Shown here in pieces: positions 1 to 64,000 of a stretch of DNA of 64,000 nucleotides. This DNA is from an uncultured Verrucomicrobiota bacterium (GTDB taxonomy: Bacteria > Verrucomicrobiota > Kiritimatiellia > Kiritimatiellales > Pontiellaceae): contig CAJYAJ010000001.1 in the NCBI GenBank assembly GCA_913065005.1, forward strand, positions 28,561 through 92,560. The letters are read 5' to 3'. The notes beneath the pieces were generated by a model. It was not told the DNA's origin. It searched no databases and worked only from the letters and a program-made list of their open reading frames with translations. The first letter of the stretch is position 1. Each line of letters opens with the position of its first letter. The position numbers and the translations under genes were made by a program.

Positions 1-342
1 GGTGGACCAGTGGAGGGCGGCGCTTGAGGCGATGAGGGTGTAGGATTGTTGGGGGGTGTATGTTTCGGCGTCGGCTTGAATCCAATTGATTTGGCGGAGA
101 TGATTGAGGCGGGTTTGGCTTTGTTCGATCATCTCTTTTGCGAGATCGATGGCGTCGATGGGGGTGGTTGGATAGCGGGTGGCAAGTTGTTCGGTGAGTA
201 GACCGGTTCCAGCGCCTACGTCGAGAATCCGATGGGGGCTTATTGGGGGTGCTTTTTCGAGTAAGGCGTTGATCAGTTCGAGCTGGGGGGCGGCGTGTTG
301 ATCGTAGGTTGATGCTGCGTTTGAAAATCGGTTGTGGTTCAT
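1..342 (-). CDS. bioC: Malonyl-ACP O-methyltransferase BioC (partial, runs off window start)
   Basis: Manual translation of the reverse complement from ATG at 342: MNHNRFSNAASTYDQHAAPQLELINALLEKAPPISPHRILDVGAGTGLLTEQLATRYP...IASSAALHWST. SAM motif DVGAGTG plus BioC-like N-terminus and SSAALHW; adjacent to bioH-like and bioF. Absent from the ORF track. Confidence 0.85.
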   Translation of the reverse strand, partial: MNHNRFSNAASTYDQHAAPQLELINALLEKAPPISPHRILDVGAGTGLLTEQLATRYPTTPIDAIDLAKEMIEQSQTRLNHLRQINWIQADAETYTPQQSYTLIASSAALHWST

Positions 343-432
343 TTTTCCCTCGTCATAAAAAGATAGGGAAAGAAGATGGAAATTGCAAACGCAACCGTTG
401 CGTAGGAGCAGGGGGTTCGATAGAATCACAAT

Positions 433-1329
433 ATGATTGTAGAATTAGCAGCGTTTTTGAATTTAAGTGAGATGGTGGCGGAGCATCTGGTTTATACGTT
501 GGGGGCGTTGGTTGTTTTCGTGGCATTGCGGCTGATTACATCGATGATCATTCGGCGAAATGTTCAAGATGAGAAGCGATCGTATAATTTGCGCAAGACG
601 TTTACGTATGTGTATTCGGGGTTGTTTTTGTTTTCAATGGGGTCGATTTGGCTGAATGGGATGGATTCGATCGGAACGTTCTTGGGGTTAACGAGTGCGG
701 GCTTGGCGATTGCGTTGCACGATACGATTGCGAATTTGGCGGGGTTTTTCTTTATTGAGGCGCGGAAGCCGTTCCGAGTGGGTGAGCGGGTGGAGATCAA
801 TGGGGTGCAGGGCGATGTGATCGATGTCCGGTTGTTTCAGTTTAGTATTGTGGAGGTGGGTAATTGGGTGGATGCGGATCAGAGTACGGGTCGGATTATT
901 CACGTGCCAAATAGCCATGTGTTGAAGTATCCGACGGCGAATTCGCATGTGGGGTTTGAGTATATTTGGAATGAAATTCCGGTATTGATCACGTTTGAGA
1001 GTGATTGGAGGCGGGCGAAGGAGTTGATGTTGGCAATTGCGGGTGAGCAGGCTGAATCGCTTTCTACGGGGGCGCAAAATCAGATTCGCCGAGCGGCACG
1101 GAAGTATTTAATTGTGGCGGGCAAGTTAACGCCGATTGTCTATACGAGTGTAAAGGATTCGGGGGTGATGCTGACGATTCGGTATCTGGTGAACCCGCGG
1201 ATGCGGCGCGGTACGGAGCAAAAAATCTGGGAAGAGATTTTGACGGCATTTCAGGCGGAACCTCAGATCGATTTGGCGTACCCAACGATTCGGTATTTTA
1301 CGCCAGGAAATGTTCTGCCGCCTGCATAG
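433..1329 (+). CDS. MscS-family mechanosensitive ion channel protein
   Basis: 298 aa; N-terminal TM helices followed by an MscS core (GLTSAGLAIALHDTIANLAGFFFIEARKPFRVGERVEINGVQGDVIDVRLFQFSI...VPNSHVL). Confidence 0.85.
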   Translation: MIVELAAFLNLSEMVAEHLVYTLGALVVFVALRLITSMIIRRNVQDEKRSYNLRKTFTYVYSGLFLFSMGSIWLNGMDSIGTFLGLTSAGLAIALHDTIANLAGFFFIEARKPFRVGERVEINGVQGDVIDVRLFQFSIVEVGNWVDADQSTGRIIHVPNSHVLKYPTANSHVGFEYIWNEIPVLITFESDWRRAKELMLAIAGEQAESLSTGAQNQIRRAARKYLIVAGKLTPIVYTSVKDSGVMLTIRYLVNPRMRRGTEQKIWEEILTAFQAEPQIDLAYPTIRYFTPGNVLPPA

Positions 1330-1951
1330 TTTGTTCAAACGCATGGGCGGCGAGGGCGTGTCCGTGTCCTTTATATGAAATAAATTCACTTTGGGGCAGG
1401 TGGTTGTGTAGCCATTGTGCGGCTCCGATGGGAATGATTTGATCTTGGGTGCCGTGCATGATGAGTACGGGAATGGAGATCGAGGGGATGAGAGTTCTTA
1501 GATCGGTTTTGCGCAAATAGTCGAGTCCTTGATGGAGGGCGGGCAGGTCGAGGGGGGGGGGCTGTTTTTTTTGGTGGCTGGGGCGGTGCGGGGCGTGGAC
1601 ATTTTTGAAGAAGGTTTGAATTAGGGTGTGTGGATCTTGGTCGAGCTGTTTTTGCATCCGTTTCAAGATGCGGGGGGCGGTGCCGTGTTCGTAGTCGGGT
1701 TGTTTGCAGAAGCAGGCGGTTCCAGACAGTAAAACGAGTTTTTGACACCGTTTGGGAAGTTGTTCAAAGGCGATGAGCCCGCCCATGGAACCGGTTAGGA
1801 TGGCATCAGCTTGGGGTAGTGTTTGTTGCGTGAGGGCAGTGGCTCCGCTGAGGAGCTGGACGTCGAAGTGAGTGGCTAGTCGGTCTCCGAGGGGTTGGAT
1901 GGCGTTTGTGCTGTGGGCCCAGCCGGAAATAATGAGAAGAGTCTTTTTCAT
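1298..1951 (-). CDS. Alpha/beta hydrolase, BioH-like (pimeloyl-ACP methyl ester esterase candidate)
   Basis: 217 aa; nucleophile elbow TGSMGG, Asp in HGTQDQIIP, His in GHGHALAAH; 4-bp overlap with bioF and next to bioC. Confidence 0.7.
   Translation of the reverse strand: MKKTLLIISGWAHSTNAIQPLGDRLATHFDVQLLSGATALTQQTLPQADAILTGSMGGLIAFEQLPKRCQKLVLLSGTACFCKQPDYEHGTAPRILKRMQKQLDQDPHTLIQTFFKNVHAPHRPSHQKKQPPPLDLPALHQGLDYLRKTDLRTLIPSISIPVLIMHGTQDQIIPIGAAQWLHNHLPQSEFISYKGHGHALAAHAFEQTMQAAEHFLA
1552..1561. repeat. G10 homopolymer (C10 on the coding strand) inside the BioH-like gene, followed 2 nt later by T8
   Basis: Direct read: ...gtcga GGGGGGGGGG ct g TTTTTTTT ggtgg; encodes the KKQPPPL segment. 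Confidence 0.9.
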
Positions 1952-3150
1952 GATGGGATGGCGCGAATGATAGCACGGGTGGCGCGGTCGATATCGTCGT
2001 CGGTGTGGGCGAGGGTGAGGCTGATGCGTAGACGGGCGGTACCTTCTGGAACAGTGGGGGGGCGAATGGCTCCGACGAGGATATCTTGTTCTTTGAGGGA
2101 GGCGGCGATGTGCATGGCTTGATGGTTATCTCCAATAACGATAGGAATAATCTGACTGGCAGATTGGAGTGTGTTGAGTCCGTGAGATTGAAGTGCTTTA
2201 CGAAAATGGGCGGCTTTTTCGAGTAGGCGTGTGCCCAAGTCGGGTTCGTTTTCGAGAATTTCTAAGGCGCCGAGGGCGGTGCCGAGTTGAGCGGGCGGGG
2301 GCGCGGTGGTGTAGATGAAGGATCGGGAGGTTTGGATGAGGTGCTGGCGGAGGAGGGCGGTGCCGCAGATATAGCCGCCGTAGCCGGCGAGGGCTTTACT
2401 GAGGGTGCCCATGGTGAGGGTGGTGGCGGATTGGAGGTTATGTTCGTGGATGCGTCCGCTTCCGGTGGGACCGAAAATACCCATAGCATGGGCTTCGTCG
2501 ACCATGAGCATGGCGTTGTGATTGGCGGCTAGGAAGGCGATTTCGGGGAGGGGGGCGAGGTCGCCATCCATACTGAAAAGCGATTCGGTGAGGATGAGGC
2601 GGCGGCGTCCATTGGCGGGATGTTGTTCGAGGCGGTGTTGAAGGTCTGTGGGGTCGTTGTGTTTGAAGCGGATGAGTTTGGCACCGGAGAGGCGGGCACC
2701 GTCGAGCATGCAGGCGTGGATGAGGCGGTCGGCGAAGATGAGATCGTGACGATCGACGAGGTGGGGAATCGTGCCGAGGCTGGTGAGGTAGCCGGAGCCG
2801 TAGAGGAGGGCGGCGGGTTGATTTTTGCAAGCGGCGAGGCGGGTTTCGAGTTCTTCGTGGAGAGGGAGGGTGCCGCTGACGAGGCGGGAGGCGGTGGCAC
2901 CGGTGCCGTATTCTTCGAGGGCGGTTCGGGCGCGTTCGATGAGGTGGGGGTGGTGGGCGAGGTTGAGGTAGTCGTTGCCGGAGAAGTTGAGAATGCGTTT
3001 TCTGTTCTCTTTGATGATACCGCCGGTTTGGGCTTGTACAGAGGCTTGTCGAGTTAACCCGCGTGTGGCGGCCTCATCAAGTTTTTGCTGAATCCAATCT
3101 TCTTTCATGTCTACAGAAGATACCGCTTGAGGGAGGGCTTGCCTAAACAT
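1948..3150 (-). CDS. bioF: 8-amino-7-oxononanoate synthase
   Basis: 400 aa; alpha-oxoamine synthase motifs (FSGNDYLNLAHHP, VDEAHAMGIFGPTGSG, TLSKALAGYGGYICG). A possible alternative start lies at 3108 (MKEDWIQQ). Confidence 0.92.
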   Translation of the reverse strand: MFRQALPQAVSSVDMKEDWIQQKLDEAATRGLTRQASVQAQTGGIIKENRKRILNFSGNDYLNLAHHPHLIERARTALEEYGTGATASRLVSGTLPLHEELETRLAACKNQPAALLYGSGYLTSLGTIPHLVDRHDLIFADRLIHACMLDGARLSGAKLIRFKHNDPTDLQHRLEQHPANGRRRLILTESLFSMDGDLAPLPEIAFLAANHNAMLMVDEAHAMGIFGPTGSGRIHEHNLQSATTLTMGTLSKALAGYGGYICGTALLRQHLIQTSRSFIYTTAPPPAQLGTALGALEILENEPDLGTRLLEKAAHFRKALQSHGLNTLQSASQIIPIVIGDNHQAMHIAASLKEQDILVGAIRPPTVPEGTARLRISLTLAHTDDDIDRATRAIIRAIPS

Positions 3151-3180
3151 TTATTCGAATGTCTATGATCTGGTTTTGCT

Positions 3181-3583
3181 TTAGGGGAGGAAGGTGGGAT
3201 AGGCAACGGCGCGGTAGAAGCAGTTAGAGGTATTATTGGTGGGAAGTGAAAAGGTACTTGTTTCGGAGGTAAGTTGAAGTTCTACGGGGATGGTTTGCCA
3301 GTCGGGTTGGGTGAGGGATTGGGTGGATACCTTCTTCGAGATGAATCTCGGTTAATTGGTGACAGGATGCGAAGGCGCGATCGCCGATGGTTGTGATGGG
3401 GGTTCCATTGTATTCGGCTGGTGCGCTAATACTGCCCGTGGCTTCTGGGTTGCAGTTGGTAACTGCATAGCGGGGACCAAGACCATCATCCCATTCAATC
3501 TCTCCAAATTGCAGGTCTGAGAGGTCCGCAGCATATGCACTGATCAGTCCCAAAAGGAAAAAAGATAGAATGATCGTTTTCAT
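3181..3583 (-). pseudogene. Degenerate BspA-like leucine-rich-repeat secreted protein (N- and C-termini in different frames)
   Basis: ORF 3233-3583 starts with a signal peptide and a BspA-like LRR (ITTIGDRAFASCHQLTEIHLEEGI), then loses frame. The other minus-strand frame down to TAA at 3181 reads VSTQSLTQPDWQTIPVELQLTSETSTFSLPTNNTSNCFYRAVAYPTFLP*, a typical C-terminus for this kind of secreted protein. Confidence 0.7.
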
Positions 3584-3729
3584 GTGTTTTTTATAAGATA
3601 TTAATTACTGAATAATATATAATTTTTTACCTTAATTTGCATGTGTCGTATGCCTGACTCTCTCGCTTTTAGATTTATTTTTTGTGTCGCGACTGGTATC
3701 GTGAGTTTTTGTGAATTAGGGAGTCTGTA

Positions 3730-5478
3730 ATGAGTTTTAATGAAGAGCGCGCGCATCCGGAGGGATGGAATAAAGAGAAGCTGGTGAGTCGGTACGTGAC
3801 GGAGGGCGTGGAGAGTGCGCCGCATCGATCGTATTATTATGCGATGGGGATGACGGAGGAGCAGATTCATCAGCCTTTGGTTGGGGTGGCGACATGCTGG
3901 AACGAGGCGGCTCCGTGTAATATTGCGCTCTCGCGTCAGGCGCAAGCGGTGAAGAAGGGGGTGGATGGATCAAAAGCGACACCGCGCGAGTTTACGACGA
4001 TTACGGTGACCGATGGGATTGCGATGGGGCATGAGGGGATGCGTTCTTCTTTGGTTTCGCGGGAAGTGATTGCGGATTCGGTTGAGCTGACGATGCGGGG
4101 GCATTGTTATGATGCGTTGGTAGGATTGGCGGGGTGTGATAAATCGTTGCCGGCGATGATGATGGTGATGTTGCGGTTGAATGTGCCTTCGGTTTTTATG
4201 TATGGTGGAACCATTTTACCGGGGAGTTTTCGTGGAAAAGATGTGGATGTGGTGAATGTCTTTGAAGCGGTTGGTAAACATGCAAGTGGGGAGTTCTCCG
4301 ATTCAGATTTGAAGGAGCTTGAGTGTGTGGCGTGTCCTTCGGCGGGCGCGTGTGGGGGTCAATTTACGGCGAATACGATGGCGTGTGTTTCGGAGGCGAT
4401 CGGATTGGCGTTGCCTAATTCTGCGGGGGCACCTGCGCCGTATGAGAGCCGGGACGCCTATGCGGAGGCATCGGGTGCCGCGGTGGTTGAGTTGATCAAA
4501 AATGGGGGTCCGTATCCGCGGGATATTGTGACGCGGAAGTCGATGGAGAATGCGGCGGCGATTGTGGCGGCAACAGGGGGGTCGACCAATGCGGCACTTC
4601 ATTTACCGGCGATGGCGCATGAGGCAGGAATTGAATTTAATTTATTTGATGTGGCGGAGATTTTCAAGAAGACGCCGTATATTGCGAATTTACGGCCCGG
4701 AGGAAAGTATGTTGCGAAGGATCTGTTTGATGTTGGTGGCGTGGGCGTGGTGATTAAAGAGTTGTTGGATCATGGCTATATGCATGGCGATTGCATCACG
4801 GTTACAGGCAAGACGTTGGCGGAGAATTATGCGAATGTGACGTTGCCTGAAAATCAGGATGTGGTATTCCCAATTTCGAATCCGATTCATCCAACGGGTG
4901 GAGTTGTGGGGTTGAAGGGTAATTTGGCACCGGAGGGTGGCATTGTGAAAATTGCGGGCTTGAAGGAGTTGATTTTTGAGGGGCCCGCGCGTGTTTTTGA
5001 TGGCGAGCAGGCGGCGTTTGAGGCGGTGCAAAATCGTGATTATGAGGATGGTGAGGTGTTGGTGGTTCGTTATGAGGGTGCGAAGGGGGGACCGGGGATG
5101 CGTGAAATGCTGTCAACCACGGCGGCACTCTATGGACAGGGTGCGGGTGATAAAGTGGCGTTGATTACGGATGGACGTTTTTCTGGCGGTACGCGTGGAT
5201 TTTGTATTGGGCATATTGGACCGGAAGCGGCTGTTGGGGGGCCGATTGGGCTTTTGAAGAATGGCGATTTGATTCGGATTGATGCGGAAGCGGGCACGTT
5301 GGATGTGAAGTTAAGCGATGAAGAGCTGGCGGAGCGGCGGGCGCTATGGCAGCCGCGTGAGACGCTTTATACCTCGGGAGCTCTGCATAAATTTGCGCAG
5401 CTGGTGGGACCGGCGTGCGATGGAGCGGTTACGCATCCGGGTGCGCTGGCGGAGCGGCATACGTTCGTGGATCTTTAA
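3730..5478 (+). CDS. ilvD: Dihydroxy-acid dehydratase
   Basis: 582 aa; IlvD/Edd family motifs [40 protein letters not shown]. Confidence 0.96.
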
Positions 5479-6254
5479 TCGGCGCGTTCTTTGGGCCGAT
5501 CGAGCCAATCGCTGAATAGTTTGAGCAGATGGGTGTGATGTTGGTCTAGCTCGTTTTCGAGATGAGCTTCGGCAGTGAGCCGAATTTCAACGCGTCCTTG
5601 CGCGGGATAGAAGCCGGGGTCGATTCCTTCAGGCATCGAGATGTTTTGGAGTTGGATTTGTTCTACGATATCGGATTCGCCGATTCCGCGGGTGTGAATG
5701 GATCGGACGAGTTTGGGGGTGAGGTGAGCATATTGGCTCTTTAGCTCGGGGAGGATGGATTTTTCTATGATGGCATTAAATTCATTCGGGGGTCCGGGAA
5801 GTAGATAGCAACGTTTGTTTTGGGGGAGATCAATGCGTTGGGCGGGTGCGGCGCCGATGGGGTTGGGCAGTACGGTGGCTTCTTCGAGGACGAGCGCTTG
5901 GCGTAGCCCGATGGAGTTGAGTTTGCGACCGCGTTTTTGATACCACTCTTTGAGATAGTCGGCGGTGGGGGGATGTGGGTGAATGGCGCGATTGAATAGG
6001 GCGGCGAGAGCATCCCGTGTGATATCGTCGACGGTGGGACCGAGCCCGCCACTGATGAACAAGATGGGGGTGCGTTGGAGCGCTTCTTGTGCAACGGATT
6101 TTATGAGATCGATATGATCTCCGATGGAGGTATCGCGTACGAGATCAATGCCTATCGAGAAGAGCGCGGCTCCAAGATCACGTCCGTGCGTGTTGAGGGT
6201 GCGTCCAGATAATAGTTCGTTTCCAATGGAGATGAGTTCAGCGTTTGGTTTCAT
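5475..6254 (-). CDS. CinA-like N-terminal (MoCF/molybdopterin-binding) domain protein, no C-terminal amidase domain
   Basis: 259 aa; [53 protein letters not shown]. Confidence 0.88.
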
Positions 6255-6365
6255 ATGGCTTCTTTCGGTTTGCGTCCTCTTTTTTCTTATTGTGAGTTGG
6301 TATGTTGATACAGGAGCTGAAGATCAATGCGAGGTTTCTTTACGTGAAGGGGTAGATTTTCTAGG

Positions 6366-7280
6366 TTGAGTGAGGTGAAGAGTTCTATACAGGTAGATGA
6401 ATCGATGGCGTCGTTGCGGCTGGATCAGGCGGTGGCGAGTGGCACGGAGATGAGTCGGTCGCAGGTGAAGCGGTTGATTGATGGCGGTCGGGTTACTTTG
6501 AATGGGGTTGTGGTGAAGGCGCATGCTTCGTTGTCGGTGGGCGATTGCATTGCTTGGGAGTGCGAGGTGGCTATTGAGGAGACTCCACAGCCTGAGGCAA
6601 TGGCGTTGGATATACTGTTTGAGGATGAATTTGTTTTGGTATTGAACAAGCCGGCGGGATTGCTGGTGCATCCGGGTGCGGGGCATGGGGATGGAACGTT
6701 GTTGAATGGGTTGCTTGCGTATGATGCTGTTTTTTCTTCGGTCGATCGGGCGGGGATTGTGCATCGGTTAGATAAGGATTCGAGTGGCGTGCTTGTGGTG
6801 GCGAAAAGTGAGGCGGCGCAGAAGCATTTGCAGGCACAGTTTAAATCGCGTACGACGGAGAAGCGGTATACGGCGTTGGTGCAGGGGGTTCCTCCACAGG
6901 TGGCGCGGTTGGAGCATGCGTTGGGACGGCATCCGGTGCATCGAAAGAAACAGGCGGTGGTGAAGAAGGCAGGTCGGATTGCGATTTCGCAGGTGTATTT
7001 GGAGGCGGCGTTTGGAACGGCTGCGCAAGTGGGTGTTGAGATTGAGACGGGGCGAACGCACCAGATTCGGGTACAGCTGGCGTATATCGGCCATGCGGTT
7101 ATTGGGGATGCGTTGTATAGCCCTCGAAAGCGTATTTCAGGAGTGGAAGTGGAGCGGCAGATGTTGCATGCGAGTCGCCTTACTTTTACGCATCCGGAGA
7201 GTGAAAAGCGCTTTTGCTTTGAGGCACCCTTGCCAGATGATATGTTAGCGTGCATTAAAAATCTACGGGAGTGTATGTAA
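6366..7280 (+). CDS. rluD: RluD-type 23S rRNA pseudouridine synthase
   Basis: 304 aa; S4 domain, HRLDKDSSGVLVVAKS catalytic motif, GRTHQIRVQLAYIGHAVIGD. TTG start at 6366. Confidence 0.92.
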   Translation: MSEVKSSIQVDESMASLRLDQAVASGTEMSRSQVKRLIDGGRVTLNGVVVKAHASLSVGDCIAWECEVAIEETPQPEAMALDILFEDEFVLVLNKPAGLLVHPGAGHGDGTLLNGLLAYDAVFSSVDRAGIVHRLDKDSSGVLVVAKSEAAQKHLQAQFKSRTTEKRYTALVQGVPPQVARLEHALGRHPVHRKKQAVVKKAGRIAISQVYLEAAFGTAAQVGVEIETGRTHQIRVQLAYIGHAVIGDALYSPRKRISGVEVERQMLHASRLTFTHPESEKRFCFEAPLPDDMLACIKNLRECM

Positions 7281-7900
7281 TGGCGGAGCCATCATTATCA
7301 TCGGTTCTTGAGGGGCTTGAAGCGTATTTAGGCTATAAAAAACTGCAGGGGATCACGCGGGTTGAGGTGGAGCAAGCGGTGCGTGATTCGTTGCTTGAAG
7401 AGGCGGATATGCCGGCGGCTGTGGTGTCAGAAGTGACGACCCAAGAGGCACGGGTTTTACCTGATTCTTCAAAAGAGCTGTTTGCTGTGGAGGGGTTGGC
7501 GAAAGAGCCAGCGATTCTTTTTTTATGTGATGGGGGTGCGGCGGAGTCGGTGTACACGGACGAGCGGGGTGCTATGCTGAGTCGTATGATTCAGGCGATG
7601 GAACAGACGAAGGATCAGGTGGGGGTTGTGCGGATGCCTTCGAAGTTGAAAAATGGAGTGCATGAGATGCATTCTCTCTTTGAGGAAGTTGTGCCGCGTT
7701 CGTGTGTGGTTTTTGGGGGTGCGGTTTTGGAGCGAGTATTGGGCAAACGAGTGGCTTTTGAATCGATGCGGGGGCGTTGGATCGAGCTGAATGGGGTGCG
7801 GTTGATGCCGACGCATGCGTTGAGTCATATGTTGCGTAGCCTATCGGCGAAGAAGGAAACCTGGAAGGATTTGCAGCTCGTAATGAAATATCTGAAGTAG
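7280..7900 (+). CDS. Divergent uracil-DNA glycosylase superfamily-like protein (probably non-canonical)
   Basis: Likely start ATG 7280 (TAATG overlap with rluD stop). C-terminal block VVFGGAVLERVLGKRVAFESMRGRWIELNGVRLMPTHALSHMLRSLSAKKETWKDLQLVMKYL resembles the family 4/5 UDG C-terminus, but catalytic and Fe-S motifs are altered or absent. Confidence 0.55.
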   Translation: MAEPSLSSVLEGLEAYLGYKKLQGITRVEVEQAVRDSLLEEADMPAAVVSEVTTQEARVLPDSSKELFAVEGLAKEPAILFLCDGGAAESVYTDERGAMLSRMIQAMEQTKDQVGVVRMPSKLKNGVHEMHSLFEEVVPRSCVVFGGAVLERVLGKRVAFESMRGRWIELNGVRLMPTHALSHMLRSLSAKKETWKDLQLVMKYLK

Positions 7901-7957
7901 ACTTGAACGAGTTGAGAGATTCGAGGTCATAAGGCGGGGAGAGACGAGCAACAGGGT

Positions 7958-8551
7958 ATGACGGAGGAAAGTCCAGATTCAAAGCAGGATGATAGCCAGT
8001 GGGTCGAGTTGGCTCAACAAGGCGATACAGCTGCATTTGATAAGCTCGTTGAGATGTATCATTCACGGATTTATACGCTGACGTATCAAATGACGTCGAA
8101 CCGCGAGGATGCAGAGGATTTAACGCAAGAGGTTTTTGTGAAGGCGTTTGAGGCGTTGCCCCGGTTTAAGAGGCGTTCTTCTTTTTATACGTGGCTCTAT
8201 CGGATCGGGATTAATAAGACGATTAATTACAGGAAGAAGCGGAATCGGAATCGGCCGTTGAGCTTGGATGCGATGGAGCAAGAGGTCAAACAGGATGAGA
8301 TTTATCACGATTTAAGTAGTAAGGGATCCCCGTTGCGCAACCTGAGTTTAAGTGAGTTGCAATTAAAATTGAACGAAGCGATGCAGGGTCTGTCGGATAA
8401 GCACAGAACCGTTGTGGTTATGCATGATATGCAGGGTATACCGCATGATGAAATCGCTAAAGTTGTTGGGGTTTCGGTGGGAACGGTTCGGTCGCGGTTG
8501 TTTTATGCCCGTCGACAATTGCAGGCGGATTTAGGGGAGTATGTGAAATGA
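7958..8551 (+). CDS. RNA polymerase sigma factor, ECF subfamily (sigma-70 regions 2 and 4)
   Basis: 197 aa; YTLTYQMTSNREDAEDLTQEVFVKAFEALPRFKRRSSFYTWLYRIGINKTINYRKKRNR and HRTVVVMHDMQGIPHDEIAKVVGVSVGTVRSRLFYARRQL. Confidence 0.95.
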   Translation: MTEESPDSKQDDSQWVELAQQGDTAAFDKLVEMYHSRIYTLTYQMTSNREDAEDLTQEVFVKAFEALPRFKRRSSFYTWLYRIGINKTINYRKKRNRNRPLSLDAMEQEVKQDEIYHDLSSKGSPLRNLSLSELQLKLNEAMQGLSDKHRTVVVMHDMQGIPHDEIAKVVGVSVGTVRSRLFYARRQLQADLGEYVK

Positions 8552-8988
8552 GCCAACAGAGAGAGCACGGATTGAGCGAGGATCAGCTTTTGCAGGTGTT
8601 GCATTTGAAGCGATATGAATCCGCAGATGAAGGGCGGTTGCTTCGGAATCGGCAGAACATTATGCGCGAGGTACGTTCGATTCAGGTTAACCGGAGGCCG
8701 TCGTTACTTGAGCGGTTGGAAACTCATTTGGGGTGGTTCTATGCGGAGCCTAAGTATGGTTTAGCGTTAATTTTTCTGCTCTTCGCATTGCTGCAATTTG
8801 TTGGAGTAGATCGAACGAACTCGGAGGCGAGTGTGGGGGTTTATGCTGATTTGAGTGGGATTCCTGCAGAGGTAATGTTGGAGGAGGAGTTAGAGGTCTA
8901 TCCCGATTTGCCCGCCCATATCCGGTTGTTTGCGTCCCCGACGGGTGGGGATGGAACGGTTTTGCCTGCTACTTTTGAATTTGAGTAA
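8548..8988 (+). CDS. Single-TM protein translationally coupled to ECF sigma factor (candidate atypical anti-sigma factor)
   Basis: 146 aa; ATGA overlap with the sigma gene, one TM (YGLALIFLLFALLQFVGV), no HxxxCxxC zinc motif. Confidence 0.5.
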   Translation: MSQQREHGLSEDQLLQVLHLKRYESADEGRLLRNRQNIMREVRSIQVNRRPSLLERLETHLGWFYAEPKYGLALIFLLFALLQFVGVDRTNSEASVGVYADLSGIPAEVMLEEELEVYPDLPAHIRLFASPTGGDGTVLPATFEFE

Positions 8989-9014
8989 GAATTTCTCTAC
9001 TTCATATCTCCTGA

Positions 9015-9049
9015 AGAGGGGCACGTAGTGATGCGTGCCCCTCTGTTTT
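9015..9049 (+). terminator. Intrinsic terminator between convergent genes
   Basis: AGAGGGGCACG - TAGTGATG - CGTGCCCCTCT, 11-bp perfect stem followed by GTTTTATTTC on the plus strand. Confidence 0.8.
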
Positions 9050-9055
9050 ATTTCT

Positions 9056-10735
9056 TTAAGGAATGGGGAAATGCGCAGTGAGTTGGAGCACTTCTTTTCG
9101 GACTTCTTGAATAGAAGCTTCATCTTGAGGACGATTGATGACTCGTTTGATGAGGGCGGCAATCTGCTCCATTTCAGTTTCTTTCATGCCGCGAGTTGTT
9201 ACCGCGGGGGTTCCAATTCGAATGCCGGACGTTACGAACGGACTCTTCGTGTCGAAAGGAATGGAGTTTTTATTTACGGTGATGGCGGCCCGATCAAGCG
9301 CTGCTGCCGCATCTTTACCGGTGGTTTCGGTGGCGGATAAATCTACTAGCATGAGGTGGTTATCGGTGCCACCTGAGACCAGCCGGATGGATTCATCGGT
9401 TAAGGAAGTTGCCATGCTAACAGCATTTTTAACGACTTGTTTCATGTAGTCTTTAAAAGTCGGTTGCAGGGCTTCACCAAAACAGACGGCTTTGGCTGCA
9501 ATGGTATGCATAAGCGGTCCGCCTTGAGTGCCTGGGAAGATGTGTTTATCGACATCGGCAGCATAGGCTTCTTTACAAAGAATGAGACCGCCTCGTGGAC
9601 CGCGCAGGGTTTTGTGCGTGGTGGTGGTTACAAAATCAGCTAGAGGAACGGGGTTGGGATGACATCCTGCCGCAACCAAGCCGGAGATATGGGCCATGTC
9701 TACCATCATTAATGCGCCTACTTCATCGGCAATTTCGCGGATGCGTTTAAAATCGATGATGCGTGAGTATGCGCTGGCTCCGGCTACGATCAATTTGGGT
9801 TGATGCTCTTGAGCCAGTTTTTGAATGTTTTCATAGTCAATCTGTTCGGTTTCTTGGCTTACACCGTAGGGAACAATGTTGAAGAGACGTCCCGAGAAGT
9901 TCATGGGGTGGCCGTGGGTGAGGTGCCCGCCTTCAGCGAGGCTCATCGCTAGGATGGTGTCGCCGGGTTGGAGTTGTGAAAAATAGACGGCCATGTTGGC
10001 GCCGCTTCCACTGTGCGGTTGGACGTTGGCGTGTTCGGCCCCAAAGAGTTCTTTGGCTCGGTCGATCGCTAGTGTTTCAGCGCCATCAACCCATTCGCAA
10101 CCGTTATACCAGCGTTTGCCGGGATAGCCTTCTGCATATTTATTGGTCATGCGAGAGCCTTGTACTTCGCGTATGGCTTTGCTGGTGATGTTTTCTGAGG
10201 CGATGAGTTCGATATTTTCTTTTTGGCGCTGATCTTCTTGTTGGAGGAGTTTGTAAATGGCTGGATCGCTCTGTCGAATGGTGAGGGTTCCGTCTACTTC
10301 GCTGGCATGAGCATTGATTTTGTCTACCCGGCGTTCATGGCGATCACCTGCAAAGTTAGTTTCGATCCATGTGGTGAGAATATCGGCTACTTTTGATTCA
10401 TCGGTATGGAGGCTGCCCAGACAGAGCACATTGGCATTGTTATGTTCTCGGGAGAGGCGTGTGGTTTCGGTGTTGATGCACAGGGCCGCGCGAACGCCGG
10501 GAAATTTATTGGCTGTGATGCTCATGCCGATGCCGGATTTGCAGACAATAATGCCTTGATCTGCCCGTCCTTGAGAGACGTCTGCGGCAACGGCAGCTGC
10601 GTGATCAGGATAGTCTGCTGATTCGGTTCCAAAACAGCCATGATCTTCGACCGTTATTCCGCGTTCTTCGAGTAGTTCCACCAATAGGTGTTTTAGATTA
10701 AATCCCCCATGATCCGATCCAATCGCCATCTTCAT
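9056..10735 (-). CDS. Fused ribose-5-phosphate isomerase B / serine hydroxymethyltransferase (RpiB-GlyA)
   Basis: One uninterrupted ORF: RpiB half [18 protein letters not shown]...[28 protein letters not shown]...[11 protein letters not shown], then SHMT half [56 protein letters not shown]...[17 protein letters not shown]...[14 protein letters not shown]. Start placed at 10735 (AGAAGG upstream), not the ORF-track 10807. Confidence 0.93.
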
Positions 10736-10754
10736 TTTTTGCCTTCTCTTTTTT

Positions 10755-11210
10755 TTAGGGTTCACCCAGTCGCAAGAAAAGGATGAGCTCAAGAATGGCT
10801 CGTTCAATCTCAGCTCGCGTCTGTTTATACATTTCTAACGATCCACCAAATGGGTCGCCAATATCATGGACTTTCGAGGTTCCGAGTTCGTTAATCAAGT
10901 AAACTCGGTGAGCAACCTCTGGAAAAGTGCTGCGAAGGTGTTCGCGATGGGATTCAGTCATGACGAGAATGAGGTCGGCTTGGTCGATTATTTCAGCGGT
11001 GAGAAGTTGGCTGCTATGATGAGAAAGGTCCGCTCCGAGTTCGCTGGAAACAATCCGGGCTTCTAGTGAGGCGGGTGTTCCGGTGGTTGCACTGAGTCCT
11101 GCAGATTGTACTTTCCATGGATTTTTATTGCCTGCACGTAGTCGAAAAAGTGCTTCTGCCATGGGACTTCGGCATGTATTGCCTGTGCAGATAAAAAGAA
11201 TATTTTTCAT
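10755..11210 (-). CDS. Low-molecular-weight protein-tyrosine phosphatase family (YwlE-like)
   Basis: 151 aa; [15 protein letters not shown]-loop and DPFGGS. Confidence 0.9.
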
Positions 11211-11818
11211 GAGACCCGTCCTTCGTTAAAGACGGTCTCGAGTGTTGAAAAAGGCAGAGTGCCTTCGCGAAGACCTTCGAGGTGATGGCCATTTATTTTT
11301 ATAACGGTGCTGGGAATGGCTTGGTCGCTGGCCGGACCGCTGTCCAATGTAAGATTGGCCGGCAGATGATTGGTTTCATCGGCGGTGCGTGGATCTGTTT
11401 TTCCGCTTAAATTTGCGCTGGTGAGAGCAATGGAAGAGCCGAAGGCGGCGGCTACAGCCACGGGAACGGGGTGGTCGGGTATGCGAAATCCGGTCCAGCC
11501 TGTTTCAGTTTCAAGCACGAGGGTTAGGGGTCCTGGCCAGTAGGTTTGGCAGAGAGATTCGATTCCTCTATTCCAATGAAGAGCTTGAGATTTGACTTGA
11601 GCGAGGGAGGCAACTAAGCGAGCAATGGGTTTATTTGCATCGCGGCCCTTTGTCGCTTGAAGGCGTTTCATGGCTTCGGGTTGATTGGGATCGCAGGCAA
11701 GCCCGTAGACCGTTTCGGTGGGTAGAATCACGAGGCCACCCGAGGCTAAGCAATCAGCGGCTTTTGTGATCGCGTCTGTTTCCGGTTGGTTGGGGTTCAC
11801 TGGGAGGATACAACTCAT
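11207..11818 (-). CDS. tsaC: L-threonylcarbamoyladenylate synthase (Sua5/YwlC/TsaC)
   Basis: 203 aa; GLVILPTETVYGLACD, KGRDANKPIARLV, LTSANLSGK. Confidence 0.92.
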   Translation of the reverse strand: MSCILPVNPNQPETDAITKAADCLASGGLVILPTETVYGLACDPNQPEAMKRLQATKGRDANKPIARLVASLAQVKSQALHWNRGIESLCQTYWPGPLTLVLETETGWTGFRIPDHPVPVAVAAAFGSSIALTSANLSGKTDPRTADETNHLPANLTLDSGPASDQAIPSTVIKINGHHLEGLREGTLPFSTLETVFNEGRVS

Positions 11819-11903
11819 GCGCTCATAGTACGCACCTGCTCCCTATTTTCAAGAGGTCTCTTTTTTTACTGTCTTTCATGGAGTGCCTCGTTACTGTTTT
11901 GAT

Positions 11904-14096
11904 ATGAGCCAAATTGCAAAAGTGGTGGTAGAAATTTCGTTGGATCGGGAGTTTGATTATTTGATTCCGGCTTCCTTGCAGTCGACGATTGGGGTGGGCT
12001 CCCAAGTGCAAGTTCCTTTTCATGGGCGTGATTTACGGGGCTTCGTTGTGGGGATTACGGATCGATCAGCGCATGAAGATCGTCTGAAAGAAATTGCGGG
12101 GGTTGTGGGAGAGCGTCCGCTTATTCCAGATCACGTGATGAAATTAGCGTATTGGATTGCTGACTATTATTGTGCGCCGATCGAGCATGCGGTTCGAACG
12201 GTGTTGCCGAGTGCGGTTCGCCGGCGGGGTGCCCAGCATAAGAAACAGTTGGAGGTGAGCTTGCTGAATCCGGATGGGGTCGGTTCGTCGGCACTTCAGA
12301 AAAAAGTGGTGGAGTTGCTTCGGGAGCGGGGACCGATGCGGTTGCGAGATTTGAAAGCGGAATTGGGTTGTTCAGATTCACCAATTCGAACGTTAGATAA
12401 GAATGAGATTGTGGCGATTGAACCGGTGGCTCAATTGCGTGATCCGTTAGCGGGTATGGAGCTGGTCAGAACCGAGCCGTTTGCATTAATGGATGGGCAG
12501 CAAGAGGCACTGAATACGATCCATAAGGCGGTAGCGGCTACACCGCGTGAAACGGTGCTTTTGCAGGGGGTTACGGGAAGTGGAAAGACAGAAGTCTATC
12601 TGCAAGCGATTCAATCGACGTTAGATCGGGGAGAGGGTGCGATTGTGCTGGTGCCGGAAATTGCCCTCACCCCGCAAACGGTTGAACGTTTTCGGGCGCG
12701 CTTTGGAGCAGGGGTGGCGGTTTTGCATTCTGGGCTTTCAGACGGGGAACGACATGATGAGTGGCATCGGATTCGTGATGGGCAGGCTCGAATTGCGGTG
12801 GGTGCGCGTTCGGCACTGTTTGCTCCGATTGAGTCGTTGGGCTTGATCGTGGTCGATGAAGAGCATGAGCCGACCTATAAGCAAGAGGAGTCGCCTCGGT
12901 ATCATGCGCGAGATGCGGCGGTGATGCGGGGTCGGTTGGAAGGTTGTTGTGTGGTGTTGGGGTCGGCAACGCCCTCTTTGGAATCAAGTCGGAATGTACA
13001 GAGTGGGCGTTATCGATTGGCTCGAATGGATGATCGAGTGGATCATCGTGCGATGCCGTTGATTCGGGTGATTGATATGGTGGCGGAAGCTGAGCGCAAT
13101 GGGCAACCTTCGCTCTTTTCCTCGGCGTTGATTGAGGGTTTGTATGATCGGTTGGATCGAGGGGAACAGGTGATGCTTTTTTTGAACCGGCGTGGGTTTT
13201 CTTCATCGATTCAATGTGAGTCGTGTGGCTATGTAAATGAGTGTTCGGCTTGTAGCGTAACCCGAAATTATCACAAGGCTGCGAGGCGACTGTTGTGTCA
13301 TATTTGCGGCAGCGAAGAGTCTTTACCGGACCGGTGCCCTTGTTGTGGGCAGGCGCCTTTTAAGTTTGCGGGCAGTGGTACGGAAAAGATGGAAGAGATA
13401 TTAGGAAAGCTTTGTCCTCGGGCGCGGATTGCTCGGATGGACTCCGATACGATGCGCCGGAAGGAGGCGTATCAAGAGGTGTTGGACCGGTTTCGAAGTG
13501 GGCAGATCGATATTTTATTGGGAACGCAGATGATTGCGAAGGGACTTGATTTTCCAAATGTAACGTTGGTGGGAGTGCTGAATGCAGATATTCAACTACA
13601 TGTGCCTGACTTCCGCGCTGGGGAGCGAACGTATCAGTTACTCACGCAGGTGGCTGGGCGGGCGGGACGGGGGGATGTTCCGGGGGAGGTTTTGATTCAA
13701 ACCTACACCCCTCATCATCCGGCGATTCAAGCGGCACAGAAGATGGATGCTTCGATTTACTTGGAGGAGGATCTCACGTTTCGGAAACAGATGAATTATC
13801 CGCCGTTTGCCCATCTGGTTTTGATTACATTCAAAGGATTGGTTGAGGCAGAGGTAGCGAGCCAACTTGAATTATTTATGGCGCGATTATCACCGCTTTT
13901 ACCTGAAACGGTTCAGGTGGCTCCTCCGATGCCGGCGGCGTTAGCCCGAGCAAAAGGGTTCTATCGATATCAGGTGATGCTGCGTTGTGAGCATACGGTG
14001 AAAATTACTAAGCCGGTCAAGCACGCGCTGGGGATGACTCGTTTGCCGATGGGGATAAAGGTTACGGTTGACGTGGATGCTTCTTCGCTGCTCTAA
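11904..14096 (+). CDS. priA: Primosomal replication restart helicase PriA
   Basis: Start MSQIAKVVVEISLDREFDYLIP; Walker A GVTGSGKTEVY, DEEH, zinc-binding cysteines CESCGYVNECSACS...CHICGSEESLPDRCPCCG, helicase C GTQMIAKGLDFPNVTLVGVLNAD. Confidence 0.96.
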   Translation: MSQIAKVVVEISLDREFDYLIPASLQSTIGVGSQVQVPFHGRDLRGFVVGITDRSAHEDRLKEIAGVVGERPLIPDHVMKLAYWIADYYCAPIEHAVRTVLPSAVRRRGAQHKKQLEVSLLNPDGVGSSALQKKVVELLRERGPMRLRDLKAELGCSDSPIRTLDKNEIVAIEPVAQLRDPLAGMELVRTEPFALMDGQQEALNTIHKAVAATPRETVLLQGVTGSGKTEVYLQAIQSTLDRGEGAIVLVPEIALTPQTVERFRARFGAGVAVLHSGLSDGERHDEWHRIRDGQARIAVGARSALFAPIESLGLIVVDEEHEPTYKQEESPRYHARDAAVMRGRLEGCCVVLGSATPSLESSRNVQSGRYRLARMDDRVDHRAMPLIRVIDMVAEAERNGQPSLFSSALIEGLYDRLDRGEQVMLFLNRRGFSSSIQCESCGYVNECSACSVTRNYHKAARRLLCHICGSEESLPDRCPCCGQAPFKFAGSGTEKMEEILGKLCPRARIARMDSDTMRRKEAYQEVLDRFRSGQIDILLGTQMIAKGLDFPNVTLVGVLNADIQLHVPDFRAGERTYQLLTQVAGRAGRGDVPGEVLIQTYTPHHPAIQAAQKMDASIYLEEDLTFRKQMNYPPFAHLVLITFKGLVEAEVASQLELFMARLSPLLPETVQVAPPMPAALARAKGFYRYQVMLRCEHTVKITKPVKHALGMTRLPMGIKVTVDVDASSLL

Positions 14097-14157
14097 AGCT
14101 TGCTTTACGTATAAGTAATTTGTATTAATAATTACTTTAATAATAAGGTGAGAAAAT

Positions 14158-14586
14158 ATGATTTGGGGCTTAAAAAGTTTGGCTTGTTTTGATGTTTGGT
14201 CGTTCGAACACTTTTTCAGTGGCGTTTCTATTGGCGCTACGTTGTTGGTATTTATGGAGCGTCGCTTGAAGATCGATGCCCATGATCGAAACCATGCATA
14301 CATCTATTTTTCAGGGTTGTTGGTGCTGACCTATTGTTGGGAAACAGTGGAGCATTATTTAGAGACTGGATTGTTGGGTGCAGGGGTATCGTATTGGTTT
14401 CAAGGGGTCGAATTCTGGGCGAATCGAATGATTACAGATCCGTTGTTAAATCTTGCGGGCGCTTGGGTGGCGAGGCGTGCGATGTTTATTGTGAAGGGGG
14501 TGCGTCTGTTTATTTTTATTTGGTTGGGAATCCATATATTTGTGTTTCCCCATAGTATGTATTTGCACGAATTGGGCTGGTTTTAA
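14158..14586 (+). CDS. Hypothetical integral membrane protein
   Basis: 142 aa with several hydrophobic segments; no family recognised. Confidence 0.5.
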   Translation: MIWGLKSLACFDVWSFEHFFSGVSIGATLLVFMERRLKIDAHDRNHAYIYFSGLLVLTYCWETVEHYLETGLLGAGVSYWFQGVEFWANRMITDPLLNLAGAWVARRAMFIVKGVRLFIFIWLGIHIFVFPHSMYLHELGWF

Positions 14587-14592
14587 GGGAAT

Positions 14593-15504
14593 TTATATTC
14601 GGCAAATTGCGCGGAATTGATTAAGGCGTTGATCAATCTGATCTCGGTCGAGGCGTTGAAGGCGGTCGAGGCTGAATTCTTCAACACCGAAGGATGCCAC
14701 TACACTTCCATAAACCATGGCTTGGCGGATGGCTTCTGCATCGGTTTTTCCAGATGCGGCAAGAGCGCCCATCAGACCGCCGGCAAAACTATCGCCCGCA
14801 CCGGTGGGGTCGGCGAAGGTGTCTAAAGGATACGCGTGGAGTAAAAAGAGATCGTCGCGGCTATACAGCATGGAGCCGTTACCGCCTTTTTTAATGAGGA
14901 CGTAGTCGGGCCCGAGTTTGATTAAGGCCTTTGCTGCCTGCATGAGACTGTGCTCGCCGGTGAAGAGTTGGGCTTCGGATTCATTGAGGGTGAGCATGTC
15001 GCATTTTCCAATAACTTGGGTGAGCTCTTCTTTTGCGATGTTAATCCATAGGTCCATGGTGTCGATGAGTACAAATCGGGGAGTATGCACTTGCTCTAAA
15101 ACATGAAGTTGAAGGGCGGGGTGGATGTTGCCGAGAAAGAGGTAAGGTGCATCACGGTAGGTTTCGGGTAGATTAGGGGAGAACTCTTCAAAGACATTGA
15201 GATCGGTGGATAGGGTGGTGCGGTTATCCATATTGGCTTCGTAGACGCCTGACCAGCGAAAGGTTTTTCCTTCTTGGGTTTGCAGTCCGTCTAGGTTGAT
15301 GTTCATTTTTGTCCAGCGATCTCGGAAGGTTTGTGGAAAATCAGTTCCAACCACTCCGACCATGCCAGATTGGGTAAAGAAGGAGGCTGCGGCACAAGCA
15401 TAGCTGACGGAGCCGCCGAGAATTTCTTCGCGTTTTTCGGTGGGAGTTTCGATGGTATCGATTCCGATGGATCCGACGATGGTTAGGTTGATGGCTTGCG
15501 ACAT
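14593..15504 (-). CDS. PfkB/ribokinase-family carbohydrate kinase
   Basis: 303 aa; GGSVSYACAAASFF and signature DPTGAGDSFAGGLMGALA. Confidence 0.88.
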   Translation of the reverse strand: MSQAINLTIVGSIGIDTIETPTEKREEILGGSVSYACAAASFFTQSGMVGVVGTDFPQTFRDRWTKMNINLDGLQTQEGKTFRWSGVYEANMDNRTTLSTDLNVFEEFSPNLPETYRDAPYLFLGNIHPALQLHVLEQVHTPRFVLIDTMDLWINIAKEELTQVIGKCDMLTLNESEAQLFTGEHSLMQAAKALIKLGPDYVLIKKGGNGSMLYSRDDLFLLHAYPLDTFADPTGAGDSFAGGLMGALAASGKTDAEAIRQAMVYGSVVASFGVEEFSLDRLQRLDRDQIDQRLNQFRAICRI

Positions 15505-15519
15505 GAAGTACCTCGTGGG

Positions 15520-16947
15520 TTAGGTTGCAAAGTAAACTAATAAATAAACAATGGAGCCGATGCAATAGGTTTGCAAATCGGAAACGGCAAAAACAAGCGG
15601 ATCGTCATGCAGAAGTCCTTTTTTGACTCGGTCCCAGATCCGCCAAAACCAGTATAAAATAAGAGGTAAGACGCCCCATAAATAGAGGGGTTGTTCATAG
15701 AGTTGCCGCACTTTATCGCTCAATAGATATCCGATTAGAATGAGGCTGCTACTTCCGGCTGCGATTAGGCCGGAAGTAAAGAGGGCGGCGCTGTGGGTCG
15801 GTTGATAGGGGCGTTCTCGGTGCGATGTGTTGATGGAGTCGTTGAGGCTCAGTTCTTTTAGTTCCGTGCAGCGTTTAGCGAGCGCTAGGGTGAGGAAAAA
15901 GAGAATAGAGAAGGCAAGTAACCAGGCGGATACTGGCGTATGGGTTGCGGCACCTCCGGCAATAATTCGTAGGGTATAGAGCCCTGTTAACATCAGGACA
16001 TCCCAGGCAAAAAGTTTTTTTACCCAAATGGAATAGAGGGTGGTGAAGAGGAGATATAAAAGAAGGATGCCTGAAAAAACGATCGGTAAGAGAGTACTGA
16101 TCAACAGGGCTCCGAGTAGCAGAACGGGGATCAGGCGAACACCTTGAATAAGTTGGAGGTCTCCGGCGGCAAACGGGCGATGTTTTTTGCGGGGGTGGGT
16201 TTGATCGGCTGAGAGGTCAAGTAGATCGTTAATGATGTAAATGGCCGAGGCCACTAAACTGAAGGCAATGAAGGCGAGAAGGGCTTGGGTTAAGGCAAGC
16301 GTGTCGTTGAGTCGGTGGGCAAGCAGTAGGGGGGAGAAGATGAGTAAATTTTTCACCCAATGGTGAAGTCGGAGCATGTGTGGGAGTATACGACGAAGGG
16401 GTTGGCGGTCCTCAATGAGGAGGTCGGCGGGTTGTGCTTTGCGTGCTTGATGGCTTGGGTTTACGAGAATTTTTTGACGAGCGACTTGCCAGACGGGGAG
16501 GTCGGAGAGGCTGTCGCCGGCATAGTCGAAGGTGATGAATCGCTCAACAAGGGCGTCGCGTTTGGCGGTGCCGAAGAGGTTGTGGGTTTCGGTGGAGGCA
16601 AGTATTTCATCAAAGAGTCCGATATGGGCGGCTACGGATTCCGCTGTTCGGTAGTTAGCGGCGGTTACAAGGATGATCCGTCGACCGTTCTTTTTTTCTT
16701 GGCGAAGATAATCTAGCAGAGCGTGGTTGTAGGGTAAGTGTTCAGCGTGAAGGGCTATGCGCCGAGCGACTTCATTTTTTGTGAAGGCTCTGCCTTGTTG
16801 AATCCAGTGGGGTAATGAGAAGAGGGCGGTTGGGTTTCGCCGTAATAATAAGAAAAGGGCTTGGTGGAGCGTGTCTAATTTGACGAGGGTTCCATCGAGA
16901 TCAATGCAGAGGGGTGTGAGATCGGGTTGAGTGGATTGAGTTTCCAA
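15520..16947 (-). CDS. HAD-like phosphatase domain fused to UbiA-family prenyltransferase
   Basis: 475 aa; N-terminal HAD (CIDLDGTLVKLDTLHQ), then UbiA-type domain (RLHHWVKNLLIFSPLLLAHRLND...YIINDLLDLSADQTHPRKKHRPFAAGDL). Confidence 0.88.
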   Translation of the reverse strand: METQSTQPDLTPLCIDLDGTLVKLDTLHQALFLLLRRNPTALFSLPHWIQQGRAFTKNEVARRIALHAEHLPYNHALLDYLRQEKKNGRRIILVTAANYRTAESVAAHIGLFDEILASTETHNLFGTAKRDALVERFITFDYAGDSLSDLPVWQVARQKILVNPSHQARKAQPADLLIEDRQPLRRILPHMLRLHHWVKNLLIFSPLLLAHRLNDTLALTQALLAFIAFSLVASAIYIINDLLDLSADQTHPRKKHRPFAAGDLQLIQGVRLIPVLLLGALLISTLLPIVFSGILLLYLLFTTLYSIWVKKLFAWDVLMLTGLYTLRIIAGGAATHTPVSAWLLAFSILFFLTLALAKRCTELKELSLNDSINTSHRERPYQPTHSAALFTSGLIAAGSSSLILIGYLLSDKVRQLYEQPLYLWGVLPLILYWFWRIWDRVKKGLLHDDPLVFAVSDLQTYCIGSIVYLLVYFAT

Positions 16948-16956
16948 AAGGGGCTC

Positions 16957-17367
16957 CTAAAACCGGTCCTCTTCAACGTGTTTTATTTCGACATAGCTCT
17001 GCTGAAATCCTTTTTCGATTCGTTTTAGGATCGCTTTACGAATAAGCGTACGCACGGTGGGAATCAAGAGGGCAAAGCCGAGGGTATCGGTGAGTAAGCC
17101 GGGTGTAATGAGGAAGGCGCCTGAGATTAGAATCATTATACCGTCGATCATTTGGGGGGCGGGGAGGTTGCCGAGGGCGAGTTCTTGGCGGATGTTGAAA
17201 AGGGTTTGAATCCCCTGTTGTCGAACGAGGGTGGCTCCTACGATCCCGGTTGCAAATACCAAGAGGACGGTGGGGAGAAATCCGACGATGCCGTGGACTT
17301 CAAAGAGGAGCACCAATTCAAGAATCGGGAGTCCGATGAAAATGAGCAATAAGGGGGGAAGGGGCAT
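16957..17367 (-). CDS. fxsA: FxsA family membrane protein
   Basis: 136 aa; FIGLPILELVLLFEVHGIVGFLPTVLLVFATGIVGATLVRQQG...ALISG-type segment ILISGAFLITPGLLTDTLGF. Confidence 0.85.
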   Translation of the reverse strand: MPLPPLLLIFIGLPILELVLLFEVHGIVGFLPTVLLVFATGIVGATLVRQQGIQTLFNIRQELALGNLPAPQMIDGIMILISGAFLITPGLLTDTLGFALLIPTVRTLIRKAILKRIEKGFQQSYVEIKHVEEDRF

Positions 17368-17372
17368 CTCTG

Positions 17373-19031
17373 TTATGACTCAGGTTCGTCTTCAAATATT
17401 TCGATAGCGGCTTCCGCTACAATGCTCGCTTGCCATGCAGAAACCCGATTGGCTTTTTTTTGCTGGATGAGCGATGCTTCAATACGGGGCCGTTGAGCGC
17501 TCAGTTTGGTGGTATCAGCTTCATCACGGAGCTTGACTGCGGCGAGTAATACCCCTGATTTGGTTTGAATGGGTGCGGCGAGTTGAGCTGCTTTCAGTTG
17601 ATAGGTTCGTTCCATCAAGGTTGTTGCCTGTGGATGTTCGAGAGGTTGTTCACTATTAAAAGGAGCGAGCGTTTCCAATGAAAGAGAGGTGGCGTTGATG
17701 GCGGCCGCAAAGGAAGTTCCATCGGCAATCGCTTGCTGAACTTGGGTGTAGAGAGAGGTCACGTGTTCGCGGTAGGCATTGGCATCGGCTTGTTGTTGTG
17801 CTTGTTCCATTGCGAGTTGTTTAACGGCTTCAAATGCGGGGATGAATGCGGGGAGTTTTTTCTGGAGCGCGATGACGTAGATGTGATCGCGTCCGACGAC
17901 AGGGTCGCTATAATATTGGTTGGGTGTGAGGTCGAGATTGAAGGTTGCTTTGGCAAATGGAGCGGTTGGATCGATCCCCTCCATGGTTTCGTTGGCAGAA
18001 AAGGGAGGTATGTTTTTGATTACTTCTTTGCCTGCGGCGTTGGCTTTGATGGCAAAGTCGGCTCCCTCATCTGATAAAGCGGCGACAAAATTATCAGCGG
18101 CACTGAAGGCTTCTTGCCGCGCTAGTTCGGTTCGAACGATGGCTTCGAGCGCACCGCGTACTTCAGCGAGGGGTAGGTAGCTGGGTGTAGCCGAGGGGTT
18201 TTCTGGATCGGCTTCCACACGATAGCGCTCGAGATTGTTTGAGTATACTTGTGTAAGCATCTCGTCGGTTACGTTAACGACGGCGGTGTAATCGGCTACG
18301 TCAAACTCGACGTAGTGTACGCTCGCTTTTGCAGGTAATTCGAATGTTGCGCTGTTTGCCTTGTAGAAGGCTTGTGCTTCGGCTTCGCTTACGCGGGGTG
18401 CCGATGTGTCTTTAAGAGGAATGAGGGCGGTATCGAGTGTGATCAAATCGTTGAGTAGGTGGTATGTTTCTAGCACTTCTTCTTCGGTAACGAGTATACC
18501 TTCTCCAGCGACTTGGGCGGCTTGTTCGAGAATGATGTTCTCTTCGTAGGCATCCTCAAATGCTTTTGCATCCATACCGAGGCCTGCTAGGAAATTATCG
18601 ACAAACGCGTTGTATGCGTTGGTGTCGAATTGTCCGGTTTGTTGATTTTGGAAAAGTGGGAGGTTTTTGATCGTGGTTACAATTTGCTCTGGGGAGGCAC
18701 TATAACCTTGTTCGCGCGCTTTCTTGAGGACCGCTAATCGATTCCATGCGGCTTCTGTTAAGGCTTGATCGGTTTCTTCATCAACTTGTAAGGCCTCGCC
18801 GGTCATGATGCTGTAAATCAAATAGACATTTCGATAGGAGGTTAAAAACTCTTGGCGGGTGATTTCGTCGCCGAAGACGATGCCGATGGGATCATTGGCG
18901 CTTCGTTGGGGGCTAGCGTCGGGGGTTGCCATATCCATGGCAACAAAGGCAAAAACAACGAGACCAATAAAAAGGCCCCAGACAATTTTGGATTGGATTA
19001 ATTTATTAAAATTCGTGATTAACATAGCCAT
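17373..19031 (-). CDS. SurA/PpiD-like N-terminal membrane-anchored peptidyl-prolyl isomerase/chaperone
   Basis: Start MAMLITNFNKLIQSKIVWGLFIGLVVFAFVAMDM (residue 21 of the ORF-track entry), then a SurA-N-like region with FGDEITRQEFLTSYRN. Confidence 0.75.
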   Translation of the reverse strand: MAMLITNFNKLIQSKIVWGLFIGLVVFAFVAMDMATPDASPQRSANDPIGIVFGDEITRQEFLTSYRNVYLIYSIMTGEALQVDEETDQALTEAAWNRLAVLKKAREQGYSASPEQIVTTIKNLPLFQNQQTGQFDTNAYNAFVDNFLAGLGMDAKAFEDAYEENIILEQAAQVAGEGILVTEEEVLETYHLLNDLITLDTALIPLKDTSAPRVSEAEAQAFYKANSATFELPAKASVHYVEFDVADYTAVVNVTDEMLTQVYSNNLERYRVEADPENPSATPSYLPLAEVRGALEAIVRTELARQEAFSAADNFVAALSDEGADFAIKANAAGKEVIKNIPPFSANETMEGIDPTAPFAKATFNLDLTPNQYYSDPVVGRDHIYVIALQKKLPAFIPAFEAVKQLAMEQAQQQADANAYREHVTSLYTQVQQAIADGTSFAAAINATSLSLETLAPFNSEQPLEHPQATTLMERTYQLKAAQLAAPIQTKSGVLLAAVKLRDEADTTKLSAQRPRIEASLIQQKKANRVSAWQASIVAEAAIEIFEDEPES

Positions 19032-19122
19032 TCGATAATTCTCCGTAAAAAAATGAGATTTGAATCTAACGCCTCCTTTCCAGAGGGTCAACTCGTGATG
19101 GCGATGATTTATGGGAGGGCGG

Positions 19123-19677
19123 TTAGCTTAAGTTGGTGTTTTTGTATTCGGGATCGTAGGCGCGTGGAGGGCTGAAAACGATATTTGCAATGATCGCATT
19201 TTTGAAGGTCTTTCGATTTTGCAGGGGGAAGTCGAGTGCACCTTTTTGCGTACTAGAGAGAAGCGGAATGGAAGGCAACTTCATAGCATCAAGTGAAAGC
19301 AAGGTGTTGGGCATTGATTTCATCGCCGTGCCAATGGCTTTTTTATGCATAATTGCGAGATCGGCTGCTGATGCTTTTTTAAACGGAAGCGGAACAATAG
19401 GAGTCGGGGTGGGTTCGTAGGGTGGCACTTCTTGTGCAACCTGAACCGGCTCTTGTGCTTCAGAAAAATCTTCTTCCTTTTCTTCTGCCCTCCCAAATTG
19501 TTCGGCGATATCTTCGAAGAAATCTTCGAGTATCGTTGGGGTTTGTTGGGGGGGTGGAGTTGCTTTGCGGGGAGCAGGGCGAGGTGCCGATTTGGCACCG
19601 CCGCGCTCTATGGCGGTCTTGATCAGATTGATCAAGGCCACTGCCACAAAGATCAGAAAAGGAATGAGATCATCCAT
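19123..19677 (-). CDS. Hypothetical membrane-anchored low-complexity protein
   Basis: 184 aa; N-terminal TM and Pro/Glu-rich linker; immediately downstream of floA. Confidence 0.5.
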   Translation of the reverse strand: MDDLIPFLIFVAVALINLIKTAIERGGAKSAPRPAPRKATPPPQQTPTILEDFFEDIAEQFGRAEEKEEDFSEAQEPVQVAQEVPPYEPTPTPIVPLPFKKASAADLAIMHKKAIGTAMKSMPNTLLSLDAMKLPSIPLLSSTQKGALDFPLQNRKTFKNAIIANIVFSPPRAYDPEYKNTNLS

Positions 19678-19682
19678 CGAGA

Positions 19683-20693
19683 TTACTCTTCTGCTTGCTC
19701 ATCATCTCCGCTTGCGAGTGATTCGCGCATGGAGGTGTCTGCCATGATGTTTTGCATGCGATAGAAGTCCATGACGCCTAGGTTGCCTTGACGAAATGCT
19801 TCGGCAAGTGCGAGTGGAACTTCGGCTTGTGCTTCGATCACTTTCGCCTGCATCTCTTGAACGCGCGCGCGCATTTCTTGCTCGGCGGCAATCGCCATTG
19901 CTTTGCGTCCTTCGGCTTCCGCTTGGCGCATGATCTTATCGGCATCGGCTCGGTCGGTTTCAAGTTTAGCGCCTACGTTTGAAATTTGCCCCACTCCGGC
20001 CACGGAAATATCGGCAATATCGATGGAGACAATTTCAAAGGCGGTTTGCGCATCCAGGCCACTTCCAAGCACTTTACGGCTTATGGCGTCTGGATTTTCT
20101 AATACGTTTTTATAGGAGTCCATGGAGCCAATTGCACTGACGATCCCTTGTCCGACACGAGCGATAATGGTGTCTTCAGTTGCACCGCCGACCAGACGAT
20201 CGAGGTTGGTTCGAACGGTTACCCGCGCTTTGACGAGCAGGCGAATACCGTCTTTTGCCACCGCATCTAGCATGCCGCCTGCGGTTTTATTTGGATCGGG
20301 GCAGTCAATAACTTTGGGGTTTACGCTGGTTTGAACGGCATCCACGATATTTCGTCCGGCGAGATCGATGGCCGCGGCTTGCTGAAAGGAGATTGTAATA
20401 TTGGCCTTTTCCGCTGCGATTAAAGCGCGCACCACATTCATGATGCTACCACCGGCTAAGAAATGGGCTTCAAGCATGCCTGTTGTCATTTTTAAACCGG
20501 CTTTAATGGCGGAGATGTAGGTGAGAACGACTTGTGTGGGTGGAACTCGGCGTAACTTCATGCCGATGAGATCGCGAATTCGTACGGGGGCTTCGGCAAA
20601 TAGGGCGCGTACCCATAAGTTGAGGGTTGATATGACGAGTCCAAGCAATACGAGGACGATGATGGCTATTGGAATTGCAACTATATAGAACAT
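19683..20693 (-). CDS. floA: Flotillin-like protein FloA
   Basis: 336 aa; N-terminal hydrophobic segment, [86 protein letters not shown]-type C-terminus. Confidence 0.93.
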
Positions 20694-21035
20694 GGTGACT
20701 GTCTCCGTTGTTTATTCTTTATTTTATGACTGCAGTGTCACAAGAGAAATTCATTTTTATGGAAGCTTCCTTTCATTGCATTTGAAAGAATATGATTAAT
20801 GTACAAATTATCATCGATTAAAAAATACCAACGAAAATATACGTTACCTTTAGTTTCTATTAAACCGATCAGTCTGATGCGTAGCAAGCTGATAAAGTGG
20901 TTGGATTATTTTCATCCGAAAATATTAATTCATGTTTAAGAATACATGGCGTATTTATGGATCCTTTTGAGCGGATCGGGTCGTGGGTATGAGGGAGTCT
21001 TTTTTTTGGGGTGGGGTAAATAGGGCTTTAGACAT

Positions 21036-21065
21036 AAAAAAAGATCCCGTGAAAACGGGATCTTT
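21036..21065 (-). terminator. Intrinsic terminator of the 21089-24526 gene
   Basis: AAAGATCCCGT - GAAA - ACGGGATCTTT, 11-bp perfect stem; on the minus strand it is followed by a T run (TTTTTTT). Confidence 0.88.
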
Positions 21066-21088
21066 CTATTTTCTAAGGGTACTAAGCT

Positions 21089-24000
21089 TTAGTTAGTCAC
21101 CTTTAGTTCGAAGAATTGAACGGCGTGAGAGTCGAGGGAGTAACGGTTTGTGACCGCTTGGAATCCGTTGATGTGCGCGCCGGTGAGTACTTGATCGGGT
21201 GTATTGGTTGCCCAATTTCCGAAGACGAGATTAGGTCTTGTTGTAACCGTGTAGGTTAATCCGCGATCAGTAGCATCACTTCTTTTGTTGAAGATGTACT
21301 CGAAGTAGTTTGTGCCTCCCTCAAGTGCATGACTATGGCGTTGCAGAATCGAACCGTCAGTGCTGACGGTAGGATTTCCTCCTAGTGCATATTCGAGCAG
21401 ATTGTTAAAGCCATCATTATCTGGATCTGCAAGTGCACTTTTATCTTCTGCAGTATGGGTGCTTCCGGCAAAGTTTTCACTAACCCATGTTCCGTAGGTC
21501 GCTGGTCCGATGCCGTTGATAAAGAAGAGGATATCCCATTCCACATCACTGGTCGGCCAGGTTGCGGTAGATCCCTCGAAGGGGTAGGTGGTTCTATCCT
21601 CGGTGCCGACTGATCTAAGACGGAGGTGATTACCGTCTGCAAAGCTATCGGAGTCGACCTTCAAGTAGATGGCGGCTTTTTCTGTTGTGATGAGCTCAAT
21701 GAACCAACCATAGCGTGTGTCAGCTTCCATCTCAATATCTGGAAAATCGAGTTTGAAGATGTCATTATCGAGTATGTCTGCACCATTGAATGAGTCGGTT
21801 CCGACATAGACCAATTCGCGAGCGGCATCGGGGAAGGTGGACCCCCGATCCGTAAGCGTGAGTGCTGTTGTATTGGTTGTAATTTTCCACAACTCAAGTT
21901 TGAGCAGGCCTGATCCGCTTGGCACTTCGTTGGAAGAGTTGTTATGAGCTACGATCAAGAGATCGGTCATCGTGAACTCTCCCACGCTCGTGGTGTCGAA
22001 ATACATGCCATATCCACTGTAGTTGGAAGCGTTATCTCTGTTTCCGATATAGGTTGGACTGACGAAATCGTGTCTATTTTTATCAGCTCCGCCGGTGAAT
22101 CTATTTCCGGAGGTCCCAACATCAGATCCGATAAGAATGCTTTGTGATCCTTCAAAGGCAACGGAATCTGTCACGGTACTGCTGATTTTTGTGAAGGAGA
22201 GGTTTCCGTCTGGAACAACCGTGAAATTAACCTCGTTGGTCACATTTTCGATCCCGTCATTGGAGGCAATCAATTGAACGGTCAGTGTATTGGTTCCGGA
22301 TAAGCCGCTGATACTCGTCATATCAACATAGACGGATTTATCAGAAAGTTCTGAGAGATCAATCATGTCGAATACTTCTAGGCTATCATTGATAGTGATA
22401 GCTGGGCTGATTGGATCGTTAATGATCTGTGAGAAGAATCCAGAGACGGTGAAGTCATTTGAGGCGGTTGTGATTTCGGTTGCTGGTATATTTTTGGTGG
22501 TAAAGATTTTATTTACCATGGAAGCAGATCGATTATCAAATGCCGTGAATTCGAGTTTGTTGTCGCTGCTATCGAGGATCGCCATATGAACGGTTCCGGT
22601 GGTTAGCAGTGCGCCTACCTGGGCATCGACGCGTAGCCGGTCAGTGGGTGTGATCATTGAGCGGGCCGTTGTGAGCGATGATATGGTGGGGGGTGCTAGC
22701 TCAAATTGAGCAGGCGAGATCTTCATGGAGACACCCAACACATTGAATTTGGTCATTCCGGTTGCTTCAGTGGTCGCATTACTTGGGTTGTTCGCGGTAC
22801 TGGCAAAGATGGAAACGAGGTCTGCGGTTGTGCCTCCGCTGCTTGAGATTTCCATAGCGGTTACATTCGCACCGAAGGAATCTGGCGCGCCCCATGTTCC
22901 ACCCGCTGCTCTGCGAGATGCATCAAGGGCAGAGCCGGAGCTGTTGAGGTTTGTATAGTTTACATCGAAGGTCTTCGAGGTATCGATTTGGCTAATCAGT
23001 GTAGCTGTTTCATGCTCTTTTCCGGTACCTCCAAGTCCACGGACGTCGACTTGCGTGAGTTCGAATGCAACGGAGGAGGGTAAGGTGGTGGCGTCGATTC
23101 CGAAGATTATGTTTTCACGGTTTTTGGCCGGATCGTTATGAAGCCCCATTCCTGCACTCACAGTACTGTCTTTTGTGCCTGAAGATACAGAGTAGATTTG
23201 GATGGGAGGCGTTGTTGCGGAGCTGGTTCCGCGTCCCGTTACGAGTGAGGCATTACGTTCTGCCTGATAGTAAATCTTGAAGGAGTTATTCAGCATGGAG
23301 GCGGGTACGGTGTCACCGCTTGCACTCACGAGTAAATTTGAATTATTGGAGCTGAAAATGCCATTTTCATCGATCGTAATAGTGGCTTCGATTTTCGAGG
23401 TATTTGGAACAACTTTTCCGTTAAGTCCGGTATAGCCAGTATAAACAACCAGGTCTGTTTCAAAGTATCCTGTTGGCGCTTGATAGGCCCAAATAGCCGA
23501 TGATTTACCTCCATCTGCATTGGTTTTAGCACCAATTTTAATAACTATATCAGAGGTGTTTGTGAACGAAAGAGCTCCTTCTGTATAGAGGGATGAATAT
23601 GCAGAATCATCAGGGCTTCCGGAAATGGCTGTGAGTTGTCCATTTGTTACAAACCCTGAGAGCTTGCCAATGTTCCAATTGGTTAAAACAATAATCCCCT
23701 CGCCTCCAATACTTAAAGAGGGATCCCCAGATCCTAAGCTGATATTGGGCACGCTTAGTGAGCCTCCAAGCACATTTACAGCACCTGTTGAATTCACGAG
23801 ATTAGCCAATTTAATCTCTGCATCAAAAATAGCCTGACCGCCAGTAATGTTTAATATACCTGCACCGGTATCACCAATCATAGAGGTACCGGTTCCAATT
23901 TTTCTGAGCAATCCGCTATTCAGATTGATAATTCCGGTAGCATTTGTTGCCGCAGGTTCCGTACCCCCTGAACCGAGTTTAACGGTTTTATTTGTAACCG

Positions 24001-24526
24001 TTAAGCTTCCGCCGTTGATGTTGATCACACCCGTTGCGCCATTTGTATTATTTTGAGAAGAACCTGCCACCAAGCCTACAGTAAACCATTGATCAACGGT
24101 TACTGAGCCGCCGCTGTTTATGTTAAAAATTGCGGATGCATCGCGGGCATGTGAGTTCCATGAGCGACCTACGTAGAAGTCGGTGACTTTTAGTGTGCCA
24201 TTACTGTTTACGTTTAACGTGGGGGCGGTATGACCCGCTACTTGAATTTGTCCAGATAGATATCTTTGGATGACCCAAGTGCTATCTAAATTAATTATAT
24301 TCTTATCGCCAGCTGCTGATGTACCCAATGAGTTCTGATTCGCAATGTCAGCGGCTCCAGGTATGGAGTCGTTAGGATTGGTGCCGCCTTGTATTTTCCA
24401 GTTAATTGGGTTGGTTGCATTCACATTATTAGCTACATCCTCTGCGTCCCAATAATACGATATGGAAAACGCAATGGAATGAACGAAAAGTGCCGCTATT
24501 GTTATCTGTAATATTCTTTTATTCAT
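21089..24526 (-). CDS. Large secreted protein with autotransporter-like GG-rich repeats and DPDNDGFNNLLEYALGGNP C-terminal region
   Basis: 1145 aa; signal peptide; repeated units such as GVININGGSLTVTNKTVKLGSGG / GIINLNSGLLRKIGTGTSMIGDTGAGILNITGGQ; Ca-binding-like DPDNDGFNNLLEYALG. Confidence 0.75.
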   Translation of the reverse strand: MNKRILQITIAALFVHSIAFSISYYWDAEDVANNVNATNPINWKIQGGTNPNDSIPGAADIANQNSLGTSAAGDKNIINLDSTWVIQRYLSGQIQVAGHTAPTLNVNSNGTLKVTDFYVGRSWNSHARDASAIFNINSGGSVTVDQWFTVGLVAGSSQNNTNGATGVININGGSLTVTNKTVKLGSGGTEPAATNATGIINLNSGLLRKIGTGTSMIGDTGAGILNITGGQAIFDAEIKLANLVNSTGAVNVLGGSLSVPNISLGSGDPSLSIGGEGIIVLTNWNIGKLSGFVTNGQLTAISGSPDDSAYSSLYTEGALSFTNTSDIVIKIGAKTNADGGKSSAIWAYQAPTGYFETDLVVYTGYTGLNGKVVPNTSKIEATITIDENGIFSSNNSNLLVSASGDTVPASMLNNSFKIYYQAERNASLVTGRGTSSATTPPIQIYSVSSGTKDSTVSAGMGLHNDPAKNRENIIFGIDATTLPSSVAFELTQVDVRGLGGTGKEHETATLISQIDTSKTFDVNYTNLNSSGSALDASRRAAGGTWGAPDSFGANVTAMEISSSGGTTADLVSIFASTANNPSNATTEATGMTKFNVLGVSMKISPAQFELAPPTISSLTTARSMITPTDRLRVDAQVGALLTTGTVHMAILDSSDNKLEFTAFDNRSASMVNKIFTTKNIPATEITTASNDFTVSGFFSQIINDPISPAITINDSLEVFDMIDLSELSDKSVYVDMTSISGLSGTNTLTVQLIASNDGIENVTNEVNFTVVPDGNLSFTKISSTVTDSVAFEGSQSILIGSDVGTSGNRFTGGADKNRHDFVSPTYIGNRDNASNYSGYGMYFDTTSVGEFTMTDLLIVAHNNSSNEVPSGSGLLKLELWKITTNTTALTLTDRGSTFPDAARELVYVGTDSFNGADILDNDIFKLDFPDIEMEADTRYGWFIELITTEKAAIYLKVDSDSFADGNHLRLRSVGTEDRTTYPFEGSTATWPTSDVEWDILFFINGIGPATYGTWVSENFAGSTHTAEDKSALADPDNDGFNNLLEYALGGNPTVSTDGSILQRHSHALEGGTNYFEYIFNKRSDATDRGLTYTVTTRPNLVFGNWATNTPDQVLTGAHINGFQAVTNRYSLDSHAVQFFELKVTN

Positions 24527-24673
24527 GAGAGTCTCTCCCTTATTTGTTAATCTTTATCTATTTGGACAATATAAGAGACGATCTGGAATTTTGATTTTAC
24601 TAAAAAAAATACATTTTTTTTAGCTTAAAAATCCACGTTGATTATTTTTCTAAAAAAATTGGTTAACGTGGCT

Positions 24674-27541
24674 CTACGGGGTGCTAATTCTAAAGAATCG
24701 CGTAGGCACATGATCAGATACCGGAGTGATGAATAGGTGGTTCGTTGGTGGGGTTGCTATCAGATCTTCCTGAAATACAACCCAGTTTCCTTCTATTAAG
24801 TTGGTGGTAGATTCGATTCGGTAGTCTGAGCCTATATTGGAATCCCAGACGAGTGCGGTGGTTGCGTTTGACGGATTTTGGTGTATGGATGTATGAATGA
24901 GCTGGCGGTAAGTGACGTCGATATAGGGCGGGTTGAGTGCTTCTGATGATTGAAAATATTTGGCGTTAATGCCATAGCTTTCAAAGCCGCGAAGGCTGAT
25001 CCCAAAATTATGTTGAGGGTTCTCCTGCCATTGTTTCATAAGTGTCGTGATATCGAAGTGGACGTACGTTTCAAAAGGTCCGTTGTTTTGGATGAGGAGG
25101 CCTAGGGAGTCATTAATTGGATGATCAAATGTGATCGATTCAGGGGTCCATGCCGCAGCGATAGGATAGAGGTAGACCCCGCCCCATGTGTCGCTGTAAC
25201 CTTCAATGTGATAGAGATTCAGATATGCAGATTGAATGGGTAGGGATTTAAGTGTATCGAGATCGAAGCGAATGAAGCTACGCGTAGAATCCTGTGGATT
25301 GGTGCCACTCACGAGTTTGCCGGCGATTAGTTCTGAGTTGTTGTAAACGACATTGTTGGCATATAGATAAACGTCTGTGGCGCTGGTCAAGAGCTGGCGT
25401 TCTGGTTGTGGAATGGTGGCAGGATCTTGAAGGATAATGGTTTTTGTGATGGCGTTGGTTGAATTGAGGTCGTCTCGAATATGGAGGGTTACGATGTACG
25501 TTCCATAGTTGGTGTAGCTGTGGGTGTATGTTTTTCCGTGGGCGGTTGTTCCATCGCCAAGATCCCATTCATAGCGAATGATCATTCCATCGGCATCGGT
25601 GGATGCGGTTGCATCGAAGGTAATGGAGTTGGTGGCGTGGCTATGGACGATCCTATTAGTGAAGTTGGCGAGCGGTTGCTGGTTCCAGCTTGGTATCCAA
25701 TTGATTCCAGGAATCCAGTCATGTCCGTTGAATTCATAGGCGCCTGCATCGGGAGCAAGGTCGGTAATGTGGTCGGTGATCCCGGCAATTGGGGTTCCTT
25801 GATCGATAGCAATAGATGAGGGAGAAATTCTAAAGTCTCCGTATTCGGGACCAATGAAGTTGAGTTGTTGAAGAGAGCCATCGGTGTTGTAATTATAATC
25901 CACATCGGAGGCGTCGAAGGATCCAAGAGATCCAATGTTATTATAGATCGTGATATCGCGAAGGACTTGCCCTGAAGGGGCATATTGGGCGATATCTTCA
26001 TGGGAACTGTTAACAAAGGTGTTGTTGTAGACTTCAATTTGGGCACTAGCCATATTCATGCGGAGTGCATTATCATGATCCCATACGACATTATGATGAA
26101 CGAGGTAATTAATTGAATCGTTATCGAGGTAGACGCCCGTGCACCATGCGTCTAATTGATTATTTAGTGCTCTTCCTAATCGGAACCAGTTATATCGAAT
26201 GATGGTGTTTTCACCATCAGTAACTCCCGTTTTAAGGGAGCCTTGATCTTTCGTAATCCAGCCTGCTCGCGCCACGTGATTATATTCACAAATCGCATTT
26301 TTGGCATCTTTTAGATCGATGCCATTGCGGCCTACATCATAGATCGTGTTGCTGGAGATGGTGTGCCCGTGTCCGATGGGATGAATTCCCGCGGCCCAGG
26401 TTCCGATCCAATTGACATCATAGATCAAGCAGTTTTCAATGAGATTGTTTTGATATGAGCCATATGGAATGGTGATTCCCGCACTCCACGAATGTGCGAT
26501 TTCACAATTTTGAATCGCGCCATTTGACCCTCGCCATTCGATGGCGGCATCTTCCATGCCTTTCCATATACGGACATCGGGTAGGTGGGTGCCACCAAAA
26601 AGGGGCACTGCATATTCAAGTTTGCAGTTTTTAATAAAGCAGTATGCGCTATACAGATTCTTAATATTAGCGGCAAAGAAATGAAGACCCGATACTTCGA
26701 CATATTGGGAATTTTGAATCAATATGCCATGATAACGTGTTCGTATTTCCACATCTAATTCATATGGGTTTCCATGATGGGGTGCGTGAAAATATAGATG
26801 ACCATCCTCATTGTCATAGTACCATTCTGAAGGGGAATCGATGGCGTTGTAGGTATCAAAAATAAAATATGGATTTCCCGCCTGTGGTTGAAGGGAGCCG
26901 TTGTTGGAGTTATTGATAAAGGTAAGCTGATTGGTGTTGTGATCGGTGATCGTAGAAGAAGTTGAAGTCCATTGAGCTCCAGGTAAATACCAGATCTTTG
27001 CATTATTCCAGTGTTCGGCAGGAAATTGACTGAGCTCAGAATCATATAACGTTGAGCTTTGATTTGGCCCTACGGTGGGCATTGAATCGATGTAGGCAAA
27101 ATGGGGTTGCAGGAGATGGGAACTCGTATTAGGCCATCTTGCTTCCGTCATCATGTTTCGACTCTCAAATACTTGCAGCACCTCTTCAGTGGGTGTTCTG
27201 AAAATGGAGTTTTCAACATGGCTCCAAGTATTGATTTCGTCTAAACCTGTAATGATAACGGTTTCGTTTGAGTATGCTTGTATGCGGGTTATGTTATTTT
27301 CATTTCCCCACTTATTCTGAATGATTACGGTTTCGCGATAGGTCCCTCCTCGAATGTAGCAGATGTCGCCAATTTGGAGTTGGTCGACTGCATATTGAAG
27401 GGTTCTAAAAGGAGCATTTATTGTGCCGTTGTTTGTATTATTCCCATCAACGGAAACAAATAAAGAAACAGCGTCAACGCGTAAAATAATACCTACGCAT
27501 AAAAGTAATATGGAATGTCTCATCGCATTATTTTGGTGCAT
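24674..27541 (-). CDS. Secreted right-handed beta-helix protein with PKD domain and DNRLRE-like C-terminal region
   Basis: 955 aa; FVSVDGNNTNNGTINAPFRTLQYAVDQLQIGDICYIRGGTYRETVII; PKD-like TFDATASTDADGMIIRYEWDLGDGTTAHGKTYTHSYTNYGTYIVTLHIRD; DNRLRE-like SFIRFDLDTLKSLPIQSAYLNLY. Confidence 0.8.
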   Translation of the reverse strand: MHQNNAMRHSILLLCVGIILRVDAVSLFVSVDGNNTNNGTINAPFRTLQYAVDQLQIGDICYIRGGTYRETVIIQNKWGNENNITRIQAYSNETVIITGLDEINTWSHVENSIFRTPTEEVLQVFESRNMMTEARWPNTSSHLLQPHFAYIDSMPTVGPNQSSTLYDSELSQFPAEHWNNAKIWYLPGAQWTSTSSTITDHNTNQLTFINNSNNGSLQPQAGNPYFIFDTYNAIDSPSEWYYDNEDGHLYFHAPHHGNPYELDVEIRTRYHGILIQNSQYVEVSGLHFFAANIKNLYSAYCFIKNCKLEYAVPLFGGTHLPDVRIWKGMEDAAIEWRGSNGAIQNCEIAHSWSAGITIPYGSYQNNLIENCLIYDVNWIGTWAAGIHPIGHGHTISSNTIYDVGRNGIDLKDAKNAICEYNHVARAGWITKDQGSLKTGVTDGENTIIRYNWFRLGRALNNQLDAWCTGVYLDNDSINYLVHHNVVWDHDNALRMNMASAQIEVYNNTFVNSSHEDIAQYAPSGQVLRDITIYNNIGSLGSFDASDVDYNYNTDGSLQQLNFIGPEYGDFRISPSSIAIDQGTPIAGITDHITDLAPDAGAYEFNGHDWIPGINWIPSWNQQPLANFTNRIVHSHATNSITFDATASTDADGMIIRYEWDLGDGTTAHGKTYTHSYTNYGTYIVTLHIRDDLNSTNAITKTIILQDPATIPQPERQLLTSATDVYLYANNVVYNNSELIAGKLVSGTNPQDSTRSFIRFDLDTLKSLPIQSAYLNLYHIEGYSDTWGGVYLYPIAAAWTPESITFDHPINDSLGLLIQNNGPFETYVHFDITTLMKQWQENPQHNFGISLRGFESYGINAKYFQSSEALNPPYIDVTYRQLIHTSIHQNPSNATTALVWDSNIGSDYRIESTTNLIEGNWVVFQEDLIATPPTNHLFITPVSDHVPTRFFRISTP

Positions 27542-27719
27542 TAAAATCTTTATCTATAGAACGTCTTGCAAGCGGCACTTTTATAAAAAAAAGAGATCAA
27601 ATCAAGGTTTTGAAAAAATGGACTCCGAAATCGGGTTTATTTGCGACATGCTAAAAGGAGTTTCTTTAAAGAAGCGGGGCAGCTGATGGCTGGGTCTAAT
27701 GAGGGTTGAAGGAGGATCA

Positions 27720-28874
27720 TCATTCAGTATCCTTGCGTTTAAAAGTCGGAGTAAACAGGTGTTTTGCGATCATTATGGGTTCCCTCCGTTTTAAAAAAAT
27801 GGTTTGTAGGATAGCCCCCATTCCGAGCCACAAACTCACGGCTTGAATCGGTACGCCTAATCCGGGTATCAAACCGATGAGGGAGAGAAGTAGTAAGCCG
27901 ATTGCGGAGGCGAGTAAGAGTCGTCCGGTTTCGGCACCGTTGAATGTAAGGACGAGAATGCCGATGAGGCAGGCCGTAATAATTTGGCTCAAATAGACCC
28001 ATGCACCCCAGAGACCCAGCATGAACAGGCCGGTGGGAAGGCCGATCAAAGAGGTGAGGCAGAAAACACCGATGATCGGCAATACACCCGAAGCAAGAAA
28101 GCCGATCAGTGAGCATTTGAGTGGGGCGGAAAAAATAAGATGGGTGGCGTGGGCGGCTTGTCCGGGAAACAGGAGGAGGTAGAGTACACCAACTAGAAAA
28201 GCGGCAAAAAGCCAGAGACCGCGTGATTTGAGTTGGGCAATTGAAAAGGGTGAAACAGCAGAGCCAGCGTCATCTTTGAGAATGGTTCCTCCAACTTGAG
28301 CGGGATCGATGATAAGGATTTGATCAGTACGGTAGGTGAAGTCGCCTGCTACCCGTAACCCATCAGCTATCAGCGTTTCGCGGGCTTGTATGTGGGCATC
28401 TCCACCGATGGTTCCTTCTAGTGTGAGTAGGGTGCCGGCGGTGACGTGTAGATCCCCTTCGATGGTTCCTTCCATGATAGCTTTATCCGCTATCAATCGA
28501 ACGGTTCCTCCAATCGAGGCTTTTTCGGAGATCGTTACAGTGTCGGCAAGGAGCGTCAGATTGCCTTCGATGATCCCTTCAATACGAACTACTTTACCGG
28601 TAATGCGAACGTTGCGTTTGGCGGTGCCAATTAGAGCGGTTTCCATGCCCGCTATTCCGTTGATGTTGCCTTCATAGGTTCCGGAAAAAAAGAGGGGATT
28701 GGCGCACAGGATAGTGAGATCGTTGAGGAAGATCCCTTCGGGTTGTGCGACGGTGGCTATGATCCATTGTTCATCTTCGACCTGTTGGTCTGCTGGAATA
28801 ATATATTGATTGGTGATGGTGATGGCGGTGGCGAAGAGCGGCAGCAGAAGGGTTGCGATTAGGATGTTTCGCAT
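27720..28874 (-). CDS. Bactofilin-like (polymer-forming) beta-helix domain fused to a polytopic membrane domain
   Basis: 384 aa; signal peptide, repeats VVRIEGIIEGNLTLLADTVTISEKASIGGTVRLIADKAIMEGTIEGDLHVTAGTLLTLEGTIGGDAHIQ, then at least four TM helices. Confidence 0.75.
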   Translation of the reverse strand: MRNILIATLLLPLFATAITITNQYIIPADQQVEDEQWIIATVAQPEGIFLNDLTILCANPLFFSGTYEGNINGIAGMETALIGTAKRNVRITGKVVRIEGIIEGNLTLLADTVTISEKASIGGTVRLIADKAIMEGTIEGDLHVTAGTLLTLEGTIGGDAHIQARETLIADGLRVAGDFTYRTDQILIIDPAQVGGTILKDDAGSAVSPFSIAQLKSRGLWLFAAFLVGVLYLLLFPGQAAHATHLIFSAPLKCSLIGFLASGVLPIIGVFCLTSLIGLPTGLFMLGLWGAWVYLSQIITACLIGILVLTFNGAETGRLLLASAIGLLLLSLIGLIPGLGVPIQAVSLWLGMGAILQTIFLKRREPIMIAKHLFTPTFKRKDTE

Positions 28875-29347
28875 GGGGCATCCTCTCGTACCGTAATGGT
28901 GGCATTTTGGACCGCGACTACATGGACGGATTTACCCGCTTCGATCCAGTCGGCATCTGCCATTACGTCTATACGTTTCCCCTCGATTAGAGCGATGCCC
29001 GCGGGTCGCAAATTGGAGAGTGCTTCTCCGGCGGCTCCAAGTTCAATGTCGGGTTTGGTATGAGATTGGGAGGTATCGAGATTGTCGCTCAAGGTGAGGT
29101 TGCGACCCATTCGGCTTTTCGGGAAAAAGCGCATCCATAGAATGAAGGTGAGGATGAGCAAAAAAAGAAGGCCGATTGCGCTTAAGGTATTCCAGGGGGC
29201 GTCAAACTGAAAGTAGCCGACGGCGGCCGCGGCAAGCCAGATAAGCGCACCGATGATACCGAGAAGGCCGCCCGGTAAAAAGATCTCCATGCCGATGAGA
29301 ACAAATCCGCTTAAAACGAGTATGCTGTATAAGGTTGTTGGTTCCAT
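28859..29347 (-). CDS. NfeD-family membrane protein (short form)
   Basis: 162 aa; TM segments then OB-fold-like C-terminus LGAAGEALSNLRPAGIALIEGKRIDVMADADWIEAGKSVHVVAVQNATITVRE. Confidence 0.85.
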   Translation of the reverse strand: MEPTTLYSILVLSGFVLIGMEIFLPGGLLGIIGALIWLAAAAVGYFQFDAPWNTLSAIGLLFLLILTFILWMRFFPKSRMGRNLTLSDNLDTSQSHTKPDIELGAAGEALSNLRPAGIALIEGKRIDVMADADWIEAGKSVHVVAVQNATITVREDAPCETS

Positions 29348-29349
29348 TT

Positions 29350-30186
29350 TTACTCTACTCCCATGTTGTGTAAATCCCGAATGATGTTCGGTTGATCGGG
29401 TTCGGAATTACAGGGCGGAAGAAAGGGGAGTGGACCCTCGCCTTTGCCCAGACTCGTTGCTTGCTTTAGATTTTGATTTAGATAGGTTTTTGCGGTTTGG
29501 ACCGCTTGTGGAAGGGATTCGCCACGGGCGAATGCGGCCGCGGTTGCCGAAGCAAATACGCAGCCGGTCCCATGTGTGGCTCGGGTGCTCATTCGCGGAC
29601 TTTCCATGAGGAAGCGGTGGGAGGCATCCATAAACAGGTCAGAGCAGTGGGCACCAGCGGCATGCCCACCCTTGAGGAGTACTGCCTGAGCGCCGGCCTC
29701 AAGTAACGCATTGGCTAATTCTTGGGGTGAGGCTTGTGGAAGACCGGTTAATTCTCTTGCCTCAGGCAGATTGGGAGTGAGTAGCATGGCACGCGGTATG
29801 ATGCGTGTTTGGAGGGTTGCGAGCGCTTCTTCGGATAACAGCGCGGTACCGGAGGTGGATCGTAGTACGGGGTCGCAGATGTAGGGAATCGTGGGATGCG
29901 ATGCGAGCAGATCCGCCACGGTTTCGATGGCGTCTGCGAGCATGCCGGATTTAATAATCGCAGGTGGAAGATCGGAGATCAGGCTGTTCCATTGCGCTTG
30001 AATAAGCGGATCGGAAACGGGTTCGATGGATTGAACGCCTTGTGTATTCTGAGCGGTAATGGCGGTGGTGATGGAGCAACCGTGCAAGCCGAAGGCACGG
30101 AAGACCTGCAAGTCTGCTTGTATTCCTGCTCCGCCGCCGCTATCTGACCCGGCCATCGTCCAGGCGATGAGCGGTTTAGTTTTCAT
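29350..30186 (-). CDS. thiD: Hydroxymethylpyrimidine/phosphomethylpyrimidine kinase
   Basis: Start MKTKPLIAWTMAGSDSGGGAGIQADLQVF; LLKGGHAAG; THGTGCVFASATAAAFARG. Confidence 0.93.
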   Translation of the reverse strand: MKTKPLIAWTMAGSDSGGGAGIQADLQVFRAFGLHGCSITTAITAQNTQGVQSIEPVSDPLIQAQWNSLISDLPPAIIKSGMLADAIETVADLLASHPTIPYICDPVLRSTSGTALLSEEALATLQTRIIPRAMLLTPNLPEARELTGLPQASPQELANALLEAGAQAVLLKGGHAAGAHCSDLFMDASHRFLMESPRMSTRATHGTGCVFASATAAAFARGESLPQAVQTAKTYLNQNLKQATSLGKGEGPLPFLPPCNSEPDQPNIIRDLHNMGVE

Positions 30187-30490
30187 TGGTTTCGAGGGTG
30201 CTGGGAAAATGAAAAATGGTTTCGTCGGGATGTGCATATCCGACTTCATGGGCGATTCGTTCCACAAAGTCGGAATCGGTTGCAAAGCGTCGTTGGTGTT
30301 CTTTGAGGGTTTGTTCGGCGATGATGGTTTGGTCGATTTCTCGCTGAAGCGATTGACTCCGCTCTTGATAGGTTTTGAATTGATGTACTTTTGGGATGAA
30401 TGCTAGCGCAATCCCGACGACAACGACGCCGAGCAAAATGCCGAGAACCACTCGGTTGATCAAATTCCAATATTTTTCGGTCTGTTGCAT
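30176..30490 (-). CDS. FtsB/DivIC-like septum formation initiator protein
   Basis: Start at 30490 (MQQTEKYWNLINRVV); one TM followed by a coiled coil (YQERSQSLQREIDQTIIAEQTLKEHQRRFATDSDFVERIAHEVGYAHPDETIFHF). Confidence 0.75.
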   Translation of the reverse strand: MQQTEKYWNLINRVVLGILLGVVVVGIALAFIPKVHQFKTYQERSQSLQREIDQTIIAEQTLKEHQRRFATDSDFVERIAHEVGYAHPDETIFHFPSTLETNEN

Positions 30491-30543
30491 ACGATCCTTA
30501 TATTCGAATAGGGTACTGGTTGGGGGAGTGGGTCGCAAGAGCG

Positions 30544-30571
30544 AAAAAAGGCGGCTTGAGAAGCCGCCTTT
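30544..30571 (-). terminator. Intrinsic terminator of eno
   Basis: AAAGGCGGCTT - GAG - AAGCCGCCTTT, 11-bp stem; minus-strand T6 tail; lies just downstream of eno. Confidence 0.88.
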
Positions 30572-30595
30572 CTGTACTCGATTTGGCATGAATGT

Positions 30596-31912
<1,317 letters not shown>

Positions 31913-31984
31913 TTAATCGAAGGCGTGAATATAGGCGTGGACCTAGATGCTCGCAAACAAAATAGCATTAGAAGTTTGTGCGTT

Positions 31985-33346
31985 TTACCAACGTAAGACG
32001 GAGAGGGAGAAGGTGTTGGCATTGCGCAGATGCTTCATGGGAACCCAGCGTTGATTATAGTTGGGACCCCAACTATCGGTGATGCAGCTTTCATCGGTTT
32101 GGCGGTTGTAGCCGATGATCATGCAGATATGGCCGCCGCCTCGGCGGAATTCGAGGGCTTCGATGTCGAGATCGGGCTCTTCGGGTTCTTTGCCTGAGCG
32201 GATGGCGTTGTGGTGATTGGCAATGGCTTGAAATCCGGGGGTGCTTGTGAAAGACCACATGAGGGGGAGTCCGCGGTCGATCTGTTTTGCGATTTCATCC
32301 ATTTCGATTTGGCTTTCTAATTCAATGAGATCGCGTCCATAGGTGGAGAGTAAGGGCTGCATCGCTTTTTTGATTTCATGTGGATAGGTTCCGCCGCCTG
32401 CTGAGGTGTTGGCGACCACGGCGATGAGATACATATCGGCTGGGATTTCGAAATAGCGCAAATAGCGCTCCCACGTGGCGGGGGAGCAGTAGCCTTTTGC
32501 GCCTTGGTCGATCATGGGAATGTTTTTGATGATGACGTCTCCATTTGGGAGCGTTTTGACGCAGCTTGCCACGCGTGTGCGGAGAGCGCTATAGCCTAGT
32601 TTGTCGTTTCGTCCTCCGCGCTCGGCGCGTTCGTAGGGCATGATGCGTAGGGTTACGAATTTGCCTTCCATGTGGGAGAGCAGGAGGGCGTGATTGTTCC
32701 AGTCCCAGCGCCAGACTTTTTCGCGTAGGTCGCCGCGGCCGATGGAGTCTCGTCGAGGTTTTCCGAGTCGTTGGCGAAGGGTCATTTCGAGGCGTTCAGC
32801 GGCGGCTTCGATGGCTTCTTCGGCTTCGTCTCTGTAGCGGTATGGGGCGTCGCCTTGATTGAGGAAAATGATATTAAAGCTGTCGACATGATTTTCTTTT
32901 CCATAAAGCGCAGTGGCATAGGCGGGTTCGCTAAGAATATGGGTTTCGCCGTTCATATAGCCGCGATAATTTTCCATGAAATCAGTTTTTGATTCAAACT
33001 GGATGTGGAGGCGGTGGGCTGTATTTGAGGTGGTGTCGTCCCATAACCATTCGTCTTGCCAGAGATCGATTCCAAAACAGGCATTCATCTCCTGCCAATG
33101 AACCGGGTGAAGACGTCCGCGATTGCGGTGTTTGAGGAGATATTCAAGGTGCTCAACATCAGCGGGAATAAAAATATCGAACGGTACGGTGATGGTTTGG
33201 CGGTTTTCTTTTTTGAGAACGACTTCTCGGCGGGAGTAGACTTTGACGACGTCTGCATTGATTTGCCGTCCGTTTTCTTTTTCGGTCCAGACCCGCGCTT
33301 CGCTATTCAAGACGCAGATGAGCAGAAGTAACATTCCATATCTCAT
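31985..33346 (-). CDS. Secreted C39-like cysteine peptidase domain protein with N-terminal SHD1-like domain
   Basis: Start MRYGMLLLLICVLNSEA; SHD1-like RVWTEKENGRQINADVVKVYSRREVVLKKENRQTITVPFDIFIPADVEHL; catalytic-like QGAKGYCSPAT, GGGHICMIIGY, DSWG. Confidence 0.75.
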   Translation of the reverse strand: MRYGMLLLLICVLNSEARVWTEKENGRQINADVVKVYSRREVVLKKENRQTITVPFDIFIPADVEHLEYLLKHRNRGRLHPVHWQEMNACFGIDLWQDEWLWDDTTSNTAHRLHIQFESKTDFMENYRGYMNGETHILSEPAYATALYGKENHVDSFNIIFLNQGDAPYRYRDEAEEAIEAAAERLEMTLRQRLGKPRRDSIGRGDLREKVWRWDWNNHALLLSHMEGKFVTLRIMPYERAERGGRNDKLGYSALRTRVASCVKTLPNGDVIIKNIPMIDQGAKGYCSPATWERYLRYFEIPADMYLIAVVANTSAGGGTYPHEIKKAMQPLLSTYGRDLIELESQIEMDEIAKQIDRGLPLMWSFTSTPGFQAIANHHNAIRSGKEPEEPDLDIEALEFRRGGGHICMIIGYNRQTDESCITDSWGPNYNQRWVPMKHLRNANTFSLSVLRW

Positions 33347-33391
33347 ATCTTCTTTATATACAGATGCGATGTGTTGAGGTAGACAAAAGTA

Positions 33392-34180
33392 ATGAATCTC
33401 TTTGATGCACATTGTCATTTGCAAGATGCGCGATTGGCGGAAGACCGGGCGGGGGTGCTGTTGCGCGCACGTGCTGCGGGGGTTGATCGAATTGCGATCA
33501 AGGGAGCGTCGGAGGTGGATTGGTCGGAGGTGGAGTTATTGGTTGAGTCGGATTCTTTCTTGCATCCTTCGTTTGGTTTGCACCCTTGGTTTTTGAAGCA
33601 GCGTACGTCGGAGTGGGCGGTGCGGTTGAATGCGTTACTTGAAAAATATCCGCAGGCGGGGGTGGGTGAAATTGGAATCGATCCAGATCCGAAGGGGAAT
33701 CAAGCAGAGTCAATAGAGGTGCAGGAAGAGATTTTTCTTGTGCAGTTAGAGATGGCTCAACGGTGGAAACGACCGGTGTCGATTCATTGTCGAGGTGCGT
33801 GGGGGCGCTTGTTGGATTTACTCGATAGGGCGGGTACGCTGCCGGGCGGATGGATGATTCATTGTTTTGGGGGTTCGGTGGAAGTGGCGCAAGAGTTATT
33901 GCGTAGAGGGGCGTATCTCTCTTTTTCTGGAACGATTACACGCCCGAATAATCGAAGGGCAGCGGAGGTCTTGCCGTGCGTCCCGGCGGAGCGGTTGTTG
34001 CTTGAAACGGATGCGCCGGACCTTTTGCCGATCGGGGCGGTGGGCCCACTTAACGCACCTGAAAATTTACCCAGAATATTGGCTTGTGTCGCCTTCTTGC
34101 GTGGCGAATCAGAAGCTGAAGTGGCTTCTATGACGTATCAAAATACGTGCCGACTTTTTGCTCCAACGTTGGAGCTATAA
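33392..34180 (+). CDS. TatD-family metal-dependent hydrolase
   Basis: 262 aa; NLFDAHCHLQD, GEIGIDPD, SIHCRGAWG, LLETDAPDLLP. Confidence 0.93.
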   Translation: MNLFDAHCHLQDARLAEDRAGVLLRARAAGVDRIAIKGASEVDWSEVELLVESDSFLHPSFGLHPWFLKQRTSEWAVRLNALLEKYPQAGVGEIGIDPDPKGNQAESIEVQEEIFLVQLEMAQRWKRPVSIHCRGAWGRLLDLLDRAGTLPGGWMIHCFGGSVEVAQELLRRGAYLSFSGTITRPNNRRAAEVLPCVPAERLLLETDAPDLLPIGAVGPLNAPENLPRILACVAFLRGESEAEVASMTYQNTCRLFAPTLEL

Positions 34181-34246
34181 AAGATAGGGCTTGTGCTTTC
34201 TTTATAAATAGTTAATTATATTAATTATTATACAAAGGAGCGTTTT

Positions 34247-35436
34247 ATGAAAATATGTATCTGTCGAATGGGGGTCGTTTTATGCCTGTTGTTGCCTCTT
34301 TTTTTTACAGAAGCTTCGCGACCGTCACCGCCGAGTGATCCTGATTTATTGCCTACGGTAAGGGGACTCTCTGGTATTCGGTTTTGGGGAGACCTGCCGA
34401 TCCCCAAGAATGTGGAACCGATTGATGAACTTGCGAAACAGATTTTATCGGATACGACCTATGACCCGGTGTGTGATATGTCATTTCTTGTTATTTCTGG
34501 CGGTGGTTCCAGAGGGGCTTTTGGGGCGGGCTGGCTCTCGGGCTGGAGTGATTCTGGGACCCGTCCAACTTTCAGGCTCGTGACTGGGATTAGCACGGGG
34601 GCGCTTACCGCGCCGTTTGCTTTTTTGGGTGAAGCTTATGACGATGTGTTAGAAGAGCTTTATACTCTTTACTCAACCACGAATATTTTGGATCCGAGTC
34701 ATCCCAATGATAACAGTCGATTGCGATCGATCTTAAAGAAATATATCGGCCAAGCTGAGATTCAAAAAATAGCGGATGAATATCGAAAGGGCAGACGCTT
34801 GGTGGTGGGTACCACTTGGTGGATGTGCTTCGTCCGGTGGCTTGGGATTTGAGTGCGATTGCCGCATCGGGGTCGAGTGAGTCGTTGGATACCATGTTGG
34901 ATGTGATGCTGGCTTCGGCGGGGGTTCCTGGATTGTTGCCTCCGGTTTTATTTGAATCGACGATGAGGGGTTCCACGTATGGAGAGCTTCATGCGGATGG
35001 AGGTCTAGCTAAGCTTGAATTTTTGGAACCGATTGCAGCTCGAATAGGGGCGGCTTTGAGCAAAGTGGGTCACACTGGTCCCACGATGGTTTATATTTTA
35101 CATAACGATCGCGTGGCTCCGGCTGTTGCAGAAGTGAAGATAGATCCGAATGCGATTATCTCTTCGGCTTTATTGAGTCTGTTTCGATCGAATGGATTTT
35201 ATGCACTCAATAATATATTTAATGAGAGTCGAATCGATGGTGAGATATATCAGCTGACGTATATTCCGGCCTCATTTACACAGCGCCCGCGCGAGGTTTT
35301 TGATATCCACTATATGAGGGCACTGTTTACATTAGCGCATGATACGGCGAAAGAAGGACCTGATTGGCAGTCCCAACCTCCGCCATACCCTGCTTTGAGC
35401 GGATTGCAACAAAGGCTTATGCGTTTGAATATGTAA
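34247..35436 (+). pseudogene. Patatin-like phospholipase, split by a single-base frameshift
   Basis: ORF 34247-34852 carries the oxyanion motif GGGSRGAFGAG and GISTG; ORF 34816-35436 carries the catalytic ADGG. Inserting one T near 34816/34817 joins them as ...GRRLVVGTTLVDVLRPVAWDLSAIAASG... Confidence 0.8.
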
Positions 35437-35489
35437 GATTGATAAATTGGCGTTGTCAACAGGGTTGATGACAGGATAACTTAGAGGTT

Positions 35490-35768
35490 ATGAAAGTACA
35501 AAACCGCTCTAGTTATCATCGTGTTACTTTCCGACTTCTTTTGGGTCTGTTGAGCATTTGGTTTATTATTAGTTTTGGGTGCGCCATTCTTTGGCGTGAC
35601 TGGCTGGATGTGCATGTGCCGCCGATCGGGCATGCTCCGTTTGGATTTTGGATGGCGCAGCAGGGTGCTATTCTGGGGTTTGTAGGGTTGCTCATTATCT
35701 ATGCCATTGCAATGAACCGACTGGATCGCCGTTATCGTGAGATGAAAGATAGGGAGGATGCGGTATGA
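35490..35768 (+). CDS. DUF4212 / sodium:substrate symporter small subunit
   Basis: 92 aa; [62 protein letters not shown] overlap with the large subunit. Confidence 0.9.
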
Positions 35769-37432
35769 GTCAGGAGGTGTTAAATTATCTCTTTATTGGG
35801 CTCAGTTTTGCGCTTTATCTCTTTATCGCTTTTCGTTCTCGTGCGGGCTCAACTAAGGAGTTCTATGTGGCGGGTGGCGGGGTTTCGCCTGTAGCAAATG
35901 GTATGGCGACTGCGGCGGATTGGATGAGTGCTGCCACCTTTATTTCTATGGCGGGTACGGTGGCGATTAGTGGGTATGATGGATCGCGTTTTTTGATGGG
36001 TTGGACGGGCGGATTTGTGCTCTTAACCATGTTGATGGTTCCGTATTTGCGGAAATTTGGGAAAGCGACGGTACCAGATTTTATTGGCGATCGTTATTAT
36101 AGCCGCGGAGCTCGTGCGATTGCGGTGGTGTGTGCCCTCTTTATTTGTATGACGTATATCATGGGACAGATGCGGGGTGTGGGGGTGGTCTTCTCTCAGC
36201 TCTTTGGCATTTCTATACCAGCAGGGGTCTTGATTGGAGCGACGATCGTCTTTTTCTATGCGGGCATGGGTGGCATGAAGGGCATCACGTACACGCAGGT
36301 GGCACAGTATATGGTGATGGCATTTGCGTATACTCTTCCGGCGCTATTTATCTCGTTTGCCCTGACGGGGGATGTGTTGCCTCAAGTGGGCTTGGTGAGT
36401 GAAACGGTGGCAGGGGTTCCTTTTTTAGAAAAACTAGATGCGATCAATCGTGAGCTTGGCTTTGCGGCTTATACATCGGGTACGCTATCGAAATTGAATA
36501 TGTTTTGTATTACCGCGGCGTTGATGTGCGGAACCGCTGGGTTGCCGCATGTGATCGTGCGCTATTTTACGGTCAAAAATGTACGCGCGGTTCGGGTCTC
36601 GGCTGCATGGACGCTTGTGTTTATTGCGGTGATCTATTTAACGGCGCCAGCGATTGGTGCGTTTGCTCGGGTGAATTTGATTGAGGCGGTCAATGAGGTG
36701 CCTCACGTGGAGTTACCCGGTTGGTTTGAGGCGTTCGAGAAGACGGGTCAAATCACATGGACCGATGTGAATGGAGATGGATGCGTACAGTATCGAGGGC
36801 CGGAGCAGGCGGAGGCGAATGAACTTATTTTTGGAACCGATATGATGGTGATGGCCAATCCAACTATTGCAGAGCTACCCATGTGGGTGGTGGCGTTGTT
36901 GATGGCGGGATGCATTGCGGCGGCGCTTTCAACGGCAGCGGGGCTTTTGTTGGTTTTATCGACTTCGATTGCCCATGATCTAATGAAAAAGATTATCAAA
37001 CCCGATTTGAGCGATCGGGAGGAGGTGCGCTGGGCGCGCCTGGCCTCGTTTGGTGCGCTGGTTGTTGCGACCTATTTTGGGATTAATCCGCCGGCGGCTT
37101 TTATTGCGAAAACAGTGGCGTTTGCGTTTGGGTTAGCGGCGAGTTCATTCTTTCCAACACTTCTGATGGGCATTTTTTCAAAAAAGATGAATAAAGTAGG
37201 CGGCATGGCTGGGATGAGCATCGGGCTTTTGTTTACGTTTTCCTATATTGTCTATTTCCAATTCTTGGGGGGAACGGAGGATCAATATCTATGGGGCATC
37301 ACGCCGGAGGGCATCGGATTTGTGGGCATGTTGATTAATTTTTCTGTCTCGTTCGTGGTGTGTTCGGTTACGCCTCCCCCTCCTCAAAAGGTGGTTGAGA
37401 TGGTTGAGCAAATTCGACTTCCAGAAGGGTAG
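35765..37432 (+). CDS. Sodium:solute symporter family large subunit (VC_2705-like / acetate-permease-like)
   Basis: 555 aa; multiple TMs; [86 protein letters not shown]. Confidence 0.92.
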
Positions 37433-37540
37433 GTAATTCGTTTAAATTAAAGGGATATATTCTTTGCCGTTTAGATAACCCCTTCGCTATCGCTATTATA
37501 ATCGGAAGATTAGGGATAAGCTTTTATTAGTTTTGTATCG

Positions 37541-40540
37541 ATGAAAAAAAGAAATTACAGAGGCATGCATGGCTTGTTGATCCTGTTGACGATATTGATC
37601 GCGTTGGCATGTAAAGGGTATGCGGAGCGACAAACACCTGCTGAGCTTTTGAAGGATGCCACGCTAGCGATGCAGGAAGCTCGGTTGGATGAAGCCTCGG
37701 CGTTGATGTATCTCTATCTGGGTCAGGTTGAATCGTCTAAAGCGGAGCGGGTGGTACAGATTGCGCAGGATATGCGCTTCAAGCTTGCAACGGTTTTGAT
37801 TCAAATGAAGCGCTTAGACGAGGCGGCTTTTTTATTGGAATCATATACTTCGTTACCGTTTGCAACTCAGCCTCGGCAGGCGTTGAAAATGATGGCGACT
37901 TGTTTTTATGAAATCAGCGATTATGCGTCGACGGTCAATGCGGTGAGCAATGCGTTGGCCTACACGTCGACTCAGGCGGTGGATGCGCTGGAGTCTGAGG
38001 AGATGAGCGGGGGAGATGAGGAGGCGCCTTTTACGATGGAGGAAAAGGGGGCGCTCTATTTAATGCAGGCTGAGGCGTGCATGGAGTTACAGCGGTGGGA
38101 TGGCGCAGTGGAGGCTTTTGAGTTTGTGGTGGAACATGCGGTGGATGATCAGCGCAAGGGATATGCCACGATGCAGTTGGTGAATGCGTTGATTGAGTTG
38201 CATGATTTTGAGCGAATTACGGCGTGGATTCCGCAGTTGTATCGGACCGATGCTCGCTATGATATTCGGGTGAATCTGGCTTTATTGAATGCGGCAGCGG
38301 CACTGTATCAAGCGGAGGAGTATGCGAGTGCTTTGCCGCTCTATCGGATGATTATTCCCAAGGATGAATTATTGGTTTTTCAGGAAGAGAAATTGAAGGC
38401 GTTGCGGATAGAAGCTGGGTTGCCACCGGAGTTGGGTGCAACGATGACGGCGGATGAAATGGTGCTCTTTGGGGTATCGAATGAGAGCGATGTTGAGGCA
38501 CAGGTGAAGGATGCTTCGAGTGGGTTGTTGGTTGAAAAGCCGAAGGCACTGGTGGAGCATGAGGAGCTTTTGAATGCACTGCGAGAGATCCCGCCTTATG
38601 AGATCGATGTGGATTATCGGATGGCGGATTTATACCGCACGGTGGAGCGCTATTGGGAGAGTGTGGCTTTTTTTGAGCGGGTGTTTGAGGCGGTTCCTGA
38701 GAGCGAAATTGGCGAGCGGTCTGCGTATGAGATGGTGGACGTATTGTTGAATGAATTGAATGAGACGGATGAGGCCGAGGTGCGAGCACTGGCATATATG
38801 CAATCGTATCCTCAGGGCATTACTCCGCGGCAGTTGGCATATATGCTCAATGGCTATTATCAGGCGCAGGCGGATATGGCATCGGTCAAGGAGCTCAAAC
38901 CGTATTTGGATGACTTGAAGCGGACGAATAGTTCGATCATTATTCAGTATGATGCGGAGCTCTATTTTATGCAGGCGGTGGCGGATTTGGTCTTGTTAAA
39001 TTATGATGAAGCAGAAGCGGGCTTTAAGTTTGTTTTAGAGACTTTTCCTGAATCTCATCAGACGGCAAACAGTTTATATTGGTATGCGATGGCGCGCTTG
39101 TTTTTACAAAACTATGCGGATGCATGGGTCGATTTTACCACCTATTTGGAGCGCTATCCGACAGAGGCTTATGCCGATGAGTGTGAATTTCAGGTGGGGG
39201 TTTGTCTATTTGGTTTGGAGCGGTATGATGAGGCGGTCGAGCGGTTTAGTCGGGTGATTTCGGTATATCGTGATTCGTCGGTCTATCCTGAAGCGTGCAG
39301 TATGCGGGGCGATATTTATGGATCGCGCGGGTGGCTCGATGAAGCCATTGCGGATTATGAGCGGGCGATTGACGCGGCGAAGAGTGTGGGGCAGGCGACG
39401 TATCCGACGTTCCAGATGGCGGAGGTGTTTGAGGCGGAGGATCGATACGATCGAATTGTCAGTTGTGTGGAGCTCTATTTAGATCGATGGGGAGCGGATG
39501 CTGATATTGCGAAGGCGTTGTTCTGGATTGGGAAGACAAAGATTCAGCAAAAGCAGATGGAGGAAGCGATCGAGACCTATGTGGATGCGATTGTGACCTA
39601 TGGAAATGATGTGCAGCAGGAGGGCGTCGACCTGATGGTTGCGGAGTTGATTAAAATCTCAAGATTGTATCTGGATGTGGAGCAGCAGGCGGGCTTGAAG
39701 GGGCTTTTGCGTGAGGCGATTTCAGTTGCGGAGGGAGAGGCTTTGTCGCTTCGTTTGCGCGTGGCTTTAGCGAATTTGGAGGGCGAGGCGATTGCATTAG
39801 GTGCTCAGTTCATTCGTGAGCTTGCGTCGTTCGAGAATGCCTCGCCGCCCGTGCTGGCTTGTATTTGTGATGCCTCGTTTGATCGAAATGATTTTTCGCG
39901 AGCGGAGGAGTTGCTCGATCTATTTGTGCGGCAGTTTAGTGAATCGGATTTTATGCGGGCGGCGTTTAAGTTGCGGACGTTTGGGCAAATGTCGGTGGCT
40001 GATTATGAGGGGGCATTGGAGACCCTAGAAGAGGCACAGGAGAATTATGGTGTCGAATATGATATGGCGTGGACGCAGTTGGCGAAGGCGGAGGCGCTTT
40101 TGGAGTTAGATCGATTTGACGAGGCGTATGAGGCTAATTTAGGCGTGTTGAATGTGCGTGCGTGGCGGGGGGCAGCGGTGGCGCAGGCGACGTATCAGTT
40201 GGGGTTGGTTGAGGAGACGCGAGGAGAAGCGTTGAAGGCTTTTGGTTTTTATCAGCGGACGTATTTTCAATACAAAGGCCATGCGGGGGGGCATTGGGCG
40301 GCGGAGGCTTATATGGCGAGTGCGCGTTGTTTGGCGGCCCTGGGGCTTGAGAATGATCGCCGCAATACCTTTCGAGCTATGTTGTTCGATCCGTTTGTGA
40401 ATCAGTTAGCGCAGGCGGATGTGGCGCGTGAAATTTTGGGTGCGGCTGAAGTGGCTGAGATTGAGGCATATATTGAAACGGGTGGGGTAACGAATATTGC
40501 GGTGGAAGTGGATGCCGCGCGGTTGAGAGGTGCCTTATGA
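37541..40540 (+). CDS. Large TPR-repeat protein, secreted/periplasmic
   Basis: 999 aa; N-terminal signal segment; many TPR-like units (e.g. YADECEFQVGVCLFGLERYDEAVERFSRVISVYRDSSVYPEACSMRGDIYGSRGWLDEAIADYERAI). Confidence 0.85.
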   Translation: MKKRNYRGMHGLLILLTILIALACKGYAERQTPAELLKDATLAMQEARLDEASALMYLYLGQVESSKAERVVQIAQDMRFKLATVLIQMKRLDEAAFLLESYTSLPFATQPRQALKMMATCFYEISDYASTVNAVSNALAYTSTQAVDALESEEMSGGDEEAPFTMEEKGALYLMQAEACMELQRWDGAVEAFEFVVEHAVDDQRKGYATMQLVNALIELHDFERITAWIPQLYRTDARYDIRVNLALLNAAAALYQAEEYASALPLYRMIIPKDELLVFQEEKLKALRIEAGLPPELGATMTADEMVLFGVSNESDVEAQVKDASSGLLVEKPKALVEHEELLNALREIPPYEIDVDYRMADLYRTVERYWESVAFFERVFEAVPESEIGERSAYEMVDVLLNELNETDEAEVRALAYMQSYPQGITPRQLAYMLNGYYQAQADMASVKELKPYLDDLKRTNSSIIIQYDAELYFMQAVADLVLLNYDEAEAGFKFVLETFPESHQTANSLYWYAMARLFLQNYADAWVDFTTYLERYPTEAYADECEFQVGVCLFGLERYDEAVERFSRVISVYRDSSVYPEACSMRGDIYGSRGWLDEAIADYERAIDAAKSVGQATYPTFQMAEVFEAEDRYDRIVSCVELYLDRWGADADIAKALFWIGKTKIQQKQMEEAIETYVDAIVTYGNDVQQEGVDLMVAELIKISRLYLDVEQQAGLKGLLREAISVAEGEALSLRLRVALANLEGEAIALGAQFIRELASFENASPPVLACICDASFDRNDFSRAEELLDLFVRQFSESDFMRAAFKLRTFGQMSVADYEGALETLEEAQENYGVEYDMAWTQLAKAEALLELDRFDEAYEANLGVLNVRAWRGAAVAQATYQLGLVEETRGEALKAFGFYQRTYFQYKGHAGGHWAAEAYMASARCLAALGLENDRRNTFRAMLFDPFVNQLAQADVAREILGAAEVAEIEAYIETGGVTNIAVEVDAARLRGAL

Positions 40541-41340
40541 TTCGTGGATGGCTGATTGGAATCGTGGCGTTGGGGATCTCTGCTCAAGCGGAGGTGCCCA
40601 AGGGGGTACCGGCTTTGTTGGAGGCGATTAATGGAAAACAGGCGCGGGTCTTTTTGCAAGGTGCAACTCCAACAACGCTTTCGTTTACGGGGGTCTCTTC
40701 CACGATGGTGAATGCGATTCCGGTGGATCGTGTGGCTCGGTTGGTTTTTTTCCCGGAGCAGGATGTGGAACAGCTTGAGCAGGAGGTTGTGCAGCAAACA
40801 AGACGAGCCCATACGTTGCTGGAGGTGCTGGCTCCGTATGAGCCGTATATGGCGATTCCGAATACTATGCAGCGACTCTTTTTGTTGCAGGTGAACGATT
40901 GGTTTGTGGCGGGGCAGGATGCACGGGCAGAAGCGGGTGCGGCTCAACTTTTAGCGTGTACTAAGGAGGAGCGTATGCGGGAACACGGCCTTCGATATAC
41001 CTTGCTCTTGGCATTGCGCTCCGGTGATCTTGCAGAGGCGAAGGCGTTGATCGATGGGATGTCAGAGGGTGCCATGCGGCAGTATTTTGAAGCGGAAATT
41101 ACAGCGGTCGAGGCGGGTGCTAAGGCGGCGATGATGCAGGTGACGCAGTTGATTGCGGTGCATGCAAATGAGGTGGATTGGTTGGCGCCGACGGAGTTAT
41201 TGGCGGCCCAGTTGTATCTGGAAATGGGGATGACAAATTCGGCGGTTCAGACGGCTCATCAGGTGGCTTCTATCTATCAAGGAAGTGTGATGGCGATGGA
41301 AGCGCAGTCGATGATGAAGCAATTGGATGTAGACGAGTAG
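40537..41340 (+). CDS. Secreted protein of unknown function in the Exb-like operon
   Basis: 267 aa; signal peptide MIRGWLIGIVALGISAQA; 4-bp overlap with the TPR gene. Confidence 0.6.
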   Translation: MIRGWLIGIVALGISAQAEVPKGVPALLEAINGKQARVFLQGATPTTLSFTGVSSTMVNAIPVDRVARLVFFPEQDVEQLEQEVVQQTRRAHTLLEVLAPYEPYMAIPNTMQRLFLLQVNDWFVAGQDARAEAGAAQLLACTKEERMREHGLRYTLLLALRSGDLAEAKALIDGMSEGAMRQYFEAEITAVEAGAKAAMMQVTQLIAVHANEVDWLAPTELLAAQLYLEMGMTNSAVQTAHQVASIYQGSVMAMEAQSMMKQLDVDE

Positions 41341-41358
41341 GAAGAGAGGAGATTGGAT

Positions 41359-42114
41359 ATGAAGAGATGGATGATAGTGGGCGTTTGGAGTGCGCTGGTG
41401 AGTGTTGGTTTTGCACAGGGGAGTGAGCCAGCTTCCCAGGTGAGTTTATTACAGCTGATTAAAACCGGTGGTTGGGCGATGTGGCCGTTGGGTGGGTTTT
41501 CGATTTTTATGGTTACCTTAATTATACAAAACTTTATGAATCTGCGTCCGAAGGTGTTGTTACATCATGAGCAGATGCCTGCTTTGTTGGAGATGATGAT
41601 GGGACGGAAGGTGAAGAGTGCGTTGATTTATTGCCGCAAAAATCCGTCGTTATTTGCCAATACGCTTGGCGCGGGTTTAGAGCGGTGCTTGGATGATGAG
41701 GTCATCGATTTTATGAACGTGAAAGAGTCGGTTGAGGAGGCGTCGATTGAGCAGACATCGAAGTTGATGAAGCCGATTGATTATCTTTCGATTATTGGTG
41801 CGAGTGCGCCGATGTTGGGTCTACTTGGAACGGTTTCGGGGATGATTAAGGCCTTTAATACAATGGGTACTACGGGCATGGGCAAACCCGAGCTTTTGGC
41901 GGCGAATATTGGGGAGGCGTTGATTACGACGGCGACGGGGTTGGTGATTGCGATTCCGGCGATGTTCTTCTTTTTCTTCTTTAAGAAGGGATTCCAGAAA
42001 ACGTTAGCGACATTGGGTCGAAATGTGGGGTTTTTATTCGATGCGTTGCAGTCAGGTAAACGGCCGGTGAGTTTTATTGATCTGGATACCTTGGAGAAGA
42101 TGGAAGGCGAATAA
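41359..42114 (+). CDS. MotA/TolQ/ExbB proton channel family protein
   Basis: ATG 41359 with GAGAGGAG upstream; MKPIDYLSIIGASAPMLGLLGTVSGMIKAFNTMG...IGEALITTATGLVIAIPAMFFFFFFKKG. Confidence 0.93.
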   Translation: MKRWMIVGVWSALVSVGFAQGSEPASQVSLLQLIKTGGWAMWPLGGFSIFMVTLIIQNFMNLRPKVLLHHEQMPALLEMMMGRKVKSALIYCRKNPSLFANTLGAGLERCLDDEVIDFMNVKESVEEASIEQTSKLMKPIDYLSIIGASAPMLGLLGTVSGMIKAFNTMGTTGMGKPELLAANIGEALITTATGLVIAIPAMFFFFFFKKGFQKTLATLGRNVGFLFDALQSGKRPVSFIDLDTLEKMEGE

Positions 42115-42115
42115 G

Positions 42116-42520
42116 ATGCGGCTGGCACCTAAACAGAACGATGATGACCTCGAGTTGGATATGTCTCCGATGATCGATATGGTTTTCTTGTTGTTGATTT
42201 TTTTTATTGTGGCATCGCAAATAATTGATGAGAAGCCGCAGGTGGAGATTCCGGCGGCGGTCTATGCCAAGGTGCCGGAAGATACGACGGGGCGGGTGAT
42301 GATCACGGTGCGTGAGGATGAGCGTTTTTTTATGGGGCAGGTGGAGGTGTCGTTTGAGGAGCTCAAAGAGCGGTTGGCTTTGGAGATAGAGGCGGATCCT
42401 GCTTTGCGTGTTTTCATTCGGAGTGATGCCCAGACGAAATATAAGGTGAATGAGAAAGTGATGACAGCGTGTGCAGAGGTGGGTGCGAACGACCTGATTT
42501 ATGCTGCGTTCGAGGAGTGA
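42116..42520 (+). CDS. ExbD/TolR family biopolymer transport protein (first copy)
   Basis: MRLAPKQNDDDLELDMSPMIDMVFLLLIFFIVASQI. Confidence 0.92.
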   Translation: MRLAPKQNDDDLELDMSPMIDMVFLLLIFFIVASQIIDEKPQVEIPAAVYAKVPEDTTGRVMITVREDERFFMGQVEVSFEELKERLALEIEADPALRVFIRSDAQTKYKVNEKVMTACAEVGANDLIYAAFEE

Positions 42521-42521
42521 G

Positions 42522-42956
42522 ATGAATCTGACAAGAAATCAAGAAGAGGTGAAGTTGGAGTTGCAAATCGCGCCGTTGATTGATGTGGTTTTTCTGTTGC
42601 TGATCTATTTTATGGTGACCGCTTCGCTGATCAAGAAAGAGGGAGATATCTCTTTTGTGTTGCCTGCAAATGTGGCGCAGGAGGAGATGGTGGTGGTGCC
42701 GGTTGAGGTGCTCATTGAGGTTATGTCCGATGGGGTTGTGGAACTGGAGGGATTGCGTTTCCAGCAGGCGGATCGTGATTTAAAAAATTTGGTGGTACAG
42801 GTGATGGGGTTGCGTCAGATTGCGCGATCTCAGCAGAGTCCGTTCTTTGTCAATATTGTGCCGCATCAGGATGCACGCCATTGGCGGATTATTGATGTGA
42901 TGGATGCGTGTGCGGCGGCGGGTGTAGAGAGTTTAAGTTTTAGTAAGGCGTTATAA
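42522..42956 (+). CDS. ExbD/TolR family biopolymer transport protein (second copy)
   Basis: MNLTRNQEEVKLELQIAPLIDVVFLLLIYFMVTASLI. Confidence 0.9.
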   Translation: MNLTRNQEEVKLELQIAPLIDVVFLLLIYFMVTASLIKKEGDISFVLPANVAQEEMVVVPVEVLIEVMSDGVVELEGLRFQQADRDLKNLVVQVMGLRQIARSQQSPFFVNIVPHQDARHWRIIDVMDACAAAGVESLSFSKAL

Positions 42957-42958
42957 GC

Positions 42959-44809
42959 ATGTGGAAGCGTAAATCCAAAGCGGCCCAACCGGGCAAGATC
43001 ACGAAAGGCGGTCCAAGCGGCTTTGTGATCAGTTTGGTAATCCATGCGGCATTGTTTTTATTGGCGGGCTTGTTGGTGGTCTTTACGGTGCAGCAGAAGG
43101 AGGAGAAGAAATTTGTTCCGCCGGCACCGGTGGAGCGCCCAAAGATGCAGTTGAAGAAGCCGAAGGTGAAAGTGAAGAAGACGGCGAAGCCGAAGCCGAC
43201 GCAGCGGATTGTGACGAAGATGAAGTCGGCGAGTATGCCGGATATTCAGTTGCCGGAGTTGAGTGGGGTTGCGGATGGATTAAGTGCGGGTTTGGGTGGA
43301 TTTGATCTTATGCCGGATTTAAATGAGATGACGTTGTTTGGCGGTGGACAGACCATCGGGAATGATTTTGTGGGTACGTTTTATGATTTTAAACGGGACC
43401 GGACGGGGCGTCCGATTCCTATGGAGCCTTCGCAGTTTTCAGAGGAGTTGCGTCGGTTTGTTCGAGATGGGTTCCGGACGTCTCGGTTAGCTCAATTTTA
43501 TCGATCTCCGAAGAAGTTATATGCGACGGCGTTTATGATTCCACCGGTGCGTTCTTCTGTGGCACCGAATGCGTTTGGGGAATCTGAGACGGGGGGTTGG
43601 TGTTGGATGGCGCATTATAAAGGACCGTTGGTGTATCATGAAGATACCAAGATTCGTTTTTGGGGGAACGGGGATGATGTGATGGTGATCGCGGTGGATG
43701 GCGAAGTGGTGCTTAGTGCTTGTTGGCCGGATGAGGGAAACTGGGGGATCAGTACGATTGGGGGCGATTGGCGCAGTGATGCAAAAAATAATTTCCGGTT
43801 TTATTTGGGCAATAATTTAGCACGCGTGGGGGATTGGATTGAGTTGAAGGCGGGGGAACCGCGTGAGCTGGATATCATGATTGGGGAGGTGCCGGGCGGG
43901 GCATTTAGCGCCATGCTAACCGTTGAGGTGGAGGGCCAGACGTATGCTGAGAATCGGCAGGGCGGCCCCATTCTTCCGATGTTTAAGACCGATGAGCCTT
44001 CGCGGAATCTGTTGGATGAAATCTTTAAAAATTTGGTGCCGGGGGAAGCGGCCATTACGAATGGACCGATCTTTCGAGATTATGATTTTGCGGCTTCAAA
44101 ACAGGAGGAGGAAGTCGTGGTGGTGGAAGAGGAAAACGTGAGCCCGTTTCGAATGTGGCGTTTTATGAACGGGCAGGAGATCGAGGCGGCGTATATTTCT
44201 ACGATGGGGGATCAAGCGGTTCTGAAGCGGGCCGATGGAAAGCAACGGAAGGTGGCGCTGAGGGAGTTAAGTGAACCAGATCGAGAGTTTATTGATCTAT
44301 CCAGTGCACCGCCCTATTCAATTGATTTTGTGAAGACGAGTGCCGTTCGCTCTATCCAAACAACCCCGTTTCTTGAAGAGGAACCGCCGCGGATTAATGA
44401 CCTAACGTTTGGGGCACGGGTGAAGCAAAGCAATTCAAAGCCGTATAATCATGAGATTAGGGTCGAATATTTTGCAATTGGGCAGGAGTTGATTGGGGAT
44501 GCTTACATTTTGATTGATCGGCAGCAAAGCACGTTTGTTCCATCGCAGATCAATGGGTTTTCGCATACATTTTCTGGTGAGCCAATTGAGTTTATGGAGT
44601 ATGTCTATGATGGGGATCGACGGGGCAGAAAGTATGTTGCGAATGTGGTGGTGATGTATGATAAGTTGGGTCGTATTATGCATCATTCGGCTTCCAATGA
44701 GTGGATGTTTGAGCAGCTCGATAAATTGAAGCAGATACCGGTGGGTCGGTATTTTAATGAGCGTTGTGAGCGCGTATTCCCGACGGCGCCAAAGGCGCAG
44801 CGTTATTAG
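42959..44809 (+). CDS. TonB-position membrane-anchored protein with PA14-like region and SHD1-like domain
   Basis: 616 aa; one TM (FVISLVIHAALFLLAGLLVVFTV), Pro/Lys-rich spacer (VERPKMQLKKPKVKVKKTAKPKPTQ), PA14-like YKGPLVYHEDTKIRFWGNGDDVMVIAVDGEVVLSACWPDEG, SHD1-like FRMWRFMNGQEIEAAYISTMGDQAVLKRADGKQRKVALRELSEPDREFIDL. Confidence 0.75.
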   Translation: MWKRKSKAAQPGKITKGGPSGFVISLVIHAALFLLAGLLVVFTVQQKEEKKFVPPAPVERPKMQLKKPKVKVKKTAKPKPTQRIVTKMKSASMPDIQLPELSGVADGLSAGLGGFDLMPDLNEMTLFGGGQTIGNDFVGTFYDFKRDRTGRPIPMEPSQFSEELRRFVRDGFRTSRLAQFYRSPKKLYATAFMIPPVRSSVAPNAFGESETGGWCWMAHYKGPLVYHEDTKIRFWGNGDDVMVIAVDGEVVLSACWPDEGNWGISTIGGDWRSDAKNNFRFYLGNNLARVGDWIELKAGEPRELDIMIGEVPGGAFSAMLTVEVEGQTYAENRQGGPILPMFKTDEPSRNLLDEIFKNLVPGEAAITNGPIFRDYDFAASKQEEEVVVVEEENVSPFRMWRFMNGQEIEAAYISTMGDQAVLKRADGKQRKVALRELSEPDREFIDLSSAPPYSIDFVKTSAVRSIQTTPFLEEEPPRINDLTFGARVKQSNSKPYNHEIRVEYFAIGQELIGDAYILIDRQQSTFVPSQINGFSHTFSGEPIEFMEYVYDGDRRGRKYVANVVVMYDKLGRIMHHSASNEWMFEQLDKLKQIPVGRYFNERCERVFPTAPKAQRY

Positions 44810-44818
44810 TCCAGCGCT

Positions 44819-46456
44819 TTAGGTGCTCAAGGCGGATGCGACAATAGCTCGTGCTTCTTCTTGAATTTGATGAAGGTGCTCGGGAGCGATGAAACTTTCC
44901 GCATAAATCTTATAGATCTCTTCGGTTCCAGAGGGGCGGGCTGCAAACCAGCCGTTTTTGGTGCAGACTTTAAGTCCTCCAATGGGGGCTCCGTTGGCAG
45001 GTGCGCAGGTGAGTTTGGCGGTGATGGATTCGCCGGCGAGGATTTCGGTCGTGACATTTTCTGGCACGAGTGCGGCGAGTTGCTGTTTTTCTTTGCGGGT
45101 GGCGGGTGCATCGATTCGTGCATAGTAGGGGGTTCCATGGCGTTGCGTCATGGCGGTGTAATGGTGCCCGGGATCTTGGTTGGTTGTGGCACAAATTTCA
45201 GCGGCAAGGAGGGCGAGGATGATGCCGTCTTTATCGGTACTCCAAACGGTGCCATCATGCCGAAGAAAAGAGGCGCCTGCGGATTCTTCACCCCCGAAGG
45301 CGGCAGTGCCTTCGAGGAGCCCGCTGACAAACCATTTGAAACCGACGGGGACCTCTTGTAGCTCACGGTTTAGTTCGTGGGCAATGCGGTCGATCATGGA
45401 TGAGCTGACGAGGGTTTTACCGATACCGGCGTTGGTCGGCCAGTGGGGGCGGTGGGTATAGAGATATTCAATGGCAACGGCTAGGTAGTGGTTGGGATTG
45501 AGCAGCCCGCAGGAGGGCGCGACGATTCCATGCCGATCAAAATCGGGGTCGTTTCCAAAGGCGATATCGTAGTGGTCTTTGAGTTCGATGAGTCCGGCCA
45601 TGGCAAAAGGAGAGGAGCAATCCATGCGAGTTTTTCCATCGTGATCGCGGTGCATGAAGGCAAAGGTGGGATCGGGGGTGTCGTTGCGAATGTCTAGGTT
45701 GAGTCTATAGGTGTCGCGGATGGCATGCCAGTAGGCTCCGCCTGCTCCGCCCATTGCATCGGCACATATGGAGAGATCGGCTTCGACGATGGCCTCCATG
45801 TTGATGACGTTTTTTAGGTCTTCTACATAGGGGGTTATATAGTCATAGGCGACGGTGGTTTCGGCGGCCAGTGCGTCGGGATAGTAGATAGATTCAACTT
45901 CATCATTGTTTTCGGCGAGGAGCTCGTTGGCACGGTCGGCGATCCATCCGGTGGCATCGGTATCGGCTGGACCTCCGTGTGGGGGATTGTATTTGAAGCC
46001 GCCATCCGTTGGGGGGTTGTGCGAGGGCGTGATCACGACTCCATCGGCACGTCCGATATCGCGCCCGCGGTTGTGCGATAGAATGGCGTGAGAGATGACG
46101 GGGGTTGGGGTGTAGCCCTGATCCCGGTCAACCATGACGGTTACTCCATTGGCAGCGAAGACTTGCAACGCACTTTTGAGGGCGGGGGTTGAGAGGGCGT
46201 GGGTGTCTCGCCCGATAAAGAGGGGGCCGTTGGTGCCTTGTGCTTTTCGGTATTCACAGATGGCTTGGGTGATGGCCATGATGTGATCTTCGGTAAAACT
46301 TCCGTTGAGAGAGGTGCCTCGATGACCGGAGGTGCCAAAGGCGACTTGTTGTGCGGGATCGGTGAGGTCTGGTTCCGTTTCATAGTAGAGGGAGATGAGC
46401 TCTGAAATATCGGTGAGCGTGGTGGTGTCAACAGGATGTCCGGCTTTTGGATGCAT
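44819..46456 (-). CDS. pgm: Phosphoglucomutase (alpha-D-glucose phosphate-specific)
   Basis: Start MHPKAGHPVDTTTLTDISELISLYY; QQVAFGTSGHRGTSLNGSF, VVITPSHNPPTDGGFKYNPPHGGPAD, GNDPDFDRHGIV, ARPSGTEEIYKIYAESF. Confidence 0.95.
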   Translation of the reverse strand: MHPKAGHPVDTTTLTDISELISLYYETEPDLTDPAQQVAFGTSGHRGTSLNGSFTEDHIMAITQAICEYRKAQGTNGPLFIGRDTHALSTPALKSALQVFAANGVTVMVDRDQGYTPTPVISHAILSHNRGRDIGRADGVVITPSHNPPTDGGFKYNPPHGGPADTDATGWIADRANELLAENNDEVESIYYPDALAAETTVAYDYITPYVEDLKNVINMEAIVEADLSICADAMGGAGGAYWHAIRDTYRLNLDIRNDTPDPTFAFMHRDHDGKTRMDCSSPFAMAGLIELKDHYDIAFGNDPDFDRHGIVAPSCGLLNPNHYLAVAIEYLYTHRPHWPTNAGIGKTLVSSSMIDRIAHELNRELQEVPVGFKWFVSGLLEGTAAFGGEESAGASFLRHDGTVWSTDKDGIILALLAAEICATTNQDPGHHYTAMTQRHGTPYYARIDAPATRKEKQQLAALVPENVTTEILAGESITAKLTCAPANGAPIGGLKVCTKNGWFAARPSGTEEIYKIYAESFIAPEHLHQIQEEARAIVASALST

Positions 46457-46603
46457 TTTTGTTCCCAATCTTTCTTTTGGAGGGGGCATTCTTATCAATA
46501 AGTAGGATTTGTCTCAACTCTGATTATGGGAAAAACAAGGAGAAGCTTGCAAGCGAAGGCGGGGGTGTGCAAGGTGATGGTTTTACATTCATAGGAGATA
46601 GAT

Positions 46604-46885
46604 ATGGCAGAAGCAGCAGCAAGACATATTTTAGTCGCAACAGAAGCGGCGTGTACTGATTTGAAAGAACAGATTGCAAGCGGGGCGGATTTTGCGGCGC
46701 TGGCGCAGGAGCATTCGCAGTGTCCAAGTGGGGCGCAGGGGGGTGCGTTGGGAACGTTTGGTCGAGGTCAAATGGTGAAAGAGTTTGATGAAGTGGTTTT
46801 CAGTGCGCCCGTAGGTGAGGTGCAGGGACCGGTTCAAACACAGTTTGGTTTCCACTTGGTGGAAGTGACGCAGCGTACAGATTAA
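46604..46885 (+). CDS. Parvulin-type (PpiC) peptidyl-prolyl isomerase
   Basis: 93 aa; [83 protein letters not shown]. Confidence 0.94.
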
Positions 46886-47871
46886 GTGCGTTCGGGGGGC
46901 GTGAGCCCAAACTTGGCATAGGCGCGGTCGGTTGCGACGCGCCCTTGTGAGGTTCTTTTTAAAAACCCTTCCTGTATGAGGTAGGGTTCATACACTTCTT
47001 CGAGGGTGTCGGCTTCTTCGCCGACGGAGACTGAGAGGGAGTTGAGTCCAACGGGCCCTCCGTTGAATTTTTCGATGAGGGTGGTGAGCAGTCGTTTGTC
47101 CATCTCTTCGAGGCCGTCGTCGTCGATATCCAGGAGGTTAAGGGCTTGGTCGGCGAGGTTGGCGGTGATGATGTTATCGGCTTTGACTTGCGCATAATCG
47201 CGGGCGCGGCGTAATAAATTGTTGGCAATTCGGGGGGTTCCACGGGATCGGCGGGCAATTTCGATGGCGCCGTCTTCTTCGAGCTTGACGTTGAGAATGT
47301 GTGCGGAGCGTTGGAGGATCGTGGCTAGGGTGGTGGCATCGTAGTAGTCGAGTCGGTTGGTGAGTCCGAAGCGGGAGCGCATGGGGGCGGAGAGCATTCC
47401 GCTACGGGTTGTGGCACCGATGAGGGTGAAGGGGGGCACGTTGAGGCGAACGGAGCGGGCGTTGGGTCCTTGATCAATCACGATATCGATCACGAAGTCT
47501 TCCATGGCGGAGTAGAGATATTCTTCTACGGAGCGTTGCATGCGGTGAATTTCGTCGATGAAGAGAACGTCTCCGCGTTCGAGACTGGTGAGAAGGCCGG
47601 CTAGATCGGAGGGTTTATCGATGACGGGACCGGAGGTGCATTTGATGTTGGCATCCATGGCGTCGGCTAGGATGTAGGAGAGGGTGGTTTTCCCGAGACC
47701 GGGAGGGCCGCAGAGGAGGACGTGGTCTAGGACGTCACCGCGCTCTTTGGCGGCTTGGACGAAGAGTTCGAGGCGTTCTCGAATTTTGTCTTGTCCAGTA
47801 AAGTCGGAAAAACGGGAGGGTCGGAGCTTTTGCTCAAATTCGATGTCGGGTGTGATGATTTCGCTGTTCAT
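46882..47871 (-). CDS. ruvB: Holliday junction branch migration helicase RuvB
   Basis: [78 protein letters not shown]. Confidence 0.97.
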
Positions 47872-47916
47872 GATTTTCCATGAAGCCACAGGGATGACGG
47901 CTTGTCACGCGGTTTT

Positions 47917-49368
47917 CTATGCAGCGTTGATGATTTGTTTCCATTTCTGACGAGCGGTTTGCCATTCGGAGGTGTGGGTGGGGGGGTAGCTCTCCATTTC
48001 TTGGGCGAAGGAGTTGCGGATGAGGGTGCGTCCGGCGGCAAGGTCGGTCAGGTCGCCGAGGGCGATCATTTGCATGATGCAGTTGCCGATGGCGGTGGCT
48101 TCGGCGGGTCCGGAGTGGACGGGGCGGGCGGTTGCATTGGCGGTCATTTGATTGAGCAGGTGGTTGCGTCCGCCGCCGCCAACAATCCGAATGCAATCGA
48201 AGGTGCGTTCGCTAAGTATTTCGAGATCGTCGAGTGTTTCGGCATATAAAAGAGCGAGTCCTTCGTAGGCGATGCGAATGGTTTGGGCGTGGTTTTGGGG
48301 AATGGGTTGGTGTGTTTCTTGGCAATATTCGCAGATACGTTGGTGCATATCGCCGGGGGTAAAGAAGCGTTCATCTGCGGGGTTGATGAAGGCGTGAAAG
48401 GGTTCGGCGGCTTGAGCCATTTCAACCATCTGGGTGAAGGTATATTCGTGTCCGTGCTGTTTCCAGATACGTTGTAGTTCTTGAATGATCCATAAGCCGT
48501 TTAAGTTTTTGAGGAAGCGGATGGTGTTGCAAACGCCGACTTCGTTGGTGAAGTTTTTTTCGAGGACGTTGTTGTTAATGCGGGGCTTGGGTAGTTCACA
48601 GCCTAGGAGCGACCAAGTTCCAGAGCTAAGGAAGGCGGCTTGTTCGTTGGGTTGGGTGGGTACGGCGGCGAATGCACAGGCGGTATCGTGGCCTCCGGCG
48701 GCGATGACCGATACGCCATCTACGGTTCCGATTGGGGTTCCGGGGTCAACGAGGTCGGCAAATAGATCGGTTCGAATGCCGGTGGTTTGGAGTAGATCAT
48801 GCGCCCAGGTTTGGGTTTGTGGGTTGTAGCATTGGGAGGTACTTGCGATGGTGCGTTCGGCAATTTTTTGTCCGGTTAGCCAGTAGGTAAGGAGGTCGGG
48901 GGAGAAGAGGAGTTGGTGTGCATGGGTGTAGGCGGGTGCGTTTTGTAGGTGTAAGGCATAGAGTTGATAGAGGGTGTTGATCTCCATGAATTGGATGCCG
49001 GTTTGTTCAAATATGTGTTCGCGTGAACTTTTTTTGAAGAGGGCGTTAAACATGCCGTTGGTGCGTTCGTCGCGATAGTGAACAGGATTTTGGAGGAGGC
49101 TTCCGGTGGTGTCAAGTAGCCCGAAGTCAACGCCCCATGTGTCAATTGAGAGGGAGCGTACGGGGTATTGATTTTGAGCGGTGGCGAGCCCTTCTCGGAG
49201 TTGGCGATAGAGATGGAGAAAATCCCAGTGGAGGTGGCCTTGGAGATCAATGGGTCCATTCCAGAAGCGGTTAATCTCATGAAGTTGAAGTTGATCGTTT
49301 TCGATGTGCCCGGCAATGGTTCGTCCGCTTGAGGCGCCGAGGTCGATGGCTAAGTAGGTTTCGCTCAT
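47917..49368 (-). CDS. rhaB: FGGY-family rhamnulokinase-like sugar kinase
   Basis: 483 aa; YLAIDLGASSGRTIAGHI, LSIDTWGVDFGLLD, GGHDTACAFAAVP, FLSSGTWSLLGCE, RIVGGGGRNHLLNQMTANA. Confidence 0.85.
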   Translation of the reverse strand: MSETYLAIDLGASSGRTIAGHIENDQLQLHEINRFWNGPIDLQGHLHWDFLHLYRQLREGLATAQNQYPVRSLSIDTWGVDFGLLDTTGSLLQNPVHYRDERTNGMFNALFKKSSREHIFEQTGIQFMEINTLYQLYALHLQNAPAYTHAHQLLFSPDLLTYWLTGQKIAERTIASTSQCYNPQTQTWAHDLLQTTGIRTDLFADLVDPGTPIGTVDGVSVIAAGGHDTACAFAAVPTQPNEQAAFLSSGTWSLLGCELPKPRINNNVLEKNFTNEVGVCNTIRFLKNLNGLWIIQELQRIWKQHGHEYTFTQMVEMAQAAEPFHAFINPADERFFTPGDMHQRICEYCQETHQPIPQNHAQTIRIAYEGLALLYAETLDDLEILSERTFDCIRIVGGGGRNHLLNQMTANATARPVHSGPAEATAIGNCIMQMIALGDLTDLAAGRTLIRNSFAQEMESYPPTHTSEWQTARQKWKQIINAA

Positions 49369-49379
49369 GCTTCTTTTTC

Positions 49380-50645
49380 CTATAGGCGGGGCGCATGTTC
49401 AAGCAGGAATTTTTCTGCTTCGGGGCTCCAGAGTCCTTGGTGGGCGGTGACGATTCGATCGAGTTCGCGGTAGAATTCGCCGGGCTGGTTGGCGAGTTCG
49501 GTGAGGGCGACGAGGGGGAAATCGAAATGGGTATAGATCAATTTTTTGCCGCCGGGAATATCGGGTAAATTGAGGGTGGTGTTGATGACTGCATTTAATC
49601 CACCGATGTGGGTGATGAGTCCGGAGGGGTTGACGCGTCCGCTGGCCATGAGTTCGAGTGATTCGATCATGTCGTGTGTGTTGCCGCCGCTGGTGCCTAC
49701 GACATGCGTGGCGGCGTAGTGGACGTTGTAGAAGTTGAATGCGGCGGAAAATTGGGGGTCGGTGGGGCCGGCAAAAAAGTTGAGGCATCCGTCGAATCCA
49801 AGTAGCTGATCTGCTTGTTCGAGTAGCGGTGCGACGGGGGCATAGACAAATACATCGTCGAATCCATGTCCTTCGGGGGAGAGGGCTTTGAGCTCTGGGG
49901 TGGAAACGTTGAGGCTGTTGATATAGTGCAGTTCAACTCCGTGGTTTGCGGCGTCTTCGATGGTGTAGAGTGCGGCGGCTCGGTCGATGAGTTTCTGATC
50001 AATCCCTGTCACGATGACTTGGCTGGGGCGGCGGTCGCAGTGGATAATATAGTCGATGGCGCCGAGACCCATGGGGCCGACGCCGCCGAGGAGTGCGAGG
50101 GAGCCTCCTTCGACGATCCCCATTTTGTGTTCATAGCTGCCGGGGGTGGTGTGATAGTTGGCGTGAAAAGCACCGATGACACAGGAGAGGGGTTCTGCGA
50201 GGGAGCCGAGGTAGTAGGCATCGCCTTTGAAGGGGAGTAGGCAGTTGTTTTTCATGACCTCGGCGGGAATGATAACGTGTTGCGCATCGCCGCCGATATG
50301 GGGGTAGGAGTAGCCGGGGGCGGAGAGGATGCCGACGGGTCCGGTGGGGTCGTTCAGTGCGGGTTGAATAGAGAATTTTTCACCGGGGGTGAATTGATCT
50401 TTCCAGGCGGTGCCTACTTCAAGAATTTTCCCGCAAAACTCGTGACCGATCATAATCGGTTCGTTGGCGATGGCGTTGGGAATGCGCTTATGTTTGGTGC
50501 CTTGTGTGGAGGCTTTGTAGGAGGACATACAGATCGAATCGGAAACAATCTCGGCCAGAATTTCATCGGGCTGGATGGCGGGCAAATCAAGGTCGTCGAG
50601 GCGTAAGTCTCGTTCACCGTGAAGTCGAATGGCTTTTGTTTTCAT
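49380..50645 (-). CDS. Zinc-type MDR dehydrogenase resembling L-sorbose-1-phosphate reductase (SorE-like)
   Basis: 421 aa; KAIRLHGERDLRLDDLDLP, DSICMSSYKASTQGTKHKR, IGHEFCGKILEVG, GVGPMGLGAIDYIIHCDRRPSQVIVTGID; no four-Cys structural zinc lobe. Confidence 0.7.
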   Translation of the reverse strand: MKTKAIRLHGERDLRLDDLDLPAIQPDEILAEIVSDSICMSSYKASTQGTKHKRIPNAIANEPIMIGHEFCGKILEVGTAWKDQFTPGEKFSIQPALNDPTGPVGILSAPGYSYPHIGGDAQHVIIPAEVMKNNCLLPFKGDAYYLGSLAEPLSCVIGAFHANYHTTPGSYEHKMGIVEGGSLALLGGVGPMGLGAIDYIIHCDRRPSQVIVTGIDQKLIDRAAALYTIEDAANHGVELHYINSLNVSTPELKALSPEGHGFDDVFVYAPVAPLLEQADQLLGFDGCLNFFAGPTDPQFSAAFNFYNVHYAATHVVGTSGGNTHDMIESLELMASGRVNPSGLITHIGGLNAVINTTLNLPDIPGGKKLIYTHFDFPLVALTELANQPGEFYRELDRIVTAHQGLWSPEAEKFLLEHAPRL

Positions 50646-50656
50646 TTCATTTTCCT

Positions 50657-51730
50657 TTAGTTGAGCATGACTTGACCGCCGGTAACGGGAAGGGCTTGTC
50701 CGGTTTCATATTGTTGTTCTACGCGATATAAAATGGCTTTGAGAACATCGTTACTGGAGCAGCCACGTCCCATTGGGATTTGAGCTTCGTAGTGGCGGCG
50801 AACGTCTTCGATGGTTTGGGCGCCGGGCACTTTTCCGCTTTCGAGATATTGGACGAATAGACCGGTGGTGGGATCGGACCAGAGCGGACCATCAAAGAAG
50901 TTTCCGGGGCAGACTGTATTCACTTTGGTGCGATCTTCAACGAGCTCTTTGGCGAAACTTTGGACGAGCCCAATCGAGCCGAATTTAGATCCGGCATAGG
51001 CGGCATTGCGATTGGAGCCTTCGAGTGCGGACTTGGAGGTGATGCTGATGATATCGGTTGCATAGTTGCCAGAAGGGCGGTTCATGCGCTCCATTATGGG
51101 CGCTACGTGTTTGGTGCAGAGAAAGAATCCGAGGTAGTTGACATCGGTTACAAATTCAAAATCAGCTTTGCTGAGTGTTTTGACGCTACCGGCTTTGAGC
51201 ACGCCGGCATTGCTGATAAAGAGATCTATGCCGCCGACTTGCTGAACGATGGATTGAATCATGGATTGAACGGAGGCTTCGTCGGTTACGTTGCAGGCGA
51301 GGGGTAAGGCGGTTGTGCGGCCGGCTTTCTGATTTAGTTCATGGGCGAGTGTTTCGGCGCCTTCCAAGTTGAGATCGGCAATAAATACGAGCGCACCTTG
51401 ATCGCAGAGTCCGCGAACAATTCCTTCGCCAAAGCCTTGGGCTCCTCCGGTTACGACGGCGACACGGTTATGAACGGTGGCTGCGCGGCCTGAGGCGTGG
51501 GGTGCGTGGGATGTGCCGTTAACGGCATCGTCATAGTCGGCTCCAATGAGAAAGAATCCGACCTCTTTGATGTGAACGGAGCGGGTTGTTGGCGTGAGCT
51601 GGCTGGCTAGTTGTTCGTAGGTGCAGGTGAGTTCGGGTTGGTCGAGGTGTTCTACATGATGGACGATGGCACTGGATGTACCGTTAAAGGTGTGTCCGCG
51701 GAGAAGCGGTGCGATGTCGAATGAGTTCAT
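50657..51730 (-). CDS. SDR oxidoreductase resembling sorbitol-6-phosphate 2-dehydrogenase (SrlD-like) with about 85-aa N-terminal extension
   Basis: 357 aa; VAVVTGGAQGFGEGIVRGL, catalytic YAGSKFG, C-terminus IPMGRGCSSNDVLKAILY...TGQALPVTGGQVMLN. Confidence 0.75.
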   Translation of the reverse strand: MNSFDIAPLLRGHTFNGTSSAIVHHVEHLDQPELTCTYEQLASQLTPTTRSVHIKEVGFFLIGADYDDAVNGTSHAPHASGRAATVHNRVAVVTGGAQGFGEGIVRGLCDQGALVFIADLNLEGAETLAHELNQKAGRTTALPLACNVTDEASVQSMIQSIVQQVGGIDLFISNAGVLKAGSVKTLSKADFEFVTDVNYLGFFLCTKHVAPIMERMNRPSGNYATDIISITSKSALEGSNRNAAYAGSKFGSIGLVQSFAKELVEDRTKVNTVCPGNFFDGPLWSDPTTGLFVQYLESGKVPGAQTIEDVRRHYEAQIPMGRGCSSNDVLKAILYRVEQQYETGQALPVTGGQVMLN

Positions 51731-52962
51731 AGCAACTCCTTTATATTTTCAGGTTGGTGGGGATTCATGTTTCGTCCGATGGTAGCATAGTGTTGTACAC
51801 GGGTTTCAAGGGATTGATCGATAAGTGGGTTTTCAGGATGAAAGAGGCCGAGGGTTTCGTTTTGTGCGGCGCATTTTTCGTGAGCAATGAGAGCCCAGGC
51901 GGCATCGCAGAGGTGCTGAAAGGCGGGGTCGAGAAGAATGGGGCAGTTAAATGATTGGCGGGAGCTGTTGATATCTACTCCGCTTATTTCCATGAGCCCG
52001 TGATGATGGCATAGCTGCTGGAGGCGTTGGAGTTGTTTGTGCGTATTGCGGGGTGGCATATAGGTGATGGCTTGAAAGCCGAGCTCTTTCAAGGTGTTGA
52101 TAAGCTGATCGAGGAAGCTGTCTTCAAAGGTTTGTGCTCGTTTGTCGCCGGTTGGTGATTCGGAGACGTCGCCGAGGTAGGCGTAGGCGGGAATGGCATG
52201 GATGCTTCGTGCAAAGGCAGCGGCGTCGCGGGCGGAGGGGCATTCATCGGTTCCGGAGGGAATAAAAAAGTGGGGCACGAGTTCGGCTTTTAGGAAGCCG
52301 AGTAAATCATAGATCCGGTGGGGATTTGACTCTTCGTGAAGCTGGTGAGCTATTTTTTTGGAGGGGGATAATCCGAGGTGTTCGTTTAAAAAGGTGGTGA
52401 GCGCTTCTCCGTTTCCGTGTTGTTGGATTAATTTTTTAGCGAGGGCAAAACAAATGTGCCTTTCGGTGATGGTTCCTCCTTCTTGTATGCGTGAGCAGGG
52501 TTGTATGTCGGTCGCAAAGTCGAGCGTGGGGCCGTGACGCTGTTGTAACCACGCATTGAGTTTTTCGGTTTCCGCTTGGCTCCGTTTGAGGCGTGCGGCA
52601 CGAATGGGTTTGAGAAATTGGTCTGTGGCTTCAAATTGGTTGGCGGGAATGCCATGGAATGCGATGTAGATTATATTGGGTTCATCGGGGTTGTTGACGC
52701 GTTTACCCTCCAAGGGGGTCCCATTGAGATGCACACGGATTTCACATCCGACGGTTGCGGCAATGCCATTGGAGCGAGCGGCGGTAAGAAATTCTGGGCC
52801 GCCTGCAATCGCGTCGTGGTCCATCAATCCAACTGTTTTTAGCCCGGCTTCTACGGCGGCTTCGGTAATTTGCGTCGGGGAGTAGGGGCTAAATGAGTAG
52901 GTGGAGTGAACGTGGTTGTTCACTTCTTCCGGTTGATGGGGATTAGACGCCGAGGTTTGCAA
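51727..52962 (-). CDS. PHP-domain protein (putative metal-dependent phosphoesterase)
   Basis: 411 aa; [44 protein letters not shown]. Confidence 0.85.
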
Positions 52963-55396
52963 TGCGTGTTAACTCCTCTCGGGTGTAGTTTTGTTTGGGC
53001 GTGTATCCGTTTAAGGGGAGGATACGCTCATGAATGGCATCGATGATCCAGTCGGCTTGTGGGTAGTACTCTTTTTCCATTTCGGCGGCGGGAGAGATCC
53101 AGTTTTTTGCGCCAATCACTACGGGGGGTGCATCGAGGTGGTCGAAGCAGAGGGTGGTGAGGTTGGAGGCGATGGTGTGCAGGGCGGAGCCTCGTTCGAC
53201 GGCATCTGAAGCTAATACTACGCGTCCTGTTTTTCGGATTGATTCGATCAATACGTCGTAGTTGAGGGGGTTGACGAAGCGGAGATCAATGACTTCAACA
53301 TCGAGTCCATAGGTCTGTTTGAGTTCGTCTGCTGCGGGTATGCCGCTGTAGAGTACGGGTCCGAGTGTGACGAGAGTTAGGTCGGTTCCTTCGCGGCGCA
53401 CGATGGGTTGTCCTTCTTCGGTTTCGTAATAGCCTTCTGGAACGCCTGCGGTTTCAAACTGTTCTCCGATCCCGTATGTTTTTTGGGATTCAAAAAAGAC
53501 AACTGGATCGGTTCCGTTTAGAGCGAGGTTGAGCATGCCTTTCGCGTCGGTGGGTGTGGCAGGATAGAATACTTTGAGCCCGGGTATGTGGGCCACGAGT
53601 GCGGTCCAGTCTTGCGAGTGTTGGGCACCGTATTTGTTGCCGACGGAGACGCGAAGTACGAGGGGCATATTGAGAATGCCGGCCGACATCGATTGCCATT
53701 TTGCCATTTGGTTGAAAATTTCGTCTCCGGCTCGACCCATAAAGTCGCAGTACATGAGTTCGGCGCAGACGCGGCCTCCGCTCATGGCATATCCGCAGGC
53801 GGTGCCAACAATGGCGGCTTCGGAGATGGGGGAGTTGAAGAGGCGGTGGTAGGGGATGGATTCGGTTAATCCGCGGTAGCAGGCAAAGGCGCCGCCCCAG
53901 TCACGATTTTCTTCGCCGTAGGCGATGAAGGTGGGATCGGTGTGGAAGCGGTGTAGCATGGCTTCAAAGATGCCGTCGCGGTAGGTGTAGATTTTATTTG
54001 CGGAAAAGGGTTTTCCGCTTGAGTCAAAGGCGTAGCGCTCTTTGCGTGCGAGTTGGTTGTTGCGGGGGTTCTCTTCGCGGGCTAGGAGTACCTCTGGTTC
54101 GCGGTCATCCATTTTTTCGACGGACTGATTCGAAAACATAACGGATTCGATGAGGTTGATATCGGAGTAGGGCGAGCGTTCGGTATCGGTTGCAAGCTCA
54201 AGAGTTCGTCTGATTTTTGCGGTGGTGTTTTTTTGTAGTGCTTCGAGTTGTTCGGTTGTGAGAGCTCCGTTTTCGATGAGGTAGGCTCCGTAGCTTTTAA
54301 CGCAATCGACTTCTTCCCAGAGCTCCATCTCTTCTTTGGAGCGATAGGAGGAGGCATCGGAGGGCGAGTGTCCGGACATGCGGTAGGTGACGATGTCGAG
54401 GAAGGCGGGTCCTTTGCCGGAGGCGAGAATTTCTTTTTTGCGTTGCGTGGCGTCTGCCACGGCAAGTGGATTATAGCCATCTACCCGTTCGGCGTGCATT
54501 TGGTCAGGATTAATACCTGCGCCTACCCGAGCGGCCATATCGAAGCCCATGGTTTCGCCGGCGGTTTGTCCTCCCATGCCGTAGTGATTATTCATGATGT
54601 TGAAGAGAACGGGGGGGCGGCCAAACGAGTCGTCCCAGAGATCGTTAAATTGATCCATTGATGCGAAGGAGAAACTTTCCCAAACGGGTCCGCAACCCAG
54701 TGAAGCGTCACCGATGTTGGCAATGACCATGCCGGGCTTTCGGTTGATCAGTTTGAAGAGCGCTGAGCCGAGAGCGATATCAGCCGAACCCCCGACGAGG
54801 GCGTTGTTGGGCATGGAGCCAAATGGAATAAAAAAGGCATGCATGGAGCCGCCGAGCCCGCGGTTAAACCCTGTGTCGCGAGCAAAAATTTCAGCCAGTG
54901 TGCCGTAAAGGACGAATGCTTCTGCTTGTTCTCGCGTGGTGGCATGCGCTTCGTCCTTAATGGCATTGAAGGTGGCGCCATCGAAGAAGGTCTCCATGAT
55001 GGTGGTTAAACTTTGATCGTCGAGTTGATGAATGGCAGAAAAGCATTTGGCAAGAATTTCGCCGTGGGAGCGGTGTGAGCCGAAGATAAAATCTTCCGGT
55101 GAGAGGTGTACGGCTTGACCGACTGCGGCCGCTTCTTGGCCAATGGAGAGGTGGGCGGGGCCGGGGTGGTTGTATTCGACTCCTTCGTAAGCACCTTGGG
55201 TTTTGATCAAATTAAGCATGGTTTCAAATTCACGAATGATCAGCATATCTTCATAGATGCGAATGAGTCGTTCTTTACCGTGGGTTTTGAGCTCTTTTTT
55301 AAAGTTAGATTGATATTGGTTAGCTGGAATCGGCTGAAAGGTAATTTCACTCGATTGACGGGTCTTTTTAGGATCAATAATTTGTTTTTTTGGCAT
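52943..55396 (-). CDS. Fused alpha/beta E1 component of a 2-oxoacid/acetoin-type dehydrogenase complex (TPP-dependent)
   Basis: 817 aa; TPP motif [19 protein letters not shown]...NNHYGMGGQ in the alpha half; transketolase-like beta half [71 protein letters not shown]. Confidence 0.9.
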
Positions 55397-55415
55397 GGTT
55401 TATCGCTTCTTTCTT

Positions 55416-56657
55416 TTAATAAAGGGTTTCAAGTAGAGTGAGTTCGATGTTGCTTATCTTTTCACGTAGATGAGCGATGAAGCGTGCTGCGGGTGCTCCG
55501 TCGGCGGCGCAATGGTCAAAGGTGAGTGAGAGTCCCATGTGGGGAATAAATTCAGTTTCAGATCCGTTCATGATGGGTTTTGGCTGAATAGCGCATACGC
55601 CCAGAATAGCTACTTCGGGGGCATTCAAAACGGGGGTAAAACTTTCAATACCCATGGCGCCGAGGTTCGTGACGGTGAAGGTGCCACCTGTTAAATCATC
55701 GGGATCGATCGCTCCTTCGATGCAGTTGCTAGCGAGTCGTTTGGCTTCGGCTGAGAGTTCGAGGAGTGAGAGGGTGTTTGCCTTTTTTATGACGGGAACC
55801 ATTAGCCCGCGTGGGGTATCGACAGCAAATCCGAGGTGAATATTTTCGTATTGGATGCTTCGATCCCCTGCCCAGTGAGCGTTGAGCTCGGGGAAGGCGT
55901 TAAGGGCTTTGACTGTGGCATATAGAACGGTGTCGTTGATGCTAACTTTACCAAATTTTTCTTGGCGTTCGGGTTGTTTGCAAAGCTGTCTAAAGCGAAG
56001 GATAGAGCGTGCGTCTACCGAACTATTTAAGGTGAGCTGTGCGGTGGTTTGGAGTGAGTTGAGCATGCGCTCCGCAACTACTTTACGGATGCCTTTGGCT
56101 GGAATCTCAGTTTGCTCGCCTAGATCTCCGGGAGGTAATGGTGCCGTTTTCTGCGGGGTGGGTTTGGCTGCGAGCACATCTTGTTCGATAACCCTTCCAT
56201 GGGGGCCGCTTCCGGTTAGTTGCGTGATATCTATGCTTCGTTGAGCAGCGGTTGTGCGTGCACGGGGTGAGCTGATGAATTCAGATGCATTCGATGAGTT
56301 TGTTGTGGCGGGGATTGAGGGTTTTGGCGGTTGACTCTGGGTGAAGTCTGGAGCGGATGTTGCGTCTGCATCTGGCTCGGGCTGCGCGGAAGCGTTTTTC
56401 CAGGCAGAAACATCTTCTCCATTTTCACCTACAATGGCGATGGGTTTAAGCACCTCTACGTCGGCATCGGCTTCATGCAGGATGGCTAGTAATTCGCCGG
56501 TTGCGGTTGATTCCACTTCAAAGGTGGCTTTATCGGTTTCGACTTCACAGAGAATATCGCCTTCTGTAATCGGATCGCCTTCTTGTTTTTTCCATTCGAT
56601 GATGATGCATGATTCAACGGATTGTCCTTGGCGGGGCATAAGAATTTCGGAGGCCAT
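55416..56657 (-). CDS. Dihydrolipoamide acyltransferase (E2) of a 2-oxoacid/acetoin-type dehydrogenase complex
   Basis: 413 aa; lipoyl domain (CEVETDKATFEVESTATGEL), E3-binding-like domain (ISSPRARTTAAQRSIDITQLTGSGPHGRVIEQDV), catalytic domain ending LSLTFDHCAADGAPAARFIAHLREKI. Confidence 0.92.
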   Translation of the reverse strand: MASEILMPRQGQSVESCIIIEWKKQEGDPITEGDILCEVETDKATFEVESTATGELLAILHEADADVEVLKPIAIVGENGEDVSAWKNASAQPEPDADATSAPDFTQSQPPKPSIPATTNSSNASEFISSPRARTTAAQRSIDITQLTGSGPHGRVIEQDVLAAKPTPQKTAPLPPGDLGEQTEIPAKGIRKVVAERMLNSLQTTAQLTLNSSVDARSILRFRQLCKQPERQEKFGKVSINDTVLYATVKALNAFPELNAHWAGDRSIQYENIHLGFAVDTPRGLMVPVIKKANTLSLLELSAEAKRLASNCIEGAIDPDDLTGGTFTVTNLGAMGIESFTPVLNAPEVAILGVCAIQPKPIMNGSETEFIPHMGLSLTFDHCAADGAPAARFIAHLREKISNIELTLLETLY

Positions 56658-56670
56658 AATCTATTTCCTG

Positions 56671-57429
56671 TTATGTGGTTTTAATAACGCGAACACGTGC
56701 TTTTTGGAGCGCTTGTTCTTCGGCGGCGGGAAGGTGGGAGTCTGTAATTAAAATATCGGCATCCGTGTAGGGAATAATGCGTGCAAACCCGGGGGAGTTA
56801 AATTTTTCTGAATCGGAGAGGACGATGACTTCGTCGGCTTGTTGTGCCATTTTTCGAACGAGCTCGGCGCTTTCAAGAAAGTGAGCGGTGAAGCCTTGTT
56901 TTTCAGAGGCACCATCGATGCCGATGAATGCTTTGGAGACATGAAATTGATCTAGAGAAGCCATAGCCATCGGGCCAATCATGCCTTCTTCAGAGGGGCG
57001 GAACTCTCCGCCAATGAGGGTGATGCGAACTTGCATGTTAATGCGTGCAAAGCTGAGTAGGAGGGTGTTATTGGTGACAATATGAACATCTTTTTTGCCG
57101 ATAAGATATTTTGCAATGAGGGCGGTGGAGGTTCCGGCTGTAACGATTACGGTTTCTCCATCATCAATAAGGCTGGCGGCGGTTTGAGCGATGGCTGATT
57201 TTTCTTCTCGCTTGGTTTGCATGCGTTTCATGAGTTTTGGATGGCGGGAAGGTACAGCACCACCGTGGGTGCGGATGAGAAGCCCTTCGCTTTCCAATGC
57301 GGCTAAATCGGAGCGGGCGGTAACGACGGTTACCCCGAGTTTTTCAGAAATTTTTGTTACGCTGACACTGTTTTCATCGGTCAGCATTTGTAAAATTTTC
57401 TCTTTTCGATCTACGATGCTCGCTTGCAA
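56671..57429 (-). CDS. DeoR-family transcriptional regulator
   Basis: 252 aa; RKEKILQMLTDENSVSVTKISEKLGVTVVTARSDLAALESEGLLIRTHGGAV; sugar-phosphate sensor-like GIDGASEKQGFTAHFLESAELVRKM. Confidence 0.93.
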   Translation of the reverse strand: MQASIVDRKEKILQMLTDENSVSVTKISEKLGVTVVTARSDLAALESEGLLIRTHGGAVPSRHPKLMKRMQTKREEKSAIAQTAASLIDDGETVIVTAGTSTALIAKYLIGKKDVHIVTNNTLLLSFARINMQVRITLIGGEFRPSEEGMIGPMAMASLDQFHVSKAFIGIDGASEKQGFTAHFLESAELVRKMAQQADEVIVLSDSEKFNSPGFARIIPYTDADILITDSHLPAAEEQALQKARVRVIKTT

Positions 57430-57476
57430 ATTATTTCCTTTTTACTTTCGATATACTTTCTTATTACCTTTTTTTA

Positions 57477-57501
57477 ATGAATATAAAAGGTTTTTATTCA
57501 T
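57477..57501. promoter_or_regulatory. Imperfect palindrome upstream of deoR (candidate operator)
   Basis: ATGAATA-taaaaggtttt-TATTCAT: 7-bp outer arms with AAAA/TTTT inner arms, 48 bp upstream of the DeoR start. Confidence 0.35.
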
Positions 57502-57625
57502 CAAATTAAAGCCTTTAGGGAGAGGGGGTTTATCGGATATTTCAAGTATATGAGGGCATTTATGCGGGTTTTATGATGGATCGGATCGGGATGAAGTGCG
57601 TTATTTCTTTGAGATTAAGCCGATG

Positions 57626-58426
57626 CTAGAAGTCGGGGTTTTGAGTTGTAAATCGATCTTCGACTTGCGGGAGGTGTGGAGTTAGTTGAGATCGAAGATA
57701 GGACTGATTTTTTCGATGTGCATTGCGACGCAGGGCGAGCAAGAGGCTGCTCAGTGTGATGAAGCCGACGGTGTGTGGCTCGGGAATAAGTGCTACGGAG
57801 TCGATATAGACATCTCCATAATGGTCTTGAGCCACGGCACTGAATGCGCTGCCTTGAGATATAATTCTGATTGCGGCTACATCCGTGAAAACGTCATTGA
57901 AAGATCCGGAACCAGGAGATCCATTTTCCATGGCACTGGATGCTTTGACCATGGTATTTGAATTGAGATCAAAATTCATCAATGACCATCCATCGTTATT
58001 TTGAACGACTCGTAAATTATCGGATACAAACCAAGTTCCTGACATCGGGTTTCTTGTATTCCCTATCGCTATTCTGAAGTATAAAGGATCACCAAGTCCG
58101 GCATTCCGTGCATAAAAACGTATGCTGGTAACGCCTTTTGAGGAATAATTTCCGGTCCAGCTTTCTTGATCATTCCAAACGATAACTCCTCTTTTAGGGT
58201 TAGTTCCTATGGGGTCTAGATACAGATATGGGTTATTGATGCTTAATCCATTTGCATTAGTTGTTGTAACCCAGAGCCCTTGTCCATGATTCCACCCATC
58301 TGTTCCTTGAGAAAAATCGGCAGTTACAATAGATGAATGAGCTATGTGAACTAAAAACAATAGGAGCGGGAGGCTATGGAGGATAACTTTATGCACTGAT
58401 ATAATAACTTCCACTCGGGTTCCCAT
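57626..58426 (-). CDS. PEP-CTERM-sorted secreted protein
   Basis: Start near 58426 (MGTRVEVIISVHKVILHSLPLLLFLVHIAHSSIVTADFSQGTDGW); C-terminal IPEPHTVGFITLSSLLLALRRNAHRK. Confidence 0.7.
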   Translation of the reverse strand: MGTRVEVIISVHKVILHSLPLLLFLVHIAHSSIVTADFSQGTDGWNHGQGLWVTTTNANGLSINNPYLYLDPIGTNPKRGVIVWNDQESWTGNYSSKGVTSIRFYARNAGLGDPLYFRIAIGNTRNPMSGTWFVSDNLRVVQNNDGWSLMNFDLNSNTMVKASSAMENGSPGSGSFNDVFTDVAAIRIISQGSAFSAVAQDHYGDVYIDSVALIPEPHTVGFITLSSLLLALRRNAHRKNQSYLRSQLTPHLPQVEDRFTTQNPDF

Positions 58427-59978
58427 CAAGCATGCCCAATGGATACGCGTTCTCTGCGGGGGTAAAGAACTTTTCGCAATTTGGAAAAATAAAAGGTAGG
58501 TCTGCTGAATCAACCCCAAACCATGAAGAGAGTTCACTGAGATATGCATCTGCCGACGTAGTAGGCAAAACGCGCCCGCGAGCTTTATCCAAATGTTTAT
58601 CTAGGTCTAAGCCGTTGTTGATGGGATCTAGCACGGGGTAGGAACCATAAATTTTTCCGCCTTTGAGGGGACCTCCTAAGGTGACGTCGGTATTTCGTCC
58701 GCCTCCCATAACAAATGCGTTACCACCCCATGCATGATCAGAACCTTGTCCATTCGAGGTAAGGGTTCTGCCGAAGTCAGAAATAGTAAATAGAATAACT
58801 TCGTCTTGTAGATTTGCGGCGGTTAATTCGTTCCAGAAGTATTCGATGGCTTCGTTAATTTCATAAAAAAGGCCGTCTGCACCATCTTCTAGATTGCCGT
58901 TGTAGTTAGGGTTAGAAGCATAGGCGATGCCTCCTTGAGCGTTTAATAACTCATTGTGATGATCCCAACCGCCTCGTTCGACAAAGAATAGTTGTCGATT
59001 CATGCCTAAATGATTTTTGCCCGCTTTTATCGATTTGATGACGCCGGCAAATTGTTCGGCCGTTTTATTTTTCGAAGAACTAGTTGTATTGGGTGCAGTG
59101 GCATTTAGGGATGCAAGGTCGAATGCTTCTCCAAACTCTTCGGCCAATCGAATCGCATTTTTTTGTTTCTGAGCATAGGTGTTTTCAAACATATTTGGGT
59201 ATACGTCTGTCATAATGCTGTTCACAGCATTGGATAGAATGCCATCATAATTACGCAGTAGACTCGGCCCCCCGGGTGAGGTTACATACGGTTCTGTGTA
59301 GAATCCGGTCTGGAATGTATTGTTGCCCGCCATTGAAATATTCATTCCAACTTTTCCGTTTATATTTGCTTGAGTGAAGATATCCGCGATCCGTCCTCCC
59401 CATCCTTTTGGAGTGGCTCCACGAGTTTGTGGTCTGAGTGTTTGCCAATGCATCTGATGGTCGGGATGAGAAAAGAGACCGAGCGGGAGGTTTGCGCTAC
59501 CTTGTTGATAGCTAGTTATGGTCGTCGGTTCGATAAGGGAGCCTACATTCGCTACAAAGGCAAGGTCGCCCGCATCAAAACGAGTCTTTAAGAACGGTAG
59601 ACGGGGATGAACAGAGTAACGGTTGGCAGGTTGGCCTTGGACTGCTTTTAATCGCGTAGCCAGTAAAGCATTCCGGTCGATTGCAAGTCCTGTACCTAAT
59701 GATGAATCCTTAAAGCCATTAGCATCTGTTCCAACACCTCCTCGCGCTGCTGCATATCCATCATATCCATCAATGCCGCCGTTTTGCTGTGAGTAGGGTA
59801 TTAACATATTAAAGGAGTCGTTTCCTCCGTTTAGAAACAGACAAACCATGGCTTTATATCCATCCGTATTCATGGCTGCACCGGCGGTCATCCGCATGGT
59901 GCAGAGGGTGGAATAGAGGGATGCCATACCGATGGCGGAACAGTTTTTTTGAAGAAAAGAGCGTCGGTTTGAGTTCAT
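58389..59978 (-). CDS. DUF1501 domain protein
   Basis: 529 aa; RRSFLQKNCSAIGMASLYS signal, VCLFLNGGNDSFNMLIPY, FFVERGGWDHHNELL, FTISDFGRTLTSNGQGSDHAWGGNAFVMGG. Confidence 0.93.
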   Translation of the reverse strand: MNSNRRSFLQKNCSAIGMASLYSTLCTMRMTAGAAMNTDGYKAMVCLFLNGGNDSFNMLIPYSQQNGGIDGYDGYAAARGGVGTDANGFKDSSLGTGLAIDRNALLATRLKAVQGQPANRYSVHPRLPFLKTRFDAGDLAFVANVGSLIEPTTITSYQQGSANLPLGLFSHPDHQMHWQTLRPQTRGATPKGWGGRIADIFTQANINGKVGMNISMAGNNTFQTGFYTEPYVTSPGGPSLLRNYDGILSNAVNSIMTDVYPNMFENTYAQKQKNAIRLAEEFGEAFDLASLNATAPNTTSSSKNKTAEQFAGVIKSIKAGKNHLGMNRQLFFVERGGWDHHNELLNAQGGIAYASNPNYNGNLEDGADGLFYEINEAIEYFWNELTAANLQDEVILFTISDFGRTLTSNGQGSDHAWGGNAFVMGGGRNTDVTLGGPLKGGKIYGSYPVLDPINNGLDLDKHLDKARGRVLPTTSADAYLSELSSWFGVDSADLPFIFPNCEKFFTPAENAYPLGMLDGNPSGSYYISA

Positions 59979-59988
59979 ATCTAGGCTC

Positions 59989-62295
59989 CTAATAGAGTGA
60001 ATTAAATTCAGGGGTTAAGCAGAGAAGCCATATGGCGTTCTCTACACGGGTTTTACGTTGTGTTGCATTTCCTGCGGGCAGCGAGTCGATATGGTTTTTG
60101 ATGGTGGTTCGGTTGGCTTGTGTGAGGCGTCCAGCGGTCACTAAGGTGTTTAGTTGGTCTATCAGATCCTCGCTGTCTGCAGCGATATTGATCTGATCTG
60201 TGAGGTCTAGACGGCCCTGAGGATACCATTTTGATCCGATACCAAAATCATCGTCATCTCTTTCAATACCGGTGTAAATCAACCAGTGCAGGGCATTGGG
60301 AAGGCCGATAGATGTTACATCTGTAATAGGCTGAAATTCAGGTGCATTTAAGTTTTCATCTTGAACAGGGCCATTGGGCTGAAAATCAGGTCTGTAAAAA
60401 TTAAATACATTGGGATATTCATAGGGCTCTTGAGCGATCTTAAGATACAGATTGCTAAATGGATAAAGACCATAGGTTTGCAAGGATTCGATTTTAAAGG
60501 CTCTTGCATAACTCATGAATTTGATGAGAGGTTCTCTAAATTTTCCAAATGTTTGGTCTGCTTGAAGTGAAGGAGTGCGGGCTTCTGGATGAAGTAAGAT
60601 CGCGGCTATAACGGCTTCCAAGTTTCCTCGATCTCCAGATTGTCCAAAGGTGTTGCTTCCGCTTGTAAAAACGCCGGTTTTGAATGCCTGAGCCACATCC
60701 GAAATATAGGTGGGAGATGGATTTGATACGGTAAAGCGTTGAATGAGCTGATGAGCCACAAAAGGGGGTGTGTTTGTATGATTAAACAGCTGATCGAGAA
60801 CGTAACCGATATCCTTTCTTATCGCGTCTTCATAACCTGCGCCTCCCCATTGGTTCGTGAATGGTTGATCATATAAATCTATTTTAGGATTATAGTCATG
60901 TCGCCAACTTATGAATCTCATTTCATCAATGTAATTTTGATTTTGGTACTCTTCATAGTTCGGATATGCAGATGTATTAACATAAACAAATTTACTAGGC
61001 TTATCTAGTCCGGTAAAAACTTTGGCAAATTCTGAAACATCCTCATTATCGTAGGTTGGAATTTCTTCGCCGTCGCCATTTCGTTTCAGCGTGCCATCTT
61101 CATTTAATTGCCATAAACCAATGGTGAAAAGTTGCATGACTTCCCGCGCATAGTTTTCATCTGGGAATGAATCGTCTGGGGTGTTGAGTTGATCGCCTGA
61201 TTTGGTATTCAGCTCATAGGTTAGATAATAACCCATTTGAGGATGATAGGTTACTTCGTCAAGAATATCTCTGTAGTTGCCAAAGGCGTTACGTACAAAT
61301 ATATCATAATATGTTACAAATCTTTCAGTGGCTTGCGGGTGCTGTGATCCTTCACGGCCGATAACAAAGATTTGACTTAAGGCCCATGCCATTCGTTGCC
61401 GTAGTTGATCTTCAGCATCGATAGCGATGGTATACCAGATCACTTTCTTCTGATTTTCTATGTTAGATCCGCCCGCATTAGCATCGTTTGGGTTAGATGT
61501 TTTTTGCGCTCCAGTTGAATCCGTATTAGCAAGCCAGTCGTTATAGCGATTTTCCTCTACATAACTCGTGTTCCCCCATGGACTTGTCCAGGTGACAATG
61601 GTAGAAATTTCTCCAAGATTATTCTGATAATTAGGAATGGCATTTACACCAGATCCATTCGGTTGCTGGTTATTCCCACCTGTCCAATAATTGAAGGCGG
61701 GTTGATCTAAATCATCATTATATGCAACCTGATACAGGCTGGTTCCGTTGTTTGTTGCCGCCGGATTTGCAATAAATGCGGGGTTGCTGCGTTCGCGGAA
61801 GTACGCTCGGTGGGAAGTGATGGGAAGGTCAATTTGAGTTTGAATCCAATTTGCATAATCTGTGTATGGCGAATCATTCAGGTTCGAGTTATTTATGCCG
61901 AGGAAGTTAGTTATCGTATCAAGAGTTGGTCCAAATGTAGTTTGTTGCAAAAAACGCGAAATGGAGTTTGTGTTGTTGAGCGATTGAACGGAGTTGGTGG
62001 ACAGTCGGTAATAGACTTGTGGATGGTTTAAATTGCGTTCATGCATCGCCGTGCCGTTGACGTTCGTGATGGTTTCGGTATGGGGAAAAGTGTTTTGCCA
62101 AGTTGTTCCGAAATTACGTGCAACGGATTGCCAGTCGGTGAGGTTGGTTGACCATTCGACGATTTGATAGGTATTGGAGGAAGATGAGGTGGGTAAAAAA
62201 ACTTGAAATTTGTCGTTTTGAATACTGGTTTGGAGACCGTATGTCGTGCATACGAGTGCGAATAATCCAAAGATCATTAGTAGGTGTGTTTTCAT
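59989..62295 (-). CDS. DUF1800 domain protein
   Basis: 768 aa; SISRFLQQTTFGPT, MAWALSQIFVIG, DEVTYHPQMGYYLTYELN, DENYAREVMQLFTIGLWQLNEDGT, VAHQLIQRFTVSNPSPTYI. Confidence 0.93.
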   Translation of the reverse strand: MKTHLLMIFGLFALVCTTYGLQTSIQNDKFQVFLPTSSSSNTYQIVEWSTNLTDWQSVARNFGTTWQNTFPHTETITNVNGTAMHERNLNHPQVYYRLSTNSVQSLNNTNSISRFLQQTTFGPTLDTITNFLGINNSNLNDSPYTDYANWIQTQIDLPITSHRAYFRERSNPAFIANPAATNNGTSLYQVAYNDDLDQPAFNYWTGGNNQQPNGSGVNAIPNYQNNLGEISTIVTWTSPWGNTSYVEENRYNDWLANTDSTGAQKTSNPNDANAGGSNIENQKKVIWYTIAIDAEDQLRQRMAWALSQIFVIGREGSQHPQATERFVTYYDIFVRNAFGNYRDILDEVTYHPQMGYYLTYELNTKSGDQLNTPDDSFPDENYAREVMQLFTIGLWQLNEDGTLKRNGDGEEIPTYDNEDVSEFAKVFTGLDKPSKFVYVNTSAYPNYEEYQNQNYIDEMRFISWRHDYNPKIDLYDQPFTNQWGGAGYEDAIRKDIGYVLDQLFNHTNTPPFVAHQLIQRFTVSNPSPTYISDVAQAFKTGVFTSGSNTFGQSGDRGNLEAVIAAILLHPEARTPSLQADQTFGKFREPLIKFMSYARAFKIESLQTYGLYPFSNLYLKIAQEPYEYPNVFNFYRPDFQPNGPVQDENLNAPEFQPITDVTSIGLPNALHWLIYTGIERDDDDFGIGSKWYPQGRLDLTDQINIAADSEDLIDQLNTLVTAGRLTQANRTTIKNHIDSLPAGNATQRKTRVENAIWLLCLTPEFNSLY

Positions 62296-62706
62296 AAACG
62301 CCTCTTTCTAAACATGAGTATTATTTGGTGATTTAGGTCTAATTGTCAAATGAATATGGGGATCACTGAGCATAGATTATTTGCAGCTATTTTAGGTTTA
62401 ATAGAGACGTTTCGAATGGTCTGTTTTATTATTTTTATGTAATTTTTTTTATAAAACACATTGGGCTCTCGATGCATCGTTCTTCTATATATGCTTGTCA
62501 GTATCGCAGACTGGAAAAATAAGCGTAACCGTCGATGAGGCAATTTGGTATGCGGATTTTACACATGGGTAAAATTATAAAAATACAAGAAATCGTGGCT
62601 CGAGGGGCGTCCTTTAGTAAATAATTAGAATTGATATCAAAGGAAGCATTTATTTTCCTGCTGAAGCATTTCATTATTATTGAGCTATTTTTAAGGAGGG
62701 GACGTT

Positions 62707-64000
62707 ATGGACGTATCGAGAAGGTCATTTGTTTACACGGGATTGGGTGCTGCGAGTTTGATGAGTTTGCGCTGGAGTTTTGCGGCAGGGTTGAATGGTT
62801 CAGGGATTCCGGGGTCTCCTGAGATGCTCGCGTTTGAGTCGGCTTGGAATGTGCTGCACCGGTCTGAAGCAAAGCAGCGCGGTCGGGATCAATTTTGTGA
62901 GAATAAATATGGCATGTTTATTCATTGGGGACTTTATTCGCAGTGTGGTGGTGTTTGGAAAGGGAAGCGCATGAACGAAGGGGGTGAAGGGCCTCTGGTT
63001 GCAGAGTGGATTATGCGGCGCAAACAGATTCCGCGAGAGGAGTATGCTAGATTGGCAGAAACATTTAATCCGACCGAGTTTGATGCCGATGAGTGGGTTG
63101 CCATTGCGAAGGCTGCAGGGATGCGGTATATGGTGATTACTTCGAAACATCATGATGGATTTGCACTTTTTGATTCAGCGGTGAGTGATTTTAATGTGGT
63201 GAAGGCGACGCCTTTTAAGCGCGATATCATTCGAGAGCTTGAGCAGGCGTGTTTGAAGGCGGGATTGGATTTTGGGGTATATTATTCGCATGCGCTAGAT
63301 TGGCGAGATGGGGGTGACTCGGGGATGAAGGATTATGGCCCGAAAAATCCCAAAGAGCGGAAGCAGGCACTCTTTCCCAACTATTTTGATCCGGCACCGG
63401 TTCGGTTTGATGATTATATTGAAACCAAGGCATTGCCTCAGGTGCAGGAATTGGTAGCAAACTATTCGTTGTGCGAAATGTGGTTGGATACGCCTATTTA
63501 CATTCCACCGAATCATAGTTTTGCTTTTTACAAGGCGATCTATGCGGCTAATCCGGAAATTTTGGTAAATCAGCGGATTGGAAATGGATTTGGTGATATT
63601 GGTATTCCCGGGGATAATATTATTCCAGATGAGGTGAGCGCAAATACGTGGGAGGGCATTGCAACAACGAATAACTCATGGGGATTTAAATCATATGATG
63701 TTGATTGGAAATCGCCGATGGAAACGCTGTATTGGTTGATCGCGAATGTTAGTAAGGGCGGTAATTTTTTACTCAATGTGGGACCAGATGGAACCGGTAT
63801 GATTCCGGAAAAATCAGTGGATAATCTACTCGAAGTTGGGAAGTGGTTGAAGGTCAATGGGGCGGCCATTTATGGATCGAAGCCGTGGAAAGTGGCGAAA
63901 GAAGGGCCGACCGATATACAGATTAAAGGCACCTCGCATCGGCGTGATAGTGAGTTTACCTTCGCGTTTGAAGCAAATGATTATTGGTTTACGTGTACGC
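62707..64000 (+). CDS. Alpha-L-fucosidase, GH29 family, Tat-type signal (partial, runs off window end)
   Basis: Manual translation: MDVSRRSFVYTGLGAASLMSLRWSFAAG...ENKYGMFIHWGLYSQCGGVWKGK...AEWIMRRKQIPREEYARLAETFNPTEFDADEWVAIAKAAGMRYMVITSKHHDGFALFDSAVSDFNVVKATPFKRDII...SLCEMWLDTP...YWLIANVSKGGNFLLNVGPDGTGMIP. RBS AAGGAGGGG. Open to position 64000; absent from the ORF track. Confidence 0.92.
   Translation, partial: MDVSRRSFVYTGLGAASLMSLRWSFAAGLNGSGIPGSPEMLAFESAWNVLHRSEAKQRGRDQFCENKYGMFIHWGLYSQCGGVWKGKRMNEGGEGPLVAEWIMRRKQIPREEYARLAETFNPTEFDADEWVAIAKAAGMRYMVITSKHHDGFALFDSAVSDFNVVKATPFKRDIIRELEQACLKAGLDFGVYYSHALDWRDGGDSGMKDYGPKNPKERKQALFPNYFDPAPVRFDDYIETKALPQVQELVANYSLCEMWLDTPIYIPPNHSFAFYKAIYAANPEILVNQRIGNGFGDIGIPGDNIIPDEVSANTWEGIATTNNSWGFKSYDVDWKSPMETLYWLIANVSKGGNFLLNVGPDGTGMIPEKSVDNLLEVGKWLKVNGAAIYGSKPWKVAKEGPTDIQIKGTSHRRDSEFTFAFEANDYWFTCT

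Follow-up and report, generated by a model that had tools for sequence, protein, structure and literature searches.

The operon at positions 47917 to 57429 of the window (the whole 64,000-nucleotide stretch analyzed here) probably encodes a variant of 6-deoxyhexose catabolism with a new cleavage step. Judging from gene content and sequence relationships, we lean toward the view that it is the back half of L-fucose catabolism (in relatives, also of L-rhamnose catabolism) and ends in a ThDP/lipoyl ketol cleavage. A broader proposal, which we hold more tentatively but consider quite possible, is that of a convergent third 6-deoxyhexose route in many phyla: fucose and rhamnose would be turned end-for-end to 1-deoxyketose-6-phosphates, which a new fused E1/E2/E3 class ("1-deoxyketose-phosphate dehydrogenase") would cut directly to acetyl-CoA and a tetrose phosphate shared by both sugars, so that neither lactaldehyde nor 1,2-propanediol would be formed. 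A single scan across species genomes of bacteria and archaea confirmed at least 573 related stretches, so that many genomes may hold misnamed "pyruvate dehydrogenase" genes of the E1 type described below. The gene cluster is widespread and apparently undescribed; we found no description of this gene combination in the literature searched, whose coverage excluded subscription journals and preprints.

All seven ORFs lie head to tail on the minus strand, and we recovered each of them with the spacings given in an earlier, sequence-only reading of this DNA: gaps of 13 bp (DeoR/E2), 19 bp (E2/E1), 11 bp (SDR/MDR), and 11 bp (MDR/kinase), and overlaps of 20 bp (E1/PHP) and 4 bp (PHP/SDR). The families of all seven genes were checked against Pfam and NCBIfam (Table 1). 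Gene order is kept across the genus and its sister family, where the proteins are 50 to 76% identical and DeoR retains its position (57 to 68% identity), and the same neighborhood is present, rearranged, in other phyla; because of this conservation, the arrangement is not due to chance. Carboxylicivirga is a carrier among the Bacteroidota.

Table 1. Features of the operon, numbered by position in the window
Feature	Coordinates	Strand	Basis
DeoR-family regulator, DeoRC sensor domain and HTH_DeoR; operon gene 1	56671..57429	-	Pfam PF00455/PF08220
E2	55416..56657	-	Pfam: lipoyl PF00364, E3-binding PF02817, acyltransferase PF00198
Fused E1 alpha-beta, 817 aa, ThDP-dependent	52943..55396	-	PF00676, PF02779, PF02780
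PHP-fold metallo-phosphoesterase, 411 aa	51727..52962	-	PF02811
SDR, sorbitol-6-phosphate-dehydrogenase-like	50657..51730	-	Best NCBIfam model PRK12384
SDR residues 1-80, aldolase-SDR linker relic	51491..51730	-	Alignment with L041 and L092 fusions
MDR, SorE/YggP family zinc dehydrogenase	49380..50645	-	Identity to annotated SorE; tree
FGGY kinase, rhamnulokinase-like	47917..49368	-	TIGR02627 score

The window operon is a shortened version of a larger cluster found in relatives, which comprises RhaA or FucI, DeoR, E2, E3, E1, PHP, SDR, MDR, and kinase genes plus transaldolase and/or transketolase genes. Absent from the earlier reading were the position of E3, between E2 and E1 in relatives, and the presence there of the isomerase and of transaldolase or transketolase. 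The locus in G228, for example, reads FucI, MFS transporter, kinase, transaldolase, DeoR-E2-E3-E1-PHP-SDR-MDR, and transketolase; we dropped FucU (mutarotase) as the identity of a small gene near FucI at this locus, to which Pfam gives no match. Transketolase comes after the kinase or MDR gene in five genomes, and none was seen within the window. TAL_FSA (transaldolase-family) genes were found in 4 of 10 relatives searched, in every case including a copy next to the operon or FucI. Transaldolase and transketolase genes adjoining the cluster fit a tetrose-phosphate product.

Fucose and rhamnose are major sugars in brown-algal fucoidan, ulvan, pectin, and gut mucin. Their known breakdown by phosphorylation forms lactaldehyde and, under anoxia, 1,2-propanediol. 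Pontiella sulfatireligans F21 produces 1,2-propanediol. When Pontiella desulfatans F1 ferments L-fucose, it forms acetate, H2, and ethanol, and 1,2-propanediol is not among its products (PMC6388578); fucK and aldA were not found in this strain (PMC7356697). If correct, the proposed route would fill this published gap; direct formation of acetyl-CoA would also alter what fermentation products and energy yield one expects of many marine and gut anaerobes, and deoxyketose phosphates would be a new substrate class for 2-oxoacid-dehydrogenase complexes.

The link to 6-deoxyhexoses made in the sequence-only reading is borne out by the genomes. The window genome encodes FucI, with all three domains, at the edge of contig C18, which also carries two GH29 alpha-L-fucosidases and a sulfatase. 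Within the genus and sister family, FucI or RhaA is present in 12 of the 13 operon-bearing genomes of the set and in none of its four operon-free ones; G301 (87% complete) has the operon, and neither isomerase was found there. Among 80 loci in many phyla with the window's E1 type, designated E1(a), RhaA lies within about 10 kb in 11, transaldolase in 9, and FucI in 7, where we estimate that chance would give about 0.3 to 0.4 per single-copy gene. In support of the proposed route, two E1(a) loci in Calditrichia (L114 and L124) contain a gene of the mannitol dehydrogenase family together with E1 and MDR, and lack an SDR. FucI, RhaA, and the window-type MDR are all absent in some E1(a) genomes (e.g., G103), and many genomes carry the window-type MDR without E1(a); these distributions, together with G301, count against the proposed route.

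In that route, FucI would make L-fuculose, which the FGGY kinase would convert to L-fuculose-1-phosphate. The SorE-like MDR would then reduce C2 to give L-fucitol-1-phosphate, and the SrlD-like SDR would oxidize C5 to give 1-deoxy-D-tagatose-6-phosphate, a step that mirrors, for a 6-deoxy substrate, the conversion of galactitol-1-phosphate to tagatose-6-phosphate. The product would have an acetoin-like CH3-CO-CHOH end, which E1/E2 and a shared E3 would cleave to acetyl-CoA and a tetrose-4-phosphate. Given SorE-like facial selectivity, the tetrose would be D-threose-4-phosphate for fucose and rhamnose alike, because the C4 center that distinguishes them ends up as the aldehyde. Isomerization of the tetrose would follow, with entry into the pentose-phosphate pathway via transketolase or transaldolase. 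An additional protein of the class II aldolase family would, in rhamnose users, act on L-rhamnulose-1-phosphate, as an aldolase or a C4 epimerase. We rejected D-erythrose-4-phosphate as the E1 product, since stereochemistry worked by hand leads from both sugars to C2-left tetroses. With D-threose-4-phosphate (or L-erythrose-4-phosphate) predicted instead, the scheme lacks one or more isomerases or epimerases, which counts against it.

The kinase scores 468.8 bits against the TIGR02627 rhamnulokinase model, under its cutoff of 527.95, and 128 bits against the fuculokinase model; we propose that it is a 6-deoxyketulose 1-kinase. The MDR was correctly recognized as SorE-like in the sequence-only reading: it is 50 to 52% identical, over 99 to 100% of its length, to the annotated SorE proteins of Klebsiella, Citrobacter, and Serratia, and 49% identical to YggP. 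In a tree, SorE proteins of PTS operons form a separate clade and the window MDR falls in the wider SorE/YggP family; we propose that it is a ketose-1-phosphate C2 reductase. The SrlD likeness of the SDR also held up. Its best match among 213 SDR models is PRK12384, sorbitol-6-phosphate dehydrogenase (221 bits, short of the cutoff of 307), and its best solved structure is another sorbitol-6-phosphate dehydrogenase, 5o3z (150 bits versus 113 for the next). We propose that it acts as a 6-deoxyhexitol-1-phosphate C5 dehydrogenase.

The pairing of a SorE-family reductase with an SrlD-like SDR recalls the L-sorbose pathway, where, as proposed here, reduction at C2 is followed by oxidation at the far end. 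The two differ in that phosphorylation is by a kinase here and by the PTS there, in that the proposed 6-deoxyketose-1-phosphate substrate would leave a methyl-ketone end on the product, and in that the window SDR shares just 28% identity with the SDR encoded in annotated sor operons. The reaction proposed for the SDR is stereochemically that of GatD (galactitol-1-phosphate 5-dehydrogenase), which forms D-tagatose-6-phosphate; however, GatD is an MDR, and phosphorylation and aldol cleavage follow it, in place of the ketol cleavage proposed here.

The sequence-only reading also called the pathway aldolase-free, which stood for some genomes and failed as a general trait. PF00596, the class II aldolase family of FucA and RhaD, has no match in the window genome (G000), in its congeners G127 (92% complete) and G248 (96%), in G301, or in G047 (95%); G127 and G248 have FucI and the operon, and G047 has FucI and this E1 type. 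Absence from the window genome is weak by itself because that assembly is 79% complete; G127 and G248 make a stronger case. In relatives with RhaA, a class II aldolase is present, mostly adjoining RhaA, and a fusion of this aldolase with the SDR occurs in L041, L092, and many Bacteroidota loci. The intact fusion proteins in L041 and L092 are 621 and 682 aa long, and that of L092 scores 319 bits against the RhaD_aldol-ADH model (cutoff, 568). Residues 1 to 80 of the window SDR align with the linker of these fusions and the aldolase catalytic domain is gone; the N terminus is a relic of an aldolase-SDR fusion, a point absent from the earlier reading. Only this linker remains of the RhaD_aldol-ADH layout, in which an aldolase domain with its metal ligands is fused to the SDR.

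Like the FucI-FucK-FucA and RhaA-RhaB-RhaD pathways, the system combines an isomerase (FucI or RhaA) with an FGGY rhamnulokinase-like kinase, and rhamnose-using relatives have the class II aldolase and SDR in a layout like that of RhaD_aldol-ADH/RhaEW. It differs from the classical pathways in the missing class II aldolase of the window genome and two FucI-bearing congeners, in the extra SorE-type reductase, E1/E2(/E3) complex, and PHP protein, and in that the window operon has no fucose-type kinase.

The window E1 falls in its own clade, E1(a) (support 100/100; stem length, 1.94), which spans several phyla and stands apart from branched-chain, acetoin, and other E1 clades, the acetoin anchor being a single E1 set encoded next to a 2,3-butanediol dehydrogenase. 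One basic residue specific to the clade, R498 (window numbering), is present in all its members and seldom outside it, and is a possible phosphate ligand. The E2 has the catalytic motif DHCAADG. E3 lies inside the operon in most relatives and on contig C8 in the window genome (512 bits), so we dropped the notion that it is missing. Acetoin dehydrogenase (AcoABCL) likewise consists of a ThDP E1, a lipoyl E2, and an E3, and cleaves CH3-CO-CHOH-R to acetyl-CoA and an aldehyde, as the window complex would by analogy; unlike it, the window E1 is fused and separate in the tree, the E2 is PDH-like (PF00198) and not AcoC-like, and the operon has no acetoin or butanediol genes. Rhizobium and Agrobacterium E1(a) homologues (53 to 54% identity) adjoin genes for a lipoyl protein, an alpha/beta hydrolase, and a sugar kinase or mannitol dehydrogenase; the first two correspond to the component parts of the acetoin-dehydrogenase E2, AcoC.

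Could E1/E2 be an ordinary dehydrogenase of 2-oxoacids (pyruvate or branched-chain) whose place next to a sugar operon has no bearing on its function? The closest curated models are those of PDH E1 and E2, with scores far below cutoff; E1(a) and a fused E1(b) type were not seen together in a phylum scan, as if interchangeable; and AceE is absent from two genomes checked (G139 and G363), though both have PFOR. Yet the window genome already encodes AceE (contig C9; 1,347 bits), PFOR (C8; 1,569 bits), and a second fused E1, which rules out that this E1 is its sole PDH. The separate, long-stem clade, the association with FucI, RhaA, SDR, MDR, and PHP in unrelated phyla, and the AcoC-like partners in Rhizobiaceae likewise make an ordinary dehydrogenase improbable. 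We regard as very improbable a variant in which the first steps run as proposed but a transaldolase/FSA-type aldolase splits the 1-deoxyketose-6-phosphate at C3-C4 to hydroxyacetone and glyceraldehyde-3-phosphate, with E1/E2/E3 acting on hydroxyacetone or a derivative. Hydroxyacetone is the favored donor of fructose-6-phosphate aldolase, and, in Pontiellaceae and some Bacteroidota, TAL_FSA genes of FSA size (221 aa) adjoin the operon. However, TAL_FSA is absent from six operon-bearing genomes (G000, G301, G050, G304, G081, and G029), and conversion of hydroxyacetone to acetyl-CoA would free formaldehyde, for which the cluster has no known sink. The lack of transaldolase in the window genome also counts against our proposed route.

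The aldolase genes bear on a further alternative, which we consider rather unlikely: a class II aldolase would cleave the ketose-1-phosphate into L-lactaldehyde and DHAP, lactaldehyde would be oxidized by the MDR and by the SDR (in the manner of RhaEW), and E1/E2/E3 would turn either the pyruvate so formed, working as a PDH, or methylglyoxal into acetyl-CoA. An aldolase linked to RhaA and often fused to the SDR fits an SDR whose substrate (lactaldehyde, for example) is made by the aldolase, which counts against ketol cleavage by E1, and both the likeness of the fusions to RhaD_aldol-ADH and the relic in the window SDR point the same way. On the other hand, no source of lactaldehyde was found in G000, G127, G248, or G047, which have FucI and this E1 without a class II aldolase; the MDR belongs, by sequence, to a family of ketose-phosphate reductases; and the transaldolase/transketolase and mannitol-dehydrogenase-family genes of the cluster are left unexplained.

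Ketol cleavage by E1/E2/E3, our preferred reading, assigns no part to the conserved PHP protein, and this too counts against it. The protein is probably a phosphatase, as judged from its family and predicted fold: its AlphaFold model (pLDDT, 92.7) is nearest, among solved folds, to 2yb1 (E, 1.7e-11), a PHP amidohydrolase whose structure contains Mn, AMP, and phosphate.

All seven ORFs of the operon lie on the minus strand of the window, where adjacent genes either are 11 to 19 bp apart or overlap by 4 or 20 bp. Pfam and NCBIfam upheld the family calls for DeoR, fused E1, PHP, SDR, MDR, and FGGY kinase and placed lipoyl, E3-binding, and acyltransferase domains in E2; with ORF reading, they recovered the coordinates, spacing, and families of the seven-gene operon proposed by the sequence-only reading. 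ruvB follows the kinase by 27 bp on the same strand. A stretch adjoining the operon encodes a PEP-CTERM-like protein along with what, from reading by eye, we take to resemble the DUF1501/DUF1800 pair.

The neighborhood keeps the order DeoR-E2-(E3)-E1-PHP-SDR-MDR-(pyrophosphatase)-kinase through the genus and its sister family, where transketolase and phosphohexomutase come after the kinase in some operons; linked genes occur in other phyla too. The cluster of one genome, G003, is limited to DeoR-E2-E3-E1-PHP. E3 of the relatives' operons is a dihydrolipoyl dehydrogenase exceeding the curated cutoff; the window operon lacks E3, which is encoded elsewhere in the window's own genome (G000). Among 388 phylum genomes, MDR is present in 92 (E ≤ 1e-20) and E1 of ≥53% identity in 68 (our own count from the table). 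Both G000 and G301, MAGs of the genus, are 1.2 Mb in size (congeners, 1.9 to 6.3 Mb) and keep the operon, which suggests that it matters in small genomes. An inorganic pyrophosphatase gene follows MDR in the relatives' operons at loci L036, L037, L040, and L109-L111. In other families of the phylum, an operon-free SorE-like MDR gene directly follows ruvB (L043 and L045) and precedes dnaK/groEL genes (L043, L045, and L049); these genomes lack E1(a), the clade of the window's fused E1.

The gene cluster and its tie to 6-deoxyhexose use are well supported, and we consider them very probable. FucI or RhaA was found in 12 of 13 operon-bearing genomes of the genus and sister family (G000, G050, G127, G160, G228, G248, G304, G029, G081, G130, G003, and G322, with G127, G228, and G248 counted through FucI) versus none of four operon-free genomes (G035, G087, G384, and G032; Fisher P ∼0.002, calculated by hand and ignoring relatedness). 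Neither was found in operon-bearing G301 (87% complete). G000 FucI, complete in three domains, lies at the edge of a contig that also carries two GH29 α-L-fucosidases along with sulfatase and MFS transporter genes. A single 34-kb contig of G228 holds FucI, an MFS transporter, a kinase, transaldolase (TAL), DeoR-E2-E3-E1-PHP-SDR-MDR, and transketolase; in G304, DeoR is immediately preceded by RhaA and a class II aldolase.

A scan of species genomes confirmed at least 573 related stretches, the best 80 of which span Verrucomicrobiota (Kiritimatiellales and Opitutales), Spirochaetota, Bacteroidota, Calditrichota, Clostridia, Atribacterota, Chloroflexota, and Propionibacteriaceae. We roughly estimate that chance alone would place a single-copy gene ∼0.3 to 0.4 times in 80 windows of ∼17 kb; the 80 loci are not independent, yet represent several phyla. 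Other recurrent neighbors are RhaT, lipoate-protein ligase, and a class II aldolase with two domains.

Window coordinates of the operon and its neighbors, and gene detection among the best 80 of at least 573 related loci
Feature	Window coordinates	Loci (of 80)
Seven-gene operon	47917-57429	
ruvB	46882-47889	
DUF1501/DUF1800-like pair (presumed) and PEP-CTERM-like protein	57626-62295	
SDR		57
MDR		55
PHP		45
Class II aldolase		27
Kinase		17
RhaA		11
TAL_FSA (transaldolase)		9
Mannitol-dehydrogenase-family gene		8
FucI		7

The pathway had been proposed to be aldolase free. This appears to stand for the FucI genomes G000 (79% complete), G127 (92%), G248 (96%), and G047 (95%), in which, as in G301 (87%), where FucI was not found, no class II aldolase was found; it fails for the RhaA-bearing relatives, which have class II aldolases, mostly a ∼350- to 400-aa protein adjoining RhaA. 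Thus, the aldolase tracks rhamnose, and the fucose branch appears to do without it. An aldolase-SDR fusion occurs in G174, G139, and many Bacteroidota; aligned with such fusions, the window SDR retains 80 linker residues, and the aldolase domain is gone.

E1 is not the sole PDH of its genome, as G000 additionally encodes AceE, PFOR, and another fused E1. Nor does it group with branched-chain E1s: in a tree whose anchors include no certain Gram-positive PdhAB, E1(a) forms its own clade (support 100/100; stem length 1.94), sister to a second fused type and separate from branched-chain, acetoin-type, and other E1s of annotated plasmids. The second type (∼765 aa; 39 to 44% identity) is widespread in the phylum (G110, G124, G325, and others; loci L238-L242) and was never found together with E1(a) in the phylum genome scan. 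E1(a) of Rhizobium sp. CIAT894 and A. tumefaciens lies beside an alpha/beta hydrolase and a lipoyl protein, the two components of the acetoin dehydrogenase E2 AcoC, with genes for a sugar kinase, a mannitol dehydrogenase, or a transaldolase nearby. On Rhizobium, Agrobacterium, and Sinorhizobium replicons (L196, L197, and L236), acetoin-dehydrogenase-like E1 genes have sugar ABC transporters, sugar kinases, and AcoC-like parts as neighbors, which suggests additional uncharacterized sugar pathways that may end in ketol cleavage.

The SorE-like and SrlD-like assignments held. MDR is 50 to 52% identical to annotated SorE and 49% to YggP, and in a tree belongs to the wider SorE/YggP family, outside the PTS-sorbose clade. 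The closest solved structure and curated model for SDR are both sorbitol-6-phosphate dehydrogenase, but it shares only 28% identity with the SDR encoded in annotated L-sorbose (sor) operons. For PHP, the confidently predicted structure (pLDDT 92.7) has its closest matches among PHP phosphoesterases such as 2yb1, and the H-x-H, D, E, and ERH motifs are conserved.

FGGY rhamnulokinases yield ketose-1-phosphates, SorE reduces L-sorbose-1-P at C2, SrlD oxidizes glucitol-6-P at C2, and acetoin dehydrogenase splits CH3-CO-CHOH-R into acetyl-CoA plus an aldehyde. By analogy, L-fuculose-1-P would be reduced at C2 to L-fucitol-1-P, oxidized to 1-deoxy-D-tagatose-6-P, and cleaved to acetyl-CoA and D-threose-4-P. 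L-Rhamnulose-1-P would pass through 1-deoxy-D-sorbose-6-P to the same tetrose, because the old C4 would become the aldehyde carbon; opposite facial selectivity would give L-erythrose-4-P. Either tetrose would require isomerization or epimerization ahead of transketolase or transaldolase. TAL adjoins the operon or FucI in G127, G228, G248, and G160, and with such TAL and transketolase neighbors the product is probably a tetrose or pentose phosphate. Calditrichia loci L114 and L124 have a mannitol-dehydrogenase-family gene and no SDR, which points to a putative polyol-phosphate oxidation step. The exact reaction chain is a good inference from the genes, which we hold to be somewhat probable. We found no prior description of the cluster in the literature searched, whose coverage left out most subscription journals and preprints.

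P. desulfatans F1 (Pontiellaceae) ferments L-fucose to H2, acetate, and ethanol with minor succinate and lactate, and strain F21 forms 1,2-propanediol as well (PMC6388578). No fucK was found in either F1 or F21, and no aldA in F1 (PMC7356697). The proposed route, if true, would account for the F1 fermentation pattern.
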